From an uncultured Coriobacteriales bacterium (GTDB lineage Bacteria > Actinomycetota > Coriobacteriia > Coriobacteriales > Atopobiaceae): a stretch of DNA of 38,588 bases. The notes below the pieces were generated by a model. That model had not been told where the DNA came from, ran no database searches, and saw only the letters and a list, made by a program, of their open reading frames with translations. How positions within the stretch are numbered: position 1 is the first letter of the stretch; every line of letters starts with the position of its first letter. A program made the position numbers and the translations under genes. The stretch spans positions 1 through 38,588 of the forward strand of contig CAMOLV010000002.1 of NCBI GenBank assembly GCA_946619045.1, written 5' to 3'. Shown piece by piece: positions 1-38,588 of the stretch.

Positions 1-55
1 GAGCAGGGGACTCTTAATCCCAAGGTCCAGGGTTCGACCCCCTGACGGCCCACCA
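1..55 (+). tRNA. tRNA-Lys(CTT), 3' portion (5' end lies off window); attL side of prophage
   Basis: Anticodon stem-loop GGGA-CTCTTAA-TCCC (anticodon CTT), T-arm CCAGGGTTCGACCCCCTG, encoded CCA; repeated at 37087-37133. Confidence 0.9.
9..55 (+). repeat. attL: attL core, 47-bp direct repeat with attR
   Basis: gactcttaatcccaaggtccagggttcgaccccctgacggcccacca is identical at 9-55 and 37087-37133. Confidence 0.93.
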
Positions 56-68
56 GAGAACGCACAGG

Positions 69-97
69 TCAGCGCTTCGGCGCTGACCTTTTTTGTT
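69..97 (+). terminator. Rho-independent terminator just after tRNA-Lys (phage-side DNA)
   Basis: GGTCAGCGC-TTCG-GCGCTGACC followed by TTTTTT. Confidence 0.85.
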
Positions 98-141
98 TAC
101 GGATAAGCCGAATCATAACCGTCCGTTACCGTTCGCGTTTT

Positions 142-179
142 ACGCCCCCTGCCGTTTATGCGCGGCAGGGGGCGTTTTA
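142..179 (-). terminator. Terminator of integrase transcript
   Basis: 13-bp stem ACGCCCCCTGCCG/CGGCAGGGGGCGT with flanking A/T runs, just 3' of the integrase stop. Confidence 0.75.
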
Positions 180-214
180 TGCATTTTGCAGGTACTGGAC
201 CTAGAAAATGCAAT

Positions 215-1453
215 TTAGAGCGTCTCGGCGCTGCGACCGGTGCCATTAAAACCGCCGTCCGCGCCGCCGCCCTCGACGATCTGCAGGGCGCGCCCGACCT
301 GTCTGGCGGCCTTCTCGCGCTCCGCGAGACCCGGTTTTATATAGTGGCGGTAATCTGTCCCCAGGTCCGTATGGCCGTGCAGGTCCATGATGCTCAGCGG
401 GTCGACCTCGGTCGCCGCCATGATGGTCTCGGACGTGTGGCGCAGGGCCTTGGGAGGGATATACCGCAGGTCATGGCGTGCGCACATGCGCCGCCAGGCG
501 CGCACGAGGTTGTCGCCGCGCATGTTGACGATGCGCTGCCCGCTCCACTCGCGCACCTGCTCCGTAACCGAAGTGCCGCCCTCGACGGTTATGCTCGGGC
601 GCAGCTCGTCCATGATCTGGTGCAGGCGCTCGCGGCCCGCCAATAAAACCGGGACGGTGCGCACGGAATGGGCGTTCTTGGTCTCCTTCACGCCGTCCTC
701 GTCCGTGTACGCGCGGCAGACCTCGATGTACTCCGATACCGTCGGCTGGCCCGTGGCGAAGTCGTAGGTCGTGGTGACCTTGAGGTCGCACGGGCGCACG
801 GCCAACGCCTCCTCCTTGCGCAGGCCGCTCAGGCCCAAGATGAGGTAGGCGTTCATGACCAGATCCGCGCGGTCGTCGCTGGCGGCGAGCCTGCGCAGCG
901 CCTCGGCGGCCTCGGGGATGCTCCACGGCTCCACGGGCGCCTGCTTTGCCTTGGGCGCGATCACGCGACGGCGGAAGGGCTCCACCGTCACCCAGCCGTC
1001 GTCGAAGGCGCGGCGCATGACGGCGCGCAGCGTGGTCTTGGTCTTGGCCGGCGCGCCCGAGCGCTCGATGCAGCCGCGCATCATGTCGTGGGTTATCTCG
1101 GAGATGTCGATGCTCCCCAGGACGGGGGAGATGTAGTTGCACATCTGCCCGTCGTACTCGCGCAGGCTCGCCTTTGAGCGCGGCTTGCCGCGGTTGCTGG
1201 GGGAGTCGCGGAACACGCCCCAGTAGTACATGTCGAGCGTCACGCCCGCGTGCGCCGCCTGGGACACGCCCAGCTCCTGTGCAAGTTGCGCGATGGCGAT
1301 ATCGGCCTCGGTCTCGGTGCCGTATACGGTGCGCGACACGCGGCGCACATGGCCGTCCGCGCGGAAGCCCGCCTGCACGCGGATCACCCACTTGCCGGGC
1401 GCGACCTCGCGCTTGGAGCCGAGTTTTGACCTTGAGTTCTCGTTGGTTGCCAT
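215..1453 (-). CDS. int: Tyrosine site-specific integrase
   Basis: LGLSGLRKEEALAV, ALRHTSETIM and LGTDYRHYI catalytic-domain motifs; adjacent to attL; start taken at MATNENSRSK. Confidence 0.9.
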   Translation of the reverse strand: MATNENSRSKLGSKREVAPGKWVIRVQAGFRADGHVRRVSRTVYGTETEADIAIAQLAQELGVSQAAHAGVTLDMYYWGVFRDSPSNRGKPRSKASLREYDGQMCNYISPVLGSIDISEITHDMMRGCIERSGAPAKTKTTLRAVMRRAFDDGWVTVEPFRRRVIAPKAKQAPVEPWSIPEAAEALRRLAASDDRADLVMNAYLILGLSGLRKEEALAVRPCDLKVTTTYDFATGQPTVSEYIEVCRAYTDEDGVKETKNAHSVRTVPVLLAGRERLHQIMDELRPSITVEGGTSVTEQVREWSGQRIVNMRGDNLVRAWRRMCARHDLRYIPPKALRHTSETIMAATEVDPLSIMDLHGHTDLGTDYRHYIKPGLAEREKAARQVGRALQIVEGGGADGGFNGTGRSAETL

Positions 1454-1549
1454 ATAATGGTCCTGCCTTTCCCTTTTGCCGGAGGGCATATGCCCCGTGC
1501 GGATCCGCCAAGATTGCCGCACGGGGCTTTTTGTTTGCGTTGAGGCCGG

Positions 1550-2008
1550 CTACGCGACCGCGCGGCGCTTGGGCCTGCCCGAGCGGGGCGTGTCGGTCAG
1601 GCGCGCCGCTATGCTCTCCACGGTCACGTAGGTGCGGCGGCCCTTGCGGTAGCCCGTAAGAATCCCCGAGTCGAGCATGTGGGTGATCCTGCCGGGGGAG
1701 ACGGAGAGCCTGCGCGCGGCTTCGGCCGCCGAGACCGTCTCGCCCTCCACGATGTATCCCTCGTCCGTGGAGAAGGCGACCATCATGGAGAGCCCGCCGT
1801 CTGCGGGCTCGATGAACTCGGGCTCAGGCACGGCAAGACCGTCCTTCACGAGCGCGGCCACGTAGGTGCTCGCCGCGTCCACGGACTGCTCGGCGGCCTC
1901 GGCAATCGTGTCGCCGCAGGTGAAGCATCCCGGCAGTGAGGGAAACTCCACGTCGTAGCCGCCGTCCTCGTCGGGTGTGAGCACCGCCTGGTAAACGTAT
2001 GTCTTCAT
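1550..2008 (-). CDS. hicB: HicB-family antitoxin (HicB fold plus helix-turn-helix C-terminus)
   Basis: MKTYVYQAVLTPDEDGGYDVEFPSLPGCFTCGDTIAEA motif; AAEAARRLSVSPGRITHML HTH; paired with HicA. Confidence 0.85.
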   Translation of the reverse strand: MKTYVYQAVLTPDEDGGYDVEFPSLPGCFTCGDTIAEAAEQSVDAASTYVAALVKDGLAVPEPEFIEPADGGLSMMVAFSTDEGYIVEGETVSAAEAARRLSVSPGRITHMLDSGILTGYRKGRRTYVTVESIAARLTDTPRSGRPKRRAVA

Positions 2009-2034
2009 ATCTTTCGACCCCCAAGGGGGCGGGG

Positions 2035-2223
2035 CTAGAGCCACCCCGCCGTCTTAGCTATTTTTCGGTACGTCCCTATCGGTATCTCCTTCTTGGAGGT
2101 GGGCACGCTGATCTGGACCCCGTCCTTTCGCGCGACCACATGGCTACCCTTGCCGGTGTAGAGCGTCCAACCCTCCTTCTTGAACCGCTTGAGCACCTGC
2201 GCGGGCTCCTGCTCCTTGGGCAT
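2035..2223 (-). CDS. hicA: HicA-family mRNA interferase toxin
   Basis: MPKEQEPAQVLKRFKKEGWTLYTGKGSHVVARKDGVQISVPTSKKEIPIGTYRKIAKTAGW, including the GSH motif; RBS GAAAGGAGGAGAG upstream. Confidence 0.85.
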   Translation of the reverse strand: MPKEQEPAQVLKRFKKEGWTLYTGKGSHVVARKDGVQISVPTSKKEIPIGTYRKIAKTAGWL

Positions 2224-2345
2224 CTCTCCTCCTTTCGACAATTTAATTATAAACAGTTGATAGTTAGCAATCAAGTAAACTAGCAAGTATTTATAGTTAT
2301 ATACTGCCCCCGCGGCCCGGTTAAGATTGCTGTGTGGGACTTTAG

Positions 2346-3248
2346 TTAAATTAGTGGTTGGTTCTTCGGCGCCGTCTTCTTGTCATGGACCTTTACGATT
2401 TCGTAGCGCTCGTTCATGTACGTGTTGAGGTCCCTGTTGTAGCGCTTCGTGATCTTCATGTCGGCGATGAGCACGTCACCGATTCCGAAACTGTAGTCGG
2501 AGAAATGGTCGAAGAAGTCGTTGTCGGATATGTTCGCCGAGATGGGGACTCCGTTCCAGCCGAAGCGCCACATGCTCTTCGTCGATTTCCTCAGCACGAC
2601 CTTGAGCAGGGATAGGGGCTGCTCGGTCGAGATGACCGTCTTGGTGTCGGCACCCTCATAGAGCGGGGCGGCGGCCATGTACTGGAAGTCATCGCGATCA
2701 GCCTTGAAGTGCGCGCCTTCGGGTTTCGGGTCGATGATCTCGAGCGACTCGATCTCTGGGCGGCTCTCCAGTTCCTTGAAAGAGTTGACGATGGACTTCG
2801 TGGCGTCGGGGTTCCCCGTGTAGATGTTGTACGTGTTCTGGTTGACCGTCATCTTCTCGGCGTTCGATGCCACGACGGTCACGCGGTTCTTGCCGGACTC
2901 GATCGTCGCGGTCTCCTCCTTGCCGTTCTTGCCGAGGAAGGAGAGCAGCTTATACAGCTCCGTTGCAGTCGCTACCACCTGCGGGAGGATGGGTGCGGCG
3001 GCGGAGGCGAAGTCGATCATTCCCTTGATGGAGTCGGTGACGAGTTTGAGGTCTACCTCCAGGCATCCGGGTCTCGTCTCGCCGATTCGGATGTCGAGCG
3101 CCTGGGACGCGTCGATATCCCCGCACGCCGCCTGCATGGCGCTCGCGTAGCCGAGGACGGTCCTCGTGAACGTATTGATGTCGACGCTGTCTATGTTTCC
3201 GCCGAATTTGACGATAACGTTTGTCTCGTCCATCTTTAGTCTCCACAT
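2346..3248 (-). CDS. Uncharacterised lysogeny-region (moron) protein
   Basis: Start MWRLKMDETNVIVKFGG with GAGGTGA upstream; long coherent ORF in the int-repressor interval. Confidence 0.65.
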   Translation of the reverse strand: MWRLKMDETNVIVKFGGNIDSVDINTFTRTVLGYASAMQAACGDIDASQALDIRIGETRPGCLEVDLKLVTDSIKGMIDFASAAAPILPQVVATATELYKLLSFLGKNGKEETATIESGKNRVTVVASNAEKMTVNQNTYNIYTGNPDATKSIVNSFKELESRPEIESLEIIDPKPEGAHFKADRDDFQYMAAAPLYEGADTKTVISTEQPLSLLKVVLRKSTKSMWRFGWNGVPISANISDNDFFDHFSDYSFGIGDVLIADMKITKRYNRDLNTYMNERYEIVKVHDKKTAPKNQPLI

Positions 3249-3300
3249 CCGAATCACCTCGGTGGATGATTCTATCCTCTCGTCGGGATGCTCATAAACG

Positions 3301-3340
3301 AAGAAAGGCGGCCGTCCTCGGGGACAGCCGCCTTTCCTTT
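3301..3340 (-). terminator. Terminator between the two lysogeny-region orphan genes
   Basis: GGCGGC/GCCGCC hairpin flanked by AAAGG/CCTTTC; downstream of the 3461-4015 gene on the minus strand. Confidence 0.6.
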
Positions 3341-3460
3341 GGACGCGGGCCCCGTGGGGTCCCCGCGTCAATACCGCTGTCCAAATTACCGTTTGCCGTC
3401 GGCGCGGTCAAGCAGCCGGCCATTTCCGTGACGTTACGAAAATGGGGGAACAGCTGGCGC

Positions 3461-4015
3461 CTAGGCCCCGAACAGTTTCGCGAGCGCGCCGATGGCGCCA
3501 GCTACCGCGGGGACGAGCCCTGCGGCCTTGGACGCTATATCCAGCGCCTCGGCTGCACGCTTGGCGAAACCCTTTTCATCCGCCGCATCCGCCTCGTTGC
3601 GCATCCTGCTGATGGCAAGCTCGAGCAGGTCCTTCTCGGTATCGGTGAGGCCGTCTGCCGAGCGCACGGCATCGACCGTCTGCCTGATCTCGGCGCTTAT
3701 GTTCGCCTCGGCTCGCGCCGTGGCGGTCGCATTGGTGGCGATCGTGGCGGCGGGCGCCGGCTCGGGCCCGCAGATGTTGGTCATGTTGGCTACGAGCCAT
3801 CCGCGCGCCCTGCGTACACCGTCGAGCGTCCGGCTCTGCAGGATGCCCTGTCCGCCGAAGCGGAGATAGAAGCTGAACCCCTCCATCTCGGTCATGAAGT
3901 TGTCGATGTGCTGCTGCGTGTCCTCGCCGTAGACCCCGGCAAGGATTGAGTCGCATTCGCCGATCAGCGCGTTCATATGCCTCCTCGAATCTCCCGGCAT
4001 CAGTTCACCCTCCAA
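3461..4015 (-). CDS. Uncharacterised lysogeny-region protein with hydrophobic Gly/Ala-rich C-terminus
   Basis: ORF MEGELMPGDSRRHMNALIGECDS...AAGLVPAVAGAIGALAKLFGA; same strand as the lysogeny genes. Confidence 0.6.
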   Translation of the reverse strand: MEGELMPGDSRRHMNALIGECDSILAGVYGEDTQQHIDNFMTEMEGFSFYLRFGGQGILQSRTLDGVRRARGWLVANMTNICGPEPAPAATIATNATATARAEANISAEIRQTVDAVRSADGLTDTEKDLLELAISRMRNEADAADEKGFAKRAAEALDIASKAAGLVPAVAGAIGALAKLFGA

Positions 4016-4035
4016 TCATATATTCCGCTCCGTGT

Positions 4036-4419
4036 CTACGCGGACCTTACTTGATCCTCTTCCAGCCCTTCGCCTTCAGGCGCTGCAGCCTGCGCTTGGG
4101 ACAGCTCGGCCTGGTCGCGTGCCGTCTCCAGGATCTTCGAGCGCCTCTTCTCGGTGCTCTGCCGGTAGCAGGCGATCAGCTCGCCCTCCGCGCCAGCCGG
4201 CGCCGTCGGCTTGTCCTCGGGATGCTCCTCGTACCAGCCGAGGAGGTCGTTGGGGTCGGTGTTAAGAGCTTTGGCGCACTTCCAGAGCTGCTCGACGTTG
4301 GGGAGGCTCTCGCTTCTCTCCCAAGAGCCGACCGTTCTCAGGCTTGTTCCTGTTGCGTCGGCAAGCTCCGTTTGGGACATGTGAAGGTTCTTTCTCACTT
4401 CCCTAATTCTTAGATTCAT
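4036..4419 (-). CDS. XRE-family (CI-like) prophage repressor
   Basis: N-terminal HTH IREVRKNLHMSQTELADATGTSLRTVGSWERSESLPN; divergent from a second XRE gene. Confidence 0.85.
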   Translation of the reverse strand: MNLRIREVRKNLHMSQTELADATGTSLRTVGSWERSESLPNVEQLWKCAKALNTDPNDLLGWYEEHPEDKPTAPAGAEGELIACYRQSTEKRRSKILETARDQAELSQAQAAAPEGEGLEEDQVRSA

Positions 4420-4501
4420 ATACGCCTCCTAAATAGGACGGTTGTTGCCGAGAATCCTATAGCTTTTCTTAAGAATGAGCAAGATTCTGCAAAGTTTTCT
4501 C

Positions 4502-4530
4502 TTGCCAATAGGCAGACATCCGCCTATAGT
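4502..4530 (+). promoter_or_regulatory. Early rightward promoter with overlapping operator
   Basis: TTGCCA-17 nt-TATAGT; inverted repeat ATAGGC-8 nt-GCCTAT at 4508-4527 spans the spacer and -10. Confidence 0.7.
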
Positions 4531-4574
4531 TTCAAGCAACAGGAAGAAACCCGCACATTTTGAAGGAGGACGAA

Positions 4575-4802
4575 ATGGAGTTTTCGAAGGACGAGTTTGG
4601 TGCGAACCTGCGCGCCGCCCGCGCTCGAGCCGATATGTCTCAGGAGCAGTTGGCTAACAAGGCGGGGCTCTCGGCATCTTCAATCATCGGATACGAGAAC
4701 GGCTCGATGGTCCCGGGCGTCGACAAGGCGTATGCCATCGCCCAGGCGCTGGGCTGCACGCCCAACGACCTGATGGGCTGGAACACGGACGAGGCCGCCT
4801 AG
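4575..4802 (+). CDS. XRE-family Cro-like regulator
   Basis: LRAARARADMSQEQLANKAGLSASSIIGYENGSMVPGVDKAYAIAQALG; RBS GAAGGAGG. Confidence 0.85.
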   Translation: MEFSKDEFGANLRAARARADMSQEQLANKAGLSASSIIGYENGSMVPGVDKAYAIAQALGCTPNDLMGWNTDEAA

Positions 4803-4819
4803 GCCGGAAGGGGGAAGAG

Positions 4820-5032
4820 GTGGAAGGCAAGAAGGTGGGCGAGCTCACGCTCGGCGTGAAGCTGAAGGGCGTGGACGAGCTGCAGGAGAGGCTCGACAAG
4901 GCCGCCGGCCACATCGACGCCGCCCGCGAGATCCTGGATTCGCTCGCGGACGGCGTGGAGATCGGGGCCGACCTTATCGCGTCCGATACGACGTCCCGCA
5001 GCGGGGACAGCTCGTCTGGGGACCGCGAATGA
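4820..5032 (+). CDS. Hypothetical early protein
   Basis: ORF MEGKKVGELTLGVKLKGVDELQERLDKAAGHIDA; tightly packed early operon. Confidence 0.55.
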   Translation: MEGKKVGELTLGVKLKGVDELQERLDKAAGHIDAAREILDSLADGVEIGADLIASDTTSRSGDSSSGDRE

Positions 5033-5178
5033 GGCGGGCGCTGCTGGCCTCGGCCGTCGTGATGGACGCCGCCGGCTGGATGTGCGCCGCGCAGGGGGCC
5101 TACGGCCTGGCGCGGGTGTGCTTCTCGGCCGCGCTGCCGTTCATCGCGGCGTGGGTGCTCGCCTCGCTCCGTGGCTGA
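5029..5178 (+). CDS. Small hydrophobic protein (49 aa)
   Basis: ATGA overlap with previous ORF; MRRALLASAVVMDAAGWMCAAQGAYGLARVCFSAALPFIAAWVLASLRG. Confidence 0.45.
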   Translation: MRRALLASAVVMDAAGWMCAAQGAYGLARVCFSAALPFIAAWVLASLRG

Positions 5179-5402
5179 GGCCGGGCCCGCCCCCGTCGCG
5201 CCACGGGTTCCGCACCGCCCCATTCCGCGGGGCCCGCGGCGCGACGGGGCCGGACCCCCTACTTCCGGCCCGCAAGGTGTCCGCCGCCGACTTGGCGGGG
5301 CGGCGGCACCGCTCCCTTTGGCGGGGGAGCGCCCTCCGGCTGCATCTATCGGTGCGGCCCTCCGGCAAGGGATTGGCCCATACGAATGAAAGGAGAAGGC
5401 CA

Positions 5403-5632
5403 TGTGGATGTCGATAGCAAAGGGCGCGCGTTACGCCTGCTGCGACAACGTCACGTTCCGCGCGATGGTCATGCAGGGGATCATCCCGCGCTACCCGTCG
5501 CTCAACCCGAACAGCTCGCGCGAGGTGGTGAGCAGCGAGGACATCGACGCCGCCATCAGGGCGCGCGGCGCGGTGCCGGCGCTGCCCTCGCCCGACTGCG
5601 TTCCGCCGCGCCGTCCGAGGCGGGTGGCGTGA
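5403..5632 (+). CDS. Small protein, possibly excisionase/helix-turn-helix-like
   Basis: MWMSIAKGARYACCDNVTFRAMVMQGIIPRYP...SSEDIDAAIRARG; AAGGAGAAGG RBS. Confidence 0.45.
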
Positions 5633-5790
5633 TGGTCGACCTTATCTGGGATGCCGGCTGCAGGCTCGGCGCGTGGTGGGACTCGCTGCCCGAGAGCGTG
5701 CGCAGCGTGGCGTGCGCCGTCGTGATGCTCGCGCTCATCGCCGTCGCCGGCGCCATCGAGGGGACCGCTCCGAGCGGGATGTACTACTAG
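5632..5790 (+). CDS. Small membrane protein
   Basis: MVDLIWDAGCRLGAWWDSLPESVRSVACAVVMLALIAVAGAIEGTAPSGMYY, one predicted TM segment; start overlaps upstream stop. Confidence 0.5.
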   Translation: MVDLIWDAGCRLGAWWDSLPESVRSVACAVVMLALIAVAGAIEGTAPSGMYY

Positions 5791-5853
5791 TCACCATTTA
5801 CCTTGACAGCTGCATAGCGATCGGGGCGGCGGCCCGGGGAAGGGAGCCGCCCT

Positions 5854-5955
5854 ATGGGAAGAAGGCCGCCCACCTGGGCGATCATACTTTTCATCATCTC
5901 CTACAGCGTGTTCTTCGCCATCGGCTTTGCTATAGCCCAAGCCACGAGCGGATGA
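5854..5955 (+). CDS. 33-aa single-TM peptide
   Basis: ATG with GGGGAAGGGAG upstream; MGRRPPTWAIILFIISYSVFFAIGFAIAQATSG. Confidence 0.35.
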   Translation: MGRRPPTWAIILFIISYSVFFAIGFAIAQATSG

Positions 5956-6388
5956 TGGCGATCAGGCCGTGGCCGTAGGTCCCGCCGAAAAAGCCCGCGA
6001 CGGCTCCCGAGACCACGCTGAAGAGCGCCACGAGGTAGTCGTGCCTGCGCCCGCCACGGACGTTCTCGCGCTCGATGCGCGCCGCCTCGTCGCGGTCGCG
6101 GAACCAGCAGCGCCCCTCCGATGTCAGCTCGCCGAATTCCGCCCGCGCGCCGGGCACCGGCTGCGGCGCGATCAGGCCCTTTTCCGCAAGCGCCTCGTAG
6201 ACGGCGCGCTCCCTGCCGTATTCCGGCGAGTATCTGAGCCTCTCGTTACCGTGCCCGTCGGTGGCTGCCACCTCGGACAGCTCGCCGTAGAGCCTGCGGG
6301 CTATGTGCTCGTCCACAGACCCGCCGTTCTCCTCAATCTCGAGGAGCCTCCTGAGATAGGACTGCTCCTCGCTCGTCAATTCGACCAT
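5930..6388 (-). CDS. Hypothetical C-terminally membrane-anchored protein on the opposite strand to the early operon
   Basis: RBS GGAGGTCCGG-ATG; MVELTSEEQSYLRRLLEIEENGG...HDYLVALFSVVSGAVAGFFGGTYGHGLIAIIRSWLGL. Confidence 0.6.
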   Translation of the reverse strand: MVELTSEEQSYLRRLLEIEENGGSVDEHIARRLYGELSEVAATDGHGNERLRYSPEYGRERAVYEALAEKGLIAPQPVPGARAEFGELTSEGRCWFRDRDEAARIERENVRGGRRHDYLVALFSVVSGAVAGFFGGTYGHGLIAIIRSWLGL

Positions 6389-6454
6389 CCGGACCTCCGC
6401 CCCGATCGCTATGGCAGTTCATGCGAGGCCACGGGCCTCGAGACAGGAGGATAC

Positions 6455-7711
6455 ATGCAATTCGAGAAGAAGTCTGTGCGCCTGGGCGACATCCGCCCGA
6501 GCGGGCAGAACCCGCGCGAGGACTTCGGCGACATCGGCGCCCTGGCCCGCAGCATCGAGGCGACCGGCGGCGAGCCGCTGAACCCGCCCGTGGTGGTGGC
6601 GGACGGCAACGTCTACCGCATCGTGGACGGCGAGCGCCGCTACCGCGCGCTGTCGTCGCTCTACGGGGAGGACCGCGAGGTGTCCGCGCTGGTGGCCGAC
6701 ACCATGGACGAGGCCAACGAATTGGTCGCCATGCTCGCCACCGACGACAAGCGCCGGCTGACCGAGGCGGAGCGCGCCCGCGGCGTGCAGCAGATGCTCG
6801 TGCTGGGCGTCGACGAGCAGCGCATCGAGCGCGCGAGCCGCGCCACCGCCGGGCAGATCCGCGCGGCGCGCAGGCTGCGCGGTCGCATCGGCGCCGGCGT
6901 GCAGGTGACGCTGGAGCAGCTCGAGGCCGCGAGCGCCTTCGACGACGAGAGGGACGTAGAGGCGGTCCTCGCCGCCGGCGACGGCTGGGCGGGCAAGGCC
7001 GACCAGATCCGCCGCCGCAACGAGCGCGAGGAGGCAAAGGCCGAGGACTACGACGCCTTCGGGGACGCGGGCATCCCGGTGGTGAAGGAAAAGCCCGAGG
7101 GTTTCAACTACACGGACTGGGTCAACGTCGGCCTCGCTGCCGAGAAGCTCGATGGGAAGGAGTTCGCCGCCGGCACCGTTGCCGTGTGGAATGGCAGATA
7201 CTGGTACCTCTACGAGCCGGATGACGGTTCGGGCGCCGAGCCCGAGAAGACCGAGGAGGAGATCCGGGCCGAGCAGGAGGCCGCGCGCGAGAAGGCGGCG
7301 CTCGAGGGGCTGTACAGGAGCCTGATCGGCTTCGTGGCGTCCGGCTCCTTTTCCATGTCCAAGGACCTCATGATGGAGGTGCGCGTGGGCCGCGAGGACC
7401 CGCCCGCGCTGCTCGTGGCGATGGGCGGCGACAGTAACCCCGAGAACGAGGAACGCTTCGGTGCTGTACGCGACGAGTTCGCCCGCAACCTCAAGGCGTG
7501 CAGGCCCAGCGAGTACGAGGTCGGCTGCTGGCTCATGGCGGCGGCCAAGGACATGGCCCAGCTAAACAACCGCTGGGGCGGCGACGCCGCGGAGGCGTGG
7601 CTCGACCACTATGACATCTTCTGCTCCGCGGGCTTCGAGCCCGGCGAGGAGGACGTGTGGCTCATGGCGAGGGTGCAGGCGAGCGCCAAGGAGGATGAGA
7701 AGGATGAGTAG
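6455..7711 (+). CDS. ParB/Srx-like nuclease-fold protein
   Basis: IRPSGQNPREDFGDIGALARSIEATGGEPLNPPVVVADGNVYRIVDGERRYRAL; RBS CAGGAGG. Confidence 0.85.
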   Translation: MQFEKKSVRLGDIRPSGQNPREDFGDIGALARSIEATGGEPLNPPVVVADGNVYRIVDGERRYRALSSLYGEDREVSALVADTMDEANELVAMLATDDKRRLTEAERARGVQQMLVLGVDEQRIERASRATAGQIRAARRLRGRIGAGVQVTLEQLEAASAFDDERDVEAVLAAGDGWAGKADQIRRRNEREEAKAEDYDAFGDAGIPVVKEKPEGFNYTDWVNVGLAAEKLDGKEFAAGTVAVWNGRYWYLYEPDDGSGAEPEKTEEEIRAEQEAAREKAALEGLYRSLIGFVASGSFSMSKDLMMEVRVGREDPPALLVAMGGDSNPENEERFGAVRDEFARNLKACRPSEYEVGCWLMAAAKDMAQLNNRWGGDAAEAWLDHYDIFCSAGFEPGEEDVWLMARVQASAKEDEKDE

Positions 7712-8078
7712 CGAGGACGAGAACTACGTCACGGTTGACGTCCAAATCAACCCGTGGCGGTACCAGGGCTCGATTGATTGCTGTGAGGCAATGGTGGCCA
7801 CGGTGGACGCGGACGGCAATGCCGGTCCATCGCTTCACGTCGGCACCTACGATCCGGATTCGCTCCTGGTCCTCGCGGATGCAGCCATCTCGGAGCTGCT
7901 CTCGGCCGGCGTCAGGGTCGGCGTTCCCGAGGACGCCATGCGCCTTGAGCTCATCGCCATCGCGGTACGCTGTGGGTTCTCGGTCGAAGAGGAGCAGGAC
8001 GCGCTGTACTACGACCTGGACGCGCGCGGGGAGATCCGCGACATGGCGGCGGGGCTTGGTGTCGATGCCGACCTCTAG
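7704..8078 (+). CDS. Hypothetical protein
   Basis: MSSEDENYVTVDVQINPWRYQGSID...; coupled to neighbours. Confidence 0.5.
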   Translation: MSSEDENYVTVDVQINPWRYQGSIDCCEAMVATVDADGNAGPSLHVGTYDPDSLLVLADAAISELLSAGVRVGVPEDAMRLELIAIAVRCGFSVEEEQDALYYDLDARGEIRDMAAGLGVDADL

Positions 8079-9258
8079 CGGGCGCCGGGCGGTCGTGCAG
8101 CGCGGGGCGGACGGGCGCTGGTTCGCCCGCCCCTACATGGGCACCGACCGCGTGACCGGCAGGCGGATCAGGCCGTATAAGTCCTGGGACGGGGACCTGC
8201 CCCGCGAACAGGCCCAGGCCGAGTGCGACAAATGGGTCGCGACCTATATCCCCTCCTCGGCGCAGGACAGCTCCAAGCGCCTGTCCTCGATGCTCGAGGC
8301 CTATATCTCCGACCCCGTCAACAACCTGTCCGACAACTCCGTCGCGGCCTACCGCAGCGCGGTCAGGACGATGGTGGAGCCGACCATCGGGCGCATCCCC
8401 TACGACCAGCTGCAGCCGTGGGACGTGTCGGCGGCGTACCGCACGCTGCTCGCGCCCAGGACGGGCAAGGGGCTGTCGCCCAAGACCGTGCGGCTCATGC
8501 ACTCGCTGCTCAAGGTCGCGTACGGGAAGTGGCGCCATGTCATCGGCTACAACGTCATGCTCGAGGTCCCGGCCCCCAAGGTGAAACCCGGGGAGCCATT
8601 CGCCCTGTCCGAGCTCGATGCGGACGGGCTGTCCCGCGCGATGGTGTCCGCCATGTCCTCGCACGACGCCACGGGCGCCAACATCGCCCGGCGCACCGAG
8701 GCCATGGCGGTCTTCCTCGCGCTCCACACGGGCATGCGGGTCGGGGAGGTCTGCGGCCTGCAGCGCCGCGACTGGCGCCGCTCGCTGCACGACATCCACG
8801 TGGCCGGGCAGGCCGTCGAGAAGCCCAGCCTGCACAGGCAGCCCTTCACCAAGGGCAAGCGCTCGCGGAACGTCTCGATCCCGCCGGCGGTCGAGGCGCA
8901 GCTGGAGCGCCACCTGGCCTGGCAGGACACGTGGCTCGTCCGCAAGGGGCCGGCCGCGCCCCTGATCACCTTCGGGCCCGCTGGAGGGCTCGCGAGGCCG
9001 TCGACCGTGACGGCCCGGTTCAAGGCGATCGCGCGCGAGCTCGAGCTGCCCGGGGAGACGGTCTTCCACACGCTCCGGCACACGCACGCCACGTGGCTGC
9101 TCACGCACGGGTGGGACATGCGCCTGGTGCAGGAGCGCCTGGGGCACGCGAACGTCAAGACGACGCTCGAGATATACGGCTCGGTGCTGCCGGGCCGCGA
9201 CAGGGAGGCCGCCGCGGCCTTCACCGATTCGATCTACGGGGGTGACATGGATGGATAA
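8065..9258 (+). CDS. Second tyrosine recombinase, full-length with catalytic residues
   Basis: HTGMRVGEVCGLQ, HTLRHTHATWLL, LGHANVKTTLEIYG; start MPTSSGRRAVVQRGADGRW overlaps previous stop. Confidence 0.9.
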   Translation: MPTSSGRRAVVQRGADGRWFARPYMGTDRVTGRRIRPYKSWDGDLPREQAQAECDKWVATYIPSSAQDSSKRLSSMLEAYISDPVNNLSDNSVAAYRSAVRTMVEPTIGRIPYDQLQPWDVSAAYRTLLAPRTGKGLSPKTVRLMHSLLKVAYGKWRHVIGYNVMLEVPAPKVKPGEPFALSELDADGLSRAMVSAMSSHDATGANIARRTEAMAVFLALHTGMRVGEVCGLQRRDWRRSLHDIHVAGQAVEKPSLHRQPFTKGKRSRNVSIPPAVEAQLERHLAWQDTWLVRKGPAAPLITFGPAGGLARPSTVTARFKAIARELELPGETVFHTLRHTHATWLLTHGWDMRLVQERLGHANVKTTLEIYGSVLPGRDREAAAAFTDSIYGGDMDG

Positions 9259-9934
9259 GTTCAACTTCAACCGCGACTTCTACGAGGGATGCCGTGCGCT
9301 CGGCGACAGGGAGGGCATGGCGCTCGCCTGGGCGATGCTGCGCTACGGCTACGAGGGCGTAGAGCCCAAGCTGAAGCCGGCGACCATGGCGGCCTTCAGC
9401 TTCGCAAGGGGGCGCATCGACGCCATGGTGAGCGGTAGCATGGGGGGCCGCGCAAGGGCCGCAAAGTCTTCCGGTCGGGTGCCTAGCCAAGGGGGTAGCC
9501 AAGGGGGTAGCCAAGGGGGTAGCCAACAGAAGGAGAAGGAGAAGGAGAAGGAGAAGGAGAAGGAGAAGGAGAAGGAGAAGGAGATAACCCTTGCGGGTTA
9601 TAGCGCGTCCCGCCAAGCCCCCGACGACTTCGACCCGCCCTCGATGGAGGACGTCGAGGCCTACTTCGCCGCCAACTGCCTGCGCGGCGACCCCCGCCAG
9701 TTCTTCGACCACTACGCCGCGCAGGGCTGGACGCTGCCGAGCGGCCTGCTCGTGACCGACGTGTGGGCGCTCGCCCGCAACTGGAGCCGCAAGCAGGTCG
9801 GCTTCGACGCGGACCGCAAGGCGCGGGGCGGGCAGACCTCCCAGGAGGTCGAGCGGGCCTCCGTGTGGAAGCCCGTGAAAACGGATGCGGAGCGCATAGT
9901 CGAACTCAGGCGCGAGCTGGGTGAGGCGTCATGA
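9251..9934 (+). CDS. DUF6291-like phage protein, candidate replisome organiser, with repeat-encoded KE linker
   Basis: MDKFNFNRDFYEGCRALGDREGMALAWAMLRYGYEG; central SQGG and (KE)9 linker; C-terminal region VEAYFAANCLRGDPRQFFDHYAAQGW. Confidence 0.6.
   Translation: MDKFNFNRDFYEGCRALGDREGMALAWAMLRYGYEGVEPKLKPATMAAFSFARGRIDAMVSGSMGGRARAAKSSGRVPSQGGSQGGSQGGSQQKEKEKEKEKEKEKEKEKEITLAGYSASRQAPDDFDPPSMEDVEAYFAANCLRGDPRQFFDHYAAQGWTLPSGLLVTDVWALARNWSRKQVGFDADRKARGGQTSQEVERASVWKPVKTDAERIVELRRELGEAS
9484..9526 (+). repeat. 12-bp tandem repeat (TAGCCAAGGGGG x3 plus partial)
   Basis: Direct reading. Confidence 0.9.
9529..9582 (+). repeat. 6-bp tandem repeat (GAAGGA)x9
   Basis: Direct reading; encodes KEKEKE. 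Confidence 0.92.
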
Positions 9935-10320
9935 TCACCCTCCTGGAGATGCTCAGGAACGAGAAGGCCGACCCCGCCGGAGGCCGCCCGCTCGACCTGA
10001 CACGGATCTACATGGCAAACGTCATGTCGCGCGGGGATGCCGACCGGCTGACCAAGGAGCAGGAGCTCCACGACACGGAGGCGCGCGAGGCGCAGCGCGC
10101 CGACCTGTACGAGAGGGTCGCCGCCATCGTGGGCGGCAAAAAGCCGGAGGACGAGGAGCCGGAGCACAGGCGTGCCAAAAGTGGGCCAACGGGCGCGAAG
10201 GAGTTGGGGCAGCAGGCGCTGGGGTTTCCGCCGCTAGACGGCACAGGCGGCACGGCCGAGGAGGCCGAGGCCGCAATTAATGCCATATTGTCCGAGGAGA
10301 GAAAGCGAGAGACGTTTTGA
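9931..10320 (+). CDS. Hypothetical early protein
   Basis: ATGA-type overlap with upstream gene; MITLLEMLRNEKADPAGGRPLDLTRIYMANVM. Confidence 0.5.
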   Translation: MITLLEMLRNEKADPAGGRPLDLTRIYMANVMSRGDADRLTKEQELHDTEAREAQRADLYERVAAIVGGKKPEDEEPEHRRAKSGPTGAKELGQQALGFPPLDGTGGTAEEAEAAINAILSEERKRETF

Positions 10321-10640
10321 CCGAGATCTCAGCGGTGATGAGGGCCTACCGCGATGCCCTCGACAGGCACCGGATTCCCTGGGCCGACGACACGTACGAC
10401 ACGGAGCGGGTGGGCGGCTACAGGTTTCGCGTGGAGCGCACCGAGACCATCCTGGACGAGCACAGGGTGAGCGTGGCCTGGGGCTACCAGCTTCTTCCGG
10501 GGCGCGAGCCCACGGGCGTGACGATCGGCTACCCGGGCTACCTCGAGGTGACCTACGACCCGATCAGCCCCGAGCCGTTCGTGGCATCGCCGGGCGACAT
10601 CCTGGCCGACATCTTCGGCGTGAGGGGTGAGTCGCGGTGA
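10317..10640 (+). CDS. Hypothetical early protein
   Basis: TTG start overlapping previous stop; MTEISAVMRAYRDALDRHRIPWADDTYD. Confidence 0.5.
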   Translation: MTEISAVMRAYRDALDRHRIPWADDTYDTERVGGYRFRVERTETILDEHRVSVAWGYQLLPGREPTGVTIGYPGYLEVTYDPISPEPFVASPGDILADIFGVRGESR

Positions 10641-10843
10641 GCTACAGGTGCGGCCCCTCCGATTGGATCGACCTTGCCGTCGGCAGGCTCGAGGACGCCA
10701 AGAGGTCGCTCAGGGAGTGCGACAGGCTGCGACAGGGGTGCGACATCTGCGAGGAGCTGCGCCAGGCGAGGCGATGCCTCAACAAGGCGCTGATCATGGT
10801 CGCGGAGGAGAGGGAAATCGAGAAGGAATGGAGCACGAAATGA
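10637..10843 (+). CDS. Hypothetical small protein
   Basis: MSYRCGPSDWIDLAVGRLEDAKRSLRECDRL; overlap-coupled. Confidence 0.5.
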   Translation: MSYRCGPSDWIDLAVGRLEDAKRSLRECDRLRQGCDICEELRQARRCLNKALIMVAEEREIEKEWSTK

Positions 10844-11205
10844 GAGAGAAGCCAAAGATGCATACCTGCTGTATGTGCGGGAAGCCGACGCCGAACTATC
10901 GCGAGTATTCGCCTTTGCTGGCAGATCTTTTTAACAAGTCGGGATACTCGATGTGTGACGAATTCCGAAGGAAGGGTCGTATCCAGACTGAGTGGGAGAA
11001 CGAGCAGAGTGCCGAAAGGTTTCTGATTTGCCCCTACTGCGAGAGTTTCATCGATGATCCGTGGCAGTACGAAGAGGACGAGGATGAGATCGAGTGCCCC
11101 GAGTGCAAGCGCACATTTAAGGTCGAAATTTCCACCGTGCGCACGTATACGACGAGGCGCCGCATCGAGGACATGCCCGATGGCTGGAACGGGGGCGGTT
11201 TCTGA
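10840..11205 (+). CDS. Zinc-ribbon protein
   Basis: CCMCGKP, CPYCESF and CPECKRTF motifs; ATGA overlap with upstream gene. Confidence 0.6.
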   Translation: MREKPKMHTCCMCGKPTPNYREYSPLLADLFNKSGYSMCDEFRRKGRIQTEWENEQSAERFLICPYCESFIDDPWQYEEDEDEIECPECKRTFKVEISTVRTYTTRRRIEDMPDGWNGGGF

Positions 11206-11492
11206 TGAGCTGTCGTTTCTGCAACATGATGGGCGCGACGGAGATAGACGATCGACCCCGAGGAAAGGGGAATGCTGCGGGGGCGATGGTTCTCATACGG
11301 TCTGGCGCTGGCGAATCCAAGATTCATATCGAATTGGACGCAAGTGCGATGGTCACGGTCTCGAGCAGGTCGGTGTGCGGTGTTGAGCGCTTCGAGCGTG
11401 TCGAGATTCCGACTTACGTTGATGGTTACGCCCATGGGGTCAAGTACTGCCCGTTCTGCGGAGAGGAGCTGGCCCATGAAGCGAGCGATTAG
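11205..11492 (+). CDS. Zinc-ribbon protein
   Basis: MSCRFCNMMG...KYCPFCGEEL. Confidence 0.6.
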   Translation: MSCRFCNMMGATEIDDRPRGKGNAAGAMVLIRSGAGESKIHIELDASAMVTVSSRSVCGVERFERVEIPTYVDGYAHGVKYCPFCGEELAHEASD

Positions 11493-11724
11493 GTGGGTGC
11501 CCGAGCGGTCCGAGTATAGGGACTGGCACGTGCCGGATGGCGCGAGCGTGTGTGCGGACGACTTCTCGACTGCAGTTGAATGCGCTGAGTGCGGGTGCTC
11601 GCTCGCATTCGGCGAGAGCTACACCTCGCGGCTGATCCACAACGAGCTCGGGTTCGGCTACGCCGTCTGCCCGAGGTGCTACGAGGCCGAGTTCAGAGAG
11701 ATGGGAGAGAGCTGTGACCTTTAA
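11476..11724 (+). CDS. Small Cys-rich protein
   Basis: CAECGCSLAFGESYTSRLIHNELGFGYAVCPRCYEAEF. Confidence 0.55.
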   Translation: MKRAIRWVPERSEYRDWHVPDGASVCADDFSTAVECAECGCSLAFGESYTSRLIHNELGFGYAVCPRCYEAEFREMGESCDL

Positions 11725-11929
11725 CGATGTCAAGTTCAAGGCGTGCCCCAAGTGCGGGGCGGAGCCCAAGGTGGAGGACATGCGGGAGCGTTCCCTGACC
11801 AAGTCCAACGTGCTAAGCGTCAAGTGCCCCGCCTGTGGTCTGTCAAACAGCGTCGCGTGGGGGAGCATGGACCTGCCGCCGTTCCGCCAGGCCGTCGCCA
11901 TGCTCGCGGACAGCTGGAACAGCCGGTGA
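11714..11929 (+). CDS. Lar-like (restriction alleviation family) zinc-ribbon protein
   Basis: KACPKCGAEPKV...VKCPACGLSNSVAWGSMDLPPFRQAVAMLADSWNSR, resembling the Lar-type CPxCG...W.....A...WN.R layout. Confidence 0.55.
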   Translation: MTFNDVKFKACPKCGAEPKVEDMRERSLTKSNVLSVKCPACGLSNSVAWGSMDLPPFRQAVAMLADSWNSR

Positions 11930-12138
11930 TCCGCTCGGCGGCCGACTTGTTCCGCGCAACCGCCTGGCGCACGGTGCCCGATCTGGTGTCGGGTCCTGCG
12001 CGCCGGGCGCTCGTGCATGGACGGGCTGACGCGCCGCGGGTGACGGCGGCGCAGATCGGGGAGACGGAGCGGAGGGCGCGTGCGCTGGAACGCGACCGGG
12101 CCCGTGCGCTCAAGAGGTCGAGGAAGGCTAAGCGATGA
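11926..12138 (+). CDS. Small basic hypothetical protein
   Basis: GTG start overlapping previous stop; basic C-terminus RARALERDRARALKRSRKAKR. Confidence 0.35.
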   Translation: MIRSAADLFRATAWRTVPDLVSGPARRALVHGRADAPRVTAAQIGETERRARALERDRARALKRSRKAKR

Positions 12139-12235
12139 GGTTGTTTGATGGGCTGTGGCGGATAATCATCGAGAACCGCCGAGTGCGCAAGAGTATCGAG
12201 GCGCGGCGCGCCCGCAGGTGCAGGAGGTCGATGAG

Positions 12236-12484
12236 ATGACCGTGATGTGGGACGTGCAGGAGAGGAACTGCGCAGTCTGCGGGAGGATCTTCATCCCGCA
12301 GGCGCCGAAGGCCAAGTACTGCTCGGAGGACTGCCGGCGCAAGCACGAGCAGGACCGCGCGAAGGAGGCCCGGCGCAAGGGTACCAAGCCGAAGCGCGAC
12401 AGTGTCGACCGCTATTTGGCAGGCTCGGGCGCGGTGCACGACGAGATTATGGCCATGCGCCGCGAGGTCGCGATGAGATATTGA
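12236..12484 (+). CDS. Small zinc-finger protein
   Basis: CAVCGRIFIPQAPKAKYCSEDCRRKHEQDR. Confidence 0.6.
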   Translation: MTVMWDVQERNCAVCGRIFIPQAPKAKYCSEDCRRKHEQDRAKEARRKGTKPKRDSVDRYLAGSGAVHDEIMAMRREVAMRY

Positions 12485-12517
12485 GTTTCCGCAGGTAGAC
12501 ATAGGTAGATATATAAT

Positions 12518-12553
12518 TAAGGCCGCTGGCGCTGGAGCGCCGGCGGCCTTTGG
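12518..12553 (+). terminator. Strong intergenic hairpin/terminator
   Basis: AAGGCCGCTGGCGC-TGGA-GCGCCGGCGGCCTT, ~14-bp stem, then TTT. Confidence 0.7.
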
Positions 12554-12613
12554 CAAAGACGCCTCCCGGCATCCTCTATATGGCGTAGAGCATGGTACCA
12601 CGCGGGAGGTCAC

Positions 12614-13066
12614 ATGGACGCAAGGGAATATCTGGAGACTGTACGGGCCGCCCAGCGCGGCATCGACCGCCGCCTGGCGGTCATCGAGTCGATGCAGGCG
12701 CGCGAGCAGGTGCGCGCCCAGCGCTACGACGCCGTGGGCAAGGGCGCGCACGGGACGGACTTTATGCGCTCGACGGATGACAGGATCGACTATGAGCGCC
12801 GCAGCAGCGCCGAGCTGTCGGAGCTGCGTCGCGAGGTTGAGCGCGGCCGCGAGCTCTGCGCGGGCGTGCGCTCGGCCAACCCGGGCAAGCGCTGGGGCGA
12901 CGTGCTGGAGCTGCGATACTGCGAGGACAGGACGCTGCAGGAGATCGCGGGGACGCTCGGGGTGTCGGTGAGGTCGGTTAACTCCGACCTGTGCGCCGCC
13001 CTGGACTGGACGGACATGGTCGGGCTGGCGGCAGCCCGATCAGGTCTTGGCCGCGCTGCAGTCTGA
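12614..13066 (+). CDS. Sigma-70 region 4/ArpU-like phage transcriptional regulator
   Basis: LELRYCEDRTLQEIAGTLGVSVRSVNSDLCAAL HTH; position before terminase. Confidence 0.7.
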   Translation: MDAREYLETVRAAQRGIDRRLAVIESMQAREQVRAQRYDAVGKGAHGTDFMRSTDDRIDYERRSSAELSELRREVERGRELCAGVRSANPGKRWGDVLELRYCEDRTLQEIAGTLGVSVRSVNSDLCAALDWTDMVGLAAARSGLGRAAV

Positions 13067-13130
13067 GCCGCATATATCTCTATCGTTGCCCGTCGGCCCA
13101 GCGCCGGCGGGTTTCTCTTTGCCTGCGGAC

Positions 13131-13220
13131 TGCACGCGATTGCACACAATTGCACACCGTTGCACGTGATTGCCTACAGTTGCACGCGATTGCACGCAAT
13201 TGCACACCGTTGCACGTTGT
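13131..13220 (+). repeat. Array of nine 10-bp units, consensus TGCACNNNRT
   Basis: tgcacgcgat tgcacacaat tgcacaccgt tgcacgtgat tgcctacagt tgcacgcgat tgcacgcaat tgcacaccgt tgcacgttgt. Confidence 0.93.
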
Positions 13221-13373
13221 GGCTGGGATATAACTAGGGTGCCGATTCGCAGCGCCGCCCGCGCGGTGTGCGGGTCGGATGTGCGTGGAAGCACAGATGA
13301 GTGGCCGGGGTTCCCTTCAGCAGTTCAGGGACTCCGGCCTTTCTATTAAGCAACAACCTAATGAGGTGGGTCC

Positions 13374-13574
13374 GTGGTCACACGCGAGGCTATCGTCCGC
13401 GCCGCCAACCGGTACGACACCGTCATGGCGTGGGCATTCCGCCGCGCCTTGGGCATCGCCCGGCGTGCTGGCAAGCGCAAGGGTTCCGGCGCGGGCAAGG
13501 CTGTCGAGCGCCTGCGCTATGCGGGGCTCGAGGAATGTATGGCCAACCGAGGGCGCTCCCCGGTGGAGCGCTAG
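13374..13574 (+). CDS. Hypothetical small basic protein
   Basis: GTG start; MVTREAIVRAANRYDTVMAWAFRRALGIARRAGKRKG. Confidence 0.45.
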   Translation: MVTREAIVRAANRYDTVMAWAFRRALGIARRAGKRKGSGAGKAVERLRYAGLEECMANRGRSPVER

Positions 13575-13576
13575 CC

Positions 13577-13891
13577 TTGGCCACCAAGACCCGCTACGCC
13601 AACGGCCACGCCCGCCGGCAGGTGCGCGCCTGGCTCAAGGCGCAGGGGCTGCCGTGCCACATCTGCGGCATGGCCATCGACTACGACCTGCCGGCCGGAG
13701 ACCCGATGAGTTTCGAGGTGGACGAGATAGTGCCCGTGTCCAAGGGCGGCTCGCCCATCGACCGCGCGAACGTCGCGCCGGCCCACCGGATCTGCAACGA
13801 GCGGCGCGGCAACAAGAGCCTCGCCGCGCTCAACGGCTCGATATCGCCGCGCCCCCGCGACGTCGGCTGTGCGACCTCGCTGCCGTGGTGA
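13577..13891 (+). CDS. HNH endonuclease
   Basis: CHICGMAIDYD...FEVDEIVPVSKGGSPIDRANVAPAHRICNERRGNKS; TTG start. Confidence 0.9.
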   Translation: MATKTRYANGHARRQVRAWLKAQGLPCHICGMAIDYDLPAGDPMSFEVDEIVPVSKGGSPIDRANVAPAHRICNERRGNKSLAALNGSISPRPRDVGCATSLPW

Positions 13892-14000
13892 CCCGACCCT
13901 GGGGGATGGCCCCTCCCCGGGGGGCCAAAGGCGTGCCCCGCGGCATTGCGCCTTTTTTGCGCAGGCCCCGAAACCGAGTCCATACCGGGAGGTGCATGGA

Positions 14001-14450
14001 ATGTCCACGAAGTCCACGAAGCCGAGGGGCAAGCCCTGGACCGCGGACGAGCGGGAGTTCGTCAGAAACGCGTACCCGGCGCTCGGACCTGCTGCTATCG
14101 CGAAGAAGCTCAAGAGGTCGCGCTCGGGCGTGTGCGCCCTCATAAAGAGGATGAAGGAGAGCGGCGAGATCGCGACTGGAGAGTCCACGGGGGAGTCCGT
14201 GGGCGCGGGCGTCTCGGCGCCCCCCGCGGACGGCCCGGACGGCCGCCAGGACACGCTCGGGAGGCTCCGGTGGGTGCGTCAGATCATCGAGCGACAGCTC
14301 TACGAAGCCGAGCCCAGCCAGGCGGCGCGGCTCGCCAAGGAGTACCGCGAGACGCTCGAGCAGATTGAACGAATAGAGGGGGCCGGGGAGGACGGTGGCG
14401 ACGATGTCATCATCAACGCCGTCTCGGTCCTGCGCGACGTCCTCGGCTAA
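14001..14450 (+). CDS. terS: Terminase small subunit (putative)
   Basis: N-terminal HTH (WTADEREFVRNAYPALGPAAIAKKLKRSRSGV); immediately upstream of the large terminase. Confidence 0.7.
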   Translation: MSTKSTKPRGKPWTADEREFVRNAYPALGPAAIAKKLKRSRSGVCALIKRMKESGEIATGESTGESVGAGVSAPPADGPDGRQDTLGRLRWVRQIIERQLYEAEPSQAARLAKEYRETLEQIERIEGAGEDGGDDVIINAVSVLRDVLG

Positions 14451-15888
14451 GCCGAGGCTCCGCCTCGTCCAGCCCTATGAGAGGTCCATCGGCTCCCTCG
14501 CGGTCGAGCTCGCCCCGACGATGGGGTACAAGCTCGTGCCGTGGCAGGAGCAGCTCGCCCACGACATCGGCGCCGTGGACGCCAACGGAAAATGGGTCCA
14601 CCCGCGCGTCGGCATCTCGGTCGAGCGCCAGCAGGGCAAGTCAATCGTCCTCATCGTGTGGGTCGCGGTCATGGCCGCGCTCGCCGGCTACAAGGTGCTC
14701 TGGACCGAGCACAACTACTCGACGACCATGGAGATGGTCGACCGCTTCCGCAAGATCTTCGGGCGCCGCCCCGGCGACACGTCGGAGGGCATCCCGCGCT
14801 GGCGCAAGCTCCTGGTAGAGGTCTGCTCGCAGACCGGCCAGGAGTGGATGCGCTTCAGCTCCGGCGGCGTCATCCAGTTCTCGACGAGGACCAAGTCCTC
14901 GCGCCTGGGCTTCTCGTTCGACATCGTCATATACGACGAGGCCCAGGAGCTCACGGGCATCCACACGCAGGTCATCAACCCGACCACGACGTCCGGCGCC
15001 AAGCACAACCTGATGATCGTCTACGCCGGCACGCCGACCCGCGCCGGCAACCCCGCCGAGGTGTTCAAGAACCTCCGGCAGCAGGCGTGGGAGGGCGGCG
15101 AGAAGGCGTCCGACCTGCTCTGGCTGGAGTACGGCGTCGAGGAGGTCGGCGACATCTGGGACGAGAGCCGATGGCCGGAGGTCATGCCCTCGCTCGGCTA
15201 TCACGCCGACATCCGCGCCATCCGCACGGGAATGAAGGACATGGACGAGCTGGGGGCCGCCCAGGAATACCTGGGCTATTGGCTGCCACCTCAGAGCCAG
15301 GTGGAGGAGCCTGTCATCGGCGCCGCCGCATGGGGCGAGTGCCTCGTGGGGAGCGGCCCCGAGCTGACCGCCGGCTGCAGGATCTGCGCCGGCGTGAGGT
15401 TCAGCGCCGACGGCTCGACCGTCGCCGTGGCGTGCGCCGTGCGGCCGCCCGGATCCGCGACCGTGCACGTGGAGCTGCCCTTCTGCGAGGATCCGGAGCC
15501 GAGCACGGATTGGCTGGCCTACTGGATCGCCGCGAGGGCGGGCAGGTACGCCTGCGTCGCCATCGACGGCAAGGCGGGCGCCGGCGCCCTGTGCGACAAG
15601 CTCGAGGGCATGGGCATGCCCAAGGACTACATCCTGCGCCCGAGCACCGACCAGGCCGTGACCGCCGCAAGCCTCATCTCGTCCGGCGCGAAGGCGGGCT
15701 CGGTCACGCACATCGCGTGCCCGGCGCTCGACCTTTCCGCCGAGACGTCCCCCAAGCGCAAGATCGGCTCGTCGGGCGGCTGGGGCTTCGGCGGGGACAA
15801 CGCCGCGCCCATCGAGGCCGCGGGGCTGGCGCTGCTCGCGCTCAACATATCGAAGAGAAAACCCGGAATGAAGGCGAGGGTCACTTGA
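14404..15888 (+). CDS. terL: Terminase large subunit
   Basis: Walker A-like VERQQGKS, Walker B IVIYDEAQEL, C-terminal nuclease-type region. Confidence 0.92.
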   Translation: MSSSTPSRSCATSSAKPRLRLVQPYERSIGSLAVELAPTMGYKLVPWQEQLAHDIGAVDANGKWVHPRVGISVERQQGKSIVLIVWVAVMAALAGYKVLWTEHNYSTTMEMVDRFRKIFGRRPGDTSEGIPRWRKLLVEVCSQTGQEWMRFSSGGVIQFSTRTKSSRLGFSFDIVIYDEAQELTGIHTQVINPTTTSGAKHNLMIVYAGTPTRAGNPAEVFKNLRQQAWEGGEKASDLLWLEYGVEEVGDIWDESRWPEVMPSLGYHADIRAIRTGMKDMDELGAAQEYLGYWLPPQSQVEEPVIGAAAWGECLVGSGPELTAGCRICAGVRFSADGSTVAVACAVRPPGSATVHVELPFCEDPEPSTDWLAYWIAARAGRYACVAIDGKAGAGALCDKLEGMGMPKDYILRPSTDQAVTAASLISSGAKAGSVTHIACPALDLSAETSPKRKIGSSGGWGFGGDNAAPIEAAGLALLALNISKRKPGMKARVT

Positions 15889-17303
15889 TCTCGATACCTT
15901 ACGCCGTGGCGTCCGCCGACGGCCTGCTCGAGGAGGACCGCGAGACGGTGCGCTGCCTGCTCAACAGCTGGCAGACCCACTACAGGGGCAACCTCCTGCG
16001 CTCGGACTACTACGAGGCGCGCAACATGCTCAAGGACCTCGGCATCGCCGTGCCCGACTCGCTGCGCGACCTGGAGGTCGCGTGCGGATGGGGATACAAG
16101 TGCGTGGAGGTCATGCGCGACCACATCGCCTTCGACGGGTTTACGTGCCCCGACGACGAGGACTTCGACGGCCTGCTCACCTCCGTGGCCAAGCGCAACA
16201 AGATGGCCACGCGCGTCGGCAAGGCCGTCAACTCCGCGCTCAAGTACTGCTTCTCCATGCTCGTGGTGACGGCGGACGAGGACGGGCACGCCCGCATCTC
16301 GGCATACCCGCCGACGCTGTGCACGGGCATCTGGGACGACGTCCACGAGTGCCTGTCCTCCGGCATGTTCGTCGTGTCATTCGCCAAGGACCGCGGGCGG
16401 CCCACGAACCGCCCGGACTGGGTCAACGTGATGCTGCCGGACCGCATGGTGCGCATCCGCGAGGTTCGCCGCAACGAGTGGGCCGCCGAGTACGTGGAGC
16501 ACGGCCTGGGAGCCGTGCCCATGTTCGTCATGCCCCACAACCCCGATGACGACCGGCCGTTCGGCGTGTCCAGGATCAACTCCGAGGTGCGCTGGCTCAT
16601 CGACTGCGCCATGCGCGCCAACGTCAACGAGGAGATCGCCGCCGCGTTCGCCGCCTCGACCCAGAAGTACCTGCTTGGCACGGACGGCGACGCGTTCGCC
16701 GACAAGACCAAGTGGAGCGCCTTCATCGGCTCCATCTTCGAGGTCACCAAGACCGAGGACGGCACGATTCCGCAGTTCGGCCAGCTAACTCAGCCGAGCA
16801 TGCAGCCCATGACCGAGCACTTCGGCAACCTGTGCAAGAGAATGAGCGCCGCGACCGGCATCCACGTGGGGCAGTTCGGCATCATGAGCGACAACCCAAG
16901 CTCCGCCGAGGCCATCTACGCCGAGAACGAGCCGCTCATCCTCAAGTGCAAGAGCTTCATCCGCGAGGCCAAGGCGGCGCTTGCCAAGGCCGCGACCGCC
17001 GCTATCGCGACGGAGCTGGGGTGCTCCTACGATGAGGCGGAGGACGCCTGCGGCGTGTCCGTCCACTTCCTGAACCCCGCCATGCCGACGCTTGCTCAGC
17101 AGACCGACAGCTCCATCAAGCTCGCGTCGGTGGTCGATGGCTTCGCCGGCACGCCGACCTTCTGGCGCCTCAACGGCCTCGACGACGACGAGGTGCGCAA
17201 CGTCTCTTCCGAGATCAGGCGCAACGTGACGCGCTCGGCGGCGCTCGACCTGATGGCGGGCGTCACCCAGGCGGCGGAACCCGCGCCGCCCGCCGATGAT
17301 TAG
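15885..17303 (+). CDS. Portal protein
   Basis: SPP1 gp6-like layout; after terL; TTG start overlapping terL stop. Confidence 0.85.
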   Translation: MISIPYAVASADGLLEEDRETVRCLLNSWQTHYRGNLLRSDYYEARNMLKDLGIAVPDSLRDLEVACGWGYKCVEVMRDHIAFDGFTCPDDEDFDGLLTSVAKRNKMATRVGKAVNSALKYCFSMLVVTADEDGHARISAYPPTLCTGIWDDVHECLSSGMFVVSFAKDRGRPTNRPDWVNVMLPDRMVRIREVRRNEWAAEYVEHGLGAVPMFVMPHNPDDDRPFGVSRINSEVRWLIDCAMRANVNEEIAAAFAASTQKYLLGTDGDAFADKTKWSAFIGSIFEVTKTEDGTIPQFGQLTQPSMQPMTEHFGNLCKRMSAATGIHVGQFGIMSDNPSSAEAIYAENEPLILKCKSFIREAKAALAKAATAAIATELGCSYDEAEDACGVSVHFLNPAMPTLAQQTDSSIKLASVVDGFAGTPTFWRLNGLDDDEVRNVSSEIRRNVTRSAALDLMAGVTQAAEPAPPADD

Positions 17304-18579
17304 CGCGGCCGAGTTCGCGGCCTACAACCGGGCCGTGGCGAAGATAGGCGACGGGGCGGCATCCGACGTGGAGGCCGCCGTGCTCGCCTGGTGCCGCGCC
17401 CACGAGGGCGCGACCGTCGCCGAGAAGCGCGAGGCCGCGAGGCTCATCATGGAGGGCTTCGTGCAGGGCTACGACGACGTCGCGGCGGAGTTCGCGGCGC
17501 AGTGGTACGACGACCTAGCCGAGCGCAACGGCGCCAGGCTGCAGCAGGCCGTCACCATGACGACGTACAAACCGAAGTCCGTCGACGAGGTCGCGCGCTA
17601 CCAGGCGAAGAAGCTCGTGAAGGGCGGCGACGCGGCGTTCGCCAGGGCGTGCGGCGAGTACGCCCGCAACGACGCGCTCCGCAGCCTGAACGAGACGATC
17701 ATCTCCAACGTGGGCCGCGACAGCGGCAAGGGCGTGCGCTTCGCGCGCGTGCCGACGGGCTTTGAGACCTGCACCTTCTGCATCATGCTCGCGAGCCGCG
17801 GCGCGGTCTACCACACGCGCAAGTCGGCCGGCGAGTTCAGACACTTCCACCGGCACTGCGACTGCAAGGTCGTCCCCGGATTCGAGGACTATCCGGACGC
17901 GGAGCTCGTGGAAGGCGTGAGGCCGGAGGAGCTGCGTGACCTTTGGGTCCGGTTCAAGGAGGTCGAGTCCTGGGGGCTTCCTAAGGTGCAGGAGAACGCC
18001 CTCAAGGCGGCATGCATTGATGCGGCAGGGGGCGAGGCGTATCGGGTCGCGATCGGCGGCGAGACGCTGGCCGACTATCTGGACGCCGGAATCAAGGATG
18101 CACTCAAAAGGTTCAGGAGAGAAAAGACGACGCTTTCGTACGACGCCAACGTCGGTGGGTTCCTCTCCTGCCTTGGCGATGTCTACGACATCCAGCTTGG
18201 CGGAGAGCGTTTCATCAACAGTCACGGCAGATGCAACGGTGCAGACCCGAATGGCGAGGAACTGTGGATCGCGGTGAAGGCTCGCATGTCTGGAACTTTC
18301 CTCTATGCCAGCCACGAGCATCCGAGCGTTGACTTCGAGTCGGAAGACGGACTCGTGGAGTTTAAGACTCCCCGCTCCATTGGCAAGATTAACAGCCTGC
18401 TGTTGAATGCGTCCAAGAAGTTCGTTGCTTACCCAGGCAGGGAAAAGGCCGCGGTAGTCAGCCTGCTCAGATTGCCGGAGGCGGAGGAGAGTGCGCTCGA
18501 TTCGGCCGGCAACTTTACCGGAGACGGCACGCTCGACGAGGTCATGGTGCTTGGACAAGACGGAACACGTCTCAAATAA
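17296..18579 (+). CDS. MuF-like minor capsid protein with C-terminal toxin-like (candidate PD-(D/E)XK / CdiA-C-type nuclease) domain
   Basis: N-terminal MuF-like region FARVPTGFETCTFCIMLASRGAVYHTRKSAGEFRHFHRHCDCKVVP; C-terminal HPSVDFESEDGLVEFKTPRSIGKINSLLLNASKKF. Confidence 0.75.
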   Translation: MISAAEFAAYNRAVAKIGDGAASDVEAAVLAWCRAHEGATVAEKREAARLIMEGFVQGYDDVAAEFAAQWYDDLAERNGARLQQAVTMTTYKPKSVDEVARYQAKKLVKGGDAAFARACGEYARNDALRSLNETIISNVGRDSGKGVRFARVPTGFETCTFCIMLASRGAVYHTRKSAGEFRHFHRHCDCKVVPGFEDYPDAELVEGVRPEELRDLWVRFKEVESWGLPKVQENALKAACIDAAGGEAYRVAIGGETLADYLDAGIKDALKRFRREKTTLSYDANVGGFLSCLGDVYDIQLGGERFINSHGRCNGADPNGEELWIAVKARMSGTFLYASHEHPSVDFESEDGLVEFKTPRSIGKINSLLLNASKKFVAYPGREKAAVVSLLRLPEAEESALDSAGNFTGDGTLDEVMVLGQDGTRLK

Positions 18580-18652
18580 AAAATGGACGGCGATACTCTG
18601 CCCAGGTTCCTAACCCGGGGGGTGTTCGCCGTCCAAGACAAATATACCACAC

Positions 18653-18737
18653 CGGGGCGTGGCGGAATGGCAGACGCGCGTGCCTCAGGAGCACGCGGGC
18701 TTCGCCCGTGCGGGTTCGAGTCCCGCCGCCCCGACCA
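18653..18737 (+). tRNA. tRNA-Leu(CAG), type II with long variable arm, encoded CCA
   Basis: Acceptor CGGGGCG/CGCCCCG; anticodon stem CGTGC-CTCAGGA-GCACG; variable arm CGGGCTTCGCCCG; T-arm GCGGGTTCGAGTCCCGC; CCA. Confidence 0.93.
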
Positions 18738-18752
18738 AAACGTTGAACCAGG

Positions 18753-18777
18753 CCATCCGCACGGGTGGCCTTTTTCA
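18753..18777 (+). terminator. Terminator following tRNA-Leu
   Basis: GGCCA...TGGCC followed by TTTTT. Confidence 0.75.
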
Positions 18778-18839
18778 TGCCGAAAAGCGCCCCGCACGGG
18801 GCAAGACGATGCCCCGCACGGGGCGGAAATGGAGGGAGC

Positions 18840-19361
18840 ATGGCCCAGGAGACCACGCCAGCCGAGACCGAGCCGACCGAACCTGCACAGGGCGGAGACG
18901 CCGGTCAGGAGCCCGACTACAAGGCGCTCTACGAGAACGCGCTGAAGGAGTCGCGCAAGTGGGAGGCCCGCTCGAAGGCGAACCTCAAGGAGCTCGACGA
19001 GCTCAAGGCCGCGGCACCCAAGGCGGACCCGACCGTGGAGGAGCGCCTGAGCGCGCTCGAGAGCGAGAACGCCGCCCTCAAGGCGAGCGCCGCCCGCTCC
19101 GCGCTCGTCGACTCCGTGGCCAAGGCCACCGGACTCGACCGCTCCATCGTGGCGACGCTCAACGGCGAGGACGAGGACGCCCTTACCGAGCAGGCCAAGG
19201 CCGTGGCGGCCATCACGAAACCGGCCGGCGGCGCGCCGATGGCGCCAGAGGCCGGCGGCAAGCCAAAGCCGGGCAAGCCCTCCAAGAAGGACATCCTCGG
19301 AATCGAGGACAAGAAGGAACGCATGGCGGCCATCGCCGCCAACATCGACCTCTTCAAGTAA
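18840..19361 (+). CDS. Scaffold protein (GP20-like)
   Basis: Acidic N-terminus, coiled-coil centre, basic C-terminus; directly before the major capsid gene. Confidence 0.75.
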   Translation: MAQETTPAETEPTEPAQGGDAGQEPDYKALYENALKESRKWEARSKANLKELDELKAAAPKADPTVEERLSALESENAALKASAARSALVDSVAKATGLDRSIVATLNGEDEDALTEQAKAVAAITKPAGGAPMAPEAGGKPKPGKPSKKDILGIEDKKERMAAIAANIDLFK

Positions 19362-19379
19362 GGGGAGAAAGGGGCCCCA

Positions 19380-20225
19380 ATGCCCGATATCAAGACCCTC
19401 GCAGCCGCGCGAAACGTCGACCTCGTGAACACCTTCACCAAGTCGCTGGAGAAGCTCACGGCTATGCTGTCCACCTGCGCGCCCATCCAGGCGGCCGTGG
19501 GCGAGACCCTGCACCAGAAGAAGATCACCGGCAAGCTCTCCGAGGACTCCTATACCCCCGGCCAGGATATCCCGCTGTCAAGCTACGCCTACGAGGACGT
19601 CAAGACCTACGAGGTGACGCTCAAGCCCTACCGCAAGCAGACCACGCTGCAGGAGGTCAAGAAGCGCGGATACGACGGCGCCGTCGACAAGACCGATGCC
19701 GCGATGATCTCCGACATGCAGCGCGACATCAAGAAGGACTTCGTCGCCGCGCTCGGAGCCGAGGGCACCACCGCCGCGACCGGAAAGAGCCTCGTGGCCA
19801 CCGCCGCCAACGCCTGGGCCGCCCTGTCCAACCTCACCGAGGAGTACGGCTTCGGCAGCGGCGAGACCGTCTACTTCGTCAACCCGGTCGACTTCGCCAA
19901 GCAGATCGGCGAGTCCGAGGTCTTCAGCGCCTTCGGCATCTCCTACATCGAGAACTGGGCGGGCCTGGGCACGCTCGTGTCCACCGGCTCCGTCACCGCA
20001 GGCACGATCTACGCCACCGTCAAGGACAACATCAAGGTCTACGTCGCCCCGACCGACGGGGACGACCTGTTCGGCTTCTACTCCGACGAGAGCGGCTACA
20101 TCGCCGTGTCCCACTCGCCCGAGCTCAAGAGCCTGACCTACGACACCGTGGCCTACGTCGGCCTCGTGTTCTTCGCCGAGTACATCGACTTCGTGGTCAA
20201 GGGCACCATAGCCCCGACCGCCTAG
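19380..20225 (+). CDS. Major capsid protein
   Basis: Order scaffold-MCP; typical ~281-aa capsid protein sequence. Confidence 0.82.
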   Translation: MPDIKTLAAARNVDLVNTFTKSLEKLTAMLSTCAPIQAAVGETLHQKKITGKLSEDSYTPGQDIPLSSYAYEDVKTYEVTLKPYRKQTTLQEVKKRGYDGAVDKTDAAMISDMQRDIKKDFVAALGAEGTTAATGKSLVATAANAWAALSNLTEEYGFGSGETVYFVNPVDFAKQIGESEVFSAFGISYIENWAGLGTLVSTGSVTAGTIYATVKDNIKVYVAPTDGDDLFGFYSDESGYIAVSHSPELKSLTYDTVAYVGLVFFAEYIDFVVKGTIAPTA

Positions 20226-20244
20226 GCAACTCTAAGGAGCATCC

Positions 20245-20586
20245 ATGATCGCTTTGGTCACCTACCCGTACCGTGACCGCGAGACCCTCGCGGTGCATCT
20301 CGCCGGAGAGGAGGTCGAGCTGACCGACGAGCGCTTCGCGGAGCTGTCCGCCGGCGGCCACGTCGACCTCCCGCCCGCCGAGACGGAGGCCGCCGCGGAG
20401 CCCGTCGAGGACGATGACGCTGAGGACGAGGATGTCGTGGACGACGAGCCAGAGCAGCCCGTGCGCGAGAAGTCTTCACCCGAGATGACCGTGCAGCAGC
20501 TGCGCGATGCCATCGAGGCCGCCGGCGGCTTCGCCCCGCGCAAGGCGACCAAGGCGGAGCTCGCCGCCATCCTGGAGACGCTCTAG
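20245..20586 (+). CDS. Hypothetical head-associated protein, acidic linker and C-terminal SAP/HeH-like region
   Basis: MTVQQLRDAIEAAGGFAPRKATKAELAAILETL after an acidic linker. Confidence 0.55.
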   Translation: MIALVTYPYRDRETLAVHLAGEEVELTDERFAELSAGGHVDLPPAETEAAAEPVEDDDAEDEDVVDDEPEQPVREKSSPEMTVQQLRDAIEAAGGFAPRKATKAELAAILETL

Positions 20587-21002
20587 TGGACGCCTTCGCC
20601 ACCGTCGCCGACTACATCGCGCGATTCGGCCCCGTCGATGACGGGGACGAGGGCAGGGTCGCCGCCCTGCTCGAGGACGCCTCGGCGTACCTGCGCGGCG
20701 CGTACCGGCGACATACGGGCACCCGGTACCTCGCCGGCGCCAACCAGACGTTCGACGAGAACGTGAAGCCCGTCTGCGTGGCAATGGTCGCCCGCGCGGT
20801 CAACGCGCCCGGCGCCATGGCGGGGATCACACAGCAGTCGCAGACGGCCGGCGTGTATTCCTCGAGCGTCACGTTCGCGAACCCCACGGGCGACCTCTAC
20901 CTGGGGCGCTCGGACCTCAAGCGGCTCGGCCTCGCCGGCTGCCGCGTTCGCAGCATCCAGGCCATGACCGCCGAGGACCGGGAGGGCGATGCGGATGTTT
21001 AA
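20586..21002 (+). CDS. Head-tail connector protein
   Basis: Position; MDAFATVADYIARFGPVDDGDEGRVAALLEDASAYLRG. Confidence 0.7.
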   Translation: MDAFATVADYIARFGPVDDGDEGRVAALLEDASAYLRGAYRRHTGTRYLAGANQTFDENVKPVCVAMVARAVNAPGAMAGITQQSQTAGVYSSSVTFANPTGDLYLGRSDLKRLGLAGCRVRSIQAMTAEDREGDADV

Positions 21003-21330
21003 GACCGTCACCGTCCAGGTGATCGCCCCGCAGGAGCCCGCCGCCGACGCGCACGGCAACGCGGTGTGCGAGCTCGGTGCGGCAGAGGACGTCGCCGGCG
21101 TGCTCCCCCAGCCGGGCGGCACGGCCGACCTCTCCGCATCGCGCCCCGAGGGGGCCGTCGTCTCCATGACGTTCCATTGGCCGCGCGGCGACCGCCGCTC
21201 GCTACGCCGATGCCTCATCAGGTACGGCGGGCGCGCGTACCGCGTGATCGGCGACCCTCAGCCCTACCCGGCGGGCAACTGCCCCGGGCAGTTCGACCGC
21301 GCCGTCGAGTGCGAGGCCGTCGATGGGTAG
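20989..21330 (+). CDS. Head closure/minor capsid protein
   Basis: Position; VISMTFHWPRG-like beta protein. Confidence 0.6.
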   Translation: MRMFKTVTVQVIAPQEPAADAHGNAVCELGAAEDVAGVLPQPGGTADLSASRPEGAVVSMTFHWPRGDRRSLRRCLIRYGGRAYRVIGDPQPYPAGNCPGQFDRAVECEAVDG

Positions 21331-21610
21331 GCGCGTGCGGATCAGGCACGTGGACAGCGGCGTGCGTGCCGTGCTCAAGTCGGACGGCGTCAAGGCGATG
21401 CTCGAGTCCCAGGCCGCCGCGGCGGCGGCAAGGTGCAATGCCCTGTGCGACCCGGCGCTCAAGCGCGCCGGCGCCCGCTACGAGTCCAGGGGCGTGCAGC
21501 GCGGCTATACCGCCGGCGGCCTGGTCTACGAGGCGGGGAAGAGGGACGGCAGGCTCGCCGGCCTCGACAACCTGCGCAACAACACGCTCAAGAAGGGATG
21601 CGGTCTCTAG
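21323..21610 (+). CDS. HK97 gp10-like head-tail protein
   Basis: Position and length; VKAMLESQAAAAAARCNALCDPA. Confidence 0.6.
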   Translation: MGRRVRIRHVDSGVRAVLKSDGVKAMLESQAAAAAARCNALCDPALKRAGARYESRGVQRGYTAGGLVYEAGKRDGRLAGLDNLRNNTLKKGCGL

Positions 21611-21957
21611 TGTTCGACATCCTCGCGGTCCTCCCGCAAAAGCTCGGCGCCGCGCTCGGCGTCCCGTGTTCCACGACCGTGCCGCGCGAGCGCCCCGACA
21701 GCTTCGTCACGGTCGAGCGCACCGGCGGTCCGTCCGGACCCGGCCGCGACAACCCGTACCTGGCGGTCCAGACATGGGCCCGCACGGAGACCGAGGCCTA
21801 CACGCTCGCGCTCATGGCCCGCGAGTGGCTCACCTGGTGCTGGGAGTCCATACCCGAGGTCTGCAGCGTGTCCGTGGAGGGCACGCTGCGCTTTCCCGAC
21901 CCCGACAACCGCTTCGAGCGGTACCAGATCAACGTTTACATGGTGACGCGCCCGTAG
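21610..21957 (+). CDS. Tail terminator/completion protein
   Basis: Position before the major tail gene; GTG start overlapping previous stop. Confidence 0.6.
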   Translation: MFDILAVLPQKLGAALGVPCSTTVPRERPDSFVTVERTGGPSGPGRDNPYLAVQTWARTETEAYTLALMAREWLTWCWESIPEVCSVSVEGTLRFPDPDNRFERYQINVYMVTRP

Positions 21958-21980
21958 CGCGCCACAGGAAGGAGGGTCAC

Positions 21981-22637
21981 ATGTCCGAGACCCCCATGTT
22001 CGACAAGGACTCCGTCGGAGTAGCCAAGGGACGCCCCGGCGGCTACGCCGCCGTGTTCCCGGTGGGCACCGACATCAGCGACTTGGCCGACCCGTCCAAG
22101 ACGCTCAAGGAGCTCATCAGTCAGTACAACGGCGCCTCTCTCGGCTACATCTCGGAGGACGGCGTGACGTTCACGACCGACACCGACTCCGAGGGGCACA
22201 ACGACTGGGGCGGCTCCGAGGTCGCGCGCGACCTCACGAGCTACGCCGACTCCGCACAGATGACCTTCATCCAGTCGTCCGTCGCCGTGCTCAAGACCAT
22301 CTACGGAGACGACAACGTGACGGAGAGCGGCGCGACCGTCACCGTCCGCCACAACCGCAACTTCACCGACCCGCACGTCTACGTGTTCGACTCGGTCATC
22401 TCCTCGACCAAGGTCCTGCGCAACGTCATTCCGATCGGCCAGGCATTCGAGCGAGACGACGTCTCCTACAACAGCTCCGACCTGCTCGGCTACACGCCGA
22501 CCATCACGTGCGTGCCCTACAACGACGACGGCGACACCCACACGACCGCCATCTACGACACGGTCAAGGCCGCCAAGGTTGCTGTCCAGCACGACGAGGG
22601 CGCCGCCGAGGATGAGCCCAAGGCCGTCACGGCCTAG
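21981..22637 (+). CDS. Major tail protein
   Basis: Position; RBS GGAAGGAGG; ~218 aa. Confidence 0.75.
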   Translation: MSETPMFDKDSVGVAKGRPGGYAAVFPVGTDISDLADPSKTLKELISQYNGASLGYISEDGVTFTTDTDSEGHNDWGGSEVARDLTSYADSAQMTFIQSSVAVLKTIYGDDNVTESGATVTVRHNRNFTDPHVYVFDSVISSTKVLRNVIPIGQAFERDDVSYNSSDLLGYTPTITCVPYNDDGDTHTTAIYDTVKAAKVAVQHDEGAAEDEPKAVTA

Positions 22638-22761
22638 CCGGACAACAGACAAAAGGGAGGGTCGGATGCCCCTCCCGTCCCGCCAAATGCTTGCGGCGGG
22701 CGCTGCGCGGTAGGCGCCGCAGCGTCCTCCGCAAGCATTTGCGCCTACAAAAGGAGGAAAC

Positions 22762-23259
22762 ATGGACGTCAACGAGATGACACCCGAGCAGCTGCGAGAG
22801 ATGGCGGAGTCCAAGGAGCGCATGCGCGCCAACCTGGAGGAGCAGTACCTGGGCTATAAGACCGCAATCCTCGATTTCGATACGGAGCCGAAGCGCCAGA
22901 AACTGGAGCCCTGGCAGAAGGCCGTGGTGGTGGAGGGCGCCGAGTACGTCCTCGACATGCGCCGCTTCAAGTCTCGCAAGGTGCTCAAGCAGGTCGCGAA
23001 GGCGCAGAGCGAGGCCCAGAAGCGCAACCGCGTCTACGAGGAGGCAATCAGCTCGGGCATGACCGAGGAGGAAGCCACCTTAAAGGCCAACGAGGGGGTC
23101 AGCATCGACGAGCAGATCGGCTACCTGACCGCCATGCTCGGCGAGGAGGTCGATGACAAGGTCGCCGAGGTGGTGACCGCCAAGATGGGCTACGACGACT
23201 TCGAGGAGATCGTCCGCATCGAGGAGCTGCTCGTCGAGGCCGCTCGCCTAAAAAACTAG
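22762..23259 (+). CDS. Tail assembly chaperone (gpG-like)
   Basis: Position before tape measure; ends at the AAAAAAC slippery site. Confidence 0.75.
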   Translation: MDVNEMTPEQLREMAESKERMRANLEEQYLGYKTAILDFDTEPKRQKLEPWQKAVVVEGAEYVLDMRRFKSRKVLKQVAKAQSEAQKRNRVYEEAISSGMTEEEATLKANEGVSIDEQIGYLTAMLGEEVDDKVAEVVTAKMGYDDFEEIVRIEELLVEAARLKN

Positions 23260-23633
23260 TCGCGCTCGTCGGCGTCCTGCTCGATGGGCGCGACGAGCTC
23301 AAGGCGGACCTCCGCCAGTACTATTCGCTTGACCTGGACGATGCCATCATCGGCGGGGACTTCGACGGCCTCCTCACGCTCGTGGGGCAGCTGCCGCCGC
23401 AGTCGCGCACGGTGACGCGCATCGATCCGCGCGCGTCATGGGACGAGCACGCCTACCTGCTCGCCCTCGTCGCCGACAACCTCTCCTTCCTGCGCTACGA
23501 GAACGCCGGGGGCAAGGGCAGGAAGCCCGACCCCGTGAAGCGCCCGAAGGCCAGGGACGCCGAGCCCGCCGCGCGCCGCCTCGACCTGAGTCGGGACGAG
23601 GTCGACTCCCTGCTGTTCGGGGAGCGCTCATAG
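22762..23633 (+). CDS. Predicted -1 frameshift fusion tail chaperone (gpGT-like)
   Basis: A_AAA_AAC at 23250-23256; the -1 frame is open to TAG at 23633: LVALVGVLLDGRDELKADLRQYYSLDLDDAIIGGDFDGLL...LLFGERS. Confidence 0.85.
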
Positions 23634-23648
23634 GTAGGTGATCAACCC

Positions 23649-26603
23649 TTGCCCACCGTGGCCAAAGGCTCGGTGCTGCTGACACCGAAGTTCGACAACC
23701 TCACGTCATCGATCAGCCGACAGCTCGACAGCGCCTTCGCCGGCAGCTCCGGCGTCGGCGCCAAGGCCGGGGCCAAGACGGGCGCGGCCTTCAGCTCCGG
23801 CGTCGGCGCCAAGGTCGGGGCCGTCGCCGGCATCGTCTCGACGGTCACCGGCAAGGCCTTCACGGCCATCAGCAACTCGCTCGACTCGGCAATCAGCCGC
23901 GTCGACACCATGAACAACTTCCCCAAAGTCATGGCGGGCCTGGGATACGGGGTGGACGCGGCAACCTCGTCCATCGACAAGATGAGCGACCACCTAACCG
24001 GCCTGCCCACGCGCCTGGACGCCATGACCTCGTCGGTCCAGAAGATCGTGCCGACCGTCAAGGACGTCGGCAAGGCGACCGACATCATGCTCGCCTTCAA
24101 CGACGCGCTGCTCGCCGGCGGCGCGTCGACGCAGGTGCAGGAGGCGGCGCTCGAGCAGTTCTGCCAGATGCTCGCCAAGGGAAAGCCCGAGATGGAGGAC
24201 TGGCGCTCGATCGTCACCGCCATGCCGGGCCAGATGGACCAGGTCGCCAAGTCGATGCTCGGGCCGACCGCGAGCACGAACGACCTCTACAACGCGCTCA
24301 AGACCGGTAAGGTCAGCGTTGAGGACCTCGAGGACGCGTTCATATCCCTCGACAAGAACGGGTACGCAGGCTTCGACTCCTTCGCCCAACAGGCAAAGAC
24401 CGGCACGGCGGGCATCGCCACGTCCGTGGCCAACCTGAAGAACTCCGTGACCAAGGCGGTTGCGGCGTGCATCGATGCCATCGGTGTGGAGAACATTACG
24501 GCGCCCATCCAGGCGGCGACCGGGCTCATCAAGGGCGCGGGCGACATCGCCGCCGGCGCCATCACGTCCGTCAAGGACACCGTGTCCGACGTCGGCGGCT
24601 ACGTCGAGCGGTTCATCGGCATGCTCGAGCGCCTCGGCAAGTCCTCTGATAGCTTCTCCACGCTCGCATATAACGCAGACGTGCTCATGCGGGCGGTCCG
24701 CGGCGCCCTCGAGCCCGCGGCGGATGCCGTCGGCAGGGTCATCGAGCGCGTGGCCGAGCTGGCTGGACAGACGTTTACCTCAACATGGCCGGAGGACCTC
24801 GCGCTTGGCGTCAAGCACGCAGCGGATGCGATCAACGGCCTCGTGGACGGGGCCGGGGGCATCGAGGCGGTCTGCTCCGCGGTAAGGGGTCCCGTTTCCG
24901 GGCTTGTGGGCGATTTCGACGGTGCCGCAAACAGTGTCCTGTCCTTTGTCGATTCCTCGAGCGGGATGTCGGCAATCGCCGATGCGGTCAGTAGATTCGT
25001 AGGCTCTACTGCGGGCCTGGGCGCCGCCAAATTAGCCATTTCCGGCGTGACGGGCGGCATCGACAAGCTCAAGAGCCTTCAGGTCGCGCTCAAGGGCGTG
25101 GCCAAGGTGGCAGGCTCTGGCGTCGGCGAGATCGGTTCGCTCGCTTCTATGGTCTCCGGCGAGGCGACCGCCGCATTCGCCTCAGCCTCCGGCCCCGTCA
25201 GAGGGCTGTTCTCGGCCATCGGCACGGGCGCGGGAGCCTTCGCGACGCTCGTCGGCCCGATCGCCATCGTGGTCGCCGCCGTCGCGGCGCTCGCAGCCGG
25301 CTTCGGCTACATGATGACGACCAACGAGGGCTTCCGCTCGTCGGCCATGTCGGCCGCATCCGCGATAGCCTCCGGCCTGGCGCCCGCATTCTCGGCGGTC
25401 GCCTCGGCGGTGGCATCGGTCATGCCGACCCTGGTCTCCGCGTTCGCGGCCGTCGCCTCGGTCGTCACCGGGCAGCTGCTCCCGGCGCTCGGCAACATCG
25501 CCCTCGCGCTGCTGCAGCTCCTCGCCGCCGTCGCGCCCGTCGTCGGGCAGATAATCGCCGCCGTCGCACCGGTCGCGGCGCAGATAATCCAGCTCCTCGT
25601 CCAGGTCGCCGGCGTCATCATGGGCGTGCTCGTGATGGCGGTCAACGCCATCGCCGCCGTCGTGCAGGCAGTGTGGCCCGTCGTCCAGACGGCGTTCACC
25701 GTCGCCTGCGCCGCCATCTCTGCGATCATCTCGACGGTATGGCCCGCAATAGAGCTGGTCATTACGACAGCGATGCAGGTCATCAGCGCCGTCATCGGCA
25801 CCGTCCTCGCCGCCATCAGCGGCGACTGGGAGGGCGTCTGGACGGGAATCCAGTCGATCGCCGAGATCGTATGGAACGCCATCCAGACCATCGTCAACAT
25901 TGCGATAGGCGTCATCTCGTCGGTCATCAGCTCCGTGCTGAGCACGATCAGCGGCGTGTGGTCGAGCACGTGGGGAGCCATCAAGGGCGCGTTCTCCTCC
26001 ATCTGGGAGGGCATCAAGTCCGCCGCCCAGAGCGGCGTGAACTCCGTCTACACCACGGTCACCGGAATCAAGGACAAGATCACCGGCTTCTTCGCCGGCG
26101 CGGGGTCCTGGCTCGTCGAGTCAGGCAAGGCCATCCTCAACGGCCTCAAGTCCGGCATCGAGAGCGCGGTCGGCGCCGTCACGTCGTCGGTATCCGGAGC
26201 GGTCGAGAGGATCCGCGGCCTGTTCCCGTTCTCACCGGCGAAATGGGGCCCGTTCAGCGGCCACGGATACACGACCTACTCCGGCCGCGCCCTCATGGGC
26301 GACTTCGGCGAGAGCATCGTCGCCGCATCCGCCGGCACCGCCGCGATGGCGTCCAAGGCGCTCGCGCGCGTCGAGGACGTCTTCGACGTGCCCACGGTCT
26401 CGTTCGCTTCCGCCGACGCCGCCGGCGCGCGGTCGGTCGCGATAGGGAGCGCCGCGCCCGCCGGGCTCGGCGTCGTCGAGCGCGGAGACACCTACTACAT
26501 CAACATCGACGGTTCCCTCCTCGAGGTCGATGAGCGCATCGCCCGCGCCCTCAAGGAGCTCATCGCCGAGGTCAAGCGCTCGTCCAGGTCAAGGAGGGGG
26601 TAG
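23649..26603 (+). CDS. Tape measure protein
   Basis: 984 aa, Ala/Gly-rich with hydrophobic segments and tape-measure NH2 region (PKVMAGLGYGVDAATSSIDKMSDHLTGLPTRLD). Confidence 0.92.
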   Translation: MPTVAKGSVLLTPKFDNLTSSISRQLDSAFAGSSGVGAKAGAKTGAAFSSGVGAKVGAVAGIVSTVTGKAFTAISNSLDSAISRVDTMNNFPKVMAGLGYGVDAATSSIDKMSDHLTGLPTRLDAMTSSVQKIVPTVKDVGKATDIMLAFNDALLAGGASTQVQEAALEQFCQMLAKGKPEMEDWRSIVTAMPGQMDQVAKSMLGPTASTNDLYNALKTGKVSVEDLEDAFISLDKNGYAGFDSFAQQAKTGTAGIATSVANLKNSVTKAVAACIDAIGVENITAPIQAATGLIKGAGDIAAGAITSVKDTVSDVGGYVERFIGMLERLGKSSDSFSTLAYNADVLMRAVRGALEPAADAVGRVIERVAELAGQTFTSTWPEDLALGVKHAADAINGLVDGAGGIEAVCSAVRGPVSGLVGDFDGAANSVLSFVDSSSGMSAIADAVSRFVGSTAGLGAAKLAISGVTGGIDKLKSLQVALKGVAKVAGSGVGEIGSLASMVSGEATAAFASASGPVRGLFSAIGTGAGAFATLVGPIAIVVAAVAALAAGFGYMMTTNEGFRSSAMSAASAIASGLAPAFSAVASAVASVMPTLVSAFAAVASVVTGQLLPALGNIALALLQLLAAVAPVVGQIIAAVAPVAAQIIQLLVQVAGVIMGVLVMAVNAIAAVVQAVWPVVQTAFTVACAAISAIISTVWPAIELVITTAMQVISAVIGTVLAAISGDWEGVWTGIQSIAEIVWNAIQTIVNIAIGVISSVISSVLSTISGVWSSTWGAIKGAFSSIWEGIKSAAQSGVNSVYTTVTGIKDKITGFFAGAGSWLVESGKAILNGLKSGIESAVGAVTSSVSGAVERIRGLFPFSPAKWGPFSGHGYTTYSGRALMGDFGESIVAASAGTAAMASKALARVEDVFDVPTVSFASADAAGARSVAIGSAAPAGLGVVERGDTYYINIDGSLLEVDERIARALKELIAEVKRSSRSRRG

Positions 26604-26606
26604 GGC

Positions 26607-28934
26607 ATGGCATACGCGGAGACAAAGCGAAACGGCGTCAAGTACTACGGGGTCTCCCTGTCGACCTGGGTCGAGAACGTCAGCGACTCGACAGCGCGAA
26701 TCCACTGGAGCGCCGCTGTCGACTTCGGCGACTGGTACTACTTCGGCGTGCGCCTCCACGTCAAAGTCGGCGGAGTCTGGCGGGCGAGCGGCGACGGTTA
26801 CACTACCTCCAGTGGCCAGCGTGCCGTCACCGTCAGCGGATACACCGACGCCGCCCGCAGGGACGATGACTACGGAGTCTGGGTCGAGGCCTACACCGAG
26901 TCCGTCTCGGTTGGCGGCTACGGTGGCGTCGGATCCGTGACCTCATGCGGCGAGAGCGCCGGCGTCCCCAAGATCCCCGCCTACAAGCCGGACGCGCCGA
27001 CCGACCTCGTCGTAACGGAGTCGACCGACGGCTCCACCGCCCTCGAGTGGGTCAACCATCCGGACGACGGGGCGCGCAAGTACTACGATGGCGTCAACGT
27101 CTACCGCCACACCGATGACGGGCCGACCGAGAACCCGTACAACCAGGGGACGATCTCCAACTGGCGCGACGCTACGACGAGCGCTAATCACTTCTACGAC
27201 TACGACGTCAGGGCCCGATGGCGCGGCGGTACCTCCGAGATGTCGAACAAGGTCCGAGTCTTCAAGACCCCCGCGCCCCCGGCATCCGTCTCGCTCGCGC
27301 GATCCGGCGACGGCGAGGTATCGCTGATCGTGCGGGGTCCCGACATCCCGTGGTGGATAAGCGGCTTCAAGGCCCGCGCGACCTCAGACGGCGGGAAGAC
27401 CTACATCCCCCGCAGCCTCGCCGCCGACAAGCAGGGGCCGGGCGTCTGGTCCATGACAGACCCGTCCGCCGTGGCCGGGGAGAGGGTCGTCTACGAGGTC
27501 TGCACCTACCGCGACAAACCCGTTGCTGACGCCGGAGACACCATCTGCTCGGCGTGGACGGCGTCCAATGCCGTGGCTACGATCTGCCCGCCGTATGCGC
27601 CAACGGTCTACGGCCTGGACCCGGCCTACCCGACCGGGACGACGGCGACCGTGTCCTGGTCGCGCAGCCACCCGGACGGCACGGCCCAGACCGCCGCACA
27701 GGTGGAGCTGGTCAAGCCCGGCGGCGCCTCGGAGGTGACCGACATCTCCGGTGCAGCCTCGACGGCATCCCTGGCACTGGCCGAAAAGGGGACCTACCGA
27801 CTGCGTGTGCGCACCAAGGGCTCGGACCCGTCATGGGGCGCCTGGAGCCAGTACTCGTCGCTCACCGTCGCGGACCCTCCGCAGGCGTTCTTCACCACGC
27901 CGGCCGAAGACGGTGATACGGTCGTCGAGCTGCCGCTCGACGTCGCATGGGAGGCCGCCGATGAGACGGGCATCGCATCGCAGCGCCTGAGAATCACATC
28001 GGCGTCCGCTTTGGTTCTGGACGCCGACGTCGGAGCATCGGCTCGCACGTATTCGGTGGCCACGGGCCTGAGCAACGAAACGTCATACACGCTGGAACTC
28101 ACCGTGCGCGGCGGCTCGGGCCTGACGGCCACGTTTACCAGAACGTTTGCGACGGAGTGGCTCGTTCCCGCGGCGCCGATCGTCTCGGTCGCGTACTCCG
28201 ACGACTACGCCGCTACCGTCACCGTGCGCGACGGGGTGTCGGAGTATGCGGTCGACGGCCACCGACTCCGGGGGCCGATGGCCCTGACTGAGTCCGGGAA
28301 CATCAGGTTCACCGGCGGCGTCGCCATCAGGGGGACCAAGGCCGTGCTGCACGACCTGCCGCCGTGCCAGTCATTCGACGTCATACGCGTGCTGCCGGAC
28401 GGCTCGCGCCGAACTCTTGCGACCGGCCTAAAGCAGGGCCAGAGCGTCATCGACCGCCTGCCGCCGCTCAACGCGGCGTTCGCCTACGTCGCGGTGGGCC
28501 ACGCCGCGAGCGGCACGGTCTCCACGACCGAGGTAGAGACCTCGTGCGCCTGCCGCGGATACGCCTTCAACTTCGACGCTGGCGCGACTACGGTCGTCGC
28601 CGGCACCGTCGGGGTGGGCGGTCCTCCCGTCTACTCGCGCGGCTACGACCACGACGTCGTCCAGTACCACTTCTTCGGCTCGCCGGGCGGCCTGCCGATG
28701 GGCTTCACCTCCAGGAAGCTCAACGTGCCCGAGAACTGGGAGTTCGGCGTCCGTGCCGAAGATATCGGGCACGTCTCGGCGCTGTTCCTCGCCAACTCGC
28801 ACTGCTGGGCGCGCACCAACGACGGGGAGCGCGCATTCGTGAGCCTGTCTCCGAACATCACGAGGTCCTCGCCTGGCTGGTACAGGGTGAGCCTCACCAC
28901 CAAGCGAGAGGTCTGGAGGGAGCCCAATGCCTAG
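26607..28934 (+). CDS. Tail protein with fibronectin type III-like domains
   Basis: PDAPTDLVVTESTDGSTALEWVNHPDDGARKYYDGVNVYR; position. Confidence 0.7.
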   Translation: MAYAETKRNGVKYYGVSLSTWVENVSDSTARIHWSAAVDFGDWYYFGVRLHVKVGGVWRASGDGYTTSSGQRAVTVSGYTDAARRDDDYGVWVEAYTESVSVGGYGGVGSVTSCGESAGVPKIPAYKPDAPTDLVVTESTDGSTALEWVNHPDDGARKYYDGVNVYRHTDDGPTENPYNQGTISNWRDATTSANHFYDYDVRARWRGGTSEMSNKVRVFKTPAPPASVSLARSGDGEVSLIVRGPDIPWWISGFKARATSDGGKTYIPRSLAADKQGPGVWSMTDPSAVAGERVVYEVCTYRDKPVADAGDTICSAWTASNAVATICPPYAPTVYGLDPAYPTGTTATVSWSRSHPDGTAQTAAQVELVKPGGASEVTDISGAASTASLALAEKGTYRLRVRTKGSDPSWGAWSQYSSLTVADPPQAFFTTPAEDGDTVVELPLDVAWEAADETGIASQRLRITSASALVLDADVGASARTYSVATGLSNETSYTLELTVRGGSGLTATFTRTFATEWLVPAAPIVSVAYSDDYAATVTVRDGVSEYAVDGHRLRGPMALTESGNIRFTGGVAIRGTKAVLHDLPPCQSFDVIRVLPDGSRRTLATGLKQGQSVIDRLPPLNAAFAYVAVGHAASGTVSTTEVETSCACRGYAFNFDAGATTVVAGTVGVGGPPVYSRGYDHDVVQYHFFGSPGGLPMGFTSRKLNVPENWEFGVRAEDIGHVSALFLANSHCWARTNDGERAFVSLSPNITRSSPGWYRVSLTTKREVWREPNA

Positions 28935-30525
28935 GGACAGGTTCTGGCTGGAGCCATTCCACGCAGACTTCCGATTCGTGAGGGTCGGCCTCTCCACCGG
29001 CCTCGAGGGCTCCGAGCTCGGCAACATCACCGGAGGAAGCGTGGAGCGAAACCAGGACACGGCCATCTTCGAGCAGGGGAGCATCGACTATGTCGGGGAG
29101 CTCGACCTGGGCACCGACCTCCTGCGCGTGTACCTCGAGGCTTCTTCCCTGTGGACTGGCGAGAGCCGCACGGAGGCGCTCGGAACCTTCTACGTCTCCA
29201 CCCCAAAGGCGAGCGCTGACGGTGCGGTCACCACCGGCGCCGCCGACATCTACGGCAGGCTCAGGGCGCTCGCCGAGGACGATTTCGACGGACCATACGT
29301 GATCCCCGCCGGGACCAACATGGTCGACGCCGCAAGGAAGATCGCCGAGAGCTGCGGCCTGGAGGTCGTCGCAGACGAGAGCGACGCCGTGCTCACTTCG
29401 ACGTGGGTGTTCGGCATCTCGACGACATCGTCCGACGAGGACCGCACGGACTCCAAACTCGCCGCCGTCAACCGCCTGCTCGAGGCCGCCGGATTCCTCG
29501 CGGCGCACACCGACCCGTACGGACGCGTGCTGTTCCGCCGCTACGTGGAGCCGGACCAGAGGCCCGTCTCCTTCGACTACGTCGAGGGCCCCGACTGCCG
29601 CGTGACGCTCAAGCTCGACCGCGAGCGCGACACCTTCGACGTGGCCAACGTCGTCCATGTCGACTTCTCGTCTCAGGACATCTCGGTGCGAGGCACGGCG
29701 GTCGACGACGACCCCGACAGCCCGTACTCCACCGTGAGCACCGGGCGGCGCGTGACCGCCCGATACGACCTATCCGACCTGCCCACGAGCGTCACGGAGG
29801 ACTCGAACATCCTCTCTGGCGCCGCCGAGATGCAGGTCGGCTCGGGGACCAAGGAGAGCGGGACCTACCGTCAGAGCGACAGCCACGGCTCCATCTCCAC
29901 CGTGTACGTGCCGGACTCCCCACAGACCGCCGTGTTCTTCGGCCTCAAGGTCGTAAGCGACGGCGGGCGCATCGGCTTCTGCCAAGACAGGGTCGGATCG
30001 CTCAAGAAGGGCGTACCGGTCACGCAGAGCCTGTGGATCAAGGGGACGAAGGGCGCACGCGTGAGCCTGCAGGCTTGGTGGGTGCCGTCCTTGTCGGGCG
30101 GCCCGCACCTGCATTACGCGACGCTCACAGGCGAGTGGCAGCGCATCGTCGCGACCGAGACGCCCGCGGACAACTACAGCGAGATCTCGGCCGGATACGT
30201 GTACCTGGAGTCCGGCGGGGAGGCCGTCGTCGTCGCCGAGAAGGTGGAGGAGGGCCCCACGGCCACGCCGTGGCCCCATGACGCCATCCAGGCCGCCGCC
30301 GACGCCAAGGCCGCCGAGCTGCTCAGGGACGGGCGGTCCGTCATCCAGAGGGTGAACTGCACCTGCACATACGACCCTGTGTCGGTCTACGACGCGGGCA
30401 ACCTCCGCCTGGCGAGCGCCGACATCGATGCCGACCACACCTGTATCAGGACGCAGACGCTCAAGTTCGAGACGGCCTGCCCGATGGATATCGAGATGAG
30501 AAAGTTCGAGAGGAGAGCGGCATGA
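28927..30525 (+). CDS. Tail/baseplate hub protein
   Basis: Position; MPRDRFWLEPFHADFRFVRVGLSTGLEGSELGNITGGS. Confidence 0.65.
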   Translation: MPRDRFWLEPFHADFRFVRVGLSTGLEGSELGNITGGSVERNQDTAIFEQGSIDYVGELDLGTDLLRVYLEASSLWTGESRTEALGTFYVSTPKASADGAVTTGAADIYGRLRALAEDDFDGPYVIPAGTNMVDAARKIAESCGLEVVADESDAVLTSTWVFGISTTSSDEDRTDSKLAAVNRLLEAAGFLAAHTDPYGRVLFRRYVEPDQRPVSFDYVEGPDCRVTLKLDRERDTFDVANVVHVDFSSQDISVRGTAVDDDPDSPYSTVSTGRRVTARYDLSDLPTSVTEDSNILSGAAEMQVGSGTKESGTYRQSDSHGSISTVYVPDSPQTAVFFGLKVVSDGGRIGFCQDRVGSLKKGVPVTQSLWIKGTKGARVSLQAWWVPSLSGGPHLHYATLTGEWQRIVATETPADNYSEISAGYVYLESGGEAVVVAEKVEEGPTATPWPHDAIQAAADAKAAELLRDGRSVIQRVNCTCTYDPVSVYDAGNLRLASADIDADHTCIRTQTLKFETACPMDIEMRKFERRAA

Positions 30526-30755
30526 GCATGGCGTCAGACCTCCTGGAATCGATTGAGCCGCCCGACAGGGCATCGGTTCAGATCGCCTACGGCTACGTCG
30601 CGGCCGTCACCGGCAGCTCGCTGTCGGTGCTCGTGCGCGGCGGCGTGGCCGAGGGCGTGCGCATGACCACGGGCTGCTCGGGCGCCAAGGTGGGGCAGAG
30701 GGCGGTGCTCATCGGCTCGCCGCCGGTCTGGACCGCGATCGGAATCCTCGCGTAA
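30522..30755 (+). CDS. Small tail-associated protein
   Basis: Overlap-coupled ORF in the tail operon. Confidence 0.5.
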   Translation: MSMASDLLESIEPPDRASVQIAYGYVAAVTGSSLSVLVRGGVAEGVRMTTGCSGAKVGQRAVLIGSPPVWTAIGILA

Positions 30756-30764
30756 AGGAGGGAC

Positions 30765-31292
30765 ATGAAGGTACACAAGATCAAGGTGCGAGACCGCACC
30801 GTGTCGTGCGACGACCTCGAGCTGGTCCAGGGCACGCAGGGCGTCGACGCCGTCGGCCTCGACCTCGATCCGGAATGGACAGGGCTCGAGGTCACGGTGA
30901 CGTTCGCTGCGGCGGCCGGCAACTACACACCGGCGCGGGACGGCGGAGTCTGGCCCGTGCCGTGGGAGGTGCTCAAGGAGACCGGTGAGGTCGAGGTCGG
31001 CATCGAGGGCCGACGCGGTACCGACGTACTCAAGTCGGTGCGTATGCCGTGGCCGTTCCGCGTGCGCCCGTCGCTCACGGTCGGCCAGCTGCCCAGCGAC
31101 CCGACCGTGAGCGACCTGCAGGCGCTCGTGCTCGAGGCCAAGGAGCTCAAGGCGCAGATCGCGCAGACCGTCGCCGACGCCCGCGCTGTGCTCGGCGAGA
31201 TCGAGGACTACGCCATCGCCGAGTGGAGTGTGGATGCCCGGGTTCATCGCCTGCTGGTGGGCCCTGTCAAATCGAGGAAGGATGATGCCTAG
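30765..31292 (+). CDS. Baseplate/tail-fibre-associated protein
   Basis: Position directly before the DGR target gene; RBS AAAGGAGG. Confidence 0.55.
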   Translation: MKVHKIKVRDRTVSCDDLELVQGTQGVDAVGLDLDPEWTGLEVTVTFAAAAGNYTPARDGGVWPVPWEVLKETGEVEVGIEGRRGTDVLKSVRMPWPFRVRPSLTVGQLPSDPTVSDLQALVLEAKELKAQIAQTVADARAVLGEIEDYAIAEWSVDARVHRLLVGPVKSRKDDA

Positions 31293-32911
31293 TGGCTGAT
31301 GAGAACACCGGCGGCACCCTGACCGAGGTCAAGGTGTCCGAGGGCGAGTACATCGACGGCCTGACCGTCACCCTGAAGGACGGCACGTCCAAGGACTACC
31401 CGTTCAAGTACGAGAACGAGGAGGCCCTGGAGACCGCGCGGATCGCCGCCGACGCCGCCGCAAAGGCCGCGAACGAGGCCAAGGCCGCGGTGGAGGCCAA
31501 CGAGGAGCAGCGCAAGACGGACGAGGCGACGCGCGTCTCTAACGAGGAGACGCGCAAGACCGAGTTCGCCGAGGCGAAGAAGGCGGCCGAGGACCAGACC
31601 GCCGAGGCGAAGAAGGCGGCCGAGGCCGCAAATAAGGCCAAGGAGCTCGCGGACGGCGCGACCGAGCTGGCCAACACCGCCGCGGGCAACGCGGACGAGG
31701 CCACCTCGTCCGCCACCGAGGCCGCACGCAAGGCCAACGCCGCCGCCGAGGCCGTCAGCGTGGCCACGCTGGGCATCTCGCCGCAGCAGCTCCGCGCGAT
31801 GGTCCGCATGGGCAACGCCGCCGACGTGCTCCGCGTCGGCGATCAGCTCAACTCGACCTTCACGTGGGAGAGCGAGGAGTACCCGCTGCCGTGCGACGTC
31901 CTCCATCACTTTAACGGTCGCGACGCCGACCACCCGCTGTCCACGCTCGAGGGCGGCATCGAGGCCCCGACCATGGCCATCGGAGCTCACTTCGCGCTTC
32001 CTCCTGCCTGCGCCTTCGACAGCATGGAGGCGCTCTACGTCCCCGAGGCCGACATGCAGCCGGGCCAGTACGACATAATCGTCGAGGTCAACTATGTCTG
32101 GGGCACCGGCGTGTGCGCCGCGAAGGGGTCGACCAGGTTCACCTTCACGACTACGAAGGTATGGCCTGCGGGCTGCCAGGTCCTGTGGAACGCCTCCTAC
32201 GGCGGAGAGTTCACATCGCTCACCGCGTACGAGAACTTCAGCGATAAGGTCATCGAGACGGTATCGGTCGCCGCCGGCAGCGGCGGCACGCTGATCGGTA
32301 CCGCCAACGAGCAGATCAACGGGCGTATCAACAACATTCAGCGCGCCTGCGAGGGCAACAACGACTACACGAAGTCCGGCTTGCATCGATGGGCCAATGC
32401 ACATGGCACCGACTGGGACGTACAGCAGGGCATATTCGACCGCCCGCACCCGCTCCACGGCAAGCCCGGCCTGCTCGACTGCCTGCCGCCGGAGCTCGTC
32501 GAGGTCCTGGCGAAGGTGTCGGTCAAGACACAGCTCCACCCGGTCGACGGCGGCGAGATCGCCGAGACGTTCGACTACGCCTACCCGCCGTCCGCGCGAC
32601 AGCACTACTTCAGCAACTACCTGGGCGCCACGACCGAGGGCTACAACGCCGAGGGCGTTCCGTTCGACTACTTCAAGGCGCTCGCGGTGAGCACCGGGAT
32701 CACCGGCCCGTTCCAGGGCTGGCAGACCTACCCGGCGCTCATCACGTTCGGTGCTGAGAACCACACCGTTGCCTGCAGCTGCTGGCTTCGCTCCCCGATC
32801 CGGGACGCGGCGTTCGCGTGCTACGAGGGGATCGTGTACTCGTCTGGCCTCGTCTGCGACGCAGGGGCGGCGCTCGGCAATCGGCTCGTCGTCGTCCTGC
32901 ATATCGGCTAA
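31292..32911 (+). CDS. DGR variable protein: tail receptor-binding protein with coiled-coil stalk and C-type-lectin-like variable C-terminus
   Basis: C-terminus CSCWLRSPIRDAAFACYEGIVYSSGLVCDAGAALGNRLVVV carries VR; Ala/Glu/Lys coiled-coil N-terminal half. Confidence 0.9.
   Translation: MADENTGGTLTEVKVSEGEYIDGLTVTLKDGTSKDYPFKYENEEALETARIAADAAAKAANEAKAAVEANEEQRKTDEATRVSNEETRKTEFAEAKKAAEDQTAEAKKAAEAANKAKELADGATELANTAAGNADEATSSATEAARKANAAAEAVSVATLGISPQQLRAMVRMGNAADVLRVGDQLNSTFTWESEEYPLPCDVLHHFNGRDADHPLSTLEGGIEAPTMAIGAHFALPPACAFDSMEALYVPEADMQPGQYDIIVEVNYVWGTGVCAAKGSTRFTFTTTKVWPAGCQVLWNASYGGEFTSLTAYENFSDKVIETVSVAAGSGGTLIGTANEQINGRINNIQRACEGNNDYTKSGLHRWANAHGTDWDVQQGIFDRPHPLHGKPGLLDCLPPELVEVLAKVSVKTQLHPVDGGEIAETFDYAYPPSARQHYFSNYLGATTEGYNAEGVPFDYFKALAVSTGITGPFQGWQTYPALITFGAENHTVACSCWLRSPIRDAAFACYEGIVYSSGLVCDAGAALGNRLVVVLHIG
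32768..32894 (+). repeat. VR: DGR variable repeat (VR)
   Basis: 127 bp aligned to TR with 15 mismatches, all opposite TR adenines. Confidence 0.97.
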
Positions 32912-32921
32912 TCGTCTAATC

Positions 32922-32945
32922 CGGCGGCGCACCCCTGCGCCGCCG
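32922..32945 (+). other. DGR-type post-VR hairpin/cruciform
   Basis: Perfect 10-bp stem CGGCGGCGCA/TGCGCCGCCG with CCCC loop, 27 bp after VR. Confidence 0.85.
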
Positions 32946-32962
32946 CGGCTGTGGAGGAAAAA

Positions 32963-33427
32963 ATGGGAGTGCCAGAGGGCAAGCGAAGGGAAGACAGGCT
33001 CGAGGTGTACGACCTGGCCAGGGCCATGGCCGTGCACACGCTCGACATCACGCGCAATAGAAGGGTCTTCCCGGGCCGCTACGAGAAGGTCGTGAACGGC
33101 ATCAACGGGGTCGCATGGGAGATCCCGCGCAACCTCTGGCTCGCCAACAACACCAAGGTCGGACCCGGCCAGCCGCCGGAAAACCTCGCGGTGCGCCGTC
33201 GCCACCAGCAGACCGCGATGAGCTACATCAACGAGCTCCTGTTCGAGATCGAGATGTGCGAGATGGTCTTTGGCGGCAAGCGCGATGACGACAGCGACGA
33301 GAAGAAGCTGTCCCGCAGGAGGATCAGCTACTGGTCGGGTCTCGTCGTCCAGGTCAAGGAGATGGCCAGGGCCTGGATTAAATCGGACATAAGGCGGTTC
33401 GGGCAGCCCGAGCCGCCTCGGGGCTAG
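32963..33427 (+). CDS. avd: DGR accessory variability determinant (Avd), helical-bundle protein
   Basis: 154 aa, positively charged helical protein LEVYDLARAMAVHTLDITRNRRVFPGRY...QQTAMSYINELLFEIEMCEMV; sits between VR and TR; RBS GGAGG. Confidence 0.85.
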   Translation: MGVPEGKRREDRLEVYDLARAMAVHTLDITRNRRVFPGRYEKVVNGINGVAWEIPRNLWLANNTKVGPGQPPENLAVRRRHQQTAMSYINELLFEIEMCEMVFGGKRDDDSDEKKLSRRRISYWSGLVVQVKEMARAWIKSDIRRFGQPEPPRG

Positions 33428-33433
33428 GTTGAA

Positions 33434-33560
33434 GTTGCCTGCAACTGCTGGCTTCGCTCCCCGAACCGGAACGCGGCGAACGCGAACAACGAGGGGATCG
33501 TGAACTCGTCTGGCAACGTCAGCAACGCAGGGGCGGCGAACGGCAATCGGCTCGTCGTCG
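33434..33560 (+). ncRNA. TR: DGR template repeat (TR), part of template RNA
   Basis: Adenine-rich AAC codon homologue of VR located between avd and RT. Confidence 0.96.
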
Positions 33561-33593
33561 ACTGAGACGGCACGGCGGAAGGAGCGCGGACGC

Positions 33594-34772
33594 ATGGGCC
33601 GTAGCCCGCAAGACAGACCGTCGCAGGGAACCGACACCCCGCCGGGACAACACCGGGAAGCAGGGCGCACCGACGACAACGGCCCCCACGGGGCTATGGA
33701 ACCTATACGCGATGCGCGCCTCGCGTACGCGCTCTCGCCGGAGGGCCTCAGGGAGGCCGCGGCAAAGTGCCAGCGGGGCAAGATGTGGAAGCCGAGCGTC
33801 AAGTCATTCTCGCTCAACGTGCAGGAGAGGTGCGAGCTCCTATCCAGGAGCCTCATGGCGGGGGAGTACGACTTCCCCGAGCCGCACCATTTCATCCTCA
33901 CGAGGCCGAAGAGGCGCGACTGCTCGGCGCCACCGTTCAAGGACCGCATCGTCCAGCGGTCCCTAATCGACAACGTAATCTACGAGGACATGACGAGGAG
34001 CCTGATCGGGGCCAACTGCGCCTGCCGCAGAGGTATGGGCACCGACAAGGCCCGCGACCTGCTCGTGCGCGACCTCAAGCGTCACTGGCACCGCCACGGG
34101 CTGGACGGCGGGATCGAGCTCTTCGATATCGCCGGATACTACCCCAATAAGCCGCACAGGCTGGCCAAGGAGACGTTCCGCAAGCGCCTTGACGATCAGA
34201 CGTACGCCCACGTCGAGCGGGCGCTCGACTCGCAGGCGGGGCGCAACCGACATGACGACGGGGACGGCTTCGGGGCGCGCGGATACGAGGCCGGTAGCGA
34301 GCTCATGCAGGTCGCGGGGATCTGCGACCTGGACGGCATGGACCATTACACGAAGGAGGTCCTCCGCGCCAAGTCCTATACGAGGTACATGGACGACTTC
34401 TATGTCCTGGACGCCGACCTCGAGTACCTGAGGTGTGCTAGGGAATCAATCGAGGATTACCTCGCGCGCATCGGCTACAGGCTCAACACGTCCAAGACGC
34501 ACATCCAGCCACTCACCGAGCCGGTCCCGTGGCTCGGCTACACCTACCAGCTCACGGAGCGCGGCAAGGTGATCGTTCGCATGAAGCCGGAGAAGTACCG
34601 CGAGCATATGCGGCGCCTCCGCAGGATGCGGAAGGCTGTCGATGCCGGGCGCATGGCGCGCGGGGCGGTGGACGCAGTCTACGAGTCGTACCGCAGCGAA
34701 CTCGTCGACCGGCACGTCACGAGGAAGCAGGTCGTCAAGTTTGAGCAATTCTATCGAGATCTTTGGAGGTAA
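33594..34772 (+). CDS. DGR reverse transcriptase
   Basis: YTRYMDDFYVL catalytic motif, IELFDIAGYYPNK, LGYTYQLTERGKVIVRMKPEK; adjacent to TR. An alternative start lies at 33696. Confidence 0.95.
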   Translation: MGRSPQDRPSQGTDTPPGQHREAGRTDDNGPHGAMEPIRDARLAYALSPEGLREAAAKCQRGKMWKPSVKSFSLNVQERCELLSRSLMAGEYDFPEPHHFILTRPKRRDCSAPPFKDRIVQRSLIDNVIYEDMTRSLIGANCACRRGMGTDKARDLLVRDLKRHWHRHGLDGGIELFDIAGYYPNKPHRLAKETFRKRLDDQTYAHVERALDSQAGRNRHDDGDGFGARGYEAGSELMQVAGICDLDGMDHYTKEVLRAKSYTRYMDDFYVLDADLEYLRCARESIEDYLARIGYRLNTSKTHIQPLTEPVPWLGYTYQLTERGKVIVRMKPEKYREHMRRLRRMRKAVDAGRMARGAVDAVYESYRSELVDRHVTRKQVVKFEQFYRDLWR

Positions 34773-34774
34773 GT

Positions 34775-34945
34775 ATGGACACCATCACGGTTTCGAGGGT
34801 CGCCGACCCGGCGGCACTGCGCGAGATCGAGGTGCTTCGCGCCCGCCACGAGGACAATGCGGCCATGATCGACTATCTGTCCCTCATGACTGACGTCGAG
34901 CTTCCGGTGAATGACGACAGCGAGGAGGGAATGCACCATGAGTAG
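34775..34945 (+). CDS. Hypothetical small protein
   Basis: RBS TGGAGGTAAGT-ATG; MDTITVSRVADPAALREIEVLRARH. Confidence 0.5.
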   Translation: MDTITVSRVADPAALREIEVLRARHEDNAAMIDYLSLMTDVELPVNDDSEEGMHHE

Positions 34946-35075
34946 ATACGCCGAGCGCCTCATGTCCTACTACGTGAGCGGCCGCTGGCCCGCTGAGGCC
35001 ATCGAGGCCGCATGCGCCAAGGGCAAGATCACGAAGGACGAGCGAGACGCCATCTTGGCGGCCAAGGAGGACTAG
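34938..35075 (+). CDS. XkdX-like small protein
   Basis: MSRYAERLMSYYVSGRWPAEAIEAACAKGKITKDERDAILAAKED fits the XkdX pattern. Confidence 0.6.
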   Translation: MSRYAERLMSYYVSGRWPAEAIEAACAKGKITKDERDAILAAKED

Positions 35076-35078
35076 CGC

Positions 35079-35492
35079 ATGGAAGTGCTCAAGCTCTTCG
35101 CGCCGTATGGGCCTGGCTGGCTTGGCGGCGCGGCGTTGATCCTCATCGCCTTCCATTTCGGTAACCAGTTCTTGTCCGAGTACAAGCTGCAGAACGAGCG
35201 CAAAGCCAGCCTTGATATCAAGCGTGAAGAGCGCAAGCAGGCCGAGGTCGACGAGCGCGCGCAGCGCGACCGTGAACGGTCCCAGATGGAGGGACGCATC
35301 GCCGTGCAGATGGAGCGGTCAAACGCGCTCATGGAGGCCATGAAGACTCTTATGGAGTCCGTGGTGGCTTCCAACGAGGTCCTGCACAGCGACCTTACGC
35401 ACAGTCAGGCGAGAAGCCAGGGAATGGCGGAGAAGGTCGACCACATCTGTGACAGAGTCGATCTGATCTACAGCAGGGAATCCGACAAATAG
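35079..35492 (+). CDS. Membrane/coiled-coil lysis-region protein
   Basis: N-terminal TM GPGWLGGAALILIAFHFGNQF and charged coiled-coil; position. Confidence 0.6.
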   Translation: MEVLKLFAPYGPGWLGGAALILIAFHFGNQFLSEYKLQNERKASLDIKREERKQAEVDERAQRDRERSQMEGRIAVQMERSNALMEAMKTLMESVVASNEVLHSDLTHSQARSQGMAEKVDHICDRVDLIYSRESDK

Positions 35493-35502
35493 GAGTAAAC
35501 GA

Positions 35503-35811
35503 ATGACTGAGATTCAAGCCGGCCTCACGGTTGCCACGGTGCTCTTGGTGCCATACATCGTGCAGGCCATCAAGACCAGAGCAATGACGGGCAGCGTCGC
35601 CCGCTGGACGGCAATCGCCGTCTCGGCGGGATGCGGGGCTCTCACGGCCATGTCCGGAGGTGTCCCGACCGACCCCTCGGCGTGGGTGACGTCCATCTTC
35701 GCGGCGGTCGGCGGCGTCCAGGTCGCGTACAGCGCGTTCAAGTCGGTGGGCATCACCGACAAGTGGCTGGACGCGCTTCTCGCGCTTGGCGACGTAAAGA
35801 GAGAGGACTAG
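35503..35811 (+). CDS. Holin (putative)
   Basis: ~102 aa with TM segments; immediately upstream of endolysin. Confidence 0.7.
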   Translation: MTEIQAGLTVATVLLVPYIVQAIKTRAMTGSVARWTAIAVSAGCGALTAMSGGVPTDPSAWVTSIFAAVGGVQVAYSAFKSVGITDKWLDALLALGDVKRED

Positions 35812-35813
35812 TA

Positions 35814-36623
35814 ATGGCCAAGCTGTTCATCATCTGTGGCCACGGTGCCGGCGATCCCGGCTGCTGCGCGGGCGGCTATACCGAGGCCGAGCGTGTCCGC
35901 GCCCTGGGCCAACGCATCAAGGATCTCGGCGGTTCCGAAGTCGAGCTTGGCGACACCTCGCGCAACTGGTATGCCGACGGCGGCGTAAACCGCTTGCGCA
36001 CGGATGCGCCGGTGGTGGAGCTGCACATGGACGCCAGCGGAATCGCGACAGCACACGGCGCCCACGTCATCATCAAGTCCGGCTTCGAGCCCGACGATTA
36101 CGATAAGGCCCTCGCCGACAAGCTGTCGGCGTTCATGCCCGGCCGTGCCGAGAAGATCGTGCGCCATTCCGAGCTCGCCAACGTAAACCGAGCCGCAGCA
36201 CGCGGCATCAACTACCGCCTGTGCGAGAACGGCTTCATCGACAACGACGGCGACCGCGAGAAGTTCAATTCCAACATTGACAAGCTCGCGCGTATCTACC
36301 TCGAGTGCTTCGGTATCACCGCGTCGAGCGCTCCCACACCCCCGACTCAGGCGCAGCCCGCACCGCAGGAGACGACCGAGGGCTTCGGTGGCAAGTACCG
36401 CTGTACCGTCTCAGCGCTCAACGTGCGCGACGCGCCGTCCCTTTGCGGCAATGTCGTGGCCAGCTACTCAGGCGGCCAGACCGTTCTACTCGACGATTGG
36501 TATAAGATCGCGGACGGCTACGTTTGGGGCCGTTACACGTCGTACAGCGGTCACGCCCGTTACATCGCGGTCGGCAGGGCCACGGGCAAGCCCGAGGCCG
36601 ACGACTTCCTCGCGAAGGAGTGA
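35814..36623 (+). CDS. Endolysin: N-acetylmuramoyl-L-alanine amidase (Amidase_3) with C-terminal SH3-like domain
   Basis: MAKLFIICGHGAGDPGCCAGGYTEAERVR...; ELHMDAS; C-terminal YRCTVSALNVRDAPSLCGNVV. Confidence 0.9.
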   Translation: MAKLFIICGHGAGDPGCCAGGYTEAERVRALGQRIKDLGGSEVELGDTSRNWYADGGVNRLRTDAPVVELHMDASGIATAHGAHVIIKSGFEPDDYDKALADKLSAFMPGRAEKIVRHSELANVNRAAARGINYRLCENGFIDNDGDREKFNSNIDKLARIYLECFGITASSAPTPPTQAQPAPQETTEGFGGKYRCTVSALNVRDAPSLCGNVVASYSGGQTVLLDDWYKIADGYVWGRYTSYSGHARYIAVGRATGKPEADDFLAKE

Positions 36624-36624
36624 C

Positions 36625-36927
36625 ATGAAGCCTAGCGAGAAGCTGTTCGGTCTCGTCTACGCGGTCCTGGCGGTCATCGCCATGGTCACGCTCATCGCCG
36701 TTGCGTGCTCGCTTGCGCATCCAAGCTACGCGCGAGCGGCTGATGCCGTCACTGTCATGGACCAGGCCGACGGGCCGCTCTACGACCTCCCGCAGAACGT
36801 GTCCTCGTACATCGCGACCGAGCGCTCGACTAACCGCGCCTACATTGTGGTCGAGAGCGACCACGGCATCGCGATCACGCCGTACCTCGACGGGGACGGC
36901 AATCAGGTGATTATCGACAGACCTTAA
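36625..36927 (+). CDS. Membrane-anchored small protein with DUF6440-like domain
   Basis: N-terminal hydrophobic segment; RAYIVVESDHGIAITPYLDGDGNQVIIDRP. Confidence 0.5.
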   Translation: MKPSEKLFGLVYAVLAVIAMVTLIAVACSLAHPSYARAADAVTVMDQADGPLYDLPQNVSSYIATERSTNRAYIVVESDHGIAITPYLDGDGNQVIIDRP

Positions 36928-36932
36928 GCGCG

Positions 36933-36964
36933 AACCCCTCCCCGGTACTGCCGGGGAGGGGTTT
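36933..36964 (+). terminator. Strong terminator at right end of the prophage late operon
   Basis: AACCCCTCCCCGG-TACTG-CCGGGGAGGGGTT. Confidence 0.85.
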
Positions 36965-37086
36965 ATGCATAGCCGTATATCCGTTAATAACCGTTCTCCA
37001 ATGCAGTTTCAGCTAGTTAGGAGCGAGTGAGAGCATCGTTACCTGCAACTTTGCTGGTGCAGCACGTGCCAAAAAGTCACATTCAA

Positions 37087-37133
37087 GACTCTTAATCCCA
37101 AGGTCCAGGGTTCGACCCCCTGACGGCCCACCA
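37087..37133 (+). repeat. attR: attR core, 47-bp duplicate of the tRNA-Lys 3' end
   Basis: Identical to 9-55; lacks the 5' half of a tRNA. Confidence 0.93.
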
Positions 37134-37144
37134 AAGCATGTTAA

Positions 37145-37175
37145 AGCGACTGGCTTAGGCTGGTCGCTTTTTTGT
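37145..37175 (+). terminator. Probable original tRNA-Lys terminator
   Basis: AGCGAC...GGTCGCTTTTTT. Confidence 0.7.
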
Positions 37176-37347
37176 TAACCATACATGGGTCGAACCCGAA
37201 AGGGCGCGGAGCTGAGAAATCTCCATTGTGATTCCCTTAGGGAAAACACGGCTAAAGCCCCGTAAGCGTGTTCTCCTTAGGGGAATCATGCTTACGGGGC
37301 TCGATACATGTTGAGTAATTGTGATCAAGCTCAAGTTGGGAATCGAA

Positions 37348-38588
37348 TCAGTCCGCTCGATAGTGCGATCCGAGGCTTTCGGTTCGCGTGCGCATGGCTT
37401 TGACCATTTCCTGTGCTAGTTGAATCTGCGATTGCAGGCGGGCGAGGGCTGCGATTTCGCTGTCCTGAGCTTTCTGTGTGCTCAAGGTCGTTGTCTCCGT
37501 CTTCAAGCCCTCAAGCTCGTGTAGTGCCTTGGATAGGCCCCCTTCGGTGCGGTTGATCATGCAGTAGGTGCTCATCGTGTGCTTAAGGCCGCGGGTCAGG
37601 CGCTCGGCGTCTGTTGTGGCAATGCCATGCTGGGGGAGGGCGACATCCGCCTTTGGGGCTACCTCAGGTGCATTCTGTGCTGCTTGGGCTGCCGAGGCGC
37701 CCGCGATGCGCCCAAACACGATGCCGTTGGCGCTTGACAGGCCACCAATGCGATCGGCCCCGTGCATGCCGCCTGTCGCCTCGCCGCAGGCATAGAGGCC
37801 CTCAACGCCCGTGTACGCGCTCTTGTCGATTTTGATGCCGCCATTGGCGGCGTGGGCATACATCGCCACACGCATCTCGTCGGTCGGCGCGATGCCGTGC
37901 TCGTCTTGTAGCCAGGTGGCAAAGGTCTGCACAAACTCGGGGACGTCCTCGCGGGGGAAGTCGTAGTGGAGCGCCAGACCTTCGGTACCCGCTTGATCGA
38001 TGGCAAGATCGATGGCGCGGGAGGCCAAGCGCGAGGTGAAGGGACCATATCCGGAGCGCTGGTCAAGCAGATCGTCTAGCTTTTCGTCGGCAATATCGAC
38101 CGGCTGGTCTACATGTACGTAGCGCCAGGTCTTCTCGTTAAAGACAAGGTTGCGCTTGGGCTCGATGAAGCCCGGCATCATCTGCATGAACTCTATATTA
38201 GTGAGCGTTGCGCCGTGTGCCAGCGCGATGGCCTGCGAGGAGCTGAGCACGTCGGCGGAAGTGAGGCTTCGCTCGAACAGGCCACCCGTGCCGCCCGCAG
38301 CGATGATGGTGGCCTTGGCTGCCATAGGTACGAGATGCTTGTTTGTGCGGTCGTAGAGTACGGCGCCGATAATCTTTCCGGTTGTGTCCTCAACAAGGTC
38401 GATAAGCTCGTGGCTGGGGAGCAGGTGAATGCCGAGAGACATGATCTGGGCCGCACACGCGTCCTCAAGGGGCTTGCGGGTAAGGCCGCGCCAATTGCGT
38501 GCCTTATGGTCGAAGCAGGGGATAAATTGCTTTTGCAGGGCGCTCTCGGCGCTTTGCGGGCGTTGGAGCTCAACACCTAGATCCTGCT
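37348..38588 (-). CDS. FAD-binding fumarate reductase/L-aspartate oxidase-like flavoprotein (5' end beyond window)
   Basis: IIAAGGTGGLFERS, GLYACGEATGGMHGADRIGGLSSANGIVFGRIAG; frame stays open through the window edge (…QRPQSAESALQKQFIPCFDHKARNWRGLTRKPLEDACAAQIMSLG). Confidence 0.85.
   Translation of the reverse strand, partial: QDLGVELQRPQSAESALQKQFIPCFDHKARNWRGLTRKPLEDACAAQIMSLGIHLLPSHELIDLVEDTTGKIIGAVLYDRTNKHLVPMAAKATIIAAGGTGGLFERSLTSADVLSSSQAIALAHGATLTNIEFMQMMPGFIEPKRNLVFNEKTWRYVHVDQPVDIADEKLDDLLDQRSGYGPFTSRLASRAIDLAIDQAGTEGLALHYDFPREDVPEFVQTFATWLQDEHGIAPTDEMRVAMYAHAANGGIKIDKSAYTGVEGLYACGEATGGMHGADRIGGLSSANGIVFGRIAGASAAQAAQNAPEVAPKADVALPQHGIATTDAERLTRGLKHTMSTYCMINRTEGGLSKALHELEGLKTETTTLSTQKAQDSEIAALARLQSQIQLAQEMVKAMRTRTESLGSHYRAD

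Follow-up and report, generated by a model that had tools for sequence, protein, structure and literature searches.

The window, a 38,588-nucleotide stretch of DNA from an uncultured Coriobacteriales bacterium, carries at positions 31292-34772 a cassette that runs from a target gene ending in a hypermutated region (VR) through a hairpin, the avd gene and a template repeat (TR) to the gene for a reverse transcriptase (RT). An earlier note had read this locus as a complete diversity-generating retroelement (DGR), and all of the parts it named were found, with open reading frames where it had placed them:

31292-32911, + strand: DGR target gene, a tail-region protein of 539 aa, with a GTG start and the VR at its C-terminal end
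32768-32896, + strand: VR, located by repeat search and base comparison
32875-32894, + strand: IMH-like block, the 3' end of the VR identical to the TR; putative function by analogy with BPP-1
32909-32913, + strand: first TAATC word, overlapping the TAA stop of the target gene
32917-32921, + strand: second TAATC word, 8 nt further on and directly abutting the hairpin
32922-32945, + strand: hairpin/cruciform after the VR, CGGCGGCGCA-CCCC-TGCGCCGCCG, compared with PMC3240598
32963-33427, + strand: avd (accessory variability determinant), with an in-frame upstream GTG at 32951
33424-33431, + strand: CTAGGTTG, just 5' of the TR, putative counterpart of the GTAGGCTG enriched in relatives
33434-33562, + strand: TR, with 27 adenines; read in the frame of the VR, it has 11 AAC/AAT codons
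33563-33714, + strand: spacer (Sp) of the DGR RNA, between TR and RT, with a conserved core CGCAGGGAACCGACACCC at 33622-33639
33696-34772, + strand: DGR RT, whose frame is open from an ATG at 33594, with YMDD and motif 4 AGSELMQ

The order of genes and repeats is, as the note had proposed, that of the Bordetella phage BPP-1 DGR (mtd-avd-TR-brt; NC_005357), with avd between VR and TR in both and a TR-RT spacing of 133 nt here (taking the RT to start at 33696) versus 144 nt in BPP-1. The placement in a prophage tail module also stands: the surrounding genes are of phage tail, holin-like and endolysin type, and the target gene sits within the module, immediately upstream of the latter two. In layout, the cassette is the same as those of the Eggerthella lenta prophage DGRs (ert; for example, DSM2243phi4), which come from gut Coriobacteriia, have the order mtd-avd-TR-RT and a 130-bp repeat and, in one prophage shown to be working, underwent VR substitution at 10 sites in culture (PMC8778435). 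A search of the genome (~69% complete) found no additional TR-like copy or second RT. The product of avd matches an Avd profile (phrog_3206, 7e-10) and is predicted to be a helical bundle (pLDDT 91), in keeping with its earlier description as an Avd-like helical protein; its best fold match is 2rld, of the S23 family, with a probability of 1.00 but an E value of 0.09, and the Avd HMM matches 94 of 99 relatives.

In an unbiased search for repeats, the largest family in the region proved to be a 127-nt pair (32768-32894 and 33434-33560) with 88% identity. The TR is indeed rich in AAC codons, and the VR does lie at the far 3' end of its target gene. Within 32768-32896, TR and VR differ at 16 positions, and at each of them the TR has an adenine (A>T 10, A>G 4, A>C 2); the chance of 16 mismatches hitting only the 27 adenines among 129 sites is 1e-13, and the mismatches of BPP-1 are likewise adenine-only (17/17). 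The same pattern was seen at 100 of 107 loci examined with our first finder but, because this finder favours adenines by construction, we replaced it with a neutral one for the claim of specificity. The neutral finder places 1087 of 1154 mismatches (94%) at adenine, which is the template base at 72 of the 73 relatives' loci. Just 5' of the TR, GTAGG occurs in 50 of 69 relatives, against 7 expected.

The target protein has an Ala-rich, coiled-coil-like N-terminus and a DUF6273-like C-terminal region that ends in the VR (PF19789, E 3.5e-4, just below cut-off). Its matches include several DUF6273 proteins and, at 95% identity, a fragment from Siphoviridae sp. ctwIa5, and in the Faecalibacterium phage FP_Taranis a DUF6273 protein is annotated as the DGR target. 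The predicted structure is confident (AF2 pLDDT 91.6); a Foldseek search with the model matched 9qa6 and DUF6273-type viral proteins, and no solved C-type-lectin-fold DGR variable protein (of the kind of Mtd and TvpA) was among the best 50 matches listed. The C-lectin-like end that the earlier note had read here is putative. From the position of the gene and from its relatives, the tip of the tail protein is most likely receptor-binding. The protein might instead vary for some other purpose, such as binding glycans or mucus in the gut: 9qa6, a portion of an IgA peptidase from Thomasclavelia ramosa, is the only solved protein that shows significant similarity to the VR region, in sequence as well as in fold, and not every DUF6273 protein is a phage receptor. 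We suggest that this is unlikely, as the gene lies in the tail module ahead of the holin-like and endolysin genes, like the DGR targets of BPP-1 and the Faecalibacterium phages.

Natural variation could be followed in one pair, the window and L003, another phage sequence whose cassette is almost the same; L003 is the one independent VR variant of this phage among the sequences examined. The two VRs differ at 17 sites, every one of them a template adenine (17/17, against 0/100 at other sites), whereas only 2 TR sites differ, the target gene upstream of the VR differs at 28 of 1476 sites and the flanking cassette has diverged by ~1%. An invariant VR beside an unconserved TR, which the earlier note had listed as contrary evidence, is thus not what is seen: the VR is variable and the TR nearly constant between two near-identical phages. 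At TR site 98, both TR and VR carry A in L003 and G in the window; an A shared by the two repeats of L003 is what copying of TR information into the VR after the phages diverged would produce. Transfer from TR to VR has taken place in nature, and the element has therefore been active. A further sequence, L002, shows 100% identity and may come from the same sample. An exact scan of viral contigs with the TR core pattern (adenines as N) matched only L002 and L003, so there is no wider population of this phage among the contigs scanned. One could argue that the DGR has since decayed or fallen silent and that the present VR is a frozen product, given that the data are of metagenome type only, that motif 4 lacks SQ and has E where nearly all members of the clade carry Q, and that avd of L003 has lost its stop codon. 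We judge this improbable: all cassette reading frames of the window are open, the catalytic D and YMDD are kept, and the 17 adenine-templated differences stand out from surroundings that are ~98-99% identical.

The RT carries YMDD, as the earlier note had reported, and its frame is open over 33594-34772 as described, but 33594 does not hold as the start. Initiation is probably at the ATG at 33696, because the 34-residue N-terminal stretch that precedes it is absent in homologues and overlaps the spacer RNA. The RT profile matches BPP-1 bRT at 5e-39, versus 4e-24 for the top-ranking group II maturase, and the two RTs are ~26% identical. In a tree that also included retron-like and group II RTs (a quick method, with long branches present), DGRs group together (SH-aLRT 100) and the RT of the window falls within their clade and not with the other two; a grouping with retrons or group II introns is what the earlier note had regarded as adverse. 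Scores against group II intron and retron RT models are below their cut-offs (47.2 versus 300 bits and 14.7 versus 235 bits). The notion that a retron, group II intron or antiviral (DRT) RT happens to lie beside a chance repeat in a tail gene can be dismissed: the weak matches to TIGR04416 and DRT models are those of any RT and score far under the cut-offs, the tree contradicts it, and the TR/VR pattern, adenine-only here and adenine-templated in nearly all relatives, refutes it. The TR/VR mismatches at adenines, the VR differences from L003 and the position of the RT inside the DGR RTs lead us to conclude, with a probability of about 0.97, that the element is a complete, phage-borne DGR.

This kind of element is well known, but the lineage departs from the textbook in its RT and in its DNA target signals. 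Bordetella bRT residues R74 and I181 reportedly influence adenine mutagenesis (Handa et al.). Among the 88 RTs of the lineage that we compared, motif 4 reads (P/A)GS(Q/E)x(I/V/M)Q in place of the DGR hallmark (I/V/L)GxxxSQ; its first residue is P in 83, A in 4 and L in 1, compared to I, L or V in 28 of 28 other DGR RTs. The RT of the window, with AGSELMQ, lacks the canonical form seen in BPP-1 (IGSLTSQ), and the RTs of the Faecalibacterium phages FP_Taranis, FP_Lagaffe and FP_Brigit, 25-29% identical to it, have, unlike it, canonical I/L-G first residues. The hallmark, present in 90% of DGRs, was proposed by DiGReF to be the cause of adenine-directed mutagenesis, although its authors considered that it is perhaps not strictly required (PMC3521204). 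Mutation in our lineage is adenine-directed despite the replaced motif.

The hairpin expected after the VR is present, with a 10-bp stem that begins 11 nt past the stop codon of the target gene. BPP-1 likewise has a GC hairpin with a 4-nt loop just past the target stop, but the loop is GAAA there, and the BPP-1 target site requires 5'-GRNA on the sense strand (PMC3240598), which the CCCC of the window, read on that strand, is not. The nearest relatives besides L002 and L003, the IMG/VR contigs L131-L133 (3300026522, 3300037698, 3300018484), have a matching spacer RNA and a related RT (44%) and VR protein (40%), but differ in their VR residues and in their loop, ACCA. Across the lineage, short (T)AATC words 7-9 nt apart precede the hairpin; BPP-1 has no TAATC words, and (T)AATC words follow the VR in FP_Lagaffe, with one in FP_Taranis. 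The words are not a mere by-product of TAA stops: with the stop left out, 70 nonredundant targets hold 27 TAATC, against a shuffle mean of 4 (maximum 11), and 1 occurs in the +61 to +100 control. TAA stops followed by TC end 45 of the 70 targets versus 10 of 647 other ORFs, and the first copy may partly reflect coding constraint. Pairing of the words with GATTA in the DGR RNA was considered and rejected, GATTA not being among the words enriched near the TR. We tentatively propose, at a little under even odds, that the window belongs to a large DGR lineage that finds its target through a previously undescribed site, two to three (T)AATC words 7-9 nt apart leading from the end of the target gene into a non-GRNA hairpin, and that its RT keeps adenine-directed mutagenesis without (I/V/L)GxxxSQ.

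The spacer RNA 3' of the TR shows strong covariation in relatives. The spacer of the window scores 1.6 bits, which is not significant, against the covariance model built from those relatives and is tied to their RNA only through L131, with which its pairwise score is 84 (shuffles 27.8 +/- 5.0, maximum 54). The Rfam model RF03022 (Phage_DGR) detects the BPP-1 RNA, used as positive control, at 104.7 bits, but has no match in the window or in L163 even at an E value of 5.

With the parts, the adenine specificity, the descent of the RT and past natural transfer from TR to VR established, we suggest that RT and Avd would copy the TR portion of an avd-TR-spacer RNA, misincorporating at template adenines, and that the mutated cDNA would take the place of the VR in the adjacent tail-protein gene, at its 3' end. 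Replacement would be guided by the 3' block identical in VR and TR and by the target site downstream of the VR (TAATC words and GC hairpin), and its outcome would be a phage population with differing tail-protein tips, which might switch host surface targets as the earlier note had proposed. In this scheme, priming by RNA, the integration of the cDNA and the part played by the hairpin are modelled on BPP-1.

Taken alone, the element is a good, if ordinary, case of phage tropism diversification. The lineage offers more. Its covarying spacer RNA provides a model for a group of DGR RNAs missed by Rfam. How DGRs find their target is, in the 2026 literature, still incompletely understood (PMC12875486), and the conserved TAATC words with the altered loop are a concrete, testable candidate. 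At least 72 nonredundant TR/VR pairs, in which RTs without the DiGReF motif direct mutation to adenine, amount to a natural experiment, and the DiGReF hypothesis therefore becomes directly testable through a swap of motif 4.

Two copies of a repeat, both detected by a repeat search with neutral settings, are mismatched at 16 positions; the base of the second copy is A in all 16 cases, a placement with a chance of 1e-13 by position alone. Because A stands in the second copy at every mismatch, we assign this copy as the template repeat (TR) and the first as the variable repeat (VR). The cassette is arranged as follows.

31292-34772: gene for a 539-aa protein, hairpin, gene of 154/158 aa, repeat and reverse transcriptase (RT) gene, in that order
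32768-32896: VR, at the extreme end of the 539-aa gene
33434-33562: TR, the second repeat copy

The earlier note had described a TR rich in AAC codons and a VR at the extreme C-terminus of the tail protein; both descriptions hold, as 11 AAC/AAT codons are counted in the VR frame and the 539-aa gene ends in the VR. Full randomisation of the TR adenines would allow ~10^15 protein variants. On the 5' side the cassette is flanked by tape measure and tail genes and on the 3' side by holin-like and endolysin genes; further upstream are an integrase, a ParB-like protein, terminase, portal, protease and scaffold, and the surrounding element looks like a temperate siphovirus-like prophage. Neither a second RVT_1 match nor a further TR-like copy was found elsewhere in the genome (assembly ~69% complete). 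A tRNA-Leu(CAG) gene (18653-18737) sits in the head module between the protease and scaffold-like genes, and the contig begins within tRNA-like sequence (1-52; Rfam tRNA, 31 bits, 5' cut), possibly an attachment site or merely a contig break. RT matches (E 1e-8) occur in 15 of 140 species genomes from the bacterial family of the window, and in 11 genomes group II intron RTs pass the curated cut-off.

The RT (PHROG RT match, 2e-55) has the RT of Bordetella phage BPP-1 (bRT) as its best PDB sequence match, and the clade profile hits bRT at 5e-39 and the best-scoring group II maturase at 4e-24. Grouping with retrons or group II introns had been named beforehand as a refuting outcome; in a tree that took in 11 group II and 8 retron-like RTs (a quick method, with long branches flagged by the program), the window RT falls deep within the diversity-generating retroelement (DGR) RTs (SH-aLRT 100, 70 DGR-side rows), in a ten-row subclade of its own (SH-aLRT 100). 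The helical Avd-like protein proposed from sequence is likewise borne out by a match to the PHROG 'Avd protein of DGR' (7e-10) and a predicted structure of five helices (pLDDT 91), for which an S23-family protein is the best match by fold. The target protein shows a weak DUF6273 match, its fold search returns several DUF6273 viral proteins, and a 95% identical fragment occurs in Siphoviridae sp. ctwIa5. Among solved structures, only 9qa6, the Thomasclavelia ramosa IgA peptidase, is significantly similar to the target's VR domain (31769-32908), with E 1.5e-6 by sequence and 5.9e-6 by fold. A lectin fold and receptor role for the target would fit the wider DGR catalogue (PMC8144416).

Past activity can be read from L003, a phage sequence in a separate record whose cassette is ~99% identical to that of the window outside the VR (11 differences in 1121 aligned columns, two of them in the TR). 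In the VR, 17 of 129 sites differ, each where a TR has A, and the 100 other sites show no difference. The TRs themselves disagree at two sites, and at one of these the base in each VR is that of its own TR. This pattern is what repeated copying from TR to VR predicts. A further sequence, L002, shows no difference from the window and may stem from the same sample. In L003 the avd stop TAG (~4832-4834, window 33425-33427) reads CAG, and the Avd frame thereby continues through the TR in the frame of the VR to a TGA after ...NRLVVD, which could mean an Avd-TR fusion or an error in sequencing.

The clade-profile search gave 310 relatives, of which 80 were kept, and 100 of 107 loci examined have an adenine-biased TR/VR pair. 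With a base-neutral finder, 1087 of 1154 mismatches in 73 nonredundant loci of the lineage fall at A (A>G 414, A>T 397, A>C 276). DGR RTs are characterised by (I/V/L)GxxxSQ in motif 4, the first part almost invariant, and SQ was proposed to be vital for fidelity at adenine (DiGReF; PMC3521204). The first residue is I, L or V in all 28 other DGR RTs compared, whereas in 88 lineage RTs it is P (83), A (4) or L (1), with the serine of SQ mostly replaced by I or V; the window has AGSELMQ. Since mutation in the lineage is still adenine-directed, the motif as written is unnecessary there for adenine direction.

The target site also departs from the type element. The hairpin after the BPP-1 VR requires a 4-nt loop of consensus GRNA, and changing GAAA to CTTT nearly abolishes homing (PMC3240598); the window loop, in contrast, is CCCC, closed by GCA/TGC, and relatives have CACC, CGCT, CACT, a CAC triloop or CCCACGGA, as well as GCAA or GTAA. 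Between the VR end and the hairpin, (T)AATC or CATC words recur every 7-9 nt, and in many cases the final one abuts the hairpin. Of 74 nonredundant targets, 56 contain TAATC, in 79 copies altogether (shuffle mean 7, maximum 13); with the stop codon left out there are 27 copies (shuffle mean 4; control stretch 1). A TAA stop is followed by TC in 45 of 70 targets, compared with 10 of the 647 ORF ends examined elsewhere. All these figures are descriptive, because the pattern was discovered by looking. Comparable words, of the form AATCT, are present in Faecalibacterium phage FP_Lagaffe, in BalMu-1 and in a number of Firmicutes loci; the BPP-1, Vibrio VP58.5, Aeromonas and Bacteroides examples lack them. 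Loci of other DGR lineages (L025, L029, L030, L031, L048, L050, L052, L209-L221) have short repeated post-VR words of their own (AATCTT, ATCTG, CCTTG), suggesting that target words may be specific to each lineage.

A structured RNA 3' of the TR is common to the lineage, with compensatory changes in 17 of 18 predicted pairs, several showing four pair types. With Rfam RF03022 (Phage_DGR), the BPP-1 spacer scores 104.7 bits, and this RNA gives no match. When a covariance model built from 45 relatives is applied to members left out of it, they are recovered down to L131 (19.4 bits, E 0.007), one of the IMG/VR contigs (L131-L133) nearest to the window apart from L002 and L003; the window spacer itself scores only 1.6 bits, and aligning 33592-33712 to its L131 counterpart gives 11 SD above shuffles. 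Because the RNA covers the first 102 nt of the listed RT ORF, we propose an RT start at 33696, which makes the TR-RT spacer 133 nt, compared to 144 nt in BPP-1. Directly 5' of the TR, GTAGGCTG is strongly enriched in the lineage (putative window counterpart 33424-33431), and GTAGG stands there in 50 of 69 relatives against 7 expected. BPP-1 has a reverse-transcription stop signal at the end of avd, and by analogy GTAGGCTG is a possible candidate for such a signal.

As a system the window DGR is already known: DGRs with this layout have been published from Eggerthella lenta (PMC8778435). The lineage loci have probably been counted in large DGR surveys. In the literature searched, which covered few subscription papers, we found no mention of the TAATC pattern and no description of the departures in RT motif, target site and RNA by which the lineage is a variant of the type element. 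The parts of the DGR, its adenine direction, the descent of its RT and natural transfer from TR to VR are demonstrated here. For the mechanism, BPP-1 serves as the guide (PMC12875486, PMC3240598): Avd-RT would bind the spacer RNA, cDNA would be self-primed, and integration at the VR would be steered by the 3' block and hairpin. We suggest that the TAATC words may belong to the site that is recognised or unwound. The expected outcome would be a mixed population of tail tips.
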